Shown: one piece after another, positions 1 through 64,000 of the stretch
How the letters are laid out: every line of letters begins with the position of its first letter
How positions within the stretch are numbered: the first letter of the stretch is position 1
Assembly (NCBI GenBank): GCA_017999985.1
Contig: JAGNKU010000005.1
Coordinates: forward strand, 62,001 to 126,000
Direction of reading: 5' to 3'
DNA: 64,000 bases
Source: Phycisphaerae bacterium
GTDB lineage: Bacteria > Planctomycetota > Phycisphaerae > UBA1845 > Fen-1342
Program-made: the position numbers and the translations under genes
The notes under the pieces: generated by a model
The model's database searches: none
What the model was told of the DNA's origin: nothing
What the model saw: only the letters and a program-made list of their open reading frames with translations

Positions 1-191
1 GTGCCCTGCACGCCGTGCAGCACCCGCAGGTGGGCGTGCGCGTGGATGGTCTCCGCCTCGGCCGCCGCCCGGAACAGCCGGGCGACCTGCGGGAAGCCAT
101 CGGCCTCCGCCTTCTGCGCAAACGCCAGGTACTTGCGGTTGGCCTGGCTTTCGCCGGCAAACGCCGCCTTGAGATTGTCGGTGGTCGCCAT
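1..191 (-). CDS. rbr: Rubrerythrin, N-terminal part (runs off the window)
   Basis: Only the first 63 codons are present; the gene continues beyond base 1. The ATG is at 191-189. The translation starts MATTDNLKAAFAGESQANRK and carries the ferritin-like di-iron signature: Glu14 in GESQANRKY and the ExxH pair Glu47/His50 followed by HAHLRVLHG. Rubrerythrins are cytoplasmic non-haem iron peroxidases that reduce hydrogen peroxide in oxygen-sensitive cells. The C-terminal rubredoxin-like iron site lies outside the window, so whether it is present cannot be seen. It follows recR on the same strand with a 62-base gap. The family call is strong because of the near-canonical N-terminus. Confidence 0.88.
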   Translation of the reverse strand, partial: MATTDNLKAAFAGESQANRKYLAFAQKAEADGFPQVARLFRAAAEAETIHAHAHLRVLHGVQG

Positions 192-253
192 GATGTCGCT
201 CCTGGTTGGGTGTGGCTGCAGGCCGAGTTCGCTCGCCCGGTCTGCCCGTTGTC

Positions 254-859
254 CTATGCCTGTTTCCGGCCGCGAATCGCCGCCTCGAGCATCGCTCGGT
301 TGGCAAACTCGATCTGCGACCCCGGCGCAATTCCGCGCGCCAGGCGTGTCACGTTCACGCCGGTGTCTGCCAGCACGCTCGTGATGTGCAACGCCGTCGC
401 GTCGCCTTCGAGCGTCGGGTTCGTCGCGAGAATCACCTCGCGCACGTCGCCGGCCCTCACGCGCTGCACGAGTGCGTCGATCGTCAGGTCCGCCGGCCCC
501 AGCCCCTCGAGCGGCGCGATGTGCCCCATCAGGACGTGGTACACGCCGGTGATCAGGCCGGTGGCTTCCAGGCTCAACAAGTCCTTCGGCTGCTCCACGA
601 CGACGATCTGGGCCTGGTCGCGGCGGCCATCGGCACAGATGTGGCACAGCTCCGCGTCGGCCAGGTTGTAGCACCGCGCGCACGGGCGGATCTCGTCCTT
701 CGTCGCGACGATCGCCTTCGCCAGCGCCAGCGCCTCGTCACGCTCGGCCTTCAACAGGTGGAACGCGATCCGCTCCGCCGAGCGCGCCCCGATGCCCGGC
801 AGCTTCTTCAGCTCGTCCATCAGCCGTTGCAGCGGACCCGTCAGCGTTGATTCACTCAT
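254..859 (-). CDS. recR: Recombination mediator protein RecR
   Basis: At 201 residues this is the usual RecR length. RecR works with RecF and RecO to load RecA on gapped single-stranded DNA. An N-terminal helix-hairpin-helix (LKKLPGIGARSAERIAFHLL) is followed by a four-cysteine zinc site at Cys60, Cys63, Cys72 and Cys75, then a Toprim domain (VVEQPKDLLSLEATG through VILATNPTLEGDATA) and the C-terminal LARGIAPGSQIEFAN segment. It is the penultimate gene of a minus-strand run that also holds dnaX and ybaB. dnaX-ybaB-recR is a widely conserved neighbourhood, here interrupted by one unknown gene. Confidence 0.97.
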   Translation of the reverse strand: MSESTLTGPLQRLMDELKKLPGIGARSAERIAFHLLKAERDEALALAKAIVATKDEIRPCARCYNLADAELCHICADGRRDQAQIVVVEQPKDLLSLEATGLITGVYHVLMGHIAPLEGLGPADLTIDALVQRVRAGDVREVILATNPTLEGDATALHITSVLADTGVNVTRLARGIAPGSQIEFANRAMLEAAIRGRKQA

Positions 860-892
860 GGCGTCATTATGCGGCCGGCAGCGGACGATCCG

Positions 893-1678
893 CTACCAGC
901 GCTCCTCCTCGGACGGCTCCGGCTCCTCGCCATGCTCGTCCCCCGCATCCTCCTCTTCCAGCGCCGTCTCACTCTCGGCCCGCTGCCAGAACCGCAGCCG
1001 CGTCGGCCCGACCGCGACACCCGCGATGCCCAGGCTCGCCAGCAGTCGTTCGAGGCACGCCTTCAGCGCAGCCGTCCGTGCATCCAGGCACGCCTGGCAG
1101 CACTGCGGCTCCCAACTGCGCCCGACGAACAGGAACGGCGCTTTGAGCGCCGGCTCGGCCGCCACCGCTTCGTCAACCACGCCGGACTCCGCCGGCCCGA
1201 ACGAGTGGGCCGGAAAGTGCTGCCAGTCATAGTAGGCCCGCCCCACGTCCGCGCTCAGCGGCGGCAGATCGGGCGCGTAGTAGCGTGCAGCCGCGCTCAA
1301 CTCCGCCTGCGGACTGGCGAACCACGCCTCGAACGTCTCGCCGAAGTGCGGCGGTCGCAGGTAGTACAGCGCGCGGAAGCGCTCGATGTCGCGTGGCTGG
1401 CTCAACAAGGCCCCGTAGAAGTGCATGAAGCGCTCGATATGCTCGAAGCCGCAGCGCAGGATCGGAATTGGCTCCGTGTGGTCCTCGAACTCGTCCGCGC
1501 TCCAGCCGAACCACGGGCTGCCCGGCGCCGGCCAGCGCGTCTCGCCCGGCTGGCGCACCATCAGCCGCCACGGCCACTCGTAGATCTCGGCCACCTCGTA
1601 CCGCTGGCCGATCGTCAGCGGCGCGCGGGCCTTGGCCGGCGCGTCATCCTGCTCTTCGCCGATGTACTTCAGGATCAT
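893..1678 (-). CDS. Hypothetical protein between ybaB and recR
   Basis: A 261-residue protein that I do not recognise. It has no signal peptide or membrane segment and is rich in Trp, Tyr and Phe (YEWPWRLMV, SPWFGWSADEF, FMHFYGALL). A CCQAC motif near residue 197 could bind metal, and the end is a strongly acidic tail (ETALEEEDAGDEHGEEPEPSEEE). It begins with MILKYIGEEQ. The gene sits 39 bases downstream of ybaB and 33 bases upstream of recR on the same strand, so it is probably co-transcribed with DNA-processing genes. The composition and operon position support it as a real gene; no function is proposed. Confidence 0.75.
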   Translation of the reverse strand: MILKYIGEEQDDAPAKARAPLTIGQRYEVAEIYEWPWRLMVRQPGETRWPAPGSPWFGWSADEFEDHTEPIPILRCGFEHIERFMHFYGALLSQPRDIERFRALYYLRPPHFGETFEAWFASPQAELSAAARYYAPDLPPLSADVGRAYYDWQHFPAHSFGPAESGVVDEAVAAEPALKAPFLFVGRSWEPQCCQACLDARTAALKACLERLLASLGIAGVAVGPTRLRFWQRAESETALEEEDAGDEHGEEPEPSEEERW

Positions 1679-1717
1679 CCCGCCACCTCGCCACCGCTCC
1701 CGCGCGGTCGCGCACGC

Positions 1718-2065
1718 CTACGGTCGGCCCCCGCCCAGCAGGTCACCCATGCCCGGCAGGTTCAGCCCGCCAGTGAGCTCCTGCATCTCCTTCTGCACGG
1801 CGGCCCGGCTGCGATTGACGGCATCGCGGACCGCGGCGCAGGTCAGGTCCTCGAGCATCTCGACGTCGCCGGCCTGGACCAGCGCCGGGTCGATCTTCAG
1901 GGCGACCATCTCGCCGCGCCCGTCGACGGTGGCCTGCACCTGCCCACCCCCGGCCTCGCCCACGAACCGCGCCGCCTGCAAGCGCTCGTTCATGTCCTGC
2001 ATGCCCTGCTTGATCTGGCCGGCGTTCTTCATCAGGTTCATGATCTGGCCGAGGTTTCCGAACAT
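1718..2065 (-). CDS. ybaB: YbaB/EbfC family nucleoid-associated protein
   Basis: A 115-residue protein starting MFGNLGQIMNLMKNAGQIKQ, the typical YbaB N-terminal helix, followed by VGEAGGGQVQATVDGRGEMV and KIDPALVQAGDVEMLEDL, which form the conserved core. YbaB/EbfC proteins are small dimeric DNA-binding proteins of the nucleoid. The ATG lies only 3 bases after the dnaX stop codon, so the two are translationally linked. The dnaX-ybaB pairing is conserved across bacteria and supports the call. Confidence 0.95.
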   Translation of the reverse strand: MFGNLGQIMNLMKNAGQIKQGMQDMNERLQAARFVGEAGGGQVQATVDGRGEMVALKIDPALVQAGDVEMLEDLTCAAVRDAVNRSRAAVQKEMQELTGGLNLPGMGDLLGGGRP

Positions 2066-2068
2066 GGC

Positions 2069-3646
2069 TCACTCCGCAAGGGGGTCCGCAACGGTCGGGG
2101 CCGCAGCCCGCCGCTCGACATGAATCAAAACTCCGTCAAAAAGCTCCAGCGCCTGCCGTACCAGCGGATCCTGCTCCACCCGCCGCCGCTCCTCAGCCGA
2201 GATCTCGCGCCGGACGAGCTCGCCGGCGGGCGCGGGGGCTGCAGCCGGCGGCGTTTCCACCGACTGATAGTCATCCGGAATCTGTGTCAGGCCGTCGTGC
2301 TCCACGTCCGGTTCGTCCAGCGATGGCAGGTTCGGTCCCGAGCGCCGGACAACATCCACTGGGGGACCGACCTCTGGTCGGTCAGGCGACAGGCCGGAGG
2401 CCTGTCCTCCAGGGCCGGGATGCATAACCTTAGCGCTCGTTGTGTGAACGGGGGGACTTACCGCCGGCCGGACGGGCGGGAGCTTTTTTTTTTCGCCACC
2501 GCTGTCAGCCGCGGCCGGCACCTGGCGGAGCAGTTGCTCGATCGACGCCCACGCGTGCATCCGCGCGATGCGCACGAGCACGGCCTCCGTCAGCGCCCGG
2601 CCCACGCCACTGTAGCGCACGTTGCGGCGCAGCTCCTCCAGCATGGCGATCATCTGCACGTAGTGCGACAGCTCGAAACGCTGGCTGAGCGCGACGTACG
2701 CATCGCGCGCCCCGGCTGGCACGTCCACCATCGCCGCATCCGGCCCGCAGGTCCGCACAAGCAGCAGCGTTCGCGCGATCTCAATCGTGTCGTTACAGAA
2801 AACCTCCAGCCCCTGCCCGGCCCCGAGGATGCCGTCCAGCTCGCTCAGCAGCGCGGGCACGTCGCCCGCGGCGGCGTGCTGCAACAGGCTGAAGATGCGT
2901 TCGTCCTGGGCCGGCGGAAGCAACTCGTCGAGCACCGCCGCACTCAGCTTCTGGGGCGACACCGCGAGCAGTTGGTCCAGAATGCTCAGGGCGTCGCGCA
3001 TCGAGCCGTTGGCCAGCCGCGCCACGCGCTGCACCACCGCCGGCTCAGCCTGCGCCCCCTCGGCGACAGCAATCTCCGCAAGACGCTGCGCGATCGCCTC
3101 GGGGCCGATGTTGCGGAAATTGAAGCGCTGGCAGCGGCTCTGGATCGTGGCCGGAACCTTGTGAATCTCGGTGGTGGCGAGGATGAACTTGACGTGCTCG
3201 GGCGGCTCTTCGAGCGTCTTCAGCAGCGCGTTGAACGCGCCGGTCGAGAGCATGTGCACTTCGTCGATGATGTAGACCTTGAAGCGGGCCCGCGCCGGCC
3301 GGTAGGCGGTGTTGCTCCGCAATTCGCGAATGTTGTCCACGCCCGTGTTGCTGGCCGCGTCGATCTCAAGCACGTCGACGTCCTGCCCTTCGGCGATCGC
3401 CCGGCAGACGTCGCACTCGCAGCACGGCGTGGCGGTCGGGGCGTCGTATTTCAGGCAGTTGAGGGCCTTGGCCAGGATGCGGGCCATGCTCGTCTTGCCG
3501 ACGCCGCGCGTGCCGGTGAACAGGTAGCCGTGGTGGATCCGGCCGACCTGGATGGCGTTGACCAGGGTCGTGGCGATCGGCTCCTGGCCGATGACCTCGG
3601 TGAAGGTGCGGCTGCGGTATTTGCGGGCCAGGACGGTATATGCCAC
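2069..3646 (-). CDS. dnaX: DNA polymerase III subunits gamma and tau
   Basis: The clamp-loader ATPase of the replisome, 525 residues. The start is a GTG at 3646-3644 giving MAYTVLARKYR. The AAA+ module holds Walker A GTRGVGKTS (45-53), a zinc site at Cys64, Cys75, Cys78 and Cys81, Walker B IIDEVHML (126-133) and LLKTLEEPPEHVKFILATTE. Domain III runs to about residue 375. The coding strand then carries GAA AAA AAA AAG at codons 385-388, a run of ten A residues that is a likely slippage site. Past it lie about 137 residues of low-complexity, Pro-rich tau-like tail. The full frame would be tau; frameshifted products would be about 395 or 405 residues. The SRP RNA gene lies just upstream and ybaB just downstream. 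Confidence 0.97.
   Translation of the reverse strand: MAYTVLARKYRSRTFTEVIGQEPIATTLVNAIQVGRIHHGYLFTGTRGVGKTSMARILAKALNCLKYDAPTATPCCECDVCRAIAEGQDVDVLEIDAASNTGVDNIRELRSNTAYRPARARFKVYIIDEVHMLSTGAFNALLKTLEEPPEHVKFILATTEIHKVPATIQSRCQRFNFRNIGPEAIAQRLAEIAVAEGAQAEPAVVQRVARLANGSMRDALSILDQLLAVSPQKLSAAVLDELLPPAQDERIFSLLQHAAAGDVPALLSELDGILGAGQGLEVFCNDTIEIARTLLLVRTCGPDAAMVDVPAGARDAYVALSQRFELSHYVQMIAMLEELRRNVRYSGVGRALTEAVLVRIARMHAWASIEQLLRQVPAAADSGGEKKKLPPVRPAVSPPVHTTSAKVMHPGPGGQASGLSPDRPEVGPPVDVVRRSGPNLPSLDEPDVEHDGLTQIPDDYQSVETPPAAAPAPAGELVRREISAEERRRVEQDPLVRQALELFDGVLIHVERRAAAPTVADPLAE
2484..2493 (-). other. A10 slippery run in dnaX (candidate tau/gamma switch)
   Basis: On the coding strand ten consecutive A residues fall in codons 385-388 (Glu-Lys-Lys-Lys). 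With one extra A, or a -1 ribosomal shift, the frame reads KKK-APARPAGGKSPRSHNER and stops at 2432-2430, giving about 405 residues. With one A fewer, the frame reads KK-SSRPSGRR and stops after about 395 residues. A short inverted repeat (CCGCC at 2479-2475 and GGCGG at 2465-2461) starts just downstream. Slippage on A-runs in dnaX is established for Thermus thermophilus (transcriptional) and Escherichia coli (ribosomal, A AAA AAG). That it works here is inference. Confidence 0.6.
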
Positions 3647-3698
3647 GGCCGGAACGCCTCGCTCATCTGCACAGGAACCCGGTCACAACGCAACTGCA

Positions 3699-3712
3699 CG
3701 TGCCGTGGCACG
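3699..3712 (-). other. Small hairpin downstream of the SRP RNA gene
   Basis: A perfect inverted repeat CGTGCC-GT-GGCACG lies about 40 bases past the likely 3' end of the SRP RNA and before dnaX. Between them is a short tandem repeat with two copies of TTGTTACC around 3716-3731. The hairpin could help end or process the RNA, but it lacks a run of U residues after the stem, so it is not called a terminator. Confidence 0.3.
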
Positions 3713-3751
3713 CCTTGTTACCTTGTTACCTGGTCACCTTCGAACTCAGCA

Positions 3752-3875
3752 AGTGCCCGAGGCTCCAGCCAGGTTGACGCTGCACGTGGGCCGTGCCGGG
3801 TGGGCTGCTACCTTCCGGTCCTGACCCGTTGTCCGACCGACGCACTGCACCGGCCCAGCCGTCACCTCGGGCAAC
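3752..3875 (-). ncRNA. ffs: Signal recognition particle RNA, 4.5S type
   Basis: On the minus strand the core reads GGTCAGGACCGGAAGG followed by TAGCAGCC (3826-3803), the diagnostic asymmetric loop and GGAA tetraloop that bind Ffh. The ends pair as TGCCCGAGG (3873-3865) with CCTCGGGCA (3762-3754), giving a closed rod of about 124 nucleotides. That fits the short form without an Alu domain. The gene begins 8 bases after the motB stop codon and precedes dnaX. A weak -10-like TAAGAT overlaps the motB stop, so it may have its own promoter or be cut from the motAB transcript. Proximity of SRP RNA to dnaX is seen in many bacteria. The exact ends are estimates. Confidence 0.95.
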
Positions 3876-3883
3876 CGGGTATC

Positions 3884-4639
3884 TTACCCCTCCGCGCCCG
3901 AAGCATCCAGCCGGGGTTCCGGATCCTCAAAATCCTCGACGCACGTGTCGTACACGCGGATTTCGACGCGCCGGTTCTGGGCCAGTTGACCCTCGCCGTA
4001 GGCCGGGCGGACCAGAGGCTCGTACGCGCCGGCGGCGCTGACGCGGATGCGCTCGGGCGCGATGCCGAGTTCGATCAGCTTCAGACGGACCGCCTCGCCA
4101 CGGGCAAACGCCAGGGCCATGTCGCTGGAGAACGGTGCATCGGCAGGCAGCGGTTCACGGGTGGCGTGACCGCGGATCTCAAGCTTGTTGCGGAAGCCGC
4201 GCACGCGCTCCGCGAATCCGGCCAGCAGCGGCTCGGCTTCCGGACGGAGCTCAGCGCTGAAGCGGGTGAAGGCAACCGGGCCGCCGACCACGAACTCCAC
4301 CCCGTCGCGGATGTTGCGCACGGCCGCGTCGGGGCCTTCCAGCCCCTCCGCGTCGGCCCGGGCACGGTTGTTCCGGTTCGTCAGATGCACCACCTCGATC
4401 AGTTGCTGGTGGAGGGAGTTGAGATCGATTTCGTCGGCAGGCAGCCAGCCAACCTGTCCCGGCGTGCCCAGCGCCTCGCGGATCGACTCGATGGCAGTCA
4501 TCAGGCGCTTGTCCTGCTTGTCGTAGTTCGCCAGGGCCGCCAGCATGATGAAGAAGCACAGCAGCAGCGACATCATGTCGCCGTAGGTGACGATCCAGTC
4601 CGGCGCCCCCGATGGAGCCTCACGCTTCTTGATCGCCAT
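3884..4639 (-). CDS. motB: Flagellar stator protein MotB (OmpA-like)
   Basis: A 251-residue protein with one N-terminal membrane helix (WIVTYGDMMSLLLCFFIML, residues 15-33). The invariant proton-binding aspartate is Asp21 in YGDMM. A periplasmic linker leads to an OmpA/MotB peptidoglycan-binding domain (about 130-235) with LEIRGHATREP, ERIRVSAAGAYEP and NRRVEIRV. MotB forms the ion-conducting stator with MotA and anchors it to peptidoglycan. The start is 28 bases after motA on the same strand. The His of RGHA replaces the common Asp-related position of some OmpA domains but is usual in MotB-like proteins. Confidence 0.93.
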   Translation of the reverse strand: MAIKKREAPSGAPDWIVTYGDMMSLLLCFFIMLAALANYDKQDKRLMTAIESIREALGTPGQVGWLPADEIDLNSLHQQLIEVVHLTNRNNRARADAEGLEGPDAAVRNIRDGVEFVVGGPVAFTRFSAELRPEAEPLLAGFAERVRGFRNKLEIRGHATREPLPADAPFSSDMALAFARGEAVRLKLIELGIAPERIRVSAAGAYEPLVRPAYGEGQLAQNRRVEIRVYDTCVEDFEDPEPRLDASGAEG

Positions 4640-4667
4640 CGGGCTGTCTCCCGGCCCCGGGGCGGGC

Positions 4668-5450
4668 CTAGCTGCTCTTCTCGCTTTCCAGCTTCGCGCG
4701 CAGCCGCGGCGACAGGTAAACGGTCAGCTTGGACTGGAGAATGCGCGGGTTGTCCCCGGCCTGAATGCCCAGCACGGCCGCCTGCGCGATCGTCAGATTC
4801 AACATCTCCTGCGCATGGCGGTTGCTGAGCTTGTCGGCGAGTGGCAGACAGACCATGTTGGCCATGATCGCGCCGTACAACGTCGTCAGGATCGCCACCG
4901 CCATGCCAGGCCCGATCTTCTTCGGGTCATCCATGTTCGACAGCATGATCACCAGCCCGACCAGCGTGCCGATCATCCCGAACGCGGGGGCGTACTTGCC
5001 GAGCAGGTCGACCACCTGCTTGCTCTCGCCATGGCGGAAGTCGATCGCCGCCATCTCGGCCTCCATGCTCTGCTTGACGGTGTCCGGGTCCATGCCGTCC
5101 ACGACCATCCGCAGCGCCGTTGCCACGAAGCGGTCGTCAATTTCCTCCAGGTATTTCTCGAGGGCCAGCACACCCTCGCGCCGGCTGACCTCGGCCAGCC
5201 GCACGAGTTCCTGGATCATCTGCAGTGGCGACTTCCGGTGGGTGAAGAGCGCGTTCTTGACGATCGACAGGAACCCCAGGAAGCGATCCAAGCGCACGCT
5301 GAGCAGCGTCATCGAAATGCCGCCGCCCAGCACCATGATGACCGAGGGATAATCGAGGAAGCCGCCGATGGAGTCACCCGCTCCAGCGATCAGCGACCCG
5401 ATGAAGATGACCGCACCGGCGACAAAGCCAATGAGCGTCGCAAGGTCCAT
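4668..5450 (-). CDS. motA: Flagellar stator protein MotA
   Basis: A 260-residue inner-membrane protein beginning MDLATLIGFVAGAVIFIGSL. The open frame extends far upstream, but MotA homology starts at this ATG (5450-5448), which gives the usual length. Four membrane segments are visible, and the cytoplasmic loop with charged helices (LEKYLEEIDDRFVATALRMVVDGMD) lies between the second and third. The conserved C-terminal pair of helices reads YAPAFGMIGTLVGLVIML and MAVAILTTLYGAIMANMVCLPLADKL. It forms the stator channel with MotB, encoded next. A 276-base gap to the divergent lipoprotein gene should carry its promoter. Confidence 0.94.
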   Translation of the reverse strand: MDLATLIGFVAGAVIFIGSLIAGAGDSIGGFLDYPSVIMVLGGGISMTLLSVRLDRFLGFLSIVKNALFTHRKSPLQMIQELVRLAEVSRREGVLALEKYLEEIDDRFVATALRMVVDGMDPDTVKQSMEAEMAAIDFRHGESKQVVDLLGKYAPAFGMIGTLVGLVIMLSNMDDPKKIGPGMAVAILTTLYGAIMANMVCLPLADKLSNRHAQEMLNLTIAQAAVLGIQAGDNPRILQSKLTVYLSPRLRAKLESEKSS

Positions 5451-5726
5451 GCGTGCGCGTTGCCCTGGTAGACGAACAGTGGCCGCGCACCATGCGCGGC
5501 GTCCCGCCTGCTCCATACCTCGTATCGGTCCGGCAAGAACCAGCGTGCAACCGCGACGAGGATTCAATGCCCCGGCCCGCGGGCGCCTGCGGGCATGCCC
5601 ATAATCCGGCCACCCGCACCGCGCCGGGGCGCTCCCGCCCCGCGTTGGCCGGCCCGGATCCGACACCCTTGCCGGCCCGGCGCCTTGGTGCTTCAATGCG
5701 GCATGGCCCCATACGGAGTACGGGTT

Positions 5727-10127
<4,401 letters not shown>

Positions 10128-10225
10128 GATTTCAATCAGGAGTCAGGCTCGTCGCCACCGCGCCGATTGTCCGCCCGCCCGGCACGCAGCGTCAAGCCGT
10201 TCCGCGCCCGCGTCGCACGACAGAA

Positions 10226-10254
10226 TTGACCCGTCGTGGGCAGATTCCTATACT
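10226..10254 (+). promoter_or_regulatory. Sigma70-type promoter for the sulfatase-family gene
   Basis: TTGACC (10226-10231) and TATACT (10249-10254) are separated by 17 bases, close to the sigma70 consensus and the best-matching promoter seen in the window. Transcription would begin near 10261, about 25 bases before the ATG at 10286. It lies between two divergent genes, so the region may also control the membrane glycosyltransferase-like gene. Confidence 0.65.
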
Positions 10255-10285
10255 CGCGCATCGTGCTCCACCCGATCAAAATGGC

Positions 10286-11770
10286 ATGAACACCCGCGTC
10301 CCCCGGTTACTGGCTTCGCTCGTTCTGGCCGCGCTTGCGGTCCCCTGGAGCGGCTGCGACCGCGGGACCGGCCCGCAGGCGCGCCAGCCGCGCAACGTGC
10401 TGCTGGTCACGCTCGACACGACGCGGGCCGACTACATCGGCTGCTACGAGCCCCAGCGCGCCGCGAACACGCCGCACCTGAACGCCCTGGCCGCCGACGG
10501 CACGCAGTTCCTGCGCTGCATTTCCGCGTCGGCCGCGACGCCCGTTTCACACGCGTCGATCCTCACCGGGCTCTACCCGTTCGAGCACGGGCTGCGCGTC
10601 ATCTACGCCAAGTCGGGCTGCCGGCTGAAGGCCGACGTGCCGTATCTGCCGGCGCTGCTGCAGGCCGCGGGTTGGCGGACCGCCGCGTTCCTGAGCGCGT
10701 TCACCGTGAGCGAGTTCTACGGATTTCAGCGCGGTTTTGACACGTTTGACAGCGGCCTGACGCGCGCCGCCGAGGGGATCATGCGCCCGGACGAAACGGG
10801 CCACTACGAATGGGGCGTGGTCGACAACCAGCGGCGCTCCGATCACACAACCGACGCGGCTCTGGCCTGGCTGGACCAGGCATCGCCGCGCACGCCGTTC
10901 TTCCTGTGGGTGCACTACTGGGATCCCCACGACTGGACGCCGGGCGTGCCCGAAACCGCCCCGCCGCCCGAGTTCAGCCGGCCGTTCATGGAGGCCGCGA
11001 CGGGCTCCGGCCCCGACCAGTTGCGGGCCATGTACGCGGCCGAGGTCGCGTTCGTCGATCTGCAATTCGGGCGGCTGATCGACAAGCTCAAGGCCCGCGG
11101 CTGCTACGACGACACGCTGATCGTGGTGCTGGCGGATCACGGCCAGGGGCTGGGCGATCACAACTGGTGGCCCCACCGCCTGCTCTACCAGGAGCAGATC
11201 CACCTGCCGCTCATCGTGCGCATGCCGGCCCAGCCTGGTGGCCGGCGCATCGACAGCCTCGTGCGCAGCATTGATGTCTATCCGACAATCCTGGAAGCGG
11301 TCGGCGTGCCCAGCCCACAACCGGTCACCGGCGAATCGCTGCTCGGCCTGCTGCAGGGGCGCGCCGGCGAGCCGCGCTACGCCTACGCCGACGGCCCGCA
11401 CAAGTACGACCTGAACGCGGCGATGCTCGCGCGGCGCCCCAAGGACGGCAACCTGTATTGCCTGACCGACGGCACCTGGAAACTTCTGCTGCGGCTGGAC
11501 AACCAGGACGACAGCGAGCTGTTCAACCTCGCGTCCGACCCGCGCGAGGCCCGCAACGTGTATCGCACCGAGGTCGCACAGGCGGAGCGACTGCGCCGCA
11601 TCCTGGACGATCTGAACCCGTATCAGCTCGAGCCATTCGCGGACGAGGGCCGCGGCGACCGCGGGGCGCTCAAGGCCCTGGAGAGCCTCGGCTACGTCGG
11701 CAGCCGGGCGGATGACCAAATCGAACCGGATACCCAACCGACTTCACGGAACGCGCCCTCCGACGACTGA
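10286..11770 (+). CDS. Sulfatase-family lipoprotein (alkaline phosphatase superfamily)
   Basis: A 494-residue protein from the ATG at 10286; the longer frame from 10226 would overlap the promoter. The signal peptide MNTRVPRLLASLVLAALAVP ends at SGC (Cys24), a lipobox. The metal-binding core is visible: NVLLVTLDTTRADYIG (Asp44), HASILTGLYPFEHG, FLWVHYWDPHDWTP and VVLADHGQGLGDHNWW. At the position of the formylglycine-forming Cys or Ser of type I sulfatases the sequence reads TPVSHA, with Thr85 as candidate nucleophile. That resembles phosphotransferases of the superfamily more than true sulfatases, so the reaction is uncertain. Confidence 0.88.
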   Translation: MNTRVPRLLASLVLAALAVPWSGCDRGTGPQARQPRNVLLVTLDTTRADYIGCYEPQRAANTPHLNALAADGTQFLRCISASAATPVSHASILTGLYPFEHGLRVIYAKSGCRLKADVPYLPALLQAAGWRTAAFLSAFTVSEFYGFQRGFDTFDSGLTRAAEGIMRPDETGHYEWGVVDNQRRSDHTTDAALAWLDQASPRTPFFLWVHYWDPHDWTPGVPETAPPPEFSRPFMEAATGSGPDQLRAMYAAEVAFVDLQFGRLIDKLKARGCYDDTLIVVLADHGQGLGDHNWWPHRLLYQEQIHLPLIVRMPAQPGGRRIDSLVRSIDVYPTILEAVGVPSPQPVTGESLLGLLQGRAGEPRYAYADGPHKYDLNAAMLARRPKDGNLYCLTDGTWKLLLRLDNQDDSELFNLASDPREARNVYRTEVAQAERLRRILDDLNPYQLEPFADEGRGDRGALKALESLGYVGSRADDQIEPDTQPTSRNAPSDD

Positions 11771-11778
11771 CGCCCCGG

Positions 11779-13059
11779 TCAACGACCGCTCTGCGCATTG
11801 AGCGCATCCACCAGCACGGTCGGCACGCGCCGCATCCGCACAATCGCCGCCCGCTCGCTACCCTTGACCTTGTGCGGGGAAACGAATTCCCAGACCACCT
11901 CGCCCGCGGGCGTCACCTCGAACGCGCGGCCTTTGTCCGACTCCGCGATCAGCGTGTTGCCGTTGGGCAGTCGCTGCGCCGAGCCTTTGCTCGCTGTGTA
12001 GAACGAAGTCGCCGGCTGCGCCTGGTAGCGCCAGACGATCTGGCCGGCCAGCGGATCGATTTCGAGCACGCGCGACGCCCCGCGGCCCAGGCCATTGTCG
12101 AACACCAGGATGTGCCCGTTTTCGAGCACCTGGGCATCGTGCGGCCCGCTCAATTCTTCCTCCCCCCACGCCCAGACCACTTCGTTGCGCTCCCAATTGA
12201 AGACGGCGATGCGATCCTGGTGCCGGAAACACACCAGGATGTTGCCCAGGTCATACAGCGGGTGCCGGCCGACCAAGTGCTCGCGGTGCAGCCACTCGAC
12301 CGAGTTCGAGTGAAACACGTCCACCCACGGCGGCCCGCCCAGCACCGACGGCCCCACGCGCTTCAGGCGGAAGACCTTCGCGCTCCGCCGCACGGCCGCC
12401 AGCATCGAATGCGCCGCGCTCACCGTGCCATCGGCGTTTAGCAGCGTCAGGTAATCGTCGCGCGTGGGCACCTGCGCATTGATCTCCGGCTCCATCCGCC
12501 GCTCGAATGTGAGCACCAGCAGCTTCCCGTCGGGCACCGGCGTGATGTCGTGGTGGGCGCGGAGTTGTTTCTTCCACAGCACCTGGCCGTGCCAGTCGAG
12601 CCGCAGCACGTAACGCGACTCGTCCGCGATCCGCTCTGGAGGCCCGCCATCCTTCCAGACGTACGGGGCGGCGCCCACGGCGACCAGGTCGCCATTGGGG
12701 AGCAGCTCGGCACGCTCCCAGCGATCGCTCGGGGCATGATTCCAGGACCTGAGCACCCGCCCCTGCGCATCGATCAGCTCAGCGCGGCTGAGCATCTGCA
12801 CTTCGTACAGGTTGTAGCCGGGGCAAACACGCTCCGCGTCGCAGAACACGACCCCCTCGGGCTCGTCGCCGCGTGCCGCCATGCTGTCCACGTATGGCAA
12901 CGAGCGCAGCCGGTCAATGTCACCGGTCGTCGCCGCGGGCGGCGGCGCGGTCCCCGCCTCGGGCGGCTCGGTCTTACCGCAGCCGGCCAGGCACGCGCCC
13001 ATCATCAGCAGAACCACCCCCACGGTCCGCAGGCATACCACGTGCGCCATCGCCGGCAT
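11779..13059 (-). CDS. Arylsulfotransferase-like (ASST) lipoprotein
   Basis: A 426-residue protein; ATGs at 13059 and 13050 are both possible. The signal peptide ends at the lipobox LAGC. The mature part is a beta-propeller of PQQ/ASST type with repeated strands such as ELIDAQGRVLRSWNHAPSDR, YVLRLDWHGQVLWKKQL, HHDITPVPDGKLLVLTFERR, GPHDAQVLENGHILVFDNG and AQRLPNGNTLIAESDKGRAF. The paired His residues preceding D-x-x-P/NG turns are typical of arylsulfotransferase-like proteins, where His is catalytic. Many family members have no proven enzymatic role. It is convergent with the sulfatase-family gene, with only 8 bases between them. Confidence 0.78.
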   Translation of the reverse strand: MPAMAHVVCLRTVGVVLLMMGACLAGCGKTEPPEAGTAPPPAATTGDIDRLRSLPYVDSMAARGDEPEGVVFCDAERVCPGYNLYEVQMLSRAELIDAQGRVLRSWNHAPSDRWERAELLPNGDLVAVGAAPYVWKDGGPPERIADESRYVLRLDWHGQVLWKKQLRAHHDITPVPDGKLLVLTFERRMEPEINAQVPTRDDYLTLLNADGTVSAAHSMLAAVRRSAKVFRLKRVGPSVLGGPPWVDVFHSNSVEWLHREHLVGRHPLYDLGNILVCFRHQDRIAVFNWERNEVVWAWGEEELSGPHDAQVLENGHILVFDNGLGRGASRVLEIDPLAGQIVWRYQAQPATSFYTASKGSAQRLPNGNTLIAESDKGRAFEVTPAGEVVWEFVSPHKVKGSERAAIVRMRRVPTVLVDALNAQSGR

Positions 13060-13085
13060 CCGCCGCGCTTTTGAGGTACCGGCGT

Positions 13086-13628
13086 TCACTGAGCCCGTTC
13101 GCCGGCGCCGGGGGTTGCGGGCCGTGCCAGAAACTCGCCCAGCGCGGCTACGGCGGCGTCCGCCAGGTCGTCCTCGCCGCCCTCGCGGAATGACTGGCTC
13201 TCGGACTTGACGAGGGCATCGAGCGCCGGTTGGCCAGCCACCGTCATACGGACGCGCGCCAGCAGCAGCCCGCCGCTCAACAGGCCCTTCTTCTGGAAGT
13301 ACTGGACATCGCTGGTCACGGCGAGTTGCGGCTCTCCGCCGGGATACCGTGGCCGCAGCCGGGCCACGAGCTGATTGGCCGAGCGGTCGTAGGCCCGGAG
13401 CACGGCGCTGGGGCACAGGCCCGGGCCGATCGTCGTCGTGGCCGGCGAAAACGTCAGCTCCGCCGCGCGCGCTAGCGCCGCCGCATCGGGCTGCGTGATG
13501 ATCAGCACTTCGCCCTGCGCGCCGCGCACTTCGTAGTACGCCTGCTTGACCACACTGAAGCAGCCCGTCAACGGTAAGAACGACACCATCAGCGCCAAGA
13601 CGGCGCCGCGCTGTAAACGTGTGCGCAT
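13086..13628 (-). CDS. Small putative lipoprotein
   Basis: A 180-residue protein. The ATG at 13628 is preceded by GGGAGG at good spacing, which decides the start. The signal peptide MRTRLQRGAVLALMVSFLPL ends in LTGC. The mature domain reads YYEVRGAQGEVLIITQPDAA and later LAVTSDVQYFQKKGLLSGGL followed by ARVRMTV, so it is a compact alpha/beta protein resembling outer-membrane-associated lipoproteins of unknown role (LptE/DUF4410-like pattern, not certain). It ends in a helix DDLADAAVAALGEFLARP. The spacing to yebC upstream is 19 bases, so co-transcription is likely. Confidence 0.72.
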   Translation of the reverse strand: MRTRLQRGAVLALMVSFLPLTGCFSVVKQAYYEVRGAQGEVLIITQPDAAALARAAELTFSPATTTIGPGLCPSAVLRAYDRSANQLVARLRPRYPGGEPQLAVTSDVQYFQKKGLLSGGLLLARVRMTVAGQPALDALVKSESQSFREGGEDDLADAAVAALGEFLARPATPGAGERAQ

Positions 13629-13647
13629 CACATCCTCCCGGCCCACA

Positions 13648-14400
13648 TCACGCATCGGAGAGACGCGCGGCGTCGGCATCCGAGATCTCGAAGTTGCTGT
13701 GCACCGCCTGCGTGTCATCGTGCTCTTCGAGGGCGTCGATCAGCTTCATCATCCGATCGGCCTCTTCACCCTGGAGCATGACCGACGTCGATGCGACCAT
13801 CGACACTTCGGCACTCTCCGGCGTGATGCCGGCCGCCTCGAGGGCCTTCGAGACCGCGCCGAACACCGCCGGATCGCAAGTCAGCTCGAACGCATCCCCC
13901 AGCGCGCGGACGTCGTCAGCCCCGGTTTCCAGGGCGATCCCCGTGAGCGTGTCCTCGTCGGCCTTGTCGGCCGTGATCAGGAAGACCCCGCGTTTCTTGA
14001 ACAGCCGCGCCACGCAGTTGGCCGCACCGATCCGCCCGCCGCGGGCCTCGAAGATCTTCTTGATCTCGGGCGCGGTGCGGTTGCGGTTGTCCGTGAGCAC
14101 GCTGCACAGGATCGCCGCCCCGCCGGGACCGTAGCCCTCGAAGAGCAGTTCCTCGTACGTTGCACCGCCCAGTTCACCCGTGCCCTTCTTGATCGCGCGC
14201 TCGATCGTGTCCTTCGGCATGTTCGCCGCGCGGGCCGCATCGATCGCGTAGCGCAGCGTGAGGTTCATGTCAGGATCGCCCCCGCCCTGCCGCGCCGCGA
14301 TGATGATGCCACGCGACAGCCGACTCCACGCCCGGCCGCGGCGCGCATCCGTGACCCCCTTTGCCCGCTTGATCCGTGCCCAGTGTGAATGCCCGCTCAT
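13648..14400 (-). CDS. yebC: YebC/PmpR family protein
   Basis: A 250-residue protein from the ATG at 14400 (MSGHSHWARIKRAKGVTDAR). Conserved blocks are GGGDPDMNLTLRYAIDAARA, NMPKDTIERAIKKGTGE, YEELLFEGYGPGGAAILCSV, LTDNRNRTAPEIKKIFEARG and LFKKRGVF. YebC proteins were long called DNA-binding regulators; some members help ribosomes pass proline-rich stretches. It lies 93 bases after trmB on the same strand and may share its transcript. The length and domain order are normal. Confidence 0.95.
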   Translation of the reverse strand: MSGHSHWARIKRAKGVTDARRGRAWSRLSRGIIIAARQGGGDPDMNLTLRYAIDAARAANMPKDTIERAIKKGTGELGGATYEELLFEGYGPGGAAILCSVLTDNRNRTAPEIKKIFEARGGRIGAANCVARLFKKRGVFLITADKADEDTLTGIALETGADDVRALGDAFELTCDPAVFGAVSKALEAAGITPESAEVSMVASTSVMLQGEEADRMMKLIDALEEHDDTQAVHSNFEISDADAARLSDA

Positions 14401-14493
14401 AGTCCGTTCCCAGAAGTCGCGCGGCAATCGCAGCCGCCGCATTGTCGCTTCATTCTACGGCAACCGGCGGACGCCGCAAATCCCGTCCATCCG

Positions 14494-15096
14494 TCAGCGC
14501 CGCTTGACCGCCAACTGGTATAGCCGCCGTCCTTCCCGCAGATACTTGATCTCGAAATTCGTCGCCACCCGGGCCGCCTCCACGCCGAATTCCGGATCGT
14601 CGAACGGCGTCTCCCGCAGACCCGGATGGCTCAACAGCAGGCCCCGGATAACCTCGAAATACTCGGCGTGGTCCGTCTGCACCGCCCAGTGCCCGCCCGG
14701 TACCAGGCATTCGACCGCGGCGTTGACGAACGCCGGCTGGAACAGGCGACGCTTCTGGTGCCGCCGCTTCGGCCACGGGTCGGGGTGGTAAACGTGCAGC
14801 GCGGTCAGCGAGGCCCGCGGACACACCACCCGGATAAAGTGGCTGGCATCCGTGCGCAGCATCCGCACGTTTGGCACACCCCATCGCGTCAGGCGGTCCG
14901 CCGCGAAGCGATAGAACTCGTTCGCCCACTCGATGCCCAGGAAGTTGCGCTCCGGCCGCGCCCGCGCCCGGCGCAGCAGGAACCCCGCTTTGCCTGTGCC
15001 AATCTCCACCTCGACGGGGCGCTCGTCACCGAAGAGGACCTTCCAGGTGAAGTCGGTCAGCTCGTGGAGTTCAACGATCACATTGGGCGACGGCAT
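14494..15096 (-). CDS. trmB: tRNA (guanine-N7-)-methyltransferase TrmB
   Basis: A 200-residue protein from the ATG at 15096 (MPSPNVIVEL). The S-adenosylmethionine site is VEVEIGTGKAGFLL (28-41), followed by FLGIEWANEFYRFAADRL and the signature HPDPWPKRRHQKRRL (104-118). Near the end is ETPFDDPEFGVEAARVATNF, which matches the conserved T-x-(Y/F)E-like motif of the family only loosely. It methylates G46 of tRNA to m7G. The longer upstream frame has no homology and would cross the divergent PilZ gene region. Confidence 0.93.
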   Translation of the reverse strand: MPSPNVIVELHELTDFTWKVLFGDERPVEVEIGTGKAGFLLRRARARPERNFLGIEWANEFYRFAADRLTRWGVPNVRMLRTDASHFIRVVCPRASLTALHVYHPDPWPKRRHQKRRLFQPAFVNAAVECLVPGGHWAVQTDHAEYFEVIRGLLLSHPGLRETPFDDPEFGVEAARVATNFEIKYLREGRRLYQLAVKRR

Positions 15097-15232
15097 GGCA
15101 ACGTGAACTATCGGACCTCGACGGCCCGCGCCGGACCCGGCAATGCCGGCCCGTGCGCGCGCCGATGTAACCGATACGGAGCCGGACCCGGCCCGGCTCA
15201 TCGCGCACAGCTTTTCTAAAGGAAGTGCGGCC

Positions 15233-15706
15233 GTGCGGCAACCAGTTCCCATTCCTACCGAGCGTCGCAAGGATCCGCGCTACCCGCAGGCCTTCGCGTT
15301 CTGGATCTGCCCGGAAGAGGGGTACCCGCGCACCAGCGCCTGGATGCTCGACATGTCGGCCGGCGGCGCCGCGTTCCTGACCGCCGCCGCCGAGGCCCCA
15401 CCTGTCGGCGCCCGCATCAAGCTGGTCGAGATGCAGACGCACGACCGGCTGGTCCGCGAAGGGGCGGTGACCTTGCCGACGTTCGCACGGGTGCTCCGGC
15501 ACGACGGCACCGAAGGCCTCACGCGCCGCGTCGCGGTGCGCTTCGAATCCGACGCCCAGTTGCCGATCGATCCGCTCAAACGCCGCACCGCCGCGGCCGT
15601 CTGCCCGCATTCGCCGTCCGCCCCGCCGTTGCCGCCGCCGGGCGTCACCCGGATGCCTGGCATCATCCGCGCGGCCGAGCGGACCGGTTCCGCCTCCGCG
15701 TGCTGA
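15233..15706 (+). CDS. PilZ-domain protein (probable c-di-GMP binder)
   Basis: I prefer the GTG start at 15233, which has AAAGGAAG 7 bases upstream and gives 157 residues; an ATG at 15143 in the same frame has no visible ribosome site. The two PilZ signatures are present: RRKDPR (residues 11-16) and DMSAGG (40-45). These bind cyclic di-GMP in characterised members. The rest forms a small beta-barrel ([32 protein letters not shown]). The C-terminal 30 residues are Pro-rich and probably unstructured. The target is unknown; the window also encodes MotAB and a pseudopilin. Confidence 0.8.
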
Positions 15707-15804
15707 GCCGCCCACACCGCCGGGGCACGACTATACTCATGACTGGCCGAGTCCGCCGGACGGGTATCTCCCGCCCGGCGAGTCCACGACTGCAGGAGCG
15801 CGAA

Positions 15805-16746
15805 ATGGGCCGACTCTTTGATGACGCCACCCGCACGATCGGCAATACGCCGCTGGTCCGCATCAATCGCATCATTCAGGCCAAGGCCACAGTCTACGCC
15901 AAGCTCGAATTCTTCAACCCGCTCAAGAGCGTGAAAGACCGCATCGGCGTGAGCATGGTCGAGGACGGGGTCCAGCGCGGCAAAATCCGCCCGGATACCA
16001 CGCTCATCGAGCCGACGTCCGGCAACACCGGCATCGCGCTGGCGTTCGTCTGCGCCGCCCGAGGCCTGAAGCTCATCCTGACCATGCCGGAAAGCATGAG
16101 CCAGGAGCGGCGGGCCGTGCTGCGGCACCTCGGGGCGGAACTGGTGCTGACACCCGCAGCGGAGGGCATGAAAGGCGCGATCCGCAAGGCCGAAGAGCTC
16201 GTCGCCGCGACGCCCGGCGCCTTCATGCCGCAGCAGTTCCGCAACCCAGCCAACATCGCGATTCACAAGCAGACCACCGCCGAGGAGATCTGGAAGGACA
16301 CGGACGGCCAGGCTGACATCCTCGTCGCCGGCGTCGGCACCGGCGGGACCATCACCGGCGTCGGCGAGGTCATCAAGCAGCGCAAGCCGACTTTCCAGTG
16401 CATCGCCGTCGAGCCGACGCATTCCCCGGTGATCACGCAGGCCCGCGCGGGCCAACCGCTGCAGCCCGGGTCGCACAAGATCCAGGGTATCGGCGCGGGC
16501 TTCATCCCCGAGAACCTGCACCTCGACGTGATCGACGACGTGGTACAGGTCAGCAACGACGAGGCCTTTGCCTGGGCGCGCCGGGCAGCCCGCGAGGAAG
16601 GCATCCTCTGCGGCATCAGCTCCGGGGCGGCCCTGTGCGCGGCCGACCAGGTCGCCCGCCGGAACGAGAACCAGGGTAAGCTGATCGTCGTGATCCTGGC
16701 ATCCGCGGGCGAGCGCTACCTGTCCACACCACTGTTCGAGCAGTAA
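15805..16746 (+). CDS. cysK: Cysteine synthase A
   Basis: A 313-residue PLP enzyme from the ATG at 15805, with an AGGAG upstream. PLP binds Lys44 in SVKDRIG. Other conserved motifs are [10 protein letters not shown] at the N-terminus, [49 protein letters not shown] and [14 protein letters not shown]. The enzyme makes cysteine from O-acetylserine and sulfide. A -10-like TATACT at 15732-15737 suggests its own promoter inside the preceding gap. It precedes cysC, so sulfate activation and sulfide fixation are neighbours here. Confidence 0.97.
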
Positions 16747-16747
16747 G

Positions 16748-16797
16748 GCGAAGCTCCAGCGTCACCGTACCAGGGGAGAGCGAAGCTCCAGCTTTGC
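16748..16797 (+). repeat. Two short copies of a palindromic GCGAAGC repeat
   Basis: Directly after the cysK stop there are two copies of GCGAAGCTCCAGC, starting at 16748 and 16780. The second can fold as GCGAAGC-TCCA-GCTTTGC (16780-16797). A third copy with a longer stem is at 48685-48707. It may act as a 3' hairpin for cysK or be a small interspersed element. Confidence 0.55.
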
Positions 16798-16893
16798 CGC
16801 GAGCGCCTATTCCCGCCGCGCCACCCAACCGCTAAGCTGCCCCTTTTGCCGGCCCGGAAACGCCGGCACCGGCTTGGGAGCGAATGAACCGTA

Positions 16894-17514
16894 ATGACGA
16901 CACAGAAGGCAACCAACATCACCTGGCACGAGGGTCACGTCGAGCGCGCTGATCGCAACCGGCTGCTGAAGCAGAAAGGCGCAACGATCTGGTTCACCGG
17001 CCTGCCCTCCTCCGGCAAGAGCACGATCGCCTTTACGCTCGAGCACGCTCTGACCGAGCGCGGGCACCTCGCGTACGTGCTGGATGGCGACAACATCCGC
17101 CACGGGCTCAACAAGAATCTGGGCTTCTCGCCCGAGGACCGCAACGAGAACATCCGCCGCATCGGCGAAGTCGCCAAGCTGTTCGCGGACGCCGGCGTGC
17201 TGACCTGCACGAGTTTCATCAGTCCGTACCGGGCGGATCGCGACCAGGCGCGGAAGATCCACGCCGAGGCGGGGCTGCCGTTCATCGAGGTCTTCGTGCA
17301 GGCCTCGGTCGATTTGTGCGAGCAGCGCGATCCGAAGGGCCTGTACAAGAAAGCCCGCGCCGGCCAACTCAAGGAATTCACCGGCGTATCCGCGCCGTAC
17401 GAGGAGCCGCTGAACCCGGAGCTGGTGCTCGACAGCGGCGAGCTCGATCCGAAGCAGGCCACCGCGGTTGTGCTGGCATACCTGGCAGCCAAGGGTCTGC
17501 TGCAAGGCACGTAG
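16894..17514 (+). CDS. cysC: Adenylylsulfate (APS) kinase CysC
   Basis: A 206-residue kinase. The P-loop is GLPSSGKST (36-44). Further conserved parts are LDGDNIRHGLNKNLGFSPED, RNENIRRIGEVAKLFADAG, CTSFISPYRADRDQAR and LYKKARAGQLKEFTGVSAPYEEP. It phosphorylates adenosine 5'-phosphosulfate to PAPS, used for sulfation or assimilation. The arylsulfotransferase-like and sulfatase-family genes are also in this window, but a sulfation pathway is only a guess. It stands alone, 147 bases after cysK. Confidence 0.96.
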   Translation: MTTQKATNITWHEGHVERADRNRLLKQKGATIWFTGLPSSGKSTIAFTLEHALTERGHLAYVLDGDNIRHGLNKNLGFSPEDRNENIRRIGEVAKLFADAGVLTCTSFISPYRADRDQARKIHAEAGLPFIEVFVQASVDLCEQRDPKGLYKKARAGQLKEFTGVSAPYEEPLNPELVLDSGELDPKQATAVVLAYLAAKGLLQGT

Positions 17515-17573
17515 GCGTCGGTCACCGCGAGCCCAGTTGATTCCCAGACCACTCCGTGGCATCGTGCGCTACC

Positions 17574-19115
17574 ATGAAACGCACGCTCACGCTTTCGGAT
17601 CGCGCTGCCGGTGTCTTGCTCCACCCAACTTCGCTGCCCGGCCGCCACGGCTGCGGCGACCTCGGCCCCGCGGCGTACGAGTTCGTCGACTTCCTGGCGG
17701 CGGCCGGCGTCCGCTGGTGGCAGATGTTGCCGGTCGGCCCGCCCGGCCTCGCCAACTCACCCTACGCCGCCCTGTCCGCCTTCGCTGGCAACGCCCTGCT
17801 GATCAGCCTGGAGCGTCTGGTCACGGACGGGCTGCTCGACGCGGCGGACAGCGTGCCGGCACGCGGCTTACCGCCCGACCGCGTGGCCTACAGCGTCGTC
17901 ACGCGCTACAAGCACGCGCGCCTGCGGAAGGCTTTTGACCGCTTCGTGCAGCGCGGTGGTCTGAAACGGCGTGCCTTCACGCAGTTCTGTGCCGCACAGT
18001 CCGCCTGGCTCGACGACCATGCGCTGTACACCGCGCTGCGCCAGGCCCACGGCAACGCAGCCTGGCCAGAATGGCCGCGCGACGTGCGGCTGCGCGAGCG
18101 TGCCGCGCTGCGTCAAGCCCGCGACACACTGCGCGCCGCCATCGACTGCGAACGTTTCGTGCAATTCGAGTTCGACCGGCAATGGAGCGCGCTCAAGAAG
18201 TACGCGAACACGCATGGCGTCGGCCTCATCGGCGACATCCCCATCTTCGTCGCTCACGACAGCAGCGACGTCTGGAGCCAGCGCGCCCTTTTCGATCTCG
18301 ACGCCGCCGGCCGACCGCGGACGATCTCCGGCGTGCCGCCCGACTATTTCAGTCGCACGGGCCAGCTCTGGCGGCATCCGCACTACGCCTGGCGCCACCA
18401 TCAAGCCACCGGCTTCGCGTGGTGGATTGCGCGGTTCAGGCGGATGCAGGCGCTGTTTGATGCGGTCCGCATCGACCACTTCCTCGGCTTCAATCGTGTG
18501 TGGGCCGTGCCCGGGCGGGCACAGACGGCGCGACGCGGCAAGTGGGTCAAGACCCCCGGCCGGGAGTTGTTCACCGCTCTGCGCCGCGCGCTGGGCCGGC
18601 TGGAGATCATTGCCGAGGACCTGGGGCTGGTCACGCCGGAAGCCGCCGCGCTGCGCGACCGCTGCGGATTCCCCGGCATGCGGCTGCTGCACTTCGGGTT
18701 CGGCCCGGGTAACGGCCCCCGCTATAACCAGCCACACACCTTCCCGCGCAACTGTGTCGTCTATCCCGGGACACACGACAATGAGACGACGGTCGGCTGG
18801 TTCGCACATCTGCGCCAAGCCGCGCACAAGCGCCGCCCCGCCGGCACACTCAGCGATTACGACCGCGTGTTGCGCTATCTCGGCACCGACGGCCGCGCGA
18901 TCCACTGGGACATGATCCGCCTGGCGTTGTCGTCGCCAGCCAACACGGCGATCATCCCCGCACAGGACCTGCTCGGTCTGGGCAACGAGGCCCGCATGAA
19001 CACGCCAGCCACGACCACCGGCAACTGGCAGTGGCGGCTGCGGCCGGGGCGCCTGACGCCGACGCTCGCGACACGTCTGCGCGAAATGACCGAAGTCTAC
19101 GATCGTGAGAGGTGA
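17574..19115 (+). CDS. malQ: 4-alpha-glucanotransferase (amylomaltase)
   Basis: A 513-residue GH77 enzyme from the ATG at 17574. The N-terminus RAAGVLLHPTSLPGRHGCGD is typical. Catalytic residues fit Asp301 in DAVRIDHFLGF, Glu348 in IIAEDLG and Asp402 in GTHDNETT. It transfers segments of alpha-1,4-glucan in glycogen or maltodextrin turnover. The stop codon overlaps the GTG alternative start of glgP by 4 bases, so the pair is an operon, as is common for glycogen and maltodextrin genes. Confidence 0.96.
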   Translation: MKRTLTLSDRAAGVLLHPTSLPGRHGCGDLGPAAYEFVDFLAAAGVRWWQMLPVGPPGLANSPYAALSAFAGNALLISLERLVTDGLLDAADSVPARGLPPDRVAYSVVTRYKHARLRKAFDRFVQRGGLKRRAFTQFCAAQSAWLDDHALYTALRQAHGNAAWPEWPRDVRLRERAALRQARDTLRAAIDCERFVQFEFDRQWSALKKYANTHGVGLIGDIPIFVAHDSSDVWSQRALFDLDAAGRPRTISGVPPDYFSRTGQLWRHPHYAWRHHQATGFAWWIARFRRMQALFDAVRIDHFLGFNRVWAVPGRAQTARRGKWVKTPGRELFTALRRALGRLEIIAEDLGLVTPEAAALRDRCGFPGMRLLHFGFGPGNGPRYNQPHTFPRNCVVYPGTHDNETTVGWFAHLRQAAHKRRPAGTLSDYDRVLRYLGTDGRAIHWDMIRLALSSPANTAIIPAQDLLGLGNEARMNTPATTTGNWQWRLRPGRLTPTLATRLREMTEVYDRER

Positions 19116-19123
19116 AGACGCCG

Positions 19124-21226
19124 ATGCCGAACAAGCGGAATACGAAGCCGGATGTGCTTGCGCGCGTGGACGCCCTGGCGCGGAACCTGTGGTGGACGTG
19201 GAACCCCGATCCGCAGCGTTTGTTCGCCGCGCTCGATCCAGCGCTCTGGGAAGCGACCAACCACAATCCCATCGCGACATTGGCGGCGTTACCGCCCGAG
19301 CGGCGGGACGTGGTCAGCAACGAGCCGGCGGTTCTCGCCTTATTGCGCGACTGTGAGCGCCAACTGGCGAAGTATCTGGCGGCGCCGACGTGGTTCCGCC
19401 GGTCGGCGACCGCGCCGCAGCGCCGCGTGCGTGTCGCGTACTTCTGCGCCGAGTTCGGTCTGCACGAGTGCCTGCCGCAATACGCCGGCGGATTGGGAGT
19501 ACTCGCGGGCGATCACCTCAAGTCCGCTTCGGACCTGGGCATTCCGCTCGTCGGTGTCGGACTGCTGTACCGCTGCGGGTATTACCGCCAGGAGCTGCGC
19601 CGCGATGGCACAACGCACGCCGTCTTCCCCCGCCACGATTTCAGCCGACTGCCGATCATTGACACCGGCAAGGTCGTGTCCGTGCCGCTCGGCCGCCGGA
19701 GCGTTCGCGCGCGCATCTGGCGCGCGCAGGTCGGCCGCGTGCCGCTCTACCTGCTCGATACTGATATCCCGGCGAATCGCCCGCGCGACCGTGCCATCAC
19801 CGAGCGGCTTTACGGCGGCGACCAACAGACGCGCATCCAGCAGGAACTCCTGCTCGGCGTTGGCGGTGTGCGAGCACTGGACGCACTGGGCGTCCGCGCC
19901 AACGTATTCCATCTCAATGAAGGACATGCTGCGTTCTGCACGTTGGAACGCCTGCGACAACTGCGCCAGGCCGGTGTCGGACACGCCCGCGCCGTCGAGC
20001 GCGTTCGCGCGTCAAGCGTCTTCACCACGCACACGCCCGTCCCCGCCGGCCATGACCGTTTCCCGCCCGCGCTGCTCGCGCGCTATCTCGGCCCGCTGCT
20101 CGATGCGCTGCGTCTCAGCCGGACGGATGCACTCGCACTCGGGCGCGAGAACCCGCGCGACCGCCACGAGCCGTTCTGCATGACGGTCCTCGCGCTGCGC
20201 CTGAGCGGGCGCTGCAACGGCGTCGCGAAGTTGCACGGCGAGGTCTCGCGCCGCATGTGGCAGCACGTCTACGGCGCACGCCGGCCGAAAGACGTTCCCA
20301 TCGGACATATCACCAACGGCATCCACAGCGCGACGTGGCTCGCGCCGGAGATGCGGCCGCTGTACGACAAGTACCTGAAGCCGCGCTGGCTCGCCGCGTC
20401 GCCGACCGACGACGGCTGGCGCAACGCCGGTCGCATTCCGCCGGCCGAACTCTGGGCCGCACGCCAGCGCCTGCGCGCCCGCCTCGTGCACTTCATCCGC
20501 CAGCGCCTCGCGCAGCAAATCGCGCGCCGCTGCGAGCCGCTCTCCGAATTGATCGCCGCCTATGAGACATTCGACGAGCATGCACTGACCATCGGCTTCG
20601 CCCGCCGGTTCGCGACGTACAAGCGCGCCCTGCTGATCTTCCACGACGCGCAGCGCCTCGCCGCCATCCTCGGCGATCCGCGCCGCCCCGTGCAACTCGT
20701 CTTCGCCGGCAAAGCGCATCCCGCAGACGCCGCCGGCCAAGCGCTCGCCCGGCAGGTCTACCGCATGGCACGCCAAGCCGGCTTCCGCGGACGCGTCGTG
20801 CTGCTCGAGGACTACGACATGCACGTCGGGCGCCTGCTCACCAGCGGCTGCGACGTCTGGCTCAACAACCCCCTGCGCCCGCAGGAGGCCTCCGGCACCA
20901 GCGGCATGAAGCCCCCGCTGCACGGCGGCCTCAACTGCTCGATCCTCGATGGCTGGTGGCCGGAAGCGTACAACGGCCGCAACGGCTGGGCGATCGGCGA
21001 GGCCCGCCCCCAGCGCACACGCGCCGCACAGGACCGCCACGACGCCGACGCGCTCTACCGCCTGCTCGAACGCGAGATCGTGCCGCTGTTCTATCGACGC
21101 GACCGCGCCGGCGTGCCGCGCGAATGGGTCCGCCGGATGACCGCTTCCATGAAGACCATCTGCGGCCAGTTCAACACGCACCGCATGCTGGCGGAGTACC
21201 TGGCGCTGTATGCCCCGCGCGGCTGA
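19124..21226 (+). CDS. glgP: Alpha-glucan phosphorylase (DUF3417-type GlgP)
   Basis: I use the ATG at 19124, 11 bases after GAGAGG; a GTG at 19112 overlaps the malQ stop. The 700-residue protein begins with the DUF3417 segment ARNLWWTWNPDPQRLF, then AYFCAEFGLHECLPQYAGGL and GVLAGDHLKSASDLGIPLVG of the phosphorylase core. The PLP-lysine region is EASGTSGMKPPLHGGLN near residue 595. The family cleaves alpha-1,4-glucans with phosphate to release glucose-1-phosphate. It is somewhat shorter than the commonest members (about 850). It works next to MalQ in the cytoplasm. Confidence 0.94.
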   Translation: MPNKRNTKPDVLARVDALARNLWWTWNPDPQRLFAALDPALWEATNHNPIATLAALPPERRDVVSNEPAVLALLRDCERQLAKYLAAPTWFRRSATAPQRRVRVAYFCAEFGLHECLPQYAGGLGVLAGDHLKSASDLGIPLVGVGLLYRCGYYRQELRRDGTTHAVFPRHDFSRLPIIDTGKVVSVPLGRRSVRARIWRAQVGRVPLYLLDTDIPANRPRDRAITERLYGGDQQTRIQQELLLGVGGVRALDALGVRANVFHLNEGHAAFCTLERLRQLRQAGVGHARAVERVRASSVFTTHTPVPAGHDRFPPALLARYLGPLLDALRLSRTDALALGRENPRDRHEPFCMTVLALRLSGRCNGVAKLHGEVSRRMWQHVYGARRPKDVPIGHITNGIHSATWLAPEMRPLYDKYLKPRWLAASPTDDGWRNAGRIPPAELWAARQRLRARLVHFIRQRLAQQIARRCEPLSELIAAYETFDEHALTIGFARRFATYKRALLIFHDAQRLAAILGDPRRPVQLVFAGKAHPADAAGQALARQVYRMARQAGFRGRVVLLEDYDMHVGRLLTSGCDVWLNNPLRPQEASGTSGMKPPLHGGLNCSILDGWWPEAYNGRNGWAIGEARPQRTRAAQDRHDADALYRLLEREIVPLFYRRDRAGVPREWVRRMTASMKTICGQFNTHRMLAEYLALYAPRG

Positions 21227-21371
21227 TCTGCAGCCCACCCGCGATTCCCGGCGTTTTGGTTTGAGGTCACCGGCCGGATTCGCTATCGTGCAGGAAGAAT
21301 GGTCGCGCGGGGGCACGTGCTGGGTCCTGCCCCGGCGGGCGGCAGCGGCCGGCCCATGAAGGACAAACCGG

Positions 21372-23927
21372 ATGCTTTGGCAAGCGATCTGCGCTCTGGC
21401 CGCGGGGCTGCTCCTCACGACGGCCCTCGTCTTCGCCCAACCCCAGCTCGACGAGCGTGTCGCCGACGACGTCTTCTACCAGTTCATGCCCATCGCCTGG
21501 CGTGATTCCGATAACGACACGTACCGCTTTGGCGACTTCAACGGCATGACCGCGTCGCTCGACTACCTCGAGCAGCTCGGCGTCACCGCCGTGTGGATGA
21601 ACCCGGTCTTTCCATCGCCCGCCTACCACGGGTACCAACACGGCCGCGCCGACCAGCTCAACGCGTGGTTCGGCGACGAGGACGCCTTCGTCAACTTCAT
21701 CCAGCAGGCCCACGCCCGCGGGATCAAGGTCTTCGTCGACCTCGTCTGCTACGGCATCAGCCACGACTCGCCCTGGTTCCAGAGCGCGTATGGCAACCCG
21801 TCCAGCCCGTATGACACCTGGCTCGCGTTCACCAATTCATCGAACACGACGTACCAGGGCAGCGTCTACACGACGTGGAACGGCAGCAGCGTCGGGTTCA
21901 TCCACTGGGACCTGCGCAACTCGAACCCATTCAATCTCGTCACGAGTTGGTCGCAGAAGTGGCTCGACCCGAACCAGGACGGCGACCTGTCGGACGGACT
22001 CGACGGTTACCGCCTCGATCACGTCTGGGTGCAGTACGGCTACGGCCCGGACGGTTGGGGCTACAACCTCGACGACTTCTGGGCACCGTGGAAGGCCGCC
22101 CTGCAGACCGTCAATCCCGACGTGTTCATCTTCGCCGAGCAGGCTGACTGGGGCGTCACCGGCGCGACGCTGCTGCCGGTTTTCGACGCCACGTTCACCA
22201 AGCCGTTCGAGTTTGCCGCCCGCGACGCGCTCGCCAGCGAGAACGCCAGCGCGCTCTACAGCACCATGGCGGCCACGCTCGCGGAACTGCCGGACGGCAA
22301 GGCGTTCCTCGGCACGATCGGCGATCACGACGTGGACCGTTTGACGTCCGTGATCGGCGGCAGCCTGACGAAGGCGAAAGCCGCCGCCGCGGTCCTGCTG
22401 ACGCAGCCGTTTCCGCCGGTGATCTACTTCGGTGACGAGCTGGGCATGCTCGGCGTGAAGGCCAACTACGGCAGCGACGCGAACGACATCCCGCTGCGCG
22501 AGCCGTTCAAGTGGAACGCGGTCGCCGGCGCGCCGATGAGCAACTACTGGATCCTGAACAGCCAGGCGTACAACAACCGCTTTTCGCAGAACAACGACGG
22601 CCGCTCGGTGCAGGAGCAGGCCGGCGTGACGGGCTCGCTGCTGGAAGAGTACCGGCTGCTGATCGCGACGCGCAGGGATCATGTCGCCCTGCGCCGCGGC
22701 TCGTATCACCCCATCACTGCCAGCAGCTCGCGCATCTGGGCGTTTCTGCGGCACCTCGCCGCGGAAGAGACGCTGCTTGTGGCGATCAACGTCTACGGCA
22801 GTACACGCACACCGGCGCTCGACCTGAGCAGCGCGATCATCCCCGGCGGCACAACTACGCCGATCGACATTATCAGCGGCCAGTCCCTGCCGGCTATCAC
22901 CGACGCGAACAAGAGCGCCTACAGCGTATCGGTGCCGGCGTACGCCTATCGCATTCTGTCCGTCAACCTCATCCCCGGCGCGCCGCCGGTGAATACGATC
23001 GACGGCACTGAGATTCCGACGGACTTCACGGCCGGCGATCTCATCGCGACGCAGAACAACGCAACCGGGATGGGCGACAACGTCAACGAGCTGGACCAGT
23101 TGTACATCCATCCCGAAACGACCGGCCTGCGCATCGGCTTGAGCGGCAACCTCAACCCGAACGGCACCGGACTGTGCGTGTTCTTCGACACGCTCGCCGG
23201 CGGGCAGAACGTTCTGCGGATCGAGGGCGATTCGCCGCCGCCGTACATCCCTGGCCAACTTGCGGGGCTGCGCTTCGATGCCGGCTTTGCACCGGATCAC
23301 CTCCTGTACCTCAATGTCTTCAGCGGAACGCTGTACGTCGATCAATTCACGCTACCGGCCACCGGCAACACGACCAAGACCTACCGCGGCGCCGGCACGA
23401 TGAACGACGGCGACGGCTATCTCAGCGGCGGGCAAAACCCCAACGGCATGCAGATCGCGTTCAACAACACCAACACCGCCGGCGTGACGGATACGGATGC
23501 GTCCGGCGCCGCCACCGCGACGACGGGCTTCGAGCTGGTCGTGCCGTATCTCGACCTGGGCCTGCCCGCGACGCCGGACCAGACAATCGGCTTCGTGGTG
23601 TTCATCGCGGAGAGTGGCGGGCAGGTGGGCAACCAATGGCTGCCGGGACTGGGCGGCGGCTATTCCAACCTTGGCGTCGCGCCAGACCTGACGACGATCC
23701 CCGGAACGCAGTATGCGCTGGTGCCGCTCGTCCGGCGGGGCGACCTGAACTGCGACGGCGTGGTCGGCTTCGGTGACATCAATCCGTTCGTACTCGCGCT
23801 GACCGACGCGGCGCTGTGGCAGGTGACCTACCCGGCGTGCCCCACGCTCAACGGCGACATTGATGGCAATGGCAGTGTCGGCTTCGAGGACATCAACCCC
23901 TTCGTCACGCTGCTGTCGAATCCGTAG
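21372..23927 (+). CDS. Secreted GH13 alpha-amylase with dockerin-like C-terminus
   Basis: An 851-residue protein with a signal peptide (LWQAICALAAGLLLTTALVF, cut near AQP). The GH13 barrel carries the nucleophile Asp216 in DGYRLDHVW, the acid Glu256 in IFAEQADW and Asp320 in GDHDVDR. A beta domain (LPAITDANKSAYSVSVPAYA) follows, then about 250 residues of unassigned domain (GTEIPTDFTAGDLIATQNNA onward). The end is a dockerin-like pair, GDLNCDGVVGFGDINPFVLA and NGDIDGNGSVGFEDINPFVT. It probably hydrolyses starch or glycogen outside the cell, feeding malQ and glgP upstream. Confidence 0.93.
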   Translation: MLWQAICALAAGLLLTTALVFAQPQLDERVADDVFYQFMPIAWRDSDNDTYRFGDFNGMTASLDYLEQLGVTAVWMNPVFPSPAYHGYQHGRADQLNAWFGDEDAFVNFIQQAHARGIKVFVDLVCYGISHDSPWFQSAYGNPSSPYDTWLAFTNSSNTTYQGSVYTTWNGSSVGFIHWDLRNSNPFNLVTSWSQKWLDPNQDGDLSDGLDGYRLDHVWVQYGYGPDGWGYNLDDFWAPWKAALQTVNPDVFIFAEQADWGVTGATLLPVFDATFTKPFEFAARDALASENASALYSTMAATLAELPDGKAFLGTIGDHDVDRLTSVIGGSLTKAKAAAAVLLTQPFPPVIYFGDELGMLGVKANYGSDANDIPLREPFKWNAVAGAPMSNYWILNSQAYNNRFSQNNDGRSVQEQAGVTGSLLEEYRLLIATRRDHVALRRGSYHPITASSSRIWAFLRHLAAEETLLVAINVYGSTRTPALDLSSAIIPGGTTTPIDIISGQSLPAITDANKSAYSVSVPAYAYRILSVNLIPGAPPVNTIDGTEIPTDFTAGDLIATQNNATGMGDNVNELDQLYIHPETTGLRIGLSGNLNPNGTGLCVFFDTLAGGQNVLRIEGDSPPPYIPGQLAGLRFDAGFAPDHLLYLNVFSGTLYVDQFTLPATGNTTKTYRGAGTMNDGDGYLSGGQNPNGMQIAFNNTNTAGVTDTDASGAATATTGFELVVPYLDLGLPATPDQTIGFVVFIAESGGQVGNQWLPGLGGGYSNLGVAPDLTTIPGTQYALVPLVRRGDLNCDGVVGFGDINPFVLALTDAALWQVTYPACPTLNGDIDGNGSVGFEDINPFVTLLSNP

Positions 23928-23944
23928 CGGTGGGCGGGAACCCA

Positions 23945-23966
23945 CTCGCTGGCGCTCGGGGCTCTG
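23945..23966 (+). repeat. 22-base repeat, copy 1
   Basis: This copy matches 24063-24084 at 19 of 22 bases, with the shared beginning CGCTGGCGCT, then GGGG and the ending CTGAT. Both lie between the convergent amylase and deiminase genes. Confidence 0.5.
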
Positions 23967-24062
23967 ATTGGCGCCCGCGCGCTTCGGGTTCGGAATGGGA
24001 GGGACACGGCGACGCTGTCAATCACGGCCTGGCTGCGCCAGACGGTGCCACGCCACGCGGGC

Positions 24063-24084
24063 CGCTGGCGCTAGGGGTCCTGAT
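24063..24084 (+). repeat. 22-base repeat, copy 2
   Basis: This is the second copy of the repeat at 23945, in the same orientation, with three mismatches (C to A, and CT to TC). It ends 13 bases before the stop codon of the minus-strand deiminase gene. Confidence 0.5.
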
Positions 24085-24096
24085 CGCCGGTGCTGC

Positions 24097-26259
24097 CTAC
24101 GGCGGCGTCGTGAGCAGTGTCACGAAGGGGTTGATGTCCTCGAAGCCGACACTGCCGTTCCCGCTGATGTCGCCATTCAGCGGATTGCAGCCCGGATACG
24201 TGCTCTGCCACAACGTCGGGTTGGTAAGCAACAGCACGAACGGGTTGATGTCACCAAAACCGACCACGCCGTCGCAGTTCACGTCGCCGAGGATTACTTG
24301 CGTTGTCGGAATGCCGCTGATCTGGATATCGTCGATGTTCCAGCCGGAGTACGCGTACGCGCCGCTGCCGATGCGATAGCCCCAGCGCACGTACACGGTC
24401 GCTTGGTGGTCGGCCGTCGCGGAGAGATCGTACTCCTTCAGCGACCAGGCGCTGTCCGTCGTCACAATCGTCCCGTTCGACCAGACCGGGGTCCAGGTCG
24501 TGCCGTTGTTCGACACGTCGACCGTGGCGTATGCATACGGCTGGTAGTCGCTGTTCAGCCAGCGCTGGAAGCCCAGCTTGGTGTGGCTGTGATCGCTCAG
24601 GTCCACCGGTCCCAGCGTCACGTACCACGGCCCGCCGATCGTCGTCGCGTAATCACCGTTCAGGTTCACGCCGTACACGTTCGTGCCGGTCGCGCCGCTG
24701 CTTGGATCGGGGTTGCCGTGCGCAAGTCCGCCGCCGCCGGTCGGCTGACCGAACGCCCACTGGCCCTGCACCGGCCAGCCCGGATCGCTGTCGAGCGGAT
24801 AGCTGACCACGACCTGCGGGCCGACGGCGGAGACCATGAAGTCGGCATCGGAAGCGTCCTCCGCGGCATTACCGTCACCGTCATGCGCGATGGCCTTCAC
24901 GCGGCATTGCTCCGACGCCGGCAGGCCCACCGTCCACGCGTACGCGCCGGAGTTCGGCAGCCCGGCGGCGAGCGTGTGCGGATACGTCGCGCCGCCGTCC
25001 ACCGAGAGCAGCAGGTCTACGCTTGCGACGCCGACGTCGTCCGTTGCCGTCCAGGTGATATCGTGCGTTTCGCCAGCGATCCAGAGTTCGCCGCCGTTTG
25101 GCGCATTCAAGGTGATGTGCGGGATCGGATCCGGCGCGGCGCTGGGGACGTGCATGACGATGCAGTGCATGGCACCGGCGGCGGTGATGATGCTTGAGTT
25201 ATCAATCTGGTGGATCGTGTAGCCGGGCATGGCCGCCTGATAGACCGCCAGGGCCTGCGCGTCCTGGGGCACGTTGAACCGCGAGATGAACACCTGGTTG
25301 TTCAGGACGACCGCGTTCGTGTAGGTGTAGTGCGTGCCGCCCGACTGCCAGCCCGGCGTGCGGTAGACGGTGTAGCCGCGCGCGGTGAGGTCGGCGACGG
25401 CGTTCTCAGTAATCGTGTAGGGCTGGCCGGTCGCCTGAGCATACTGGCCGATGATGACCTTGTTGTCACCGGCTGGGAACATCCACATGTCGATGTGCTG
25501 CGTCGAGTCGAAGCTGGTCGGGAAGCCCGGGTAGATCGTCAGGTTGAGGTTCTGATACTGGAGGTAGTAGTTCTTCACCTGCTGTTCGGTCAGGCCGGGG
25601 TTCTCGTTCAGGATGAGCGAGGTCATGAACGCGTCGCCGTTGGCGAACAGGTGGAAGTTGCCGCCGCCGTGCGTGAGCGGGATGTCGTACTGCGGAATGC
25701 TCCACAGGGAACAGAGGTAATCGTTGAACGCGTTGTCGTTGGGGCGCGGGCGATTGTAGGTGTGGTCGATGACTGCCCAACTGCCGTTCTCGAGGATGAA
25801 GCGCGGACCGTAGTCGCGGATCCAGACCGTGTCGGTGGTGCGAACGATGAACTCGACCTGCGACATGTCCGCGCCCGCATTTGCCAGCGTGGTGGTCGCC
25901 GAAGTCTGCTCCGACGCTGTGTCGACCACGACCCACACGGTCGCAACCGGATCGAGCGTCGTGATCTTCACGACGAGCTCGGTCAGAATCGTCGTATAGC
26001 CCTCCCACGCGATGAAGAGCCCGTCACACGGCGCGTACTCCGGCGGGCAGTACACGGTCCCCGTCGGCGGCGCGAGCACGTCGCGCTGCACCGGCGGCAG
26101 CGGCAGCAGACGCTCCTCCGGCGTCAGGTAGGCGGGCAGTCCGTCGGCGTACTTCTCCGCGATCAGCGCCCGGATGTCGGCCTCCGCGCGGGACGGCGTC
26201 TGCGCCTCGCACCAGCTCGCGAGCGACAGGACCAGAATCAACGCGTACGCAGGCTTCAT
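24097..26259 (-). CDS. Secreted peptidyl-arginine/agmatine deiminase-type protein with dockerin-like end
   Basis: A 720-residue protein with signal peptide MKPAYALILVLSLASWCEAQ. Residues 65-375 match the Porphyromonas-type PAD/agmatine deiminase family: WIRDYGPRF (Asp149), HGGGNFH (His197), HIDMW (His255, Asp257) and MHCIVMH with catalytic Cys366. The family hydrolyses guanidino groups of arginine or agmatine to citrulline-type products plus ammonia. An Ig-like domain (ITWTATDDVGVASVDLLLSV) and a carbohydrate-binding-like jelly-roll (KLGFQRWLNSDYQPYAYATV) follow. The end has two dockerin-like repeats with DINPFV. The free enzymes are usually cytoplasmic, so the secreted multi-domain form is unusual. 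Confidence 0.88.
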   Translation of the reverse strand: MKPAYALILVLSLASWCEAQTPSRAEADIRALIAEKYADGLPAYLTPEERLLPLPPVQRDVLAPPTGTVYCPPEYAPCDGLFIAWEGYTTILTELVVKITTLDPVATVWVVVDTASEQTSATTTLANAGADMSQVEFIVRTTDTVWIRDYGPRFILENGSWAVIDHTYNRPRPNDNAFNDYLCSLWSIPQYDIPLTHGGGNFHLFANGDAFMTSLILNENPGLTEQQVKNYYLQYQNLNLTIYPGFPTSFDSTQHIDMWMFPAGDNKVIIGQYAQATGQPYTITENAVADLTARGYTVYRTPGWQSGGTHYTYTNAVVLNNQVFISRFNVPQDAQALAVYQAAMPGYTIHQIDNSSIITAAGAMHCIVMHVPSAAPDPIPHITLNAPNGGELWIAGETHDITWTATDDVGVASVDLLLSVDGGATYPHTLAAGLPNSGAYAWTVGLPASEQCRVKAIAHDGDGNAAEDASDADFMVSAVGPQVVVSYPLDSDPGWPVQGQWAFGQPTGGGGLAHGNPDPSSGATGTNVYGVNLNGDYATTIGGPWYVTLGPVDLSDHSHTKLGFQRWLNSDYQPYAYATVDVSNNGTTWTPVWSNGTIVTTDSAWSLKEYDLSATADHQATVYVRWGYRIGSGAYAYSGWNIDDIQISGIPTTQVILGDVNCDGVVGFGDINPFVLLLTNPTLWQSTYPGCNPLNGDISGNGSVGFEDINPFVTLLTTPP

Positions 26260-26444
26260 TGCGGCTGCTCCTTTCCCAGCGCGCCGTCGGGAGTATCAGA
26301 CGGTGGTGCGCACTCCAGCCCGCACCCAGGCGATATCGCGCACCCGCCCGGCCGGGCCTGGTCTCATTGTAACGGGCGACGCCGGCGGAAGCAGCATGAT
26401 TTCCCGCGTCTGGAGCGCCCGGCAAAGCGGCAGGGCCTGCGTGC

Positions 26445-28445
26445 TTACGGGGTCGACGACGTCAGCAGCAGCACGAACGGGTTGATGTCCGAGAAGCTGA
26501 CCATGCCGTCACTGTTGATGTCCGCGTTGTAGAAGTGGCACATCGGGAACGCGGGATAATACTGATCCTCGCCGCCCGTGAGTGCCAGGATGAACGGGTT
26601 GATGTCGGCGAACGTCACCGAGCCGCTGCAGTTGGTGTCGCCCCGGCCGGCCCCATAACCCGTGTTGACGATCAGGTGCCCCACGCCACTGATCACCGAC
26701 CCGCACTGGTTCGTGACGACGCAGTCGTAGAAGCCCGCGTGGAAGGCCTCCGCGCTCAGCACGGCCATGTACGCCGAGGTGACACCTGCGTAGTTGGGGC
26801 CGTTGGTGAGGTTCACGCCGTTGCGGCGCCACTGGTAGGTAATTGTCGGTGAGCCGGTGGCGATCACGTTGAACGAGGCGTTCTGATATTCGCTGATGGT
26901 GACGTCAACGGGCTGCTGGGTGATTTCGATTGAGGAGTAGACGCCCAGGAACACCAAGTTCGAGGCCGCGATGCAGCCGTCGGCCAGGTTCGTCACCAGG
27001 CAGTTGTACTGGTCGCTCACGTCGGCGAGGGTCACGTTCGCAATCGTCACGGTGGCCGTGGTGGCCCCGAAGATGTGGACGCCGTCATCGACCAGGTTCG
27101 TGGTTCCGATCCGCCACTGGTAGCCCGGCGAGGGGATGTCGACGGCACAGGTAAACTGCGCGTTCGTGCCGGAGCAGACGTTCGTGTTGGCCGGCTGCTG
27201 CGTGAACTGCGGCACCTCACACGGCGGGTAGTCGTAGCCGATCGCATCGAACACGTTCAGGTCCGCGGTCGAGAAGTAGTTCGGGTAGTGCGTCTCGCCG
27301 TAGCTGAAGGCCGGGTCCATCAGCCCGATCCACGGGCTGGTCTGCTCGCGGAAGTGGCTGGCCTGCCACGGATCGCCGTCCGACATACGGTACTCGGCCG
27401 AGATGAGGTCGGTGTTGTGATCGTCATCCGGGTTGTTGTAGTCGATCAGTCGGGGACGGACCTGGAACTCGGCAAGCGTATCCGGGTTGTAGTCCTGCGT
27501 GCCATCCGTGCGCTGGAAACGGAAGAGGTCCAGCCCCTGCATGCCCGTGCCGCTGTCCGTCGCTGAGACGAAGCCGAGCGCGTGGCCGGTCTCGTGCAGG
27601 GCCACGTCGACAAAGGACATCGTGCTACCGCTGATGCCGTTCGAGGGGTCGTAGTCAAACGAGAACTGCGTGTTGAACGTCATCGACGCGGCGTTGCCGG
27701 TGGTCGTGCCGATCGTGGCGCGGTAGTTGGCCCGCGTCCAGCTGAGCGACGACACGTTCGTGATCGTGTCCGTGGACCCGTTGTAGCGCACGGGCACCGT
27801 GCTCGTGGTCGGCAGCCAGGTCTGCAGTGTGTCGTCCGAGTCCATCCCGTTAATCAGGCCGTTCTTCGAGTTCGTGTAGGACACGCCGTTCACGTAGTTC
27901 GGCGAGGTGGCCCCGATCACCGACGGATCGCCCATGTTCTGGAACGTGAGGGGGATCGTCACCGTGATCGGATCGGCGAAGAGCGACTCGAGGTAGGCCT
28001 CCACCAGCGTGAGCGCCGTCACCGCCTGCGCTGGCACGGAACCGTCGGTCGAGAACACAATGTTGATGGCGGTGGTGCGCTCCGGCCGCGGCGTGTCGAT
28101 GATCACCACAGGCCCCGTGCGCAGCGCCTCGGCATGGTGCTCGGCGAAAGCCCGCAGGTCCTCATTCGAGATATTCGTCGGATTGGAGCCGCACATCAGG
28201 GTCCAGCGCTGCTCGGTCTGGATGACGATCTCGCTGCCGTCGGCGTAGAGCGTGCTCAGCTCAGGCTCGCCCGGGATGACGTAGCTCGGCCAGACAACCG
28301 CCGGTGCCAGTATTCCCTCATCCAGTTCAGGTACGCGGGCGTCATCCGCGAGTGCGAGCGCGGTACTCAGCGCACCGATCAGCAGAACGCTCGCAAACCG
28401 CTCGGCGCGCAGCGGCACACGGTCCTTCCATTCGCGCATGATCAT
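26445..28445 (-). CDS. Secreted zinc metalloprotease with Ig-like and dockerin-like domains
   Basis: A 666-residue protein; the start ATG has GGGAG 7 bases upstream. A signal peptide (SVLLIGALSTALALA) leads to a domain matching the NF038122 metalloprotease type. The zinc site is HETGHALGF (284-292), the signature FVDVALHETGH, and PSNGISGSTMSF precedes it. Two Ig-like repeats follow (VPQFTQQPANTNVCSGTNAQ; ITQQPVDVTISEYQNASFNV), then dockerin-like repeats GDTNCSGSVTFADINPFILA and NADINSDGMVSFSDINPFVL. It is probably an extracellular or surface protease. It lies 185 bases downstream of the deiminase gene start and on the same strand. Confidence 0.9.
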   Translation of the reverse strand: MIMREWKDRVPLRAERFASVLLIGALSTALALADDARVPELDEGILAPAVVWPSYVIPGEPELSTLYADGSEIVIQTEQRWTLMCGSNPTNISNEDLRAFAEHHAEALRTGPVVIIDTPRPERTTAINIVFSTDGSVPAQAVTALTLVEAYLESLFADPITVTIPLTFQNMGDPSVIGATSPNYVNGVSYTNSKNGLINGMDSDDTLQTWLPTTSTVPVRYNGSTDTITNVSSLSWTRANYRATIGTTTGNAASMTFNTQFSFDYDPSNGISGSTMSFVDVALHETGHALGFVSATDSGTGMQGLDLFRFQRTDGTQDYNPDTLAEFQVRPRLIDYNNPDDDHNTDLISAEYRMSDGDPWQASHFREQTSPWIGLMDPAFSYGETHYPNYFSTADLNVFDAIGYDYPPCEVPQFTQQPANTNVCSGTNAQFTCAVDIPSPGYQWRIGTTNLVDDGVHIFGATTATVTIANVTLADVSDQYNCLVTNLADGCIAASNLVFLGVYSSIEITQQPVDVTISEYQNASFNVIATGSPTITYQWRRNGVNLTNGPNYAGVTSAYMAVLSAEAFHAGFYDCVVTNQCGSVISGVGHLIVNTGYGAGRGDTNCSGSVTFADINPFILALTGGEDQYYPAFPMCHFYNADINSDGMVSFSDINPFVLLLTSSTP

Positions 28446-28928
28446 CAGCCGACTCCCAAGAAAAGATCCTGCCTTCGGTGCATGCTGCTACCATGTGATC
28501 GCGTGCACGAGTTCGCGACGGGTGCTGGCACGCGCTACCGGACGTGAGTCCACAGACACCCAGGACACGCCCTCGTCGGTGGACCCCGGGCATCCCAGCG
28601 CACGTCGCGGGCAACTGCGTTTCCGGGGCAGAGCGCATACACCCTGCGCCGAAACGCTATAAGCTTTACACTGAGCCTATCCGTTGCGCATACCCAAGTC
28701 AAGTTTGTGCCCCGCGCCGCGCTGCTGAAGCCCTATATTCCGCGACGATTCCAGGCGCCATCCGCATCTCGCCGCGTTCCGGCACGCGAATGATGATCGT
28801 GAGCGCGCCACGCCGCTTATCGGACGCATGGGCGCCGCCGCGGACGGCGGACCTTTGGCCGGCGCGCGACGCTCGTTACACTGTCCCAGCGCGGCCCAGC
28901 GGTGGGCCGGGCCGCATGGAATTCGACC
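28446..28928. other. Divergent intergenic region, metalloprotease and apbE
   Basis: No credible gene is seen in this 483-base gap. It holds the ribosome site of the metalloprotease on the minus strand, an AT-richer patch with TATAAG and TACACT around 28650-28670, and the apbE promoter candidate near 28855. The ORFs that cross it have no family features. Confidence 0.5.
28855..28882 (+). promoter_or_regulatory. Possible promoter of apbE
   Basis: TTGGCC (28855-28860) and TACACT (28877-28882) are spaced by 16 bases, each 4 of 6 to the sigma70 consensus, about 46 bases before the ATG of apbE. Confidence 0.35.
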
Positions 28929-29954
28929 ATGCCGTTAGCAGCTCGGATCATGACCAGCGCCGCGCTCCTCGTTGCGGGGTGCGCACTCAGCGGTTGCACG
29001 CGGACCACGGCACCGGCCCGGGTCAGCCGCTCCCGTGAGATCATGGGCACGCTGGCTACGCTCACGGCGGTCGCCGACGACGAGGGCCGGGCCGCAGCCG
29101 CCGTCGAGGCCGGCTATGCTCGCCTCGCGGACGTGAACCGCCTGATGAGCGACTACGTCGCCGAGAGCGAAATCGGACGGCTAAACCGCCTGCCCGCAGG
29201 GAGCCCCGTCGCGGTTGCGCCGGAGACGTTCCAGTGCGTGCAGCGCGCCGTCGAGTTCGCGCGGGACAGCGGCGGAGCTTTCGACGTGACGTGCCGCCCG
29301 CTCGTAGCGCTCTGGAGGGCCGCCGGCGAGCAGCAGCGCCTGCCGACGGCCGACGAGCTGCGCCAGGTACGCGACCTGGTCGGAACCGAGAAGCTTACGC
29401 TCGACGCTGGCGCGCACACGATCACGCTACAGCGCGCCGGCATGCAAATCGACTTGGGTGGGATCGCGAAGGGCTACGCGCTGGATCTCGCGGCCCAGGC
29501 GATGCGACAGACCGGCGCTGCCAGCCTGCTCATCGACGTGGGCGGCGATGTGCTGGCGCTCGGGTGCGCGCCCACCGGCCAGCCGTGGCATGTCGGTGTC
29601 AAGCACCCTTTCACGGGCGGGCTCATCGCGGTGCTGCAGATCAGTGACCGGGCCGTGGCGACGTCAGGCGTGCAGCAGCGTTTCCACGAGATCGGCGGGA
29701 AGCGCTATTCGCACATCGTGGATCCGCGGTCCGGCCAGCCCGCAGAGCAGGCACCCAGCGTGACGGTGATCGCCCGTGACGGGATCACGGCGGATGCGTG
29801 GGCGACGGCGTTCAGCGTGCTCAGCGTCGCCGAGGGGAAAGAACTGCTCGCGGCGGGGGCTGCGCCGGGCGTGGAAGTGCTGTGGATCACGGGGTCGGCC
29901 GCGCAGCCGGTGCTGGACCAGACGCCGGGGTTCGCGGCCTACATGGTGCGCTAA
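28929..29954 (+). CDS. apbE: FAD:protein FMN transferase ApbE
   Basis: A 341-residue lipoprotein from the ATG at 28929, with a lipobox at VAGC or LSGC (Cys18 or Cys23). Family motifs are REIMGTLATLT, DVNRLMSDYVAESEIGRLN, GAFDVTCRPLVALW, QIDLGGIAKGYALDLAAQAM, LLIDVGGDVLALG, KRYSHIVDPRSGQPAEQAPS and DAWATAFSVL. ApbE transfers FMN from FAD to Thr in S/T-G-A-T motifs of RnfD, RnfG and related proteins in the periplasm. It converges on the rnf operon with a 4-base overlap of stop codons, which fits its role of loading that complex. Confidence 0.96.
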   Translation: MPLAARIMTSAALLVAGCALSGCTRTTAPARVSRSREIMGTLATLTAVADDEGRAAAAVEAGYARLADVNRLMSDYVAESEIGRLNRLPAGSPVAVAPETFQCVQRAVEFARDSGGAFDVTCRPLVALWRAAGEQQRLPTADELRQVRDLVGTEKLTLDAGAHTITLQRAGMQIDLGGIAKGYALDLAAQAMRQTGAASLLIDVGGDVLALGCAPTGQPWHVGVKHPFTGGLIAVLQISDRAVATSGVQQRFHEIGGKRYSHIVDPRSGQPAEQAPSVTVIARDGITADAWATAFSVLSVAEGKELLAAGAAPGVEVLWITGSAAQPVLDQTPGFAAYMVR

Positions 29955-30826
29955 TCGCCGGGAGGGCAGACGGGGGCTGCCACCTCGGCGCCGTTCGCGG
30001 CGAGCCGCGCCGCGTATTCTGGCTTCGGCTTGCCGAACTGCACGAGCACCTCGGCCGGGCACTTGTCGAGCACCGGCTGGAAATCCTCCTGCCCGGTGTA
30101 CTTGTCGTAGTTGAGGTAGGCGAGGTTGTCCTTGACCTCGAAGACCTCGGCCAGAAGGCGCTGGCAGGCCTTGCAGCCCATGCAGCCGACCTTGCACACC
30201 TGCTTGACGTTGCGGGCCGGCTCCTTGTTGGCACAGGCGACCACGAGCATCCGGTCCTGCTTGAAGGGAATTTGCTCGATCAGGCTGCGCGGGCAGGCCT
30301 TCACGCAGGCACCGCAGCCGGTGCACTTGTCGTAGTTGACGACCGGCTTGCCGGCGACCATGTGGAGGGCGTCGAACGTGCAGGCCTTGGAGCAGTCGCC
30401 GAAGCCCAGGCAGCCATACGTGCAGGCCTGCGTGACGCCGACGATGTGCGCTTCGGCGCAGGTGCGCACGCCCTCGTATTCGACCACGCCGAGCTTGTCC
30501 TCAGCGCGGGCGGCGCAGTGAATGACCGGGCGATAGGGGAAGGTCTCGACGACTTCGATGCCGAGCACCGCCGCGACCTTCCTGGCCACGGCGGAGCCGC
30601 CGACCGGGCAGCCGTCGCAGGCGGCGCGCTGTTCCACGACGGCCTTGGCGAAGTCCGCACAGCCGGCGAACCCGCACCCGCCGCAGTTGGCAGCCGGCAG
30701 GACCTCGGCGACCTGCCCGATGCGCGGGTCCTCGTCGACCCGCAGCTTCTCCTTGGCCACGCTCAGCAGCGTCGCGAATACGAGCGTGAGCCCGAACAGC
30801 ACGACTCCCGCCATCAGGACGGTCAT
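29951..30826 (-). CDS. rnfB: Rnf electron transport complex subunit B
   Basis: A 291-residue ferredoxin-like subunit. One N-terminal membrane helix (LMAGVVLFGLTLVFATLL) leads to the NCGGCGFAGCADFA cluster motif (Cys48, Cys51, Cys56, with Cys73). Further iron-sulfur cysteines are Cys135/139/145/149, the ferredoxin-type set Cys168/171/174/178, and a group at Cys211-221. RnfB takes electrons from ferredoxin and passes them through the complex. It is the last gene of the operon. Confidence 0.96.
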   Translation of the reverse strand: MTVLMAGVVLFGLTLVFATLLSVAKEKLRVDEDPRIGQVAEVLPAANCGGCGFAGCADFAKAVVEQRAACDGCPVGGSAVARKVAAVLGIEVVETFPYRPVIHCAARAEDKLGVVEYEGVRTCAEAHIVGVTQACTYGCLGFGDCSKACTFDALHMVAGKPVVNYDKCTGCGACVKACPRSLIEQIPFKQDRMLVVACANKEPARNVKQVCKVGCMGCKACQRLLAEVFEVKDNLAYLNYDKYTGQEDFQPVLDKCPAEVLVQFGKPKPEYAARLAANGAEVAAPVCPPGD

Positions 30827-30847
30827 GATTCCATCTCCACAGCAGCG

Positions 30848-31468
30848 TTACTTGCCGATCCCGGCAAAACCCATGAACGCGAGCGCCAGGATGCACGCCG
30901 TCAGCAGCGTGATGCCCGCGCCGCGGAACGGTTGGGGGACGTCGCTGAACTGCACGTGCTCCCGGATGCCGGCCATGATCGTGATGGCCAGCGCGAAGCC
31001 GACCCCGCCGCCGAAGGCAAATACCGTCGACTTCAACAGGCTGGCCTTGTAGACGTCGTTCATATCGATCAGCAGGCAGGCGCCCAGGATCGCGCAGTTC
31101 GTCGTGATCAGCGGCAGGAACACGCCGAAAGCCGTGTACAGCGACCGGAAGAACTTCTTCAGGTACATCTCGACGAGCTGCACCATGGCGGCGATCACCA
31201 TGATGAACGCCACGTACTTCAGGAAGTACAGGGCCTCCGGATTGCCGATGGCGCTGCCGATCGGCGTCAGGATCCAATGCACGATCATCCAGGTCACGAC
31301 GCCGGACACGGTCATCACGAACGTTACCGCGCAGCCCATGCCAAAGGCCATGTCCACCTTGCGGGACACGCCCAGGAACGGGCAGATGCCGAGGAACGTC
31401 GAGAAGACGAAGTTGTTGATCAGCACGACCCCGATGAAGATTCCGATCAGTGCGCCGAAGTCCATCAC
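30848..31468 (-). CDS. rnfA: Rnf electron transport complex subunit A
   Basis: A 206-residue integral membrane protein with about six helices. Conserved RnfA sequences are LINNFVFSTFLGICPFLGVS near residue 20 and ITTNCAILGACLL near 120, with Cys residues that bind an iron-sulfur cluster together with RnfE. The start overlaps the rnfE stop by 4 bases (rnfE ends at 31465). It is one of the two paired membrane subunits thought to carry electrons across the membrane. Confidence 0.96.
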   Translation of the reverse strand: MMDFGALIGIFIGVVLINNFVFSTFLGICPFLGVSRKVDMAFGMGCAVTFVMTVSGVVTWMIVHWILTPIGSAIGNPEALYFLKYVAFIMVIAAMVQLVEMYLKKFFRSLYTAFGVFLPLITTNCAILGACLLIDMNDVYKASLLKSTVFAFGGGVGFALAITIMAGIREHVQFSDVPQPFRGAGITLLTACILALAFMGFAGIGK

Positions 31469-32121
31469 GCACCTCCCTTCGCCGCCGCGCGGGACCGCAC
31501 ATGGTTCACGATGCCGATCACGATGCCCAGCGTCAGGAACGCGCCGGGCGGCATGATCATCACCACCCAGGCATGCGGCTCGAACAGCTTGGGATCGAGG
31601 TGCCAGCTCCAGCCGGCGTCCTGCAGGATCGTGATCCCGCCGGTGCCCAGCAGCTCACGCACAGCGCCCAGGATGCACAGCGCCAGGGTGAACCCGAGGC
31701 CGCAACCGAGGGCGTCGACAAGCGACCGCAGCACGCCGTGCTTGCTGGCGACGACCTCCGCCCGGGCGATGATGATGCAGTTCACAATGATCAGCGGCAC
31801 GAACGGCCCGAGCTTCTTGCTGACCTCGAACACGTAGGCCTTCAGCGTGAGGTCCGCGATCGTGACGAACGTGGCGATCGTCAGCGTGAAGATCAGGATC
31901 CGCACGTGCGGCTGGATGAGGTTCCGCAGCAGGCTCGTGACCAGGTTGCTCATCGTCAGCACGAAGATCACCGCCGCACCCATCACCAGCGCGTTCTCGA
32001 CCGAGTTGCTCACCGCCAGCGTCGGGCACATCCCGAGCAGCTGCACGAGCACCGGGTTGTTCGCGACAATCCCGTCCGTGAACTGCTTCAGGTTGGAGCC
32101 GTTGTTTTCCGCCATCGTCAA
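31465..32121 (-). CDS. rnfE: Rnf electron transport complex subunit E
   Basis: A 218-residue membrane protein related to RnfA. It has FTDGIVANNPVLVQLLGMCP near the N-terminus, LGPFVPLIIVNCIIIARAE near residue 120 and ALCILGAVRELLGTG. The NPVLVQLLGMCPTLAVS block and the conserved cysteines are typical. It overlaps both neighbours by 4 bases (rnfG upstream and rnfA downstream), so the operon is tightly translated. Confidence 0.96.
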   Translation of the reverse strand: MTMAENNGSNLKQFTDGIVANNPVLVQLLGMCPTLAVSNSVENALVMGAAVIFVLTMSNLVTSLLRNLIQPHVRILIFTLTIATFVTIADLTLKAYVFEVSKKLGPFVPLIIVNCIIIARAEVVASKHGVLRSLVDALGCGLGFTLALCILGAVRELLGTGGITILQDAGWSWHLDPKLFEPHAWVVMIMPPGAFLTLGIVIGIVNHVRSRAAAKGGA

Positions 32122-32720
32122 TTACTCCCTCCGGCCGCGTCGGCCGGCACCTGGCGCCGCTGCTGCAGCTCCGGCCGCACGCGCGCCAGGGCCGCGTTGA
32201 CGATGTCCGTCACCGCCTTGCTCGAAATCGTCGCCCCGGTCACCGCGCGCACCTCGTTCTGGCCCGCCACTGGCGGATGCTTCTGCACCGTGATCGGCCG
32301 CCCCGCGTCCAGGCCCTGGTATTGTCCGGCCCACTCCGCCTCGGCGATCTTGTTGCCCAGCCCCGGCGTCTCCACGTTCTCGATGACTTTGAGGCCGGTG
32401 AGCTGGGCACAGTCGGGCGCGAGCCCGGCCACGATGCGGATCTTGTCCGCGAAGCCGTTGCCCAGCATGTCAAGCGCCCAGCCCACGAACCGGCCCTGTG
32501 CGTCGAAACACTTGAACACGTTGCGGTCATACGTCGGTTTGAGATCCACCGTCTCGGTCTTCACCGCGCCGGGCACGACTTCGCCGATCGCCTCGTTCAG
32601 CGCCTTCGCCTGGTTCACCTGGATGCGCGGCAGCAGCGTGGTCTGCGCCCCGGCCAGCAGCACCGCGAACACGATGCCCAGCACCAGGATCAGCCAGGAT
32701 TCCTGCACGAACTTCTGCAC
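32118..32720 (-). CDS. rnfG: Rnf electron transport complex subunit G
   Basis: A 200-residue subunit with one N-terminal membrane anchor (WLILVLGIVFAVLLAGA). The flavin motif is TGAT at residues 161-164 in RAVTGATISSKAV, with Thr164 the expected site of covalent FMN attachment by ApbE. ENVETPGLGNKIAEAEW is the conserved FMN-binding loop. It is periplasmic apart from the anchor. Confidence 0.96.
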   Translation of the reverse strand: MQKFVQESWLILVLGIVFAVLLAGAQTTLLPRIQVNQAKALNEAIGEVVPGAVKTETVDLKPTYDRNVFKCFDAQGRFVGWALDMLGNGFADKIRIVAGLAPDCAQLTGLKVIENVETPGLGNKIAEAEWAGQYQGLDAGRPITVQKHPPVAGQNEVRAVTGATISSKAVTDIVNAALARVRPELQQRRQVPADAAGGSN

Positions 32721-32738
32721 CGTACGTCCTCCAACCCG

Positions 32739-33773
32739 CTACGCGGGCACCTTGCCGCCGAACGGCGTCGGCAGCGTCCAGCGCTCGATCAGCGGGGTCA
32801 GCGCGTTCATGATCAGGATCGCGTACATCACACCCTCGGGATAGCCGCCGTACAGGCGAATCAGCATGACCAGCACGCCGGCGCCGAGGCCGAAGATCCA
32901 TCGCCCGCACGGCGTAACCGGCGCGCCGACGTAGTCCGTCGCGATGAAAAACGCGCCAAACACCAGGGCGCCGCTGAGGAGTTGATATTCAACCACCTGG
33001 AAGCGGTGTCCGATGGCGCCGCCCGCCGCGATGAACGCGAACACGGCCGCCGCCAGCAGCATCCCCAGGGCCGGCCGCCAGTCGGCGACCTTTCTGATCA
33101 CCAGGTAGAGCCCGCCGATCAGCGCCGCGAGCGCGCTGGTCTCGCCGACGCAGCCCGCGACCCTGCCGAAGAACAGGTTCGCCACGCTGGCCAGCACGTC
33201 CGAGCCGTACTTCGCGGCCGCCAGCGGCGTGGCCCGCGTGACCGCGTCGACATCCCCGATCGCCCGCAAGGTGCCCGGCTCCATCCAGGTCGTCAGCGCA
33301 ACCGGGAAGCACACCATCAGGAACGCGCGGCCGACCATCGCGGGGTTGAACAGGTTCTGCCCCAGCCCGCCGAAGACCATCTTGCCCAGCCCGATCGCCA
33401 CAACGCCCCCGATGAAAGCCTGGTACAGGCGCAGGCCGGGCGGCAGCGAGAACGCGAGAATCACGCCGGTGACCAGGGCCGAGCCGTCGCCCAGCGAGCT
33501 CTGTGTGCGGCCGCGCATCCAGTTGGCCACGGCTTCGGCGGCGAGACAGCCGGCGGTCGTGACCAGCGTCAGCCACAGCGCGTTCAGCCTGAAGTTCCAC
33601 AACGCGACGACAAACAGCGGCACCAGCGCGAGCAGGACCTCGAACATGATGCGCCGCGTGGTCGCCGAGTCCGACAGGTGCGGCGCCGGACTGACGAGAA
33701 AGCCGCGCGCGGCTTCCGGTTTCTGCGGGGCCACCGGCAGCGGCGTGCCCGAAGCCTGGACAGCATCGCTCAT
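32739..33773 (-). CDS. rnfD: Rnf electron transport complex subunit D
   Basis: A 344-residue membrane protein from the ATG at 33773 with GGAG upstream; the open frame continues upstream without homology. It has VSPAPHLSDSATTRRIMFEV at the N-terminus, several membrane helices, GLGQNLFNPAMVGRAFLMVC and GRWIFGLGAGVLVMLIRLYG. The expected flavin site reads DAVTRATPLAA, with Thr182 in T-R-A-T instead of the usual S/T-G-A-T. RnfD carries a covalent FMN and contributes to the ion pathway. Confidence 0.95.
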   Translation of the reverse strand: MSDAVQASGTPLPVAPQKPEAARGFLVSPAPHLSDSATTRRIMFEVLLALVPLFVVALWNFRLNALWLTLVTTAGCLAAEAVANWMRGRTQSSLGDGSALVTGVILAFSLPPGLRLYQAFIGGVVAIGLGKMVFGGLGQNLFNPAMVGRAFLMVCFPVALTTWMEPGTLRAIGDVDAVTRATPLAAAKYGSDVLASVANLFFGRVAGCVGETSALAALIGGLYLVIRKVADWRPALGMLLAAAVFAFIAAGGAIGHRFQVVEYQLLSGALVFGAFFIATDYVGAPVTPCGRWIFGLGAGVLVMLIRLYGGYPEGVMYAILIMNALTPLIERWTLPTPFGGKVPA

Positions 33774-33834
33774 CGAATCTGACACTCCTTCGCCGGCGCT
33801 GCGCGGCCGGCGCTTCCACCCACTGCAATCCGCG

Positions 33835-35232
33835 TCACTTGGCGGCCGGCTTGGCCTGGCTCTGCTTCTTCGCCTGGAGGATCCGCCACTGGTTCTTGCC
33901 CGAGCGGATGTACTGCGGCAGCGGGATCTGCGCCGGGCACACAAACGCACAGCAGCCGCATTCGCAGCAGGCGTTCAGGTCGTACCGGTTGGCCAACTCG
34001 TAGTCCCGATGCTTGACCGCGTGCGCAATCTTGGTCGGCACGAGGTGCAACGGGCAGTTGTCGATGCAGCGCCCGCAACGGATGCAAGGCGTTTCCGCCC
34101 AGCGGGCCGTTTCCGCCGCCGTCATGACCGTGAAACCGCCCGTGCCTTTCACAATGGGTACGTTCAGGTTCGGCACGCACGGGCCCATCATCGGCCCGCC
34201 GGCCAGCACCTTCACGGCCGCCTCCGTCACGCCGCCGCAGGCCTCGAACAGGTCGGCGAGCAGCGTGCCGAGCGGGACGAGCCAGTTGCCCGGCTTCTTG
34301 ATACCCTGGCCGGTCACGGTGACGACGCGGTGCGTGAACGGCTTTTGCTTCACAACCGCTCGCGCGATCGTGTGGGCCGTTGCAACGTTGACGACCACGA
34401 CACCCACATCCAGCGGCAGCCCTTTCGGGGCGCTCGGCACCGTCCGCCCGAGCACCGCAGGGATCAGTTGCCGTTCGCCGCCCATGGGGTACTTCGACGC
34501 GCACACGACGACGTCGATCCCCGGCCGGCCGGCCGCGACCTTGCGCATGGTCTCGATCGCGTCCGGCTTATTGTTTTCGATGCAGATCAGGCCGCGCTCC
34601 GCCCCCGAAGACCGCATCGCGAGCTGCAGGCCAACCACGATCGCCTCGGGGCACTCCAGCATCAGCCGATGGTCAGCCGTGAGATACGGCTCGCATTCCG
34701 CGCCATTCAACAGGACCGTATCGACCGGCCGCTTGGCGTCCTTCTTCAATTTGATGAACGTCGGGAACGTCGCGCCGCCTTGCCCGACAATGCCCGCCGC
34801 GCGGATCGCGTTGCAGATCTCGTCGGATGCGTAGCGGCCGGGCTCGAAGCCACCCCAGTCGCGACTTAGGAAATCCTGCAGGAAATCCGCCGGCAGCGCG
34901 GGGGTGCCCGCAACCGGCTTCAACGGCAGCGCCGGCACGCGCCGCCCCGCCGGCAGCAGGCACATCGTCCCGGCCCCAACCGTGCCCGCGATCGAGGCGT
35001 GAATCGGCGCCGAGACAAACGCGTCGGTGTCCGCGATCTTCTCGCCGAGTTGCACCGCCTGCCCCGCCTTCACGACCGGGGTGCACGCCGCCCCGATGTG
35101 CTGCGCCATCGGCAGGAGCAGCTCTTTCGTCGGCATGAAGAGCTGGATCGGGTCGGACTCGGTGAACTTGCGATGGGGCGGATGAATGCCGCGATGGAAG
35201 CTCTTCAACCCGCCAGTGGCAATTGTCGTCAT
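33835..35232 (-). CDS. rnfC: Rnf electron transport complex subunit C
   Basis: A 465-residue peripheral subunit. The N-terminal FHRGIHPPHRK is typical. The NADH/FMN-binding part has GIVGQGGATFPTFIKL (148-163) and LLNGAECEPYLTADHRLM, related to NuoF. Two ferredoxin-type clusters are Cys383/386/389/393 and Cys422/425/428/432. RnfC exchanges electrons with NAD. Its start overlaps the stop of the upstream small gene by 4 bases. Confidence 0.97.
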   Translation of the reverse strand: MTTIATGGLKSFHRGIHPPHRKFTESDPIQLFMPTKELLLPMAQHIGAACTPVVKAGQAVQLGEKIADTDAFVSAPIHASIAGTVGAGTMCLLPAGRRVPALPLKPVAGTPALPADFLQDFLSRDWGGFEPGRYASDEICNAIRAAGIVGQGGATFPTFIKLKKDAKRPVDTVLLNGAECEPYLTADHRLMLECPEAIVVGLQLAMRSSGAERGLICIENNKPDAIETMRKVAAGRPGIDVVVCASKYPMGGERQLIPAVLGRTVPSAPKGLPLDVGVVVVNVATAHTIARAVVKQKPFTHRVVTVTGQGIKKPGNWLVPLGTLLADLFEACGGVTEAAVKVLAGGPMMGPCVPNLNVPIVKGTGGFTVMTAAETARWAETPCIRCGRCIDNCPLHLVPTKIAHAVKHRDYELANRYDLNACCECGCCAFVCPAQIPLPQYIRSGKNQWRILQAKKQSQAKPAAK

Positions 35233-35570
35233 TCCTTACCTCGAGTTCCCAGCGCGCGTAGCCGGCAGATGCCCGCGAGCGCCAGCTTGGCGAGCACCGC
35301 GCCGGCCACGAAGCCCGCCGCGCCGCCCGCGAACTGCCACACGCTCAACGTCGCCGCTCCCGCCGCGCTCAGCTCGCCACACACGTAGGCCCCCAGGATG
35401 GCACCGGCCAGCGGGATCAGAAAGACCGCGCCGGCAGAAATGGGGATCGGCAGACCCGCTTCCCCGGTGGCCGGCGTCGCGCTCCCCGATTCTGCTTCCG
35501 CCGCGAACGGGCAGCCCTCACCCGAGTGGCAATGCCCGCAGCCGAACCAGAATCGCTCCAGCATCTTCAA
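35229..35570 (-). CDS. Small RseC/SoxR-reducing-type membrane protein
   Basis: A 113-residue protein. The frame starts with TTG at 35570, 7 bases after AGGAG; the ATG at 35564 would have 13-base spacing, so TTG is preferred. After MLERFWFGCGHCHSGEGCPF (four close Cys/His ligands) come two membrane helices (AGAVFLIPLAGAILGAYVCG and FAGGAAGFVAGAVLAKLALA). RseC-like proteins with N-terminal Cys motifs accompany Rnf operons and act in SoxR reduction in Escherichia coli. Similarity here is by architecture, so the name is inference. It is the first gene of the rnf operon. Confidence 0.65.
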   Translation of the reverse strand: MKMLERFWFGCGHCHSGEGCPFAAEAESGSATPATGEAGLPIPISAGAVFLIPLAGAILGAYVCGELSAAGAATLSVWQFAGGAAGFVAGAVLAKLALAGICRLRALGTRGKE

Positions 35571-35599
35571 CGGTGTACTCCTGGATACTAAAGGGGCGT

Positions 35600-35616
35600 A
35601 TCATAACAAGTTATCA
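35600..35616 (-). promoter_or_regulatory. rnf operon -10 element overlapping a palindrome
   Basis: On the minus strand TATGAT (35605-35600) matches 5 of 6 bases of the -10 consensus, 30 bases before the first gene. It overlaps the near-perfect inverted repeat TGATAAC-TT-GTTATGA (35616-35601), with one mismatch between arms. No good -35 is visible. The palindrome resembles regulator binding sites in its form, but the regulator cannot be named. Confidence 0.5.
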
Positions 35617-35731
35617 CATGATCGCAGAAGTGGCGCGGTGAGCCTTCGCGTCGCGTGCGGTCCCGCGGCGCCGCACGTCGCCACCTCGCCGCCGGGAGAG
35701 CGTAAGCTTATTCTTCGCAGGCACTTACACC

Positions 35732-37183
35732 CTAGAACGACACGAGGCAGTGCCAGATGTACGCATGCCCCAGCGCGTCGATCTCTTCCCAGATTCGCCG
35801 CACCAACTCTTCGCGCCCGGAGATCTTCGGCCACATGCGCCGGGCTTCGTCCCAGGGCACGCAGACGCCGGGGTGCCGGCCGGGTGACGCGGCGATCGTG
35901 CCCGGTGAGTCCGTTGCGGCTGGGGCTACCGGTAGCTCGGCCGCCGAGCCCGATGAATACACGCCGTACTCGCGTGTGAAATCCGTCAGCGCCTGCATGT
36001 TCTCCACGCGGGCGTCGTTCTGAACGATCGCGCTGGCGTCCATGATGTAGCCGCCGTCCGCCGCCACGCCATCGATCACGCGTTTGCACGCGGCCCGCAC
36101 GTCCTCCGGCGTACCGAGCGCGAGCACCGTGTTTGGCACGCCGCCGCTGAGGCAGAACTTGTGCCCGATTCGCCGATGGATCTCCAGCGCATCGCCACGA
36201 TCGATGTGGTACACGATGCTGGCGTCGGGCAGCTCCGCGAAGCGGTCGAGGTGGTACGTCCAATCGCCCTCGGCGTAGAACAGCGTCTGGTGCCCGCGGC
36301 GCCACAGCTCGGCGATGATCGGTTTCAGTGTCGGCCAGTAGTGCGACTCGAACTGCTCCGGCCGCACGAACGGCACGCACCCGCGGTGCATCCAGAAGCC
36401 GACCGGCACGTTGCACTCCGGGTCGGCCGTCGTCAGCGCGACGTGCACCAGGTGCGGCATCAGGGCTTCGCAGGCGGCAAGCACCTTGTCCGGTTGCCGG
36501 AACATATCCTTCGTCAGTCCCACGTAGCCGCGCAGCTTGTCCGCGAGGATGTCGAACGGCGCCTTGAGGATGCCGGAGATCGCGGACACCGCTCCGCACT
36601 CCGCGCGGAGGCGCGCGTTCTGCGCGCCAAACGCGCCGAAGTACTTCATCATCGCCATCCCGCCCTTCAGGAAGGACAGGTTGTGGCGATACGTCGCCGG
36701 CGACCCGGGTGCGACCACGTCGCGCGCCACGCGCGGCAGCCACACGTTGAACAGAAAGCCCGTCGGGTCCGCGATCAACGCGTCGTATTCATCCGCCCGC
36801 ATGAATGCCTGGTCCGCCGGCGGCTCGCGATACTGGAAGCCCGTGTCCGGCGGCACGTCGATCCCGGGCACGCCGTAGTACTTCAGCCCGATGGCCTGCG
36901 TCAGCCCCGTCCAGACGTAGACCATGTTGCTGACGACGGCGTCCCAATCGAAATCCGCCGCACACTTGCGGACCGCCGCGAAGGCCAGCTCGTAGTCGTG
37001 TGTCACGTCCTGGCAGGTGTAGCCGGCGTAGCGAGCGGTGAATTCAGCGGCGAACGGGCGGATGGGTATGCGGTCGGGCTTGCCGTTGCGCAGCGCGGTG
37101 ACATAGCGCCGCAGACGCTCCGCATAGCGGCGTTCCATGGCGCTGGGCGTGGGCGACGCGGCGGCTGGGGCGGACTCACTCAT
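35732..37183 (-). CDS. Uroporphyrinogen decarboxylase-family protein
   Basis: A 483-residue protein of the URO-D superfamily, which includes heme-pathway HemE and corrinoid methyltransferases (MtaA, MtbA). The start ATG is MSESAPAAASPTPSAMERRY. Core parts are ALRNGKPDRIPIRPFAAEFT, FDWDAVVSNMVYVWTGLTQA, TLFYAEGDWTYHLDRFAELP and CLSGGVPNTVLALGTPEDVR, followed by KRVIDGVAADGGYIMDASAIV. The C-terminal 80 residues include a linker rich in Ala and Pro. It is longer than HemE and lies at the end of a sugar-type operon, so it is probably not the heme enzyme. The substrate is unknown. Confidence 0.82.
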   Translation of the reverse strand: MSESAPAAASPTPSAMERRYAERLRRYVTALRNGKPDRIPIRPFAAEFTARYAGYTCQDVTHDYELAFAAVRKCAADFDWDAVVSNMVYVWTGLTQAIGLKYYGVPGIDVPPDTGFQYREPPADQAFMRADEYDALIADPTGFLFNVWLPRVARDVVAPGSPATYRHNLSFLKGGMAMMKYFGAFGAQNARLRAECGAVSAISGILKAPFDILADKLRGYVGLTKDMFRQPDKVLAACEALMPHLVHVALTTADPECNVPVGFWMHRGCVPFVRPEQFESHYWPTLKPIIAELWRRGHQTLFYAEGDWTYHLDRFAELPDASIVYHIDRGDALEIHRRIGHKFCLSGGVPNTVLALGTPEDVRAACKRVIDGVAADGGYIMDASAIVQNDARVENMQALTDFTREYGVYSSGSAAELPVAPAATDSPGTIAASPGRHPGVCVPWDEARRMWPKISGREELVRRIWEEIDALGHAYIWHCLVSF

Positions 37184-37222
37184 GGCTTCGCCAGTCCTCG
37201 TCCCCCGATTCCGGCACGGCGG

Positions 37223-38224
37223 TTACCGGGCCGGTGCGGTCGCCGACTGCGATGCGGGCTGCGAAGTCGGTCGCAGCGGCGACGTGGAGAGCCACAGTTG
37301 ATACAGCGACTCAATCTTGGCCGGCTCGATCTGCCCGTCCCAGGCGGCGACGCCGTAGACCAGCCGCAGCGACTCGCCGGCTTTCAATTTCGTGGGATGT
37401 TCATGCAGCTTGAGCGTCGCTGCCAGGCGGGCGTATGGCGCTTTCGCGGCCAGCCAGGCGGCCGGCCAGGGATTGCCAGGATGATCGAAGAGCGCCAAGG
37501 TGACCGGCTTGCCGTCTGTGTTGGTGGTGTAGGCACACCAGCGCCCAGCGTACACCGTCGCGTTCTGCGACTCCGCCGAGGTGGGGGTCTGCGCGGTGAT
37601 GAAATGCACGTCCAGCTCTGGTGCCGTCACGATTCGCAGCCCCAGGCCGGCGTCGCGATCGTCCGTCAGTTCCACATCCGCCACGCCCGGTGCCGGCTCC
37701 AGCACCATGCGCCAATCGAAGAGCACGGCGCCGGCGTCGAGAACGGGTTGGGTGCCCCACACCCACACGGTCCGGTGCTCGGCCAGCAGGGGCTTGCCCT
37801 CCGGCGAGCGCCATTCAAGATCCTGCATGAAGCCGGCGTTCATGCGCGGGTTGCCGGCGTGAATCGTCTGGTGAACGATTTTCCCCACCTTCGCGGCTTC
37901 GCCCCAAAAGTCCACGCCGTTGACCGTGGCGGCGTACATCAGGCCGCGGTGATGCGCGTACTCGGTCGGCGCCTCAAGCAGGAGTGGCACGCCCTTGGGC
38001 GTGTGGAGCGCCTGCAGGTAGGGCCTCGGATCGTGCTCATACCGGTAGCGTAAGATCACCCGCGCCCCCGCGGACACGGTCGCGAACTCGGGGTCGATCT
38101 TGATGTGCAGGGCATCGCCCGTCGGCAGCGGCACTTGCGCCGCGCCCGGTACGGCGCCGGCGGCCAGAGCCGCGATGACCAAGCCGGTGACGCACAGGCC
38201 GCGTCGTCTCGGATGGATGCGCAT
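37223..38224 (-). CDS. Secreted DUF6807 (PmoA-like) protein
   Basis: A 333-residue protein with a signal peptide (GLCVTGLVIAALAAGAVPGA, cut near AQV). Family landmarks are PLLLEAPTEYAHHRGLMYAA (paired His), QDLEWRSPEGKPLLAEHRTV and LFDHPGNPWPAAWLAAKAPY. These proteins are common in planctomycetes next to oxidoreductases and DUF1080 proteins. No enzymatic activity is known to me. The extreme C-terminus (PTSQPASQSATAPAR) is low complexity. The gene is 45 bases downstream of the Gfo/Idh/MocA gene. Confidence 0.8.
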   Translation of the reverse strand: MRIHPRRRGLCVTGLVIAALAAGAVPGAAQVPLPTGDALHIKIDPEFATVSAGARVILRYRYEHDPRPYLQALHTPKGVPLLLEAPTEYAHHRGLMYAATVNGVDFWGEAAKVGKIVHQTIHAGNPRMNAGFMQDLEWRSPEGKPLLAEHRTVWVWGTQPVLDAGAVLFDWRMVLEPAPGVADVELTDDRDAGLGLRIVTAPELDVHFITAQTPTSAESQNATVYAGRWCAYTTNTDGKPVTLALFDHPGNPWPAAWLAAKAPYARLAATLKLHEHPTKLKAGESLRLVYGVAAWDGQIEPAKIESLYQLWLSTSPLRPTSQPASQSATAPAR

Positions 38225-38269
38225 CGTCAGTCTCCTGTCCTCCGGCGGCAGTCGTAGTCCGTGGGCCGC

Positions 38270-39553
38270 CTACAGCCGATACGGCGCCCGCTTCGGCCGA
38301 TCCAGCCAGCGGGCCGCGATGTCGTCGCCGACTAGTTCCTGTCGCGCCGGGTCCCAGTGCAGCGTCCGCCCCAGCCACCAGGCGATGTTGCCGAGGTGAC
38401 AGACGATCACCGAGGTCGCGCCGATCGCCACGTCGCAAATCGGCCGCCCGCGCGTGCGGATGCAGTGCAGCCAGTCCTCGTAGTGCCCGCGACTCTCGTA
38501 CAGGTGCACCTCGTTTGGCCCGAGCGGCGATTTGCGAATGCTCGCCGGCCACGTCGTCAGATGATCGCGATTGACCTCGAGCTTGCCTTCCGTACCGGTG
38601 AAGAGCACGCCATCCGCGCCGCCGTGCTGCACCAGTACGCCGTTGGCATAGCGGTAGGTCAGCGGCGCGCCGGTTTGCCCGTTCGGTGGGATGATCTCGA
38701 CCGGCCCGCTGCCGTCCATGCCGAGGCCCCACTGCGCGATGTCGAAGTGATGCGCGCCCCAGTCCGTCATCTTCCCGCCCGAGTAGTCACGAATCCGCCG
38801 CCAGCCATCCTCGTAGTACGACCCGCAGCGCAGGTGATGATAGGGCTTCCAGGGTGCTGGGCCCAGCCAGCGCTCGTAGTCTAGCCCGGGCGGCACCGGC
38901 TCTTCCGGCAGGTAGATTTCCGTCGAGGGCGGCCCCACGCCGACGTTGACGGTCTTCACTTCACCGATCCGGCCGCTACGCACCAGTTCGCAGGCCAGGC
39001 GGAAGTTCGCGCTGGAACGCTGCTGGCTGCCCGTCTGGAACACCGTGCCGTAGCGGCGCGCCACGCGGACCATCTCCTGCGCCTCGCGGATTGTCAGCGA
39101 CAACGGCTTCTCGCAGTACACATCCTTGCCAGCACGACAGGCCGCGATGGCCATGATCGCGTGCCAATGCTCCGGGACGGCGAGCACGACCGCGTCAATG
39201 TCGGCGCGCTCCATGATCCTTTCATATTCGTTGTACGCGGCACAGCCCGTGTAGTGTCCGTCGCGCTGTGCGGCGCCATAGGTCTCCTCAACCTGGTGCT
39301 GCGCCTCGTTGCGCGCGGTGGTGTCCACGTCGCAGACAGCGAGGATTTGCACGCCGCCGTGGCCGAGCAGATTGCGCACGTGCTCGCGGCCCATCTTCTT
39401 CAGGCCGATGATGCCGAGCGTGACACGCTCCGACGGCGCCCGCCGTGCCGGCGTACCAAGCACGGTGCGGGGCACGAGCCAGGGCGCGGCGACGGCGACC
39501 AGCCCCGCCCGCTTGAGAAATCCACGTCGCGTCATCGGTTGTGCGCGGGACAT
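38270..39553 (-). CDS. Tat-exported Gfo/Idh/MocA-family oxidoreductase
   Basis: A 427-residue protein with a twin-arginine signal MTRRGFLKRAGLVAVAAPWL. The NAD(P) Rossmann region is VTLGIIGLKKMGREHVRNLL, with Leu-Lys-Lys-Met in place of the usual GxGxxG end. The catalytic-type motif is CEKPLSLTIREAQEMVRVAR. A substrate domain includes KMTDWGAHHFDIAQWGLGMD. The family oxidises or reduces sugars and inositols with bound NAD. Its start lies only 3 bases after the DUF1080 stop codon, a strong sign of one pathway. Confidence 0.9.
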   Translation of the reverse strand: MSRAQPMTRRGFLKRAGLVAVAAPWLVPRTVLGTPARRAPSERVTLGIIGLKKMGREHVRNLLGHGGVQILAVCDVDTTARNEAQHQVEETYGAAQRDGHYTGCAAYNEYERIMERADIDAVVLAVPEHWHAIMAIAACRAGKDVYCEKPLSLTIREAQEMVRVARRYGTVFQTGSQQRSSANFRLACELVRSGRIGEVKTVNVGVGPPSTEIYLPEEPVPPGLDYERWLGPAPWKPYHHLRCGSYYEDGWRRIRDYSGGKMTDWGAHHFDIAQWGLGMDGSGPVEIIPPNGQTGAPLTYRYANGVLVQHGGADGVLFTGTEGKLEVNRDHLTTWPASIRKSPLGPNEVHLYESRGHYEDWLHCIRTRGRPICDVAIGATSVIVCHLGNIAWWLGRTLHWDPARQELVGDDIAARWLDRPKRAPYRL

Positions 39554-39556
39554 GCT

Positions 39557-40828
39557 TCACCTGCCGGTTTCGGGCTCTTTCAGGGGCACGGCCCAGATGT
39601 TGCGAAAGCGTATGCGATTGCCGTGGTCCTGCAACGCCAGCGGTGCAGGGCCCGGGCCTTCCGGCCGGCCGGCGCCCGTGCTATTAGGCATGGTGACGCG
39701 GTCGTGAATGCGCGTGCCGTTATGGTACACGGTAAGCTGGGCGTTCTCAGTCTTCTCGCCGGCAACGTTCCAGCGCGGCGCGCGGAAACTGATCTCGTAG
39801 GTTTGCCACTGACCGGCCGGCAGAGCCATGTTGTAGTCGGGTGCTTTCACCTTGTAGATCGCGCCGCAATTGTCGTCGGTCGGCTCCTGCCCCGCCGAAT
39901 TCAGGATCTGCACCTCGTAGCGCCCCTGCAGGTAGACGCCGCTGTTGCCGTTCGCCTGCCCCGTCTTCCCGTTGTCATCGACGCTGAACTCGATGTGCAA
40001 CCAGCAGTCGCCCAGCGCGCGCCGCGACACGATGTTGCCGGTGCCCGGCTCGACCTCGAGCACGCCTTCAGCGAACTTCCATTTTGCGAGCTCCTTCGGC
40101 CGCTCGGCTGGCTGCCACGCATCGAGACCGGTCGTCGCGTCGAGCAGGACGATCGCATCCGGCGGGCGCTGGCTGGCGGGATTGCCGAGATCCTTGATCC
40201 GCAGGTTCCGCCAGCGCACCTCCAGCGGCTCCGTCTCTTTCGTGTGGTGGACCTGCAGGGCGATGAACCCCCACTGTGTCAGACTGTCGTGCAGGTCCGC
40301 GGCCGCGACGCCGTTGAGCCAGGTCTTGATCGAATCGCCCGTGGCGACGATGCGCAGGTGGTTCCACGCGCCTGGCTTGAACGCCTTCTGCGCCGGCTCG
40401 TTCTTCTCCAGCGAGCACAGCCAGTCGCGCCGGCTCTCATCGTAGATCCCGCCGGACCACGCCCGCGCAGACGGATCGATCTCGACCTGGTAGCCGTGGA
40501 CGACGCCCGCGCGATAGCCCGGCACGCTCTGGCTGCGGATCTGCACGCCGGAGTTCAGGCGCGGATCGACCTTGAATTCCAGCTCCAGCTCGAAGTCGGC
40601 GTAGGTGCGCTCAGTACAGAGGAAGCTGTTGGGCGTGTTCGGCACCGTCTGGCCGATGATCTCGCCGCCTTCGACGCGGTACTTCGCCGCGCCGCCGCGC
40701 TGCACCCAGCCGGTCAGCGTGTCGCCCTGGATGAGGTTGGCCCATTCTGGGCCTGCAGCGACCGCCGCGCGCCCGGCGCCGATCAGCAGTGCGAGTACGC
40801 ATACGGGTTGCGCGATCCGTTTCATCAT
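39557..40828 (-). CDS. DUF1080 (3-keto-disaccharide hydrolase type), two tandem domains
   Basis: A 423-residue protein. The start at ATG 40828 follows GGAGAG; the open frame further upstream has no homology. A signal peptide (RIAQPVCVLALLIGAGRAAV) is followed by two DUF1080 concanavalin-like domains: 30-215 (FLCTERTYADFELELEFKVD, YRAGVVHGYQVEIDPSARAW) and 225-420 (WLHIEFSVDDNGKTGQANGN, GVYLQGRYEVQILNSAG). Single DUF1080 proteins include lyases or hydrolases of 3-keto-glycosides. Context with an oxidoreductase supports such a role. Confidence 0.88.
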   Translation of the reverse strand: MMKRIAQPVCVLALLIGAGRAAVAAGPEWANLIQGDTLTGWVQRGGAAKYRVEGGEIIGQTVPNTPNSFLCTERTYADFELELEFKVDPRLNSGVQIRSQSVPGYRAGVVHGYQVEIDPSARAWSGGIYDESRRDWLCSLEKNEPAQKAFKPGAWNHLRIVATGDSIKTWLNGVAAADLHDSLTQWGFIALQVHHTKETEPLEVRWRNLRIKDLGNPASQRPPDAIVLLDATTGLDAWQPAERPKELAKWKFAEGVLEVEPGTGNIVSRRALGDCWLHIEFSVDDNGKTGQANGNSGVYLQGRYEVQILNSAGQEPTDDNCGAIYKVKAPDYNMALPAGQWQTYEISFRAPRWNVAGEKTENAQLTVYHNGTRIHDRVTMPNSTGAGRPEGPGPAPLALQDHGNRIRFRNIWAVPLKEPETGR

Positions 40829-40910
40829 GCTTTGTCTCTCCAGGCCCATCAGAATACCCGCGCGCCCGCCGTTCGGCACGCTGCCGCGGCGCACCCCTGG
40901 CCGGACCGGC

Positions 40911-41957
40911 TCACGGCGCGAGGAAGTGGCTCTCGATGTACCTGGCGGCCGGATCGAAGGCGTCCGCAGCCTGCGTGAAATCGACTGGCATCGTCCGGAT
41001 GGCATCCAGTCGGCCGACGCGCGACGGCACGGTGGCTGCCCGGTGCAGCGGGATCTGTGCCGATGGCCCGGCGGCCAGCCGCCCCTCGACCTCCGCGGAC
41101 AGCAGATAGTTGATGAGCTGTGCGCCGGCCTCCGGATTCGGGCAACCCTTCACCAGCGCCAGCGTGTTCGGCAATAGCAGCGTCCCCATCTGATCGGCCC
41201 CGCCGTCCGGGAAGACGATCTTCACCGGCTTACCCGTTTCCAATTCCACGATCGCGTCATCCGTGTCGGTCAGCGCCATGACCAGGCGCCCGGCACCGAC
41301 CATCTCCGCACACCCCTTGTTGCCCGACAGAACCTGCACGTCGTTGTTTCGCAGCGAGTCCAGCAGCGCCGTCGCTCGCGCTTCGCCGTGCAGCGCAAAC
41401 AGGCACGCGACGTGCGACGCCGTCGTGCCGAACAGCGGCTTCGCGATCCCAGTGCGGCCTTTCCACTGCGAATCGGCCAGGTCGGCGATCGACGTGGGCA
41501 TGCGTTCCGCCGGCACGAGTTCCGTGTTCACGATGAGCACGCGGGCCCGGGCCGCGAACCCGAACCAGTAGCCGTCCGGGTCGCGAAACTGCGGCGGATA
41601 GTTCGCCGCTTCAGCCGGCGCGCACGGCTGCAGGAGCCCCTCGTGCCTCAGCCGCAGCGTGTTCAGGATCTCGTTGTTCCAGAACACGTCACACCGCGGC
41701 CGGTTGGCCTCCGCGCTAATCCGGTTCGTCAGCCCGACCGTCTTCGTCGCCTCGCTGTCGTAGGCCGGGCGCACGACGATCCCCGTTCGCGCCGTGAAGT
41801 CGTTGAGAATCGGCTCGGAGAATTGCCGGTCCAGCGCCGTGTAGACGATCACCTCGCCCACCGCCGGCTGCGAGCTCGTCGAACCCGCCGGCGTGCGCTC
41901 ACAGCCCGCCACGACCCCCAGCACCACGACCAATGACAGAACACCACCCCACATCAC
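40911..41957 (-). CDS. ABC transporter substrate-binding lipoprotein (iron-type family)
   Basis: A 348-residue protein with lipobox VVAGC (Cys19). The mature fold matches extracellular binding proteins of the FbpA/AfuA class: VIVYTALDRQFSEPILNDFT, ARTGIVVRPAYDSEATKTVG, CDVFWNNEILNTLRLRHEGL, GTTASHVACLFALHGEARAT and NTLALVKGCPNPEAGAQLIN. The class carries ferric iron, thiamine or phosphonates, so the ligand is open. It begins immediately after the permease stop codon. Confidence 0.85.
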   Translation of the reverse strand: MMWGGVLSLVVVLGVVAGCERTPAGSTSSQPAVGEVIVYTALDRQFSEPILNDFTARTGIVVRPAYDSEATKTVGLTNRISAEANRPRCDVFWNNEILNTLRLRHEGLLQPCAPAEAANYPPQFRDPDGYWFGFAARARVLIVNTELVPAERMPTSIADLADSQWKGRTGIAKPLFGTTASHVACLFALHGEARATALLDSLRNNDVQVLSGNKGCAEMVGAGRLVMALTDTDDAIVELETGKPVKIVFPDGGADQMGTLLLPNTLALVKGCPNPEAGAQLINYLLSAEVEGRLAAGPSAQIPLHRAATVPSRVGRLDAIRTMPVDFTQAADAFDPAARYIESHFLAP

Positions 41958-43541
41958 TCACGCTCCTTCGCGTAACCGCCGCCAGTGCCCACGCCACAAC
42001 AGCAGCATCAGCAGCGCCCACGGCACCACGATCAACCCAACCGACAGCACCGCCAGCACGGCCACGTCACGATACACCCCAAAGTGCAGCAGCGTAAACG
42101 CGCGCACCGCCGCCACGGTCACGCCCGGCGGTGCCAGCAGCAAGGTCGCGCCCAGTTCCGCGAAACTGAAAATCACCAGCACCAGCCACGCCAGGGCCAC
42201 GTCCGGCAGCAGCGCCGGCAAACGCACGTGCCAGTGCTCGCGCGACCAGTCACAGCCGTCGACCCGCGCCGCCCGTTCCGCATCCCGCGGCACACGCCGC
42301 ACGCCGGGCACGAGCAGCAACACCGCCACCGGCAGGAACCGCACGAAGTACCCGAGTACCACGATCGCCGCCGAGTCGTACACCGCTCCCGGCCAGCCCG
42401 GCCGGTTCAGCAACCCGATGAGACTGATCGCCACGACCGGCGCCGGCACGGCCAGGAGCACGACCACGGCCGCGCCGGTCACCCAGCCGCGCCGCCCGCC
42501 GCGCGCCAGGCCCCACGCCAGCCCGCTCGCGGGCAACACGGCCGCTGTCGCGCCCGCGACCGCCAGGAGCGCCGACAGGCCCAACTCGCCGCGCAAGTCC
42601 CACGCCGCCGCCGTGACCAGCTCCCACGGCGTCAGGTGCCGCGCGAGTGCCCAGGCCAACGTGCCCAGTCCCGCCAGCAGGCACGCCGCCAGCGTCAGCG
42701 CCAGCACCCAACGCCACCGGCCCAAGCTGAACACGCGTGGTCGGGCGCCGAATTGCCACGGCGTCTGCTCGCCCACCAGCCGATAGCGTGCCTGCGCAGC
42801 GACCAGCAGGGCCGCCAGCACCAGCAGCACGGGCAGGCCGGTGAGCAGTGGCCCCGCCCGCCGGCCCGCGAGCGCGTACTGACTGCGCACTTCCTCCGCA
42901 AACGTCCGCACGCCGAGCAGATCGCCGATGGTGCTGTCCGTGACGATCAGCAGCACCAGGACGACGGCCAGCACGATGAAGCCCCACGCCGCGGCGGGCA
43001 ACGTCACGCGCCACAGCACGCGGGTCGGCGTCGCGTCGAGCAGCGCAGCCTCCTCGAGCTCGCGGTCCGCCGACCAGAACGTCGCACCCAGCACAAGCAG
43101 CGCCAGTGGCGTGTACACGAGCCCGTAGAGCAGACCGCACGCGACGGCCGAGTTCATCGCGCTGATCAGCGGGATCGCGGAGAAGACGAAGGTGAGGCTG
43201 ACGTACACCGGCACGCATGCGCCGAACAGCGCCGCTGCCAGCAGCAACCCGCGCCCGGGCAGATTGGTGCGGGTCACCAGCAAGCCGAGGCCGCCGCCCA
43301 CCGTGGCCGCGACCAGAAGCCCAACGCCACAGACGATCGCGGTATTCCTGAGGAGCAGCCCCCAGCGGCTGATGTCGACCAGCGCGGCCCGCGGCGCGGC
43401 GTCCGTCGGGTCCAGCAGCGCCTTGAGAGCGTCATACGCGGCGTACGCCGGCACGATGAGCGCCGCCAACAACACCAGCGCATGCACGACCGGCACGCTG
43501 CCGCGCAGCCAATCGCCGAGTCTGGACCCTCGCGCGTGCAT
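41958..43541 (-). CDS. ABC transporter permease, fused two-domain (FbpB type)
   Basis: A 527-residue protein from the ATG at 43541; an earlier start in the frame would add 47 residues without homology. About twelve membrane helices are visible. Each half has a cytoplasmic EAA loop: EEAALLDATPTRVLWRVTLP and ERAARVDGCDWSREHWHVRL. Fused permeases of this type partner with binding proteins like the one encoded next. No ATPase gene is found next to it, so the ATPase must be elsewhere or shared. It starts an operon of six minus-strand genes. Confidence 0.88.
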   Translation of the reverse strand: MHARGSRLGDWLRGSVPVVHALVLLAALIVPAYAAYDALKALLDPTDAAPRAALVDISRWGLLLRNTAIVCGVGLLVAATVGGGLGLLVTRTNLPGRGLLLAAALFGACVPVYVSLTFVFSAIPLISAMNSAVACGLLYGLVYTPLALLVLGATFWSADRELEEAALLDATPTRVLWRVTLPAAAWGFIVLAVVLVLLIVTDSTIGDLLGVRTFAEEVRSQYALAGRRAGPLLTGLPVLLVLAALLVAAQARYRLVGEQTPWQFGARPRVFSLGRWRWVLALTLAACLLAGLGTLAWALARHLTPWELVTAAAWDLRGELGLSALLAVAGATAAVLPASGLAWGLARGGRRGWVTGAAVVVLLAVPAPVVAISLIGLLNRPGWPGAVYDSAAIVVLGYFVRFLPVAVLLLVPGVRRVPRDAERAARVDGCDWSREHWHVRLPALLPDVALAWLVLVIFSFAELGATLLLAPPGVTVAAVRAFTLLHFGVYRDVAVLAVLSVGLIVVPWALLMLLLWRGHWRRLREGA

Positions 43542-43641
43542 CGCGCGCAATGTAGCACAGGCCTGCGCCGCCTTCGAGGTGAGACACCCTGGCCGCGCTA
43601 CGCCAGACCATGCCACCCTTCGAGGCCAGCATTCAACGCGA

Positions 43642-43669
43642 CAGGCCGGCGGAGTGCTCCGCCGGCCTG
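43642..43669 (-). terminator. Strong hairpin between the dockerin-like gene and the permease
   Basis: CAGGCCGGCGGAG and CTCCGCCGGCCTG form a perfect 13-base stem with a two-base loop, 37 bases after the stop of the minus-strand gene at 43706. No U tract follows, so a hairpin-assisted or Rho-type stop is likely rather than a textbook intrinsic terminator. Confidence 0.6.
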
Positions 43670-43705
43670 CCGGAATGGTCACTTGTTGCTTGCTCTGCCG
43701 CGCTG

Positions 43706-45901
43706 CTACGGGCAGATGATCGGCAGCGAGCTCGTGCTCAGCAGCGTCACGAACGCGTTGATGTCGCCGAACGACGGATAGTTGCCGTCCGCGTTGATGT
43801 CGCCATTCTGCGGCTCACAGCCCGCGTAGGTGGTCTGCCAGGCCGCGTAATTCGACAGGTAGAGCACGAACGGGTTGATGTCGCCGAAGCTGACCTGGCC
43901 GTCACAGTTCAGGTCGCCAATGCAGACTTGCGGCGCGGCGGGCACAGTGGCGCCGATGTAGAGCAGCGCACTATAAGCCTCGTCCGCGGGGATCGACGGG
44001 TCGTAGTACTGCGAGGTCGGGTCGTTGTATTCCAGGTCGTTGTTGGCATCGTAGATCATGCTCACGTTGAGCACGAGGCCGCCCAGCGTCGTCGCATCGC
44101 GCGTCGGCACGTCCGCGGCCGGTAGCACGCCCAGGTGGCCGGTCTCGCTGATGTTGCCGGACCACGCCGTGCCGGACGAAACCGAGTTGCTGTCCGCGAC
44201 GCCCATGAAGTTGATCGTCCACCAGCGACCGGAGTTCTGCCCCGGGAAGGCCATGCCGAGCTCCGCCACCAGCTCGAGCTCGTAGCCCAGCGTCGCCGGG
44301 TTGTAGACCGCGCGGATCAGGGCCGAATCCTTGTCGTCGTCCGCAGTGTTCGGCAAACCATCGGGGCCGTACCAGATCATCGCGGAGACGAACCAGATGT
44401 TGCCGACCGAGTCGATCAGCGGCGCCGACAGTGACGGCCCCAGCGGCGCCCCGCCGGTCACGTCGAACATCGTCGTCAACCGCCCGATCGGCGTGCCGCC
44501 CGGGCCGTCCAGGATCGGCTTGCCCGTGCCGCCAACCATAGTGGCGTCCGAGGAATAGGCGACCAGCGACCACTGGATCGTGTTCGGCGTGCCACAGGTC
44601 ACGCGGGCGACGACGATGTCGTTCCACGGATTGTCATACCCGGCATACGTGGCCACGTCATAAAGCACGCCCGCGGCAAGCAGGCGGCCCTGCTGATCCA
44701 CCCCCAGCGCGATCGGCGCATTGCCGCCGCTGTACGCGACCTGGCTGTGATAGTGATCGAACACCGCACCTGTATAGGAGAGCATGCTGGGGTTCGTTGG
44801 GTCCGCGATCGGCGCGGCCGGCATTGTCAACAGCAGCGTGCCGGCGACGCTGGCGTCGCCGTTCAGGCCCCACACGCTGATCGAATCGGTCGGGCCGTTG
44901 CCCGCGGTGCTCTTGCTGATGATCGCCGCCGTCCCGTGTGTGCCGGCCACGCATGGCACGTTCCGGGTCATGTACGCGATGCCGCCGCGATGATCCGTCG
45001 TGCCGGGGCGGTGCGCGGTCGTCGTCGCCGGCGGGTTGGCCGCGCCATACGTGTATTCCTTGTTGAAGTTCGTCCCGATGAAGTACGGCACGCCGAAGAT
45101 GCTCTTCGGACCGATACCCGGCGTGTTGTGGATCACGGTGCTGTTCCGCACGATCCAGTTGGTCGCGGCGGCGTCGGAGCCACCCGTGGCGGTGGCCACA
45201 TTCCGTGCCCCGCAATTGCGCGCCAACATGTCCACGTTGAACATCTGGTTCGCCGAGCCCGTCACGCCGGTATCGCCCCGGAACATCACGTTGCCCCACT
45301 CATCGACCGCGCCGACGCCGTACTGCAGCAGGTTGTCGCTCGCGCTGTTGCCGTTCGTCGCGGCCTGCACGCGCTTCACGTACAGCCGGGTGGGCTGCGC
45401 CGGATCGTAGTTGACCACCGCGCCGAGCACGCCGCTGTAATTCTGGCTCGCGTCAGTCGTGCCGAAATCCGCGAACGCGACGCCGAACTGATTGCCGGTA
45501 CCAGTCGGGCTGACGGTCCCGGGCGCATTGTTCATCGTCGGGTGCGTGCCCTGCCCAGGGGTGTTGACCCACAGATCATAGCTCGCCGCCGGGTACGGCA
45601 CGCCGAGCGCCTGGATCCGGCTGATCCCCTGCGCCGAAATCTGGCTGTTGAAATACTCCTTCGTCGCCGCGCTCGTGCTCGACTTGCTCGCCTTGACGAG
45701 CGGCGCGATGCCAAACTGCGTGCCCCACGAGGCCGTGAACGGCGTCAGGTCCACGACGTATTCCGCACACTGCTGCGCTGTGTCCCACGGCGACAGGGCA
45801 TCGCCCGGCAAACCGCCGAGATTCTTCGATACGCTGTCCTGCGCCGCCACCGGCATGGCCAACACGGCCAGTGCCAATGCAATCTGCAATGCTGCTCTCA
45901 T
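43706..45901 (-). CDS. Large secreted protein with dockerin-like C-terminus
   Basis: A 731-residue protein. The start has AGGAGG 9 bases upstream, and the signal peptide is MRAALQIALALAVLAMPVAA. The long middle (about 30-650) contains beta-rich segments (FGVAFADFGTTDASQNYSGV, GGIAYMTRNVPCVAGTHGTA, GLNGDASVAGTLLLTMPAAP) and looks like a beta-propeller, but I cannot assign a family. The end holds two dockerin-like repeats, GDLNCDGQVSFGDINPFVLY and NGDINADGNYPSFGDINAFV. The second has an insertion. No catalytic motif was seen. Confidence 0.85.
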   Translation of the reverse strand: MRAALQIALALAVLAMPVAAQDSVSKNLGGLPGDALSPWDTAQQCAEYVVDLTPFTASWGTQFGIAPLVKASKSSTSAATKEYFNSQISAQGISRIQALGVPYPAASYDLWVNTPGQGTHPTMNNAPGTVSPTGTGNQFGVAFADFGTTDASQNYSGVLGAVVNYDPAQPTRLYVKRVQAATNGNSASDNLLQYGVGAVDEWGNVMFRGDTGVTGSANQMFNVDMLARNCGARNVATATGGSDAAATNWIVRNSTVIHNTPGIGPKSIFGVPYFIGTNFNKEYTYGAANPPATTTAHRPGTTDHRGGIAYMTRNVPCVAGTHGTAAIISKSTAGNGPTDSISVWGLNGDASVAGTLLLTMPAAPIADPTNPSMLSYTGAVFDHYHSQVAYSGGNAPIALGVDQQGRLLAAGVLYDVATYAGYDNPWNDIVVARVTCGTPNTIQWSLVAYSSDATMVGGTGKPILDGPGGTPIGRLTTMFDVTGGAPLGPSLSAPLIDSVGNIWFVSAMIWYGPDGLPNTADDDKDSALIRAVYNPATLGYELELVAELGMAFPGQNSGRWWTINFMGVADSNSVSSGTAWSGNISETGHLGVLPAADVPTRDATTLGGLVLNVSMIYDANNDLEYNDPTSQYYDPSIPADEAYSALLYIGATVPAAPQVCIGDLNCDGQVSFGDINPFVLYLSNYAAWQTTYAGCEPQNGDINADGNYPSFGDINAFVTLLSTSSLPIICP

Positions 45902-46126
45902 GCTGCTGTCCTCCTGGTGGGTCGAAACTTGTTCTGGCCAGGTGCTTCTATCGCCTCACGCCCCGCAGCGTCCGCGCCGTCGCGGCACGCCCGCCGGGGC
46001 ACGCCCTATCCCTGCCCCGCTTTCTCCCGGCCGCCGGTGCGCTCCGTCGCGGCAGCCATCCCCCCTGGAGTTCCGCAGCGCCTCCGGCGGCCCGCGCACG
46101 TGGCGCGAAGGCGCACCGCTGTGCCG

Positions 46127-47257
46127 CTACGGGACTACGGAACCAACCGGTTCACCCGTCATGCCCTCGTTCGCCGACTGCACGACGCCGCCCTTGGGGT
46201 ACCAGAACTGCAGTTCGCGCGAGCGCTGGTCCGCAAGCCGGTCCACGTGCCCGTCAAAAAACAGGGCGTTGATCGTCCCTTTGTTGTCGTGCGCGTCGCC
46301 CGAAGCGATGCCGCGTTGCCCCCCATGCCGGTAGGTGACCGGCAGATTCAGGCCGTTCGACACGGAACCACGGCCGACCGCCATGCCGGCCCAGTTCTTT
46401 GAGCCCCCACGGACTCCATAAGCCTGACACCCAGACCACCACCCGCCGGGCGAGGTATACGAGCCGAACCAGTCGGGGAACGGCGACGTGTCATGGTCAA
46501 CTTGCGTGCTCTCGTCGACAAACCGCGTGCCGTCCGCGGCGAAGATCTTGCGCGCCGCGGGGCCGATCTGGTTCAACCGTCCCGAGAAATCCTGCACGAG
46601 CACTTCCCACTCGGCCGGCGAGACCTTGGCCAGAATGGGCAACGTCGCCACCTTTTCGTCGAATCCCACGACCTTGCCGACGGAGCGCTGCCCGAAGTAC
46701 TGGAACGCGCCCGGCATCAGGTAGCTGACCCCCGGGATCGCGCCTTGAGCCTGAAATTCGCTCTTGTCCGGCCCGCTGCTGCCGTAGTAGGTGATCGACG
46801 TGTACATCTGCGACGGGCACCGATAGCGTTCCATCAAGAAGCGGAAACGCTCGGAGCGCAAGGCGGGCATTTCCATGCCCGGCGCCAGAATCGGCGTCAT
46901 CCAGTCGAACGACTGTACGGGCATCTTGGACTGATACAGCACACTCGGGTTCCCGCCCATGCTGATCATCTTCGCGCGGATGGCCACGCCGGACGTGTTC
47001 ACGCCAGGGATGTAGTCCTTGTTGTCGCCGAAGTAGATCTGGAGCCCGTTGCCGAACTGGCGCATGTGCTGGCCGCAAACCACCGCGCGCGCATGCTCGC
47101 GGGCCGAACTCAAGCTAGGCAGCAGAATCGAAATCAGCAGCGCGATGATTGCCACAACCACCAGCAGCTCGATGAGCGTGAAGGCACGGCGACCACCCTG
47201 GGCCGTGGCCGACGGGTCCTTACGGGGTCTTGACAACCAGTGTCTCGATATCGACAT
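46127..47257 (-). CDS. Type II secretion-like pseudopilin (planctomycete DUF1559-like)
   Basis: A 376-residue protein from the ATG at 47257 (MSISRHWLSRPRKDP). The N-methylation motif is RRAFTLIELLVVVAIIALLI; the cut would precede Phe26, with Glu30 at +5. A mostly beta-rich globular part follows, and near the C-terminus is ALFFDGHVDRLADQRS, the H-X9-DG-like region of these proteins. Cell-surface assembly is probable. Its first 38 bases overlap the end of the upstream gene in another frame. Confidence 0.86.
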   Translation of the reverse strand: MSISRHWLSRPRKDPSATAQGGRRAFTLIELLVVVAIIALLISILLPSLSSAREHARAVVCGQHMRQFGNGLQIYFGDNKDYIPGVNTSGVAIRAKMISMGGNPSVLYQSKMPVQSFDWMTPILAPGMEMPALRSERFRFLMERYRCPSQMYTSITYYGSSGPDKSEFQAQGAIPGVSYLMPGAFQYFGQRSVGKVVGFDEKVATLPILAKVSPAEWEVLVQDFSGRLNQIGPAARKIFAADGTRFVDESTQVDHDTSPFPDWFGSYTSPGGWWSGCQAYGVRGGSKNWAGMAVGRGSVSNGLNLPVTYRHGGQRGIASGDAHDNKGTINALFFDGHVDRLADQRSRELQFWYPKGGVVQSANEGMTGEPVGSVVP

Positions 47258-47561
47258 AGTGGTTCTTGTCTCCGAGTTGGACGAGCGCGTCACGATAGTG
47301 CGGGGTCACGCGCACCGCACCATCTCGCTCGGAACACGGCAATAGGGTCTGTTCGCCGGTGTCGGGGTTGACCTCCGGGATCAACTTGACCTTGTCGCGC
47401 GGCAGCGTGAACACTTTGCCCGTGCTGACGCACACGTAGCGCACGCCGCTCGGCAAGGCCCCCGGCTTCCAGAACTGCCGCGCCACGAACACGCCCGCCA
47501 CGACGATAAGCACCCCGGCGAGTATCGCTTTGTTTCGACTGCTCGCCCAAAAGCTCGCCAT
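47220..47561 (-). CDS. Small single-pass membrane protein upstream of the pseudopilin
   Basis: A 113-residue protein with one N-terminal membrane helix (AILAGVLIVVAGVFVARQFW) and a soluble part VRYVCVSTGKVFTLPRDKVK followed by LIPEVNPDTGEQTLLPCSER. Two single cysteines are spaced about 30 residues apart. I do not recognise a named family; the pairing with a pseudopilin and overlap of reading frames suggest one unit, perhaps in the secretion or pilus-like system. Confidence 0.78.
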   Translation of the reverse strand: MASFWASSRNKAILAGVLIVVAGVFVARQFWKPGALPSGVRYVCVSTGKVFTLPRDKVKLIPEVNPDTGEQTLLPCSERDGAVRVTPHYRDALVQLGDKNHYVDIETLVVKTP

Positions 47562-47895
47562 CGCGGTTGCTCGCTCCAGTTACCGAGCGTGGGCTTGATC
47601 TAAACCGGGTTGTCAGACGGTCACCGCAGACCGACACCGCGCTGCTATCCCAACCCACATACCTGATCTTATGCGGCACATGTTACCGAGACGCGAATCA
47701 TCTGTTAAGCCTTCGTGAGGCGATTTCCGCTCATTCCGCGCGCAGCGGCGGCTTACTCAGCACCCGCGTTCGAGACGCCGGGCGTTCTTGACAGCCTGTC
47801 AATAACAGCCCATCGCACCGCGCGCAGACCGGGGGTGGTGCGGGCATCTTGACCGTTCCTGCGACGGGCGGGATCCCCGTACCCCCCTGATTCCT
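47562..47895. other. Intergenic region between the small membrane gene and truB
   Basis: No credible gene is seen in this 334-base gap. It contains an AT-richer patch around 47640-47710 that could carry the minus-strand promoter for the pseudopilin pair (a -10-like TAAGAT lies there without a clear -35). Confidence 0.4.
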
Positions 47896-48624
47896 TCAAC
47901 TGCCGGGCCGCGGCGGAATGCCCACCGGCCTTTCCCTCAGCAGCTCCCGCGCACGCTCCAGCTTGACCATTGCCGCCTCGGCGCCACCCGCCGCCAGTCG
48001 CTCAGGCGTGCACGCGTCCTCGATCCGGAATGGCCCTACCGCCAGCCGGGCCAACGCAGTGAGGCAGCCGCCCGTCCCGAGGCGCTCCCCGATGTCCCGC
48101 ACCAGCGCGCGCACATACGTCCCGCGCCCGCACGCGACGTCGACCTCCAGCTCCGGCCACTGGTACCGCCGGACGTGGATCCAGTAGATCTGGACGGGGC
48201 GCGGCGTTAGCGTTACCGGCCGACCCGCCCGGCTGAACTTGTAGGCCGGCCGGCCGCAAATCTTGACCGCGCTGGTAGCCGGCGGAACCTGTTGGACGGT
48301 GCCCTCGAAGCCGCGCAGCACGTCGGCGACGCGTTCAGCCGTGGGCGGCTGGGCGACGGCGACGGGCACGAGCGGGTGCTCGCGGTCATAGCTCACGCTG
48401 GTCACATCGAGCGCGATCGCCGTCCGATAAATCTTGGGCTGATCCATCAACGCCTCAACCAACTTCGTCGCCCTTCCCAGGCACAGCACGAGTACGCCCG
48501 ACGCCAGTGGGTCGAGCGTACCGGCGTGGCCGCTCTTGCGCTGACCGGTGATCTCGCGGACCTGCTCCAGCGCCTTCGCGCTGGTCACGCCCAGCGGCTT
48601 ATTCAGATTGATGATGCCGTCCAT
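47896..48624 (-). CDS. truB: tRNA pseudouridine(55) synthase TruB
   Basis: A 242-residue protein beginning MDGIINLNKPLGVTSAKALE. The catalytic Asp38 is in GHAGTLDPLASGVLVL. Other landmarks are PPATSAVKICGRPAYKFSRA and CGRGTYVRALVRDIGERLGT. It makes pseudouridine 55 in the T-loop of tRNAs. It is a stand-alone gene here; rbfA and rpsO, common partners, are absent. The C-terminal PUA domain seen in some homologues is not present. Confidence 0.96.
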   Translation of the reverse strand: MDGIINLNKPLGVTSAKALEQVREITGQRKSGHAGTLDPLASGVLVLCLGRATKLVEALMDQPKIYRTAIALDVTSVSYDREHPLVPVAVAQPPTAERVADVLRGFEGTVQQVPPATSAVKICGRPAYKFSRAGRPVTLTPRPVQIYWIHVRRYQWPELEVDVACGRGTYVRALVRDIGERLGTGGCLTALARLAVGPFRIEDACTPERLAAGGAEAAMVKLERARELLRERPVGIPPRPGS

Positions 48625-48684
48625 GCGTCCGTTCCCGGCGGCACGCTCGGGCAGTCCGTCAGAGGCACCGCAGCGATCTGAGAG

Positions 48685-48707
48685 AGAGCGAAGCTCCGCT
48701 TTGCTCT
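48685..48707 (+). repeat. Long copy of the GCGAAGC palindrome
   Basis: AGAGCGAAGC-TCC-GCTTTGCTCT forms a 10-pair stem with one G-U pair and a three-base loop, in the spacer upstream of the truB start. It is the third copy of the element seen twice after cysK. Confidence 0.5.
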
Positions 48708-48814
48708 GGCGAATCGGCGGTTAGGCGCTCCCCGGCGCTGATACCACCAGCGTGCCCCTGCCGACCGGCAACCGCAAAGACGAGGTTGTATCCGCCGCTC
48801 TGCGTGCGGAATAG

Positions 48815-48850
48815 GGGCCCGGCAGGGGCAATCCAGCCGGGCCCTCTTTT
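48815..48850 (+). terminator. Intrinsic terminator with no gene in front
   Basis: GGGCCCGGC (48815-48823) pairs with GCCGGGCCC (48836-48844) over a 12-base loop, and TCTTTT follows (48845-48850). The orientation is plus strand, but the nearest plus-strand gene upstream is more than 32 kb away, while truB lies on minus. It could end a short RNA from about 48720 onward, or be an attenuator before the DUF192 gene. Confidence 0.6.
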
Positions 48851-48904
48851 GCTCGCCCCCGCTTCCGGATACGCTGCAGTGGCTCCCGATTGGCAGGTGG
48901 CATC

Positions 48905-49498
48905 ATGCTCAGCTTGCTTGGCACCCTCGCGCGTCTCTCCATCAGCCTGGCCGCCGCCGGCAGTCTGGCCGGCGGCACGGGCTGTTTCCGGTCTACTAGC
49001 GATGGCGGTGCGACCGGCGCCACGGACGCGACCCGTGCGACGACGGGCGCCCGAGCCAGCGACACCCAGCGCACCTATCCGCTGGACACGCTGCCGACCA
49101 GCACCGTAACGATCAATGCCCAGACGTTCCGCGTCTGGCTCGCGCGCGAAAGCGCATCGCTACCGCCCGGCGCCGAGCACACCGTCATCGAAGAGGGGCT
49201 GATGCACGTGCCCACGTCCGAGATCGCGGACGACCAGGGTATGCTCTTCGTCTTCGACAATGAGCGCATCCGCGGCTTCTGGATGCGCAATACCATCGCG
49301 CCGCTCGACATCGCTTTCGCCCGCATGAACGGCACCATCGTCAAGATCTGGCAGATGCCGGTCCTGACTCTGCGGACGTTCAGTTCGATCGAGCCGGCCA
49401 TGTACGCCCTGGAAGTCAAGCAAGGCACCTTCGAGCGCTTGGGGATCAAGGAAGGCGATCGGCTCGAGATCCCCGCCGACGTGCTCACCGGCCGCTAG
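48905..49498 (+). CDS. DUF192-family lipoprotein
   Basis: A 197-residue protein from the ATG at 48905. The signal peptide ends in a lipobox GGTGC. A linker rich in Ala and Thr leads to a DUF192 domain (residues 65-195): FRVWLARESASLPPGAEHTV, EEGLMHVPTSEIADDQGMLF, RGFWMRNTIAPLDIAFARMN, and EVKQGTFERLGIKEGDRLEI. The fold is a small beta-barrel; the role is unknown. The upstream terminator may regulate it. Confidence 0.9.
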   Translation: MLSLLGTLARLSISLAAAGSLAGGTGCFRSTSDGGATGATDATRATTGARASDTQRTYPLDTLPTSTVTINAQTFRVWLARESASLPPGAEHTVIEEGLMHVPTSEIADDQGMLFVFDNERIRGFWMRNTIAPLDIAFARMNGTIVKIWQMPVLTLRTFSSIEPAMYALEVKQGTFERLGIKEGDRLEIPADVLTGR

Positions 49499-49587
49499 GC
49501 CCGTGACCGCCCGCTAACGCAACCGGCCCATCGCTGGGCCGGCCCGCTTCTCCCACTGGCTTGTCCCCCGCGCACCGCCGCGTCCTG

Positions 49588-50289
49588 CTAGCGCCGCCGC
49601 AGCATCAGTACCGCAAACGCCGCCAGGGCCAGCGCCTCCGGTTCCGGCACGCCAAACAACTGGAACGGGAAATCCGTGGTCACTTTGGCGCTCGTGTCTC
49701 CGACGAACGTCCACTCGGGATAGTTGAAGAAATTGCTCTGGAACATGCCCATTGTCAGGCCGTTGATCGTTGGCACGCCCGCCACCCGCCCGGTGGTCAG
49801 GAACACGTTGCGCCCGTCCTCGTCGCCGTTGGCGCCGTTCACGAGCCGAATGCCGAAATAGTAATGCCCCGCGGGCAGTTGCACGGCCGGCAGCGCTGTA
49901 TACCCGTTATAGACCTCGAAGCCCTGGAACATGCCGAACGTGTCGATAATGGTCGGCTGTCCCAGCGAAAACTCGTAGGCCGGCGTGAGCGCGCGGTCGG
50001 TCTCGGCCAGGATGATAATCTCGACGGTGCCGTAGTCGAATCGCGGGTCGCGTCCGGCGGCCCACTTGATCCCGGTGATGGTCACGGGATGCGTCCAGAC
50101 GGCGTCATCCGCGATCCACGAGTCTTCGACGGCCGCGTTGCGTTCCGAACTGAAGTACGAGTAGCCGTCGAACCCGCCGTCGTTCGCCGGGTCGAGTGTC
50201 AGGAAGTTGTCCCACAGCAGATCCGCGCGGGCCGCCGTCCCCGCCACCGCCAGCACTCCGATCAGGCATGCCAGTCCAAATCGCGTCAT
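49588..50289 (-). CDS. PEP-CTERM secreted protein
   Basis: A 233-residue protein from the ATG at 50289, with GGAGAG upstream. The signal peptide MTRFGLACLIGVLAVAGTAA is followed by a beta-sandwich of unknown function (DLLWDNFLTLDPANDGGFDG; SWIADDAVWTHPVTITGIKW). The end is a PEP-CTERM anchor: VPEPEALALAAFAVLMLRRR, that is a VPEP motif, a hydrophobic helix and terminal Arg residues. Such tails are processed by exosortase and link the protein to the cell surface or matrix. No exosortase gene is in the window. Confidence 0.88.
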   Translation of the reverse strand: MTRFGLACLIGVLAVAGTAARADLLWDNFLTLDPANDGGFDGYSYFSSERNAAVEDSWIADDAVWTHPVTITGIKWAAGRDPRFDYGTVEIIILAETDRALTPAYEFSLGQPTIIDTFGMFQGFEVYNGYTALPAVQLPAGHYYFGIRLVNGANGDEDGRNVFLTTGRVAGVPTINGLTMGMFQSNFFNYPEWTFVGDTSAKVTTDFPFQLFGVPEPEALALAAFAVLMLRRR

Positions 50290-50598
50290 GGGCGTTCTCT
50301 CCTGCCGGCGCCTCCGGCGAGCCCAGCACCCGCAGCAGCAGCGCGACCGCGCGGCGCGCCGCAACGCAGGCGAAGCCAGCCGCGCGCCGCCGCGCCCCGC
50401 CGCACAGTCTGCGGGCGCACGCCAGCGCGCGTGTGACAAAGGGCGGCCGCCTGAAGTGCGACCGCTGTAGAGTGGTCCAGCCCCTCTACACCTAGTCTTA
50501 GGCCCGCATCCAGCGTCCGATCAAGCCCAAGCTCCGAGAAAAACGCACAAGACCGGGTCGGCGGGCAGGTTCCTGGTCCGGGCGGCACGCGGCGGCGA

Positions 50599-50637
50599 TT
50601 CCAAAACGGCGTGCCAGGCGATACGATAGGCGTATCG
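50599..50637 (+). promoter_or_regulatory. Promoter candidate with inverted repeat before tRNA-Val
   Basis: TTCCAA (50599-50604) and TACGAT (50622-50627) are spaced by 17 bases. The -10 lies in a perfect inverted repeat CGATACG-ATAGG-CGTATCG (50619-50637), 24 bases before the mature tRNA. The -35 matches only 3 of 6, so the call is tentative. Confidence 0.35.
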
Positions 50638-50660
50638 GAAGCGGCCGCAGGCCGTGCAAA

Positions 50661-50734
50661 GGGCGGCTAGCTCAGCTGGCTAGAGCGTCTCGCTTACACC
50701 GAGAAGGTCACGGGTTCGAGTCCTGTGCCGCCCA
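50661..50734 (+). tRNA. tRNA-Val (anticodon UAC)
   Basis: A 74-base cloverleaf with discriminator A at 50734. The acceptor stem is GGGCGGC with GCCGCCC, the anticodon stem TCTCG-CGAGA, and the anticodon loop CTTACAC gives anticodon UAC. The T arm ACGGG-TTCGAGT-CCTGT is canonical. The CCA end is not encoded. Confidence 0.95.
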
Positions 50735-50817
50735 ATCGTTGTGGCCGGGTCACCGGTGGATCCGGCCCCCTGAGGTCGGCGCGGTCGCTGCATGGCTTCG
50801 CCACTCCACCTTCGTGC

Positions 50818-53800
50818 CTACGAGCGTTCGTGCCCCCGTGTCCTGGCCCCTCCGTGCCTCGCGAGGCGCCGCCTGCCCTGTTTGCGGCTGCACCACCCCG
50901 CCCGCCGCACACCATACAGCGCCCCGAGCACCAGCAGCGGCGTCAGGCCGATCGGCCCGCAGATGCCGAGCAGCGGGTGCGTCGTGACGACCACGTAGTA
51001 CTCATCCTCCACCGCCACTTCCGCGGACTCGCCCGCCACAACCGCCGGCACTTCCGCCGCCGATACCGTCGCCGACACCACCAGCGCCCCCGCCGCCAGC
51101 GCGCGGAACGTCAAGTCCAGCTCGACACTGCCGTCCGGCGGCAGCTCGCCGATGAGTACCGTCACGAACCCGGCCCCCTCGTCCGCGATCTCCGCGTCGA
51201 TACCACCGGCGCTTATGGACAGCAGCTCAGCGCTCGCCGGATACGTGATCGTCACCGCCACCGCGGTGGCCCGGCCCACGCCCGCGTTGGAAACCGCGAC
51301 GACAAACTGCACGTCGTCACCCGTCAGCGCATCGCTGGCGTCGGTCGCCGAGACCACCTGCACCTCCAACACCGGCGCCGGCTCGTTGGCGTCGTCCGGC
51401 TCGGCGGCCGTCGTGAACATCACCGTCGTGCCATACGCGGTGCCGATCGCGTTGGTGGCATAGGCGCGGATATAGTACGTCGTCGCCGGCGAAAGCCCTG
51501 CCAGGTCACATGAGAATCGACCGCTCCCCGCACCACTGTCCAGTGTCTCGTCAGCTACCGTCGGGTCACCGGCCGTGTTCCAGCACACGCCCCGCGCCGT
51601 CACGACGGACCCGCCGTTGGTCGTTATGCGCCCGCCCGCCCGGGCCGTCGTAGTCGTGACGGACGACACCGCCGCCGTCGTCACCGTCGGCACCGTCAAC
51701 GCCACGGTCGTGAAGCTCACCTCGTCGCCATACGCCGTCCCAGCACTGTTCGTCGCGTACGCCCGCATGAAGTACGTCGTACCCGGCGCAAGGCCGCTCA
51801 CGTCGCACGTGAAGCTGCCCGTGCCCGTGCCGCCCGCCGCGCTGTCGTCGGCGTTCGTCGGGCTGCCGGCGGTGTTCCAACAGACACCACGCGCGATGAC
51901 GGCTGCCCCGCCGTCGGCGGTAACCTCACCGCCGCAGTCCGCCGTGCGCGTCGTCACATTGGCCACCGCACTGGTGGTCACGGTCGGGACCACAACCGCC
52001 GGCGTCGTGAAGCTGAGCTCGCCGCCATACGCCGTGCCCTGCGCATTCGTCGCGTAGGCGCGGACGTAGTACGTCGTCGCCGGCGTGAGTCCAGTCAGGT
52101 TGCTCGTGAAGTTCCCTTTGCCGGTCCCGTTCGAGGTTTTAGCGTCCGCGGTCGTCGGCGTGCCGACCGTGTTCCAGCACACGCCGCGCGCGGCCACCGC
52201 GGCGCCGCCGTCGCTGGTGACATTGCCGCCGGACTGGGCCGCGGTGGTTGTGACGCCGGCAACGGCAGCAGTCGTCACCGTGGGCGTCGTGGTGAGCGTG
52301 GTGAGGCTCAACTGCTGGCCGTAGGCGGTCCCTTTGTTGTTCGTCGCGTATGCCCGCACGTAGTACGTCGTGCCCGGCAACAGCCCGGTCAGGTTGCTCG
52401 TGTAGCTGCCCGACCCGCCGCCGTCGGTCGTCTTGCTGTTCGCCGTCGTCGGCGTCCCCGTCGTGTTCCAGCACACGCCTCGCGCCGTCACCGCCGCCCC
52501 GCCGTCCGCCGTGATATCCCCGCCCGAGTCCGCCGTCGTGATCGCGATGTTGGTGACGGCCGTCGTCGTGAGCGTCGGCGTGGTCGCATCCGTCGTGAAG
52601 CTCAGCTCGTCGCCGTATGCGGTTCCTTGCCCGTTCGTCGCGTACGCCCGCACGTAGTAGATCGTCGCCGGCGACAGCCCGGTCAGGCTGCTCGTGAAGC
52701 TCCCCGTGCCGGAGCCGTTGGTCGTCTTGTCGTCCGCCGTCGTCGGCGCGCCCGCCGTGTTCCAGCACACGCCCCGCGCCGTCACGGCGTCCCCGCCGTC
52801 GGCCGTCACGTTGCCGCCCGAGTCCGCCGCGGCGTGCGTGACATTCGTCACCGCGGTCGTCGTCACCGTCGCCAGCGTCTTCAGCGTCGTGAAGTTCCGC
52901 TCGTTGCCATACGCCGTCCCCTCGGCGTTCGTGGCGTAGGCGCGCACATAGTACGTGACGCCCGGTGCCAGCCCGGTCAGGCTGCTCGCGTAGCTTCCCG
53001 CGCCTGCCCCGTCGGTCGTCTTGCTGTCCGCGGTCGTCGGCGTCCCCGTCGTGTTCCAGCACACGCCCCGCGCCGTCACGGCCGTCCCGCCATCGTTGGT
53101 GACCTCGCCACCCGAGTCCGCCGTGGTCACGGTGATGTTCGTGATCGCCGTCGTCGTCAGCGTCGGCGTGGTCGCGAGCGTCTCGAAGCTCCGCTCGTCG
53201 CCGTACGCCGTCCCCTGCCCGTTGGTCGCGTATGCCCGCACGTAGTAGGTCGTGCTCGGCGCGAGGCCGGTGAGGCTACTCGTGTAGCTCCCCGTGCCCA
53301 CCCCGTCGGTCGTCTTGTCATCGGCCGTCGTCGGCGTGCCCGTCGTGTTCCAGCACACGCCCCGCGCCGTCACGGCGTCCCCGCCGTCGGCCGTCACGTT
53401 GCCGCCCGAGTCCGCCGCGGCGTGCGTGACATTCGTCACCGCGGTCGTCGTCACCGTCGCCAGCGTCTTCAGCGTCGTGACGTCGATCGTGCCCGAGTCC
53501 GCGCTGCTGCCGCCCGTGTTGTATGCCCGCACGCGGTAGTGATAAGCCGTGTTCGGGCTCAACCCGCTAACGACGTACGTCGTGACGTTGCCCACATCCA
53601 GGTTCTGGTATCCCGCCACGTACGATGTGAACCCGCTGTCGGTGGCGACATCCAGCCGATACCCCGTTGCCCCCGCCGAGGCGGACCAGTTCGCAGAAAA
53701 GCCGCTGGCCGTCGTGCCCGTGGCCGCCTGTGCGGCGGGCGCGGCCGGCACCGTGTACTGATTCAGCGGGTTCCCCGCCGCCGTCGCCGCGTAGTAATGC

Positions 53801-55227
53801 TCGTCACCGGCCGTCCCGTTGTACTCGCACACCATCGCGCGGTACTCGGTGATCGCCGCCAAGCCCGTCACCGTCACGCTCGTGCCCGTGCCGTCGTACA
53901 CGCAGTACCACCCCGACGTGCCGATCTGCGTCCCGGAACCGAAAGCCGCGTTGGCGGTGTACGTGATCGTGTTCACCGGCGCCGGCGTGCCCGTGTCCCC
54001 CTGCTTCATGAATACCGCGCAGCGTGAACCGTCGCCGCGCGTCCAGCTCAACGCCAACTGGTTCGTTGCCGCGCTCGTGCACGTGACATTGTTCGCCTGC
54101 AGTGTCGGCGCCTGCACGCCGACGTACTTCATTACGACGCACTTCCACGCCTGGCCCGAGTCCGCGAACGCCACGTACGGATCACCATCCAGCACACGGA
54201 TCGACGTCACATCCACCTGGCCGGTCGAAAAGCCGCCCGTCCCCACGAGCGACCAGGTCCCGCCGGCATAGCGCATCACCGTCGCTTTCGTCCCATTGCT
54301 CTGGTCGCCGTAGATCACGTACGGCTTGCCCGCCGCGTCACAACCCACCGCCGTCAGAATCGCGATGCCGGTCGAGAACGCAAACGACCCGACATAGCTC
54401 CAGCTCCCCGCGCTGTACTTCATGCACGTGGCTTTGTTCCCGTGACTGCCATCCTGAAACGACACGTACGGCGTATCGTTCCCGTCGAGCGTCAGGGCGG
54501 TGTAGGTCACCGCGGCCGGCGAGAACCCCGCCGCGCCCACGTTCTGCCAGCTTCCGCCCGTGTATTTCATCACCGTCGAGCGGTTGGCGGTGCCGGCATC
54601 GACGTACGCCACATGCGGCTCGCCGACGCTGTTGATCGCCAGCGTGAGATACGTCGCTGCGCCGGCGGAGAAGCCCGCGCTGCCCACCAGTTGCCACGCG
54701 CCGCCGGTGTAGCGCATCACCGTGACGCGCGACCCGTTCGCCGCGTCCGAATACGCCACGTACGGCTCGTCGTTGTAGAGCGCCAGGCACGTGTACGTCA
54801 CGGCCCCGTCGGAGAACGCCGCCGCACCCACGATTTGCCACGTGCCCCCGCTGCAGGCCATTACCGTGGCTTCGTTGCCGTTGGCCGCATCGCGAAACGC
54901 GACGTACGGCTCGCCGGTGCTGCTGATGGCGAGCGCGGTGTAGCTGATCGCGCCGGCGGAGAAGCCGGCGCTGCCGACGGTCTGCCAACTGCCGCCGGTG
55001 TAGCGCATCACGGTGGCCTTGGAGGCGGAGCCGCCGTCCGAATACGCCACGTACGGCTCGCCGTTGTGGATGGCCAGCGACGTGTAGAACGCCGTCCCCG
55101 CGGAGAAGCCCGCCGTCCCGACCGCCTGCCAGTCGGCGCGGGCGAGGCACGCCGCCGCCAGGGTCGCCGCGCCGACGGCGAGGCGCGCCCAGCGAGTTGA
55201 ACGAGATGGCGGTTGGCGTGCGCTCAT
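50818..55227 (-). CDS. Giant secreted protein: seven-bladed propeller plus FN3-like repeats
   Basis: A 1469-residue protein from the ATG at 55227. The signal peptide (ARLAVGAATLAAACLARA) is followed by seven repeats of about 48 residues with core EPYVAYSD ... ATVMRYTGGSWQ, which suggests a seven-bladed beta-propeller (about 32-370). Two FN3-like domains follow, then seven repeats of about 98 residues with core TARGVCWNTTGTPTTAD and TTYYVRAYATN. A DUF11-like domain (VVAVSNAGVGRATAVAVTIT) precedes a C-terminal hydrophobic helix CGPIGLTPLLVLGALYGVRR and a basic tail of about 30 residues. It is probably an adhesin or surface matrix protein. Confidence 0.9.
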   Translation of the reverse strand: MSARQPPSRSTRWARLAVGAATLAAACLARADWQAVGTAGFSAGTAFYTSLAIHNGEPYVAYSDGGSASKATVMRYTGGSWQTVGSAGFSAGAISYTALAISSTGEPYVAFRDAANGNEATVMACSGGTWQIVGAAAFSDGAVTYTCLALYNDEPYVAYSDAANGSRVTVMRYTGGAWQLVGSAGFSAGAATYLTLAINSVGEPHVAYVDAGTANRSTVMKYTGGSWQNVGAAGFSPAAVTYTALTLDGNDTPYVSFQDGSHGNKATCMKYSAGSWSYVGSFAFSTGIAILTAVGCDAAGKPYVIYGDQSNGTKATVMRYAGGTWSLVGTGGFSTGQVDVTSIRVLDGDPYVAFADSGQAWKCVVMKYVGVQAPTLQANNVTCTSAATNQLALSWTRGDGSRCAVFMKQGDTGTPAPVNTITYTANAAFGSGTQIGTSGWYCVYDGTGTSVTVTGLAAITEYRAMVCEYNGTAGDEHYYAATAAGNPLNQYTVPAAPAAQAATGTTASGFSANWSASAGATGYRLDVATDSGFTSYVAGYQNLDVGNVTTYVVSGLSPNTAYHYRVRAYNTGGSSADSGTIDVTTLKTLATVTTTAVTNVTHAAADSGGNVTADGGDAVTARGVCWNTTGTPTTADDKTTDGVGTGSYTSSLTGLAPSTTYYVRAYATNGQGTAYGDERSFETLATTPTLTTTAITNITVTTADSGGEVTNDGGTAVTARGVCWNTTGTPTTADSKTTDGAGAGSYASSLTGLAPGVTYYVRAYATNAEGTAYGNERNFTTLKTLATVTTTAVTNVTHAAADSGGNVTADGGDAVTARGVCWNTAGAPTTADDKTTNGSGTGSFTSSLTGLSPATIYYVRAYATNGQGTAYGDELSFTTDATTPTLTTTAVTNIAITTADSGGDITADGGAAVTARGVCWNTTGTPTTANSKTTDGGGSGSYTSNLTGLLPGTTYYVRAYATNNKGTAYGQQLSLTTLTTTPTVTTAAVAGVTTTAAQSGGNVTSDGGAAVAARGVCWNTVGTPTTADAKTSNGTGKGNFTSNLTGLTPATTYYVRAYATNAQGTAYGGELSFTTPAVVVPTVTTSAVANVTTRTADCGGEVTADGGAAVIARGVCWNTAGSPTNADDSAAGGTGTGSFTCDVSGLAPGTTYFMRAYATNSAGTAYGDEVSFTTVALTVPTVTTAAVSSVTTTTARAGGRITTNGGSVVTARGVCWNTAGDPTVADETLDSGAGSGRFSCDLAGLSPATTYYIRAYATNAIGTAYGTTVMFTTAAEPDDANEPAPVLEVQVVSATDASDALTGDDVQFVVAVSNAGVGRATAVAVTITYPASAELLSISAGGIDAEIADEGAGFVTVLIGELPPDGSVELDLTFRALAAGALVVSATVSAAEVPAVVAGESAEVAVEDEYYVVVTTHPLLGICGPIGLTPLLVLGALYGVRRAGWCSRKQGRRRLARHGGARTRGHERS
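52756..52892 (-). repeat. 137-base exact repeat, copy in FN3-like repeat 3
   Basis: This segment is identical over 137 bases to 53344-53480. The identity across many codon third positions shows the copying is recent or maintained by gene conversion. Confidence 0.85.
53344..53480 (-). repeat. 137-base exact repeat, copy in FN3-like repeat 1
   Basis: This is the partner of 52756-52892, two repeat units away (588 bases). Confidence 0.85.
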
Positions 55228-55555
55228 GAAGTACTCGCACTTCACGCCGGCAACGGCGCGCGGCACATGCCGCGGGCCGGCGGGTCCTGCGCCACCGGCG
55301 CGCAGCAGCGGCGTCCGGCCCGCCCACATAGCGGACCGCACGCACTATTAATTCGACATACTGGGGAGCCCCCTTGACGACGAACGAGTCCACGCCGCCG
55401 CGCCAACAGTCCGATATGGGTTGTACGCGCTTACCAGCGCTACGTGCCCGCCGCGATTATGGGACAGAGCAACCGCCGGTTCTCGCGCCGGACGCGCGGC
55501 CCCCGGCACAGCGTGCTGCCCGCCCGGGCAGGGTGGGTGCACACCGGCGGCGGGT
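55228..55555. other. Intergenic region upstream of the giant gene
   Basis: No credible gene is seen in this 328-base gap. It includes an AT-rich segment around 55345-55362 (TATTAATTCGACATAC) that may belong to the minus-strand promoter of the giant gene. Confidence 0.4.
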
Positions 55556-56152
55556 TCAAACGCTGGACGTGCGGCGCTGGATCAGGGCGCGCACCAGCGC
55601 TTCGACGTTCCTGACATCGCGAACCGCCAGGAAGCCGACATCCGTGGCGCGCGTGTGACCCTCACCGTCACACCGCGCGTCCAGGGTGAAGACCAGGTCG
55701 CCCGAGCCGTCCGGGTGCTGCTTGCGGCGCAGGTCGTTCAAACGCTCCGGCTCGAACGACCGCACGGTCACGCTCCCCCGCCACCCGGCGGCAAACACGA
55801 GGGCGCGCTGATCCGTGAGCACATATGCGCTGCGGCGCGCTTTGCGGCTTGCCCAGAACGGGCTGGAGAGCATGCCAAACCCGATGAGGATGAACGGCAC
55901 GCCGAACAGTGGGAACGCACTGAAAAGCCCGGGGCCGCCTTCCATCTGAGAAGTGCCCCACGCCGCGCCCGCGGTCCAGAACAGGGCGAAGGCGGTCCAC
56001 GGAATGCCGAAGAGCACGACCGGCAGGGTCGACCGGGCCATGCGGCTTGGAATTGGTTGTCCCAGCCAGGTGATCCGCTCACCGGGCTGCAGTTCCGCCT
56101 CGACCAATGCGTGCAGCGGCTGCGGTAGGCTGCTCATGTCCGGGTAGTTCAT
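55556..56152 (-). CDS. PH-like membrane protein
   Basis: A 198-residue protein, with ATG 56152 (MNYPDMSSLPQPLH) or 56137 as start. The first 60 residues include ELQPGERITWLGQPIPSRMA. Two membrane helices (STLPVVLFGIPWTAFALFWT and FSAFPLFGVPFILIGFGMLS) are followed by a bacterial PH-like core, SAYVLTDQRALVFAAGW. These proteins are common but of unknown role. The stop codon faces the gap upstream of the giant gene. Confidence 0.72.
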   Translation of the reverse strand: MNYPDMSSLPQPLHALVEAELQPGERITWLGQPIPSRMARSTLPVVLFGIPWTAFALFWTAGAAWGTSQMEGGPGLFSAFPLFGVPFILIGFGMLSSPFWASRKARRSAYVLTDQRALVFAAGWRGSVTVRSFEPERLNDLRRKQHPDGSGDLVFTLDARCDGEGHTRATDVGFLAVRDVRNVEALVRALIQRRTSSV

Positions 56153-56291
56153 GATGCCCAACACAACGTACGAATGTCTGGATCCGTCAAGGCCGCCGGA
56201 CCGGGGCGCCCCGTACACACGCACTCATTTTTCCGCGCATGCGGTCGCGTGACAACACACTCCCGCACGCCGGATCGGCGCGCGGGGGTCG

Positions 56292-56468
56292 CTATGCCGG
56301 TCCGCCGGGGCGCTGGCCGGACGTGGCGCCGTTTTCGGGTTGCGTGGGCCGGGCGAGGCGCCAGAGCAGCGCCGTCAGCGGCGCGCGGAACCACGTCACC
56401 GCCAGCAGAAAAGCCGCCGGCCACGCGAACGCATTGACGATTGACACGACGAACAGCCCGAACGTCAT
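56292..56468 (-). CDS. Small single-pass membrane protein downstream of selC
   Basis: A 58-residue protein with GGGAGG 7 bases before the ATG at 56468. It reads MTFGLFVVSIVNAFAWPAAF followed by LLAVTWFRAPLTALLWRLAR, so one or two membrane helices, then a hydrophilic Pro/Gly-rich tail. The gene lies 71 bases past the 3' end of the selenocysteine tRNA gene on the same strand. The longer frame upstream overlaps selC and is not credible. Function unknown. Confidence 0.6.
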   Translation of the reverse strand: MTFGLFVVSIVNAFAWPAAFLLAVTWFRAPLTALLWRLARPTQPENGATSGQRPGGPA

Positions 56469-56539
56469 GGACACACCTCCCGGACTCATCCTCGGGGGCC
56501 TCGGCGTCTTCCCCGACAACCGCCCCGGGGACCGCCGCA

Positions 56540-56635
56540 CGGGAGTGGATGGGAATCGAACCCACCAAGCGCTGCTTGTACAACGCTTCAACGGCTTTGA
56601 AGGCCGCGGGACCCACCAGGCGTCCGGACACTCCC
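56540..56635 (-). tRNA. selC: Selenocysteine tRNA (anticodon UCA)
   Basis: On the minus strand the 96-base RNA starts GGGAGTGTCCGGACGCC. The anticodon stem-loop GCGGC-CTTCAAA-GCCGT gives anticodon UCA, which reads UGA. The variable arm is long (AAGCG/CGCTT stem), and the T arm is GTGGG-TTCGATT-CCCAT. The acceptor arms GGGAGTG and CACTCCC pair, followed by discriminator G; CCA is not encoded. The eighth acceptor pair would be U-C, slightly unlike the 8-pair Escherichia coli stem. The anticodon and the long arm together fit only tRNA-Sec. Confidence 0.92.
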
Positions 56636-56647
56636 AAGTTTGGCGTC

Positions 56648-56676
56648 ATGCTATCGTGAGCGCCAGTGGTCGTCAA
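56648..56676 (-). promoter_or_regulatory. Sigma70-type promoter of selC
   Basis: TTGACG (56676-56671 on the minus strand) and TAGCAT (56653-56648) are spaced by exactly 17 bases, with matches of 5 and 4 of 6. Transcription would start about 5 bases before the tRNA. Confidence 0.6.
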
Positions 56677-56691
56677 AATTCCTGGTTTTTT

Positions 56692-56707
56692 CAGCAACTT
56701 TTTGCTG
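56692..56707 (-). other. Hairpin between the SGNH gene and selC
   Basis: CAGCAA-CTTT-TTGCTG forms a six-pair stem 77 bases past the minus-strand SGNH gene. On the minus strand it is followed by AAAAAA rather than U residues, so it is not a textbook terminator. Confidence 0.35.
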
Positions 56708-56783
56708 TTGTGCGCCGGGTCGGCCGCGTCCACTCCATCACCGTCACGCGGCACCACGGCTGGCCAAGTGACCCCGGGGCGCG

Positions 56784-57593
56784 TCAGTGCTCCAGGGCAT
56801 CGACGAAGACCTGCGCAACGATCTCGTTGCCCGCTTCGCTCAGGTGGTTGCAGTTGACGAAGTTGGCAGCACTGGCATGCAGGTCATCATCCGCCGACGC
56901 GATGTCCACGACCCCGGCCCCGCCGCTGGCGGCCGCCTGCCGGATCCGCTCATTCAGGAGGGACACGTAACCATTCGCGTTCTGCGCCTGGGCCGGCAAC
57001 ATGACATCCAGCGGCATGGGATCGCACGCGGCCGCCACCTCCTGGAACGAGAAGTACGTCGCGACGTAGACGGTCAGGCCGGCCGCCTGTCCAGCGGCGA
57101 TCGCGGCCTCGATGTCGGCCTGGATGCGGTCGAGGGCCTCGGCCAGCCGCGTCGTGTAGGGATAGCTCGGCGCCAGCGGCGAGAAGAGCAGCAGGCCATC
57201 GATTTCCCGGATCAGGTCGATCAGGTCCGCGCCCCCTTCCCAGTACAACAGGACCTCGGCGTTCGGATAGATGCGCGCGGCTAGCAGTTGACGCAAACGC
57301 TCCAGCCCGGCACCGGCCGTCTCGCCATCACTGCCTTCGTTCGCCATCGCCCCCGCGGGCTGCCCCAGCCGTTCAGCCAGGATTTCGGGATAGCTGCGCG
57401 CCGCACGCCCGGACGTACTCGAATCGCCGAGCGCCAGGTAGCGCACGGCGGGGTCCGGAATCAACAGGCGGTTGTCGCTGCACCCGGCGGCCGACCAGAG
57501 CAGGCTCGCCAGGAGCAGCCGACCGGCAGCAGCATGGACGCGGCCGCGGCGGTCCTTCGGCGGGCGGTTGGCCTGATCAGGGTTCACACTCAT
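56784..57593 (-). CDS. SGNH/GDSL-type hydrolase lipoprotein
   Basis: A 269-residue protein from ATG 57593; the open frame continues upstream but overlaps a divergent-looking spacer. Lipobox AAGC (Cys38). Block I is VRYLALGDSSTSGRAA with Ser58 in GDSS; block III-like GGADLIDL and the C-terminal CNHLSEAGNEIVAQ (His of the catalytic pair) fit the SGNH fold. Esterases or acetyl-hydrolases of this kind remove acyl groups from sugars. The spacing to the BamE-like gene is 87 bases, so it may be transcribed with it. Confidence 0.85.
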   Translation of the reverse strand: MSVNPDQANRPPKDRRGRVHAAAGRLLLASLLWSAAGCSDNRLLIPDPAVRYLALGDSSTSGRAARSYPEILAERLGQPAGAMANEGSDGETAGAGLERLRQLLAARIYPNAEVLLYWEGGADLIDLIREIDGLLLFSPLAPSYPYTTRLAEALDRIQADIEAAIAAGQAAGLTVYVATYFSFQEVAAACDPMPLDVMLPAQAQNANGYVSLLNERIRQAAASGGAGVVDIASADDDLHASAANFVNCNHLSEAGNEIVAQVFVDALEH

Positions 57594-57680
57594 GTCGGTT
57601 TTGCTGTGCCAGCCGGATCTCGCCACCGCGATGACGCCCGTTGGAGCCGTCGGTATCCGCGCGGGTCGCACGGCACCACG

Positions 57681-57965
57681 TCAGAGACCCTTCTGCAGCT
57701 TGGCGACCACCTTGTCGTTCGCGAACGTAACGGTGATCGACCTCTGCTCGTCGCCCCACTTCATCACTTTCGCCGAGCCGGCGACATTGCCGATAGCGCC
57801 GCCGATGCCGGCCTCCTCGGTCCCTTGGCCGAGAATGTCCTCGACCTGCTTGACTGTCATGCCGGTTTCGATCTTGTCGTAGTTGGCCTGGGTGACCCGA
57901 TTGCAGCCCGACAAGGCGACCACCAACAGCGTCAGCACGGCCACTCCGATGACTTTTCCTGACAT
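57681..57965 (-). CDS. BamE/DUF3862-like small lipoprotein
   Basis: A 94-residue protein with lipobox ALSGC (Cys21). The mature part reads VTQANYDKIETGMTVKQVED, a BamE/SmpA-like or DUF3862 helix pair, then KWGDEQRSITVTFANDKVVA. It is probably lipid-anchored and may be outer-membrane-associated. The role of this subgroup is unknown. The start MSGKVIGVAVL has a good hydrophobic signal. Confidence 0.85.
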   Translation of the reverse strand: MSGKVIGVAVLTLLVVALSGCNRVTQANYDKIETGMTVKQVEDILGQGTEEAGIGGAIGNVAGSAKVMKWGDEQRSITVTFANDKVVAKLQKGL

Positions 57966-58127
57966 CCGCGTGATTACACCTCCACGGTGCCTGAGTTGCT
58001 GCCGTTGAGATTATACGGTCGGCCCGCGGCCACGGCGCGCGCGCCGCCTCCACGCGGCTGGACAGCCACGCGCGGGGACTATTACAGACCAGACTGCGGG
58101 CCCCGTGCTTTGAGGACGGCCGCGCTC

Positions 58128-58742
58128 TCAGCGGCGGCGATACGCCAGCAGCAGCGCCAGCGCGAGCAACCCGGCCGCCGGCTCGGGCACAGCGGCGAAG
58201 CGCGCGCCGAAGTTGTCATTCAGATCGGGGAAGATGTTGACGCGGCGCCATTCTCCGACCCACCGCTGCCAGAAAAAGTCGCCGCTGCTGCCGATGGTGG
58301 GCGGGTCGTACCACGGCAGATCGGGATACCACCCGCTCGTGGACACCGGTGCGATCGTCCAGGTGAACGTGTCGGGCACGAGCACGTTGGGCAGCGGCAG
58401 CTCCGCCAGGGTGATGGTGCCATACGTGTACTCCACGTCGAACGCATCGTCGCGGTAAAGCAGCGTGCGCGGGGCGCCATCCGGCCCGTCGTTGCGATAC
58501 AGACTGAAGCGCAGACGGGCCGCACTGGAGCCGTACGCGCTCGAAACGAGCGGCAGCGTGAAACCCGTCAAGACGCGCGCCGTGCCGCCCAGTGTGACCT
58601 CGTCACCCTGCTGCAATGTGACCCCGCTGAACGCCCCCGTGGTCGTCACGAGGTTCTCGTACACGATCTCGCCGCAGGCCATCGACATCCCGGCGACAGC
58701 CACTGCAACACTCACGCAGACACGTGCCAGCCCCGACTTCAT
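58128..58742 (-). CDS. PEP-CTERM secreted protein
   Basis: A 204-residue protein; the ATG at 58742 has GGAGG 7 bases upstream. The signal peptide (RVCVSVAVAVAGMSMACG) is followed by a beta-sandwich domain (ENLVTTTGAFSGVTLQQGDE; LYRNDGPDGAPRTLLYRDDA) of unknown function. The end is VPEPAAGLLALALLLAYRRR, a PEP-CTERM anchor. It is the second of two such proteins in the window, and the two tails are alike in length and layout. Confidence 0.88.
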   Translation of the reverse strand: MKSGLARVCVSVAVAVAGMSMACGEIVYENLVTTTGAFSGVTLQQGDEVTLGGTARVLTGFTLPLVSSAYGSSAARLRFSLYRNDGPDGAPRTLLYRDDAFDVEYTYGTITLAELPLPNVLVPDTFTWTIAPVSTSGWYPDLPWYDPPTIGSSGDFFWQRWVGEWRRVNIFPDLNDNFGARFAAVPEPAAGLLALALLLAYRRR

Positions 58743-59004
58743 GGTGTCGCCTCCTCCGCCGGCCATTCTACAGCGCCCGGGCTGGCGGCGCGCCTGTTTC
58801 TCGACACGCGTCAGGGCGCGGCGAACGACCGGGTCCGGCCCGTTTCATGGCGCTGCAGGACACACGTCACAAACGCTCAGCCGGACGCACCCGAATATCG
58901 TGGAACCTTTGGCCGATCCGGGCGTCCAACCTGACACGCTGGCGGTCTCGTTTGACCTCCCGCACGCAGGTCGGGACCGCGCGGTTTCTGCAAGGAGTCT
59001 TCCC

Positions 59005-60201
59005 ATGCGCCGCTTTCCATATCTGACGTTGTGCGTGGCCGGCGGGCTGATGTTCCTGCTGCCGAAAACAGCCCTCGCCCGGATCAAGCTGATCACCCTG
59101 CCGGTCCGGGAACGCGTGGAGATCCAGCTCGATCATCCCAGCGCGACGCTGGTGGAGGAGGAGCGGCTCGTGCCGCTGGTGAAGGGGCTGAACCAGGTGG
59201 ACTTCTCCTGGGCCAACACCGCGATCGACCCGGAGACGATCCTGCTGCGCGTGCTCGCCCCGGCCGGCGACCAGCCCCTCGACGCGCGGGTGCTCTCGGT
59301 CAGCTACCCGCCCAACGAGGCGGCGCTGGTCTGGGAGGTGGCCGCCAGCGCGTCGGGCTCGGCCCGCGTGCGGATCAGCTACGTGCTGGGCAATCTCAGC
59401 AAGAGCTTCAACTATCGCGCCGTGGCATCGCACGACGAGCAGACGCTGACGCTCGCGCAGTACATGCGGCTGCAGAACTTCGCCAACGAGGAGTACGCGG
59501 CCAGCGGCCTGTACGCCGGGTTCGGCAAGCAGTTCCTGCGGCCGGTCGGCCTGAACGAGACCAAGGAGATGCTGGTCGAGCGCGTCGCAGCCGTGCCGAT
59601 CCGCAAGACCTACACGTGCGACCCCGCCGAGTTCGATTACCTGGACCGCCCGAAGAACAAGCTGCGTGTCCCGATGCATTACGTCCTGAAGAACGACGCC
59701 GCCAACCAGCTTGGCCGGGCGCCGCTGCCCTACGGCAAGGTGCGCATCTTCCAGGACGACGGCCACGGGTCGACCGCGTTCCTGGGCGAGGACTGGGGCC
59801 AGTTCACGCCGATCGACGACGAGCTGCGGCTGTTTCTGGGGGTCGCGCAGGACATCGTGGTCGTCCGCACGATCGAGCGGAACCACAAGCAGCGCGTGGC
59901 CGGCAACCTCGAAGATATCGACGTGGTGATCAAGTACGAGCTCGAGAACTTCAAGGACCAGCCGGCGGTGCTGGATGTGCGCGAGAACCTGCGCTACATC
60001 CGCAACGAGGTGTACCGCGACACGGGCCGCGACGTGCAGTGGGTGCTGGGGCCGGAGACGACGTTCGCGGGCGGCGTGGACCGGGAGAAGACGACCTGCG
60101 AGCAAGTCGTGTTCCACGCCGAGCTGCCGCCGCGCGCGGCGGAGGGCCAGGCCGCGAAAGTCGTCCACAAATTGCACGTGACTCTGAAGAACGAGTGGTA
60201 A
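59005..60201 (+). CDS. DUF4139-family secreted protein, first paralogue
   Basis: A 398-residue protein. ATG 59005 has AAGGAG 7 bases upstream; the frame continues upstream without homology. The signal peptide (LTLCVAGGLMFLLPKTALA) is followed by RVEIQLDHPSATLVEEERLV and LNQVDFSWANTAIDPETILL, then the DUF4139 core (RVRISYVLGNLSKSFNYRAV; LGEDWGQFTPIDDELRLFLG). The SWANT..IDP motif is shared with the next gene. The biochemical role is unknown. It is 30 bases before the second paralogue. Confidence 0.86.
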   Translation: MRRFPYLTLCVAGGLMFLLPKTALARIKLITLPVRERVEIQLDHPSATLVEEERLVPLVKGLNQVDFSWANTAIDPETILLRVLAPAGDQPLDARVLSVSYPPNEAALVWEVAASASGSARVRISYVLGNLSKSFNYRAVASHDEQTLTLAQYMRLQNFANEEYAASGLYAGFGKQFLRPVGLNETKEMLVERVAAVPIRKTYTCDPAEFDYLDRPKNKLRVPMHYVLKNDAANQLGRAPLPYGKVRIFQDDGHGSTAFLGEDWGQFTPIDDELRLFLGVAQDIVVVRTIERNHKQRVAGNLEDIDVVIKYELENFKDQPAVLDVRENLRYIRNEVYRDTGRDVQWVLGPETTFAGGVDREKTTCEQVVFHAELPPRAAEGQAAKVVHKLHVTLKNEW

Positions 60202-60231
60202 GGCAGACGCTGCACAGTGAGGGCTTCATCC

Positions 60232-61659
60232 ATGCATACTACGTTCCGACGGCTGGTTCCCGGGCTCATCGTTGCGGCCTGCTTGCCCCTGGCGACGGCC
60301 CGCAACATCGATCTGTCCACCGTGCCGCACCGCGATACGGTGCAGCTCACCATCTACAATTCCGAAGACCTGACCCTGGTGCGCGAGACGCGCGTGCTGA
60401 CGTTCAAGCAGGGCGTCAACCCGTTGCAGTTCAGTTGGGCGAACACGCTGATCGACCCGACCTCGGTCGAGCTGACGTTCCGCACGCAGCCGGACCAGCT
60501 CACCGTCCTGGACACCACCTTCCCGCACGACAAGCCGCAGATGCTCTACTGGAACGTGCAGAGCGATTTCGACGGCGAAGCAACCGTTGAGATCAGCTAC
60601 TTCACGTCGGGTATCTCGTGGTCGGCGGACTACGTCTGCCTGGCCAACGCCGACGAGACGCAGATGCACCTGGACGGCTTCGTGCGGATTGTGAACCGGT
60701 CGGGTGAACAGTACGAGAACGCGCAGATCCGGCTCGTGGTCGGCACGATCAACCTGGTGGAGAAGATCGCCCAGCTTGCGCAGATCCCGATGGACAAGGT
60801 CGACCAGCTTCGGGAGGCGGTCCGGAGCGAGCTGCGCCTGCGGGCGGCACGGGGCATCATGAAGCCGGCGTCGCAGGCTGAGTACGGATCAGCGGACGAA
60901 GCGGGGCGCCTCGATGAGGCCAAGATCATCAAGGAGGGCCTCAGCGAGTATTTCATTTACACGATCGAGGGGACGCAGACGATCCCCGACGGCTGGGCCA
61001 AGCGCATGCGCAGCTTCGAGGGCGAGGCCGTCCCGTTCCGCATCCAGTACCGCTACCGCCCGCAGGAATACGGCGACCAGCTCGTGCGCATGTACCTGCT
61101 CACGAATGACACGCCCTCCGAGCTCGGCACGACGCCGCTGCCGGACGGCGTGGTCCGCGTGTTCCGCGACAACGGCCGCGACGGGCTCAGCTTCCTGGTG
61201 GCGCAGACCATCAAGTACGTGCCGATCGGCGACAAGATCGAGCTGAACCTCGGGCCCGACCCGGAGGTGATCTTCGAATTGATCAAGCTGCGCGCGTTCC
61301 GGGACAATCTCTGGCTGCACATCCACGGCACGGACCTGTTCCGCCGCGCGGATGACGGCGCCTTCCAGATCGACGTCAACAGCACCGTGGCCGGCTGGGA
61401 TGACCACGAAATCTACACGCAGCGGATTCGCAACTACACCGCCAAGCCCATCGCCGTCGAAATCCGGCGCACGCTGCCCGGCCACGTCGTGTTCCGCAGC
61501 GCCCTGCAGGCGAAGCTGCACGACTACCAGACGGTCGAGCTCCGCACCGCGGTCGAGCCGGCCAAGCGGGCCGATCTGCTGTTCGAGGTGGTCCGCCACC
61601 AGGGCCGCAACGCGACGCAGCACAACGTCACGCTGGAGGACGCGGCGGTCCAGCCGTAG
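60232..61659 (+). CDS. DUF4139-family secreted protein, second paralogue
   Basis: A 475-residue protein from ATG 60232 (an in-frame GTG at 60217 is also open). Signal peptide MHTTFRRLVPGLIVAACLPL, followed by LVRETRVLTFKQGVNPLQFS with the same SWANTLIDP motif as the first paralogue, and the DUF4139 domain (GISWSADYVCLANADETQMH; LPDGVVRVFRDNGRDGLSFL). A coiled-coil-like insert (VEKIAQLAQIPMDKVDQLRE) lies near residue 190. The pair probably acts together at the cell envelope. Confidence 0.87.
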   Translation: MHTTFRRLVPGLIVAACLPLATARNIDLSTVPHRDTVQLTIYNSEDLTLVRETRVLTFKQGVNPLQFSWANTLIDPTSVELTFRTQPDQLTVLDTTFPHDKPQMLYWNVQSDFDGEATVEISYFTSGISWSADYVCLANADETQMHLDGFVRIVNRSGEQYENAQIRLVVGTINLVEKIAQLAQIPMDKVDQLREAVRSELRLRAARGIMKPASQAEYGSADEAGRLDEAKIIKEGLSEYFIYTIEGTQTIPDGWAKRMRSFEGEAVPFRIQYRYRPQEYGDQLVRMYLLTNDTPSELGTTPLPDGVVRVFRDNGRDGLSFLVAQTIKYVPIGDKIELNLGPDPEVIFELIKLRAFRDNLWLHIHGTDLFRRADDGAFQIDVNSTVAGWDDHEIYTQRIRNYTAKPIAVEIRRTLPGHVVFRSALQAKLHDYQTVELRTAVEPAKRADLLFEVVRHQGRNATQHNVTLEDAAVQP

Positions 61660-61683
61660 GCGCCGGCCGAGAGGCGCGGTTTT

Positions 61684-63648
61684 TCAACCGGGCCAGCGTG
61701 CCGGTGCGTGGTCCTGGCCCCGTCGCGGGTCGCCGACATACGCGACTCCGGACGAGTCCGCGCGGCGCGCGCTCTCCGCCGGCGCGGGCTCCGTCCGGGT
61801 CAGCCGGATGCGGGTGAGGAAGTGACATTCCCGCACTCGCTCGGTGTTCGTGTAGTAGAGCACCGGCGCCGCCTCGATCTGCTGGAAGCCCGGCGAATAC
61901 CAGCCTTGCCAGTAGGGCCGCTTCTGGCCGGTCACGACGCGCCAGGCGCCGGGCGTGCCGCTCTGCTCGATCACGCACGTCCGCCCATCCGGGGCCACGA
62001 GGTGCGCGCAGCGCTCCGAGACGATCTTCACCTGCAGGCCCGGCGCGACGTGCAGCAGTTGCGAGAAGCGGTGCTTCCGCGCGTCCCTGGCCACCAACTG
62101 ATCGCGGATCTCGACGGCCCGGGGCGGCACGAAGTAGAACGCCCGCGTGTGCACCGCATTCGGCAGTTGATGCTGCGCCTTGACGAAGTCGTGCCTGGCG
62201 GTCCGGCCTGAGTCCATCAACCGGACCGGCCCCAGCTCGAAGTCCGCCTCGTCCACCAGCACCAGGTTGTGCGCCCGCGCGCTGCGCATGTACGTCCGCT
62301 CCGGGTGCGTCTCCATGTAGTCATACAGTCCGGAGTCCACCAGCCAGTCGCGGCCCAGACCGTACAGCACGAACGACAGCGCGTCGCGGTGATAGTGCGC
62401 GTACTCGAACGCGTTGCACTTGAACAGCGCGTAGGTGTCCGGCTCCGGTCGCACCGCGTCGCGCGCGTACGCCGTGAAGATCGCGTACCCGGCCGCGAAG
62501 CTCAGCACGAACTCGCCCGGCTCCGGCCGCGGATTGCGGACGGTGGAGCCCGCGGGCGGCGGCACGTTCCCCGCGCCCCACCAGTGCTCCCAGAGCTCCC
62601 GGTCCGAACCCGCCGCCACCGCGTGCGTGTCGCCGATGTTCACCACCTCGTTGTTGGGCTTGATCAGGTAGGGCCACACGCTCGCCGCGCGGCGGGCGGT
62701 CTCATCGACGCCCGGGACTGGAGGCAGCCCGTTGGCGCGCAGAAAGCCCGCCAGGGAGCCCAGTCCTCGCAGGACGAACCAGTGATAGCCCGGTGACTGC
62801 TCCAGGTGAAAGCCCTCGCGGCTGAAGTTCTCGGCGACGTACTTGCGAAGGCGGCTCCTGGCCACGTCGCGCCAGCGCGGCGCGTTCGCCAGTTCCGGCA
62901 CGACCGACGCCGCCTCCACCAGCGCCAGGTTCTGTTCGAGGCCATGATTGGCCCGCGGGCGGTACTCGGCCCCGCCGGCGATGAAGTCCGCGTGGCCGCT
63001 GATCAGCTCGAGCAGCTCGCGGGCGAAGCGCTCTTCCAGGTCGTCACTGGTGCGGTACAGTTCCCAGAACCAGCAGAGCAGGCGCAGGCGGTTGGCCGGC
63101 GCGTGCGAGGCCCAGACCATGGGGGTCGCGCCCGGACGCCGCTCGTTGTGCGCCCGCCAGTCGCGGATGACCCGCTGCGCCAGCGCCAGGCACTCCGGAT
63201 CACCGGTGCTGCGCCAGACCTCCACCAGTGGCTTCAACCACCGCAGCGAATGCCGATTGAGGTCCCAGGTGCTGTTGCCACTGGGGTTCCGGTCCCACGG
63301 GGGCGGCACGCCCAGCGGTAACTCCTCGAACGCGTCGGTCGGGCGAAACCAGCCGGCACGCATGCGCTCCACCGCCGCGCGGTCCTCGGGCCCGGCCTTG
63401 GCGTCCAGGTTGTGGGTCAGCAGCTCCCTGGGCAGCGGCTTGCTGCTCCAGTACTCCAGCGTTGGCGCCGCGGATTTGCGGAAGAGCTTCTCATACCGCC
63501 CGTCACGCTTGCGGGCCGGCTGGTCTTCCGGAGCGGTGGCGCGACCCGGCCCCGCGCAGCCGGCGGTAACCGCGAGCAGCCCCAGGACCAGCCCCCGCAC
63601 CGCCCAGGTCCGGACGATCTGTCCACGCACTGTCTGTCTCCAGGTCAC
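61684..63648 (-). CDS. Heparinase II/III-like lipoprotein
   Basis: A 654-residue protein with lipobox VTAGC (Cys31). The N-terminal alpha/alpha toroid has TWDLNRHSLRWLKPLVEVWR, YRPRANHGLEQNLALVEAAS and REGFHLEQSPGYHWFVLRGL; the C-terminal beta domain has AHYHRDALSFVLYGLGRDWL. Asn-His and Tyr/His residues in these blocks fit polysaccharide lyases of acidic glycans. The substrate is unknown. The gene start overlaps the ABC ATPase stop by 4 bases. Confidence 0.9.
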   Translation of the reverse strand: MTWRQTVRGQIVRTWAVRGLVLGLLAVTAGCAGPGRATAPEDQPARKRDGRYEKLFRKSAAPTLEYWSSKPLPRELLTHNLDAKAGPEDRAAVERMRAGWFRPTDAFEELPLGVPPPWDRNPSGNSTWDLNRHSLRWLKPLVEVWRSTGDPECLALAQRVIRDWRAHNERRPGATPMVWASHAPANRLRLLCWFWELYRTSDDLEERFARELLELISGHADFIAGGAEYRPRANHGLEQNLALVEAASVVPELANAPRWRDVARSRLRKYVAENFSREGFHLEQSPGYHWFVLRGLGSLAGFLRANGLPPVPGVDETARRAASVWPYLIKPNNEVVNIGDTHAVAAGSDRELWEHWWGAGNVPPPAGSTVRNPRPEPGEFVLSFAAGYAIFTAYARDAVRPEPDTYALFKCNAFEYAHYHRDALSFVLYGLGRDWLVDSGLYDYMETHPERTYMRSARAHNLVLVDEADFELGPVRLMDSGRTARHDFVKAQHQLPNAVHTRAFYFVPPRAVEIRDQLVARDARKHRFSQLLHVAPGLQVKIVSERCAHLVAPDGRTCVIEQSGTPGAWRVVTGQKRPYWQGWYSPGFQQIEAAPVLYYTNTERVRECHFLTRIRLTRTEPAPAESARRADSSGVAYVGDPRRGQDHAPARWPG

Positions 63649-64000
63649 GCGCCGTCCGTCGGCGCGGTCTCATTCGAGGGCTCGTCGGTCAGCCGCAGGA
63701 AGATGTCCTCCAGCCGGCCGTTCATCCGCGCGTGGTCGCGCAGCTCGGTCAGCGTGCCCAGCGCGACCAGCCGGCCGTGGTGGATGATGCCGATGCGATC
63801 CGCGACCTGCTCCGCGACGTCGAGCGTGTGCGTGCTCATGAACACGGTCCCGCCCGCGTTGGCCAGCTCGCGAAAGATGTCCTTGATGATCCGCGCCGTC
63901 CGCGGATCGAGACCGATCATCGGCTCGTCCACGACCAGCACGCGCGGCGCGTGAATCAGCGCCGCCGCCAGCGCGACTTTCTGCTTCATGCCGTGGCTGA
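63645..64000 (-). CDS. ABC transporter ATP-binding protein, C-terminal part
   Basis: The gene enters from beyond the window end; only the last 118 residues or so are present. The signature SHGMKQKVALAAALIHAP, Walker B VLVVDEPMIGLDP, D-loop, and the H-loop STHTLDVAEQVADR are visible. Architecture with IHHGRLVALGTLTEL and a short tail EDIFLRLTDEP matches CcmA/NatA-type exporters. The lyase gene lies immediately downstream. Walker A is outside the window. Confidence 0.9.
   Translation of the reverse strand, partial: SHGMKQKVALAAALIHAPRVLVVDEPMIGLDPRTARIIKDIFRELANAGGTVFMSTHTLDVAEQVADRIGIIHHGRLVALGTLTELRDHARMNGRLEDIFLRLTDEPSNETAPTDGA

Follow-up and report, generated by a model that had tools for sequence, protein, structure and literature searches.

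The dnaX gene in the window, the whole stretch of 64,000 nucleotides of Phycisphaerae DNA that was analysed, carries a run of ten adenines (A10) that is very probably a programmed transcriptional slippage site of the Thermus type, from which both tau and gamma would be made. The reading of this run as a tau/gamma switch, advanced in the original prediction, is supported by the position of the run after domain III, by its conservation whatever amino acids it encodes, by selection that closes both alternative frames with stops, and by relatives whose tau lies in a slipped frame and can be reached only through a slip. The features concerned are listed below.

2069–3646, minus strand: dnaX, beginning with GTG and encoding tau (525 aa) in the templated frame; above cut-off for the NCBIfam models NF004046 (454.6 bits) and TIGR02397 (421.2 bits)
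2484–2493, minus strand: A10 run, the candidate slippage site, dnaX codons 385–388 (GAA AAA AAA AAG; direct sequence)
2458–2460, minus strand: TAA stop reached on losing one A, predicted gamma of 395 aa (read from the sequence)
2430–2432, minus strand: TAA stop reached on gaining one A or by a -1 ribosomal shift, predicted gamma of 405 aa (read from the sequence)
2069–2482, minus strand: tau-specific tail, a proline/alanine-rich linker and a conserved C-terminal segment DPLVRQALELFDGVLIHVERR, absent from gamma
1718–2065, minus strand: YbaB/EbfC family gene (TIGR00103), downstream of dnaX and outside the switch

Direct sequence bore out the A10 that had been placed at codons 385–388. The plus strand is T10 at 2484–2493, and the coding strand reads GGC GAA AAA AAA AAG CTC. 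It had also been claimed that gain of an A would give about 405 residues and loss of an A about 395, and in silico translation gives exactly these lengths (A11, 405 aa, 44.0 kDa; A9, 395 aa, 43.0 kDa); the templated product is 525 aa and 56.8 kDa. The predicted short products differ in their tails, which carry SSRPSGRR (A9) and APARPAGGK (A11). The alternative-frame stops fall at 11 and 21 codons, counted from the first codon of the run. Pfam domain III ends at DnaX residue 375 and the run starts at codon 385, which places it directly behind the clamp-loading part of the protein.

In the proposed mechanism, RNA polymerase would realign the rA:dT hybrid on the T10 template, producing dnaX mRNAs with 9, 10, 11 or more A's. 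Messages with 10 (or 10 ± 3n) A's would be translated normally into tau of 525 aa and 57 kDa. The remaining messages would reach a stop within 11–21 codons and yield gamma of 395 or 405 aa (43–44 kDa), a truncated protein predicted to retain clamp-loader domains I–III and to lose the tau tail. Slippage by the polymerase of this organism, the ratio of the two products and the functionality of gamma are inferred.

The dnaX run is the sole A10 on either strand of the entire 5.23 Mb genome (5,230,191 bases), in which a pattern search found 12 further runs of A8–A9. About 0.1 A10 is expected at the base composition of the genome. A lone A10 is thus unremarkable by itself, and it is the sameness across relatives that is remarkable. 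In the window's family the run is present in all 25 dnaX genes that cover the site (the family has 24 genera; GC contents are 62–71%); 24 share a run of exactly ten in one phase and one has A9 in another phase. The comparison of the A run and early stops in relatives that the original prediction proposed therefore came out as conservation, and absence of the run from relatives is ruled out by the family and class surveys. A homopolymer sequencing error is likewise ruled out, as the same A10 recurs in independent genomes. In 10 of 27 family genomes there is no A10 other than that of dnaX. Two further records match family members at the dnaX site: JAGPEO010000247.1 (Phycisphaerae bacterium) has the same sequence as L029, and JALHOX010000317.1 matches L045. 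In L041/L161 of family f1 the run is A9, and one of the alternative frames does not stop for 89 codons. The stop-to-stop dnaX frames of L037 and L041 (family f1) reach far upstream, to 720 and 993 aa; the GC-rich sequence ahead of the start codon probably just happens to be open.

The survey was extended to 156 dnaX genes from 27 families of Phycisphaerae, many of them from draft MAGs. A10 was found in 98, A9 in 23, A8 in 2 and no run in 33, counts that are not independent because the genomes are related. A11 or longer was found in 0/156. The limit of ten is about the size of the RNA:DNA hybrid of the polymerase. The run lies mostly at codons 382–425 and occurs in all three codon phases, with at least 21 phase changes on a tree of the DnaX N-terminus. 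Since the peptide changes with the phase, it is the nucleotide run that is conserved and not what it encodes. Given the amino acids, the median probability of the all-A codon choice is 0.02 per gene; the synonymous counterpart of the run in the window gene is GAGAAGAAGAAG.

These results bear on the possibility that no recoding takes place and the run simply follows from a lysine-rich linker behind domain III, the linker serving for charge or for contact with DNA. Within the family the run does always encode a lysine-rich peptide. However, AAG would serve as well, and elsewhere in the genes AAA accounts for a median of 34% of the lysine codons (20% for the window dnaX). Shifts of phase also change the residues on either side and how many lysines are encoded. 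The linker would also leave unexplained the stops in both frames and the slipped-frame tau of 15 genomes described below. It is extremely improbable for the window gene, and for the class it is refuted by the phase changes and role swaps.

Slippage at the DNA level, with cells switching among A9, A10 and A11 alleles, was also considered. Homopolymers of this length do mutate, and population mixtures are invisible in assemblies. Yet the length is fixed at A10 in all but one of the 25 family genes and never exceeds ten in the class. In family f21, A9/A10 differences keep phase 2 and so look like edge substitutions rather than indels. Tau is moreover expected to be necessary in every cell. Phase variation is accordingly very improbable.

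Transcriptional slippage would change the length of the message in both directions, and the frames on either side of tau were examined for stops in a set of 100 genes whose tau is templated. Neither alternative frame stays open beyond 10 codons in 77/100 genes, where resampling of synonymous codons according to the usage of each gene predicts 16.6; for 25 codons the count is 96/100 and the prediction 28.3. At other start points in the same genes joint closure is 6.4% (10 codons) and 26.9% (25 codons). Taken singly, the A-1 frame closes within 10 codons in 89/100 genes and the A+1 frame in 85/100, where about 35 are expected for each. Joint closure in the window gene alone has p = 0.03 under the synonymous null. 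Ribosomal -1 frameshifting gives no reason to expect selection that closes the A-1 frame, whereas transcripts varying in length both ways would.

Frameshifting of the E. coli type would take place at A_AAA_AAG within the run and yield the gamma of 405 aa, the A-1 stop being incidental. The heptamer is in phase in the window dnaX, and the A+1 frame, equivalent to a -1 shift, closes there. In many class members, however, A_AAA_AAG is disrupted by another phase or by the next base; phases 0 and 2 are both frequent, as is a C or T after the run, and a heptamer requires neither ten A's nor changes of phase. Furthermore, the A-1 frame, which such frameshifting never reads, is closed just as strongly as the A+1 frame (89 and 85/100).

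In 17 genomes the templated frame itself stops 4–14 codons past the start of the run, and in 15 of these the roles of the frames are seen to be swapped. An HMM of the C-terminal segment, built from the 100 templated-tau genes, placed the tau tail in A+1 for 13/17 and in A-1 for 2/17 (L190 and L232). L162 is cut by the contig end, and in L267 the HMM signal is too weak to call. With gamma templated, and provided that the assemblies are right, these organisms depend on a frame change at the run to make any tau. On the tree there are at least 13 changes between templated tau and templated gamma. A swap is also found inside the window's family, in L160 (G015; 7 contigs, 99% completeness). The prevalence of tau in the A+1 frame (13 of the 15 role-swapped genomes with a located tail) is compatible with -1 frameshifting. 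Use of both the A+1 and A-1 frames points to transcription, by the criterion of Antonov et al. 2013 (PMC3711429). The only two A-1 cases, L190 and L232, are both from draft MAGs, in which an assembly indel is possible; in L190 codons 386 and 432 are concerned and there is an additional C9 downstream.

Ribosomal frameshifting in E. coli dnaX involves an upstream Shine-Dalgarno-like element, a downstream hairpin and one lysine tRNA (PMC5009743, PMC3711429). Downstream folding at the run sites of the class has a mean z of 0.04 (n=122) vs -0.18 for controls, showing no excess. Shine-Dalgarno-like motifs upstream of the run are not enriched (22/122 vs 84/610 controls, p=0.26), and none is present in GACAGCGGTGGC of the window gene. 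The short inverted repeat that had been noted downstream of the window run, around CCGGCCGG, is indeed there, but its proposed relevance did not stand. The 60 nt downstream of the run fold no better than shuffled sequence (z = +0.26), and the repeat was rejected as a stimulator. An Rfam scan detected no frameshift element and only an SRP RNA nearby. The genome of the window encodes both tRNA-Lys CUU and tRNA-Lys UUU rather than the single lysine tRNA of the E. coli type. Together with the closure of the A-1 frame, these results make -1 frameshifting an unlikely explanation for the window gene, although some of it may occur there, given the in-phase A_AAA_AAG.

Relatives with short sites do display such elements. 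In family f10 (L266, L268, L269, L271, L249, L258), L272 (f20) and L270 (f24), dnaX has no long run and instead has G_GGA_AAA or A7. At these sites the templated stop mostly follows immediately and the tau tail is in the -1 frame (HMM match in L249, L258, L270 and L272; by eye in the others). Hairpin folding has a mean z of -1.9 over 8 short sites, four of them closely related, and of -0.15 over 17 A10 sites with swapped roles (p=0.002). A GGAG-like motif lies upstream of half of the short sites. The short sites thus have the anatomy of -1 ribosomal frameshifting, which makes the long-run sites look like cases of polymerase slippage. Judged from this anatomy, part of the class seems to have exchanged polymerase slippage for -1 ribosomal frameshifting.

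The run is not indispensable, as 33 class members, mostly of families f4, f7 and f10, are without it. Families f4 and f7 belong to the window's order (for example L134, L139–L143, L145, L150, L154, L156 and L157) and mostly have no run and one open tau frame. Gamma in these families may be made otherwise or be absent. In a review (PMC5009743), Caulobacter is cited as producing gamma by proteolysis of DnaX. This resembles the outcome predicted here in that a shorter form of DnaX arises, but it involves no slippery run, and it is possibly relevant to f4 and f7.

A wider reading, to which we give about even chances, is that A9/A10 in Phycisphaerae acts as a frame-neutral splitter. Slippage would be so efficient that the frame of tau barely matters, and the templated role would drift between tau and gamma, as the tree changes suggest, under a constant need for both proteins. 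In f10 slippage would have been replaced by -1 ribosomal frameshifting at G_GGA_AAA or A7 with hairpins.

By its sequence anatomy the window dnaX belongs with the known slippage dnaX genes. Transcriptional slippage in T. thermophilus dnaX (Larsen et al. 2000, as recounted in PMC1088944 and PMC5009743) involves A9 with tau templated and the other frames closed, and slippage itself has been measured there. T. thermophilus has two lysine tRNAs, which PMC5009743 links to its use of polymerase slippage. The window gene resembles that of Thermus in having a dnaX A-run of at least nine, tau templated in one ORF, near stops in both other frames, two lysine tRNAs and no need for sequence context. It differs in that the norm in Phycisphaerae is A10, the phylum is unrelated, the run is conserved class-wide with changing codon phase and lies, in the window, just after domain III, about 73% along the gene, and slippage is deduced here from sequence. 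Antonov et al. 2013 (PMC3711429) describe dnaX fs-genes with ten A's in which tau is made by recoding and transcriptional realignment is proposed; their set comprises 17 genes from 12 genera, including members of the Chlorobi. The role-swapped relatives (L160, L180, L184, L204 and others) fit this type, having A10, gamma templated and tau shifted. The window gene differs from it in having templated tau. With E. coli the window gene shares A_AAA_AAG and, by prediction, the same pair of products, whereas the Shine-Dalgarno-like element, hairpin and single lysine tRNA were not found for this gene and genome.

While the mechanism of dnaX slippage is already known, its use throughout a class, the role swaps and the local replacement by a -1 frameshift-like site appear not to have been described before. 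No account of dnaX slippage in Planctomycetes turned up in a search that covered the open-access literature. How general the bacterial need for both tau and gamma may be is still debated. A class that keeps the switch for its nucleotide sequence alone, with repeated role swaps and apparent changes of mechanism, speaks for selection on the output of both products. The class also offers natural experiments linking slippage efficiency, run length (up to 10) and product ratio. In genomes with swapped roles, gene callers will cut dnaX short or divide it.

Outside the class the run is patchier. A9/A10 near the same position was found in 9 of 62 sampled dnaX genes from other Planctomycetota. Further carriers are the cultured Gemmata sp. 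IIL30 (A9) and Aporhodopirellula aestuarii ICT_H3.1 (A10), as well as uncultured Schlesneria and Pirellulales records. In the window itself, the SRP RNA is of the small bacterial type (RF00169, 52.5 bits) and lies directly upstream of dnaX at 3764–3861 on the minus strand. The dnaX gene, ybaB and, farther along, recR are all on one strand.
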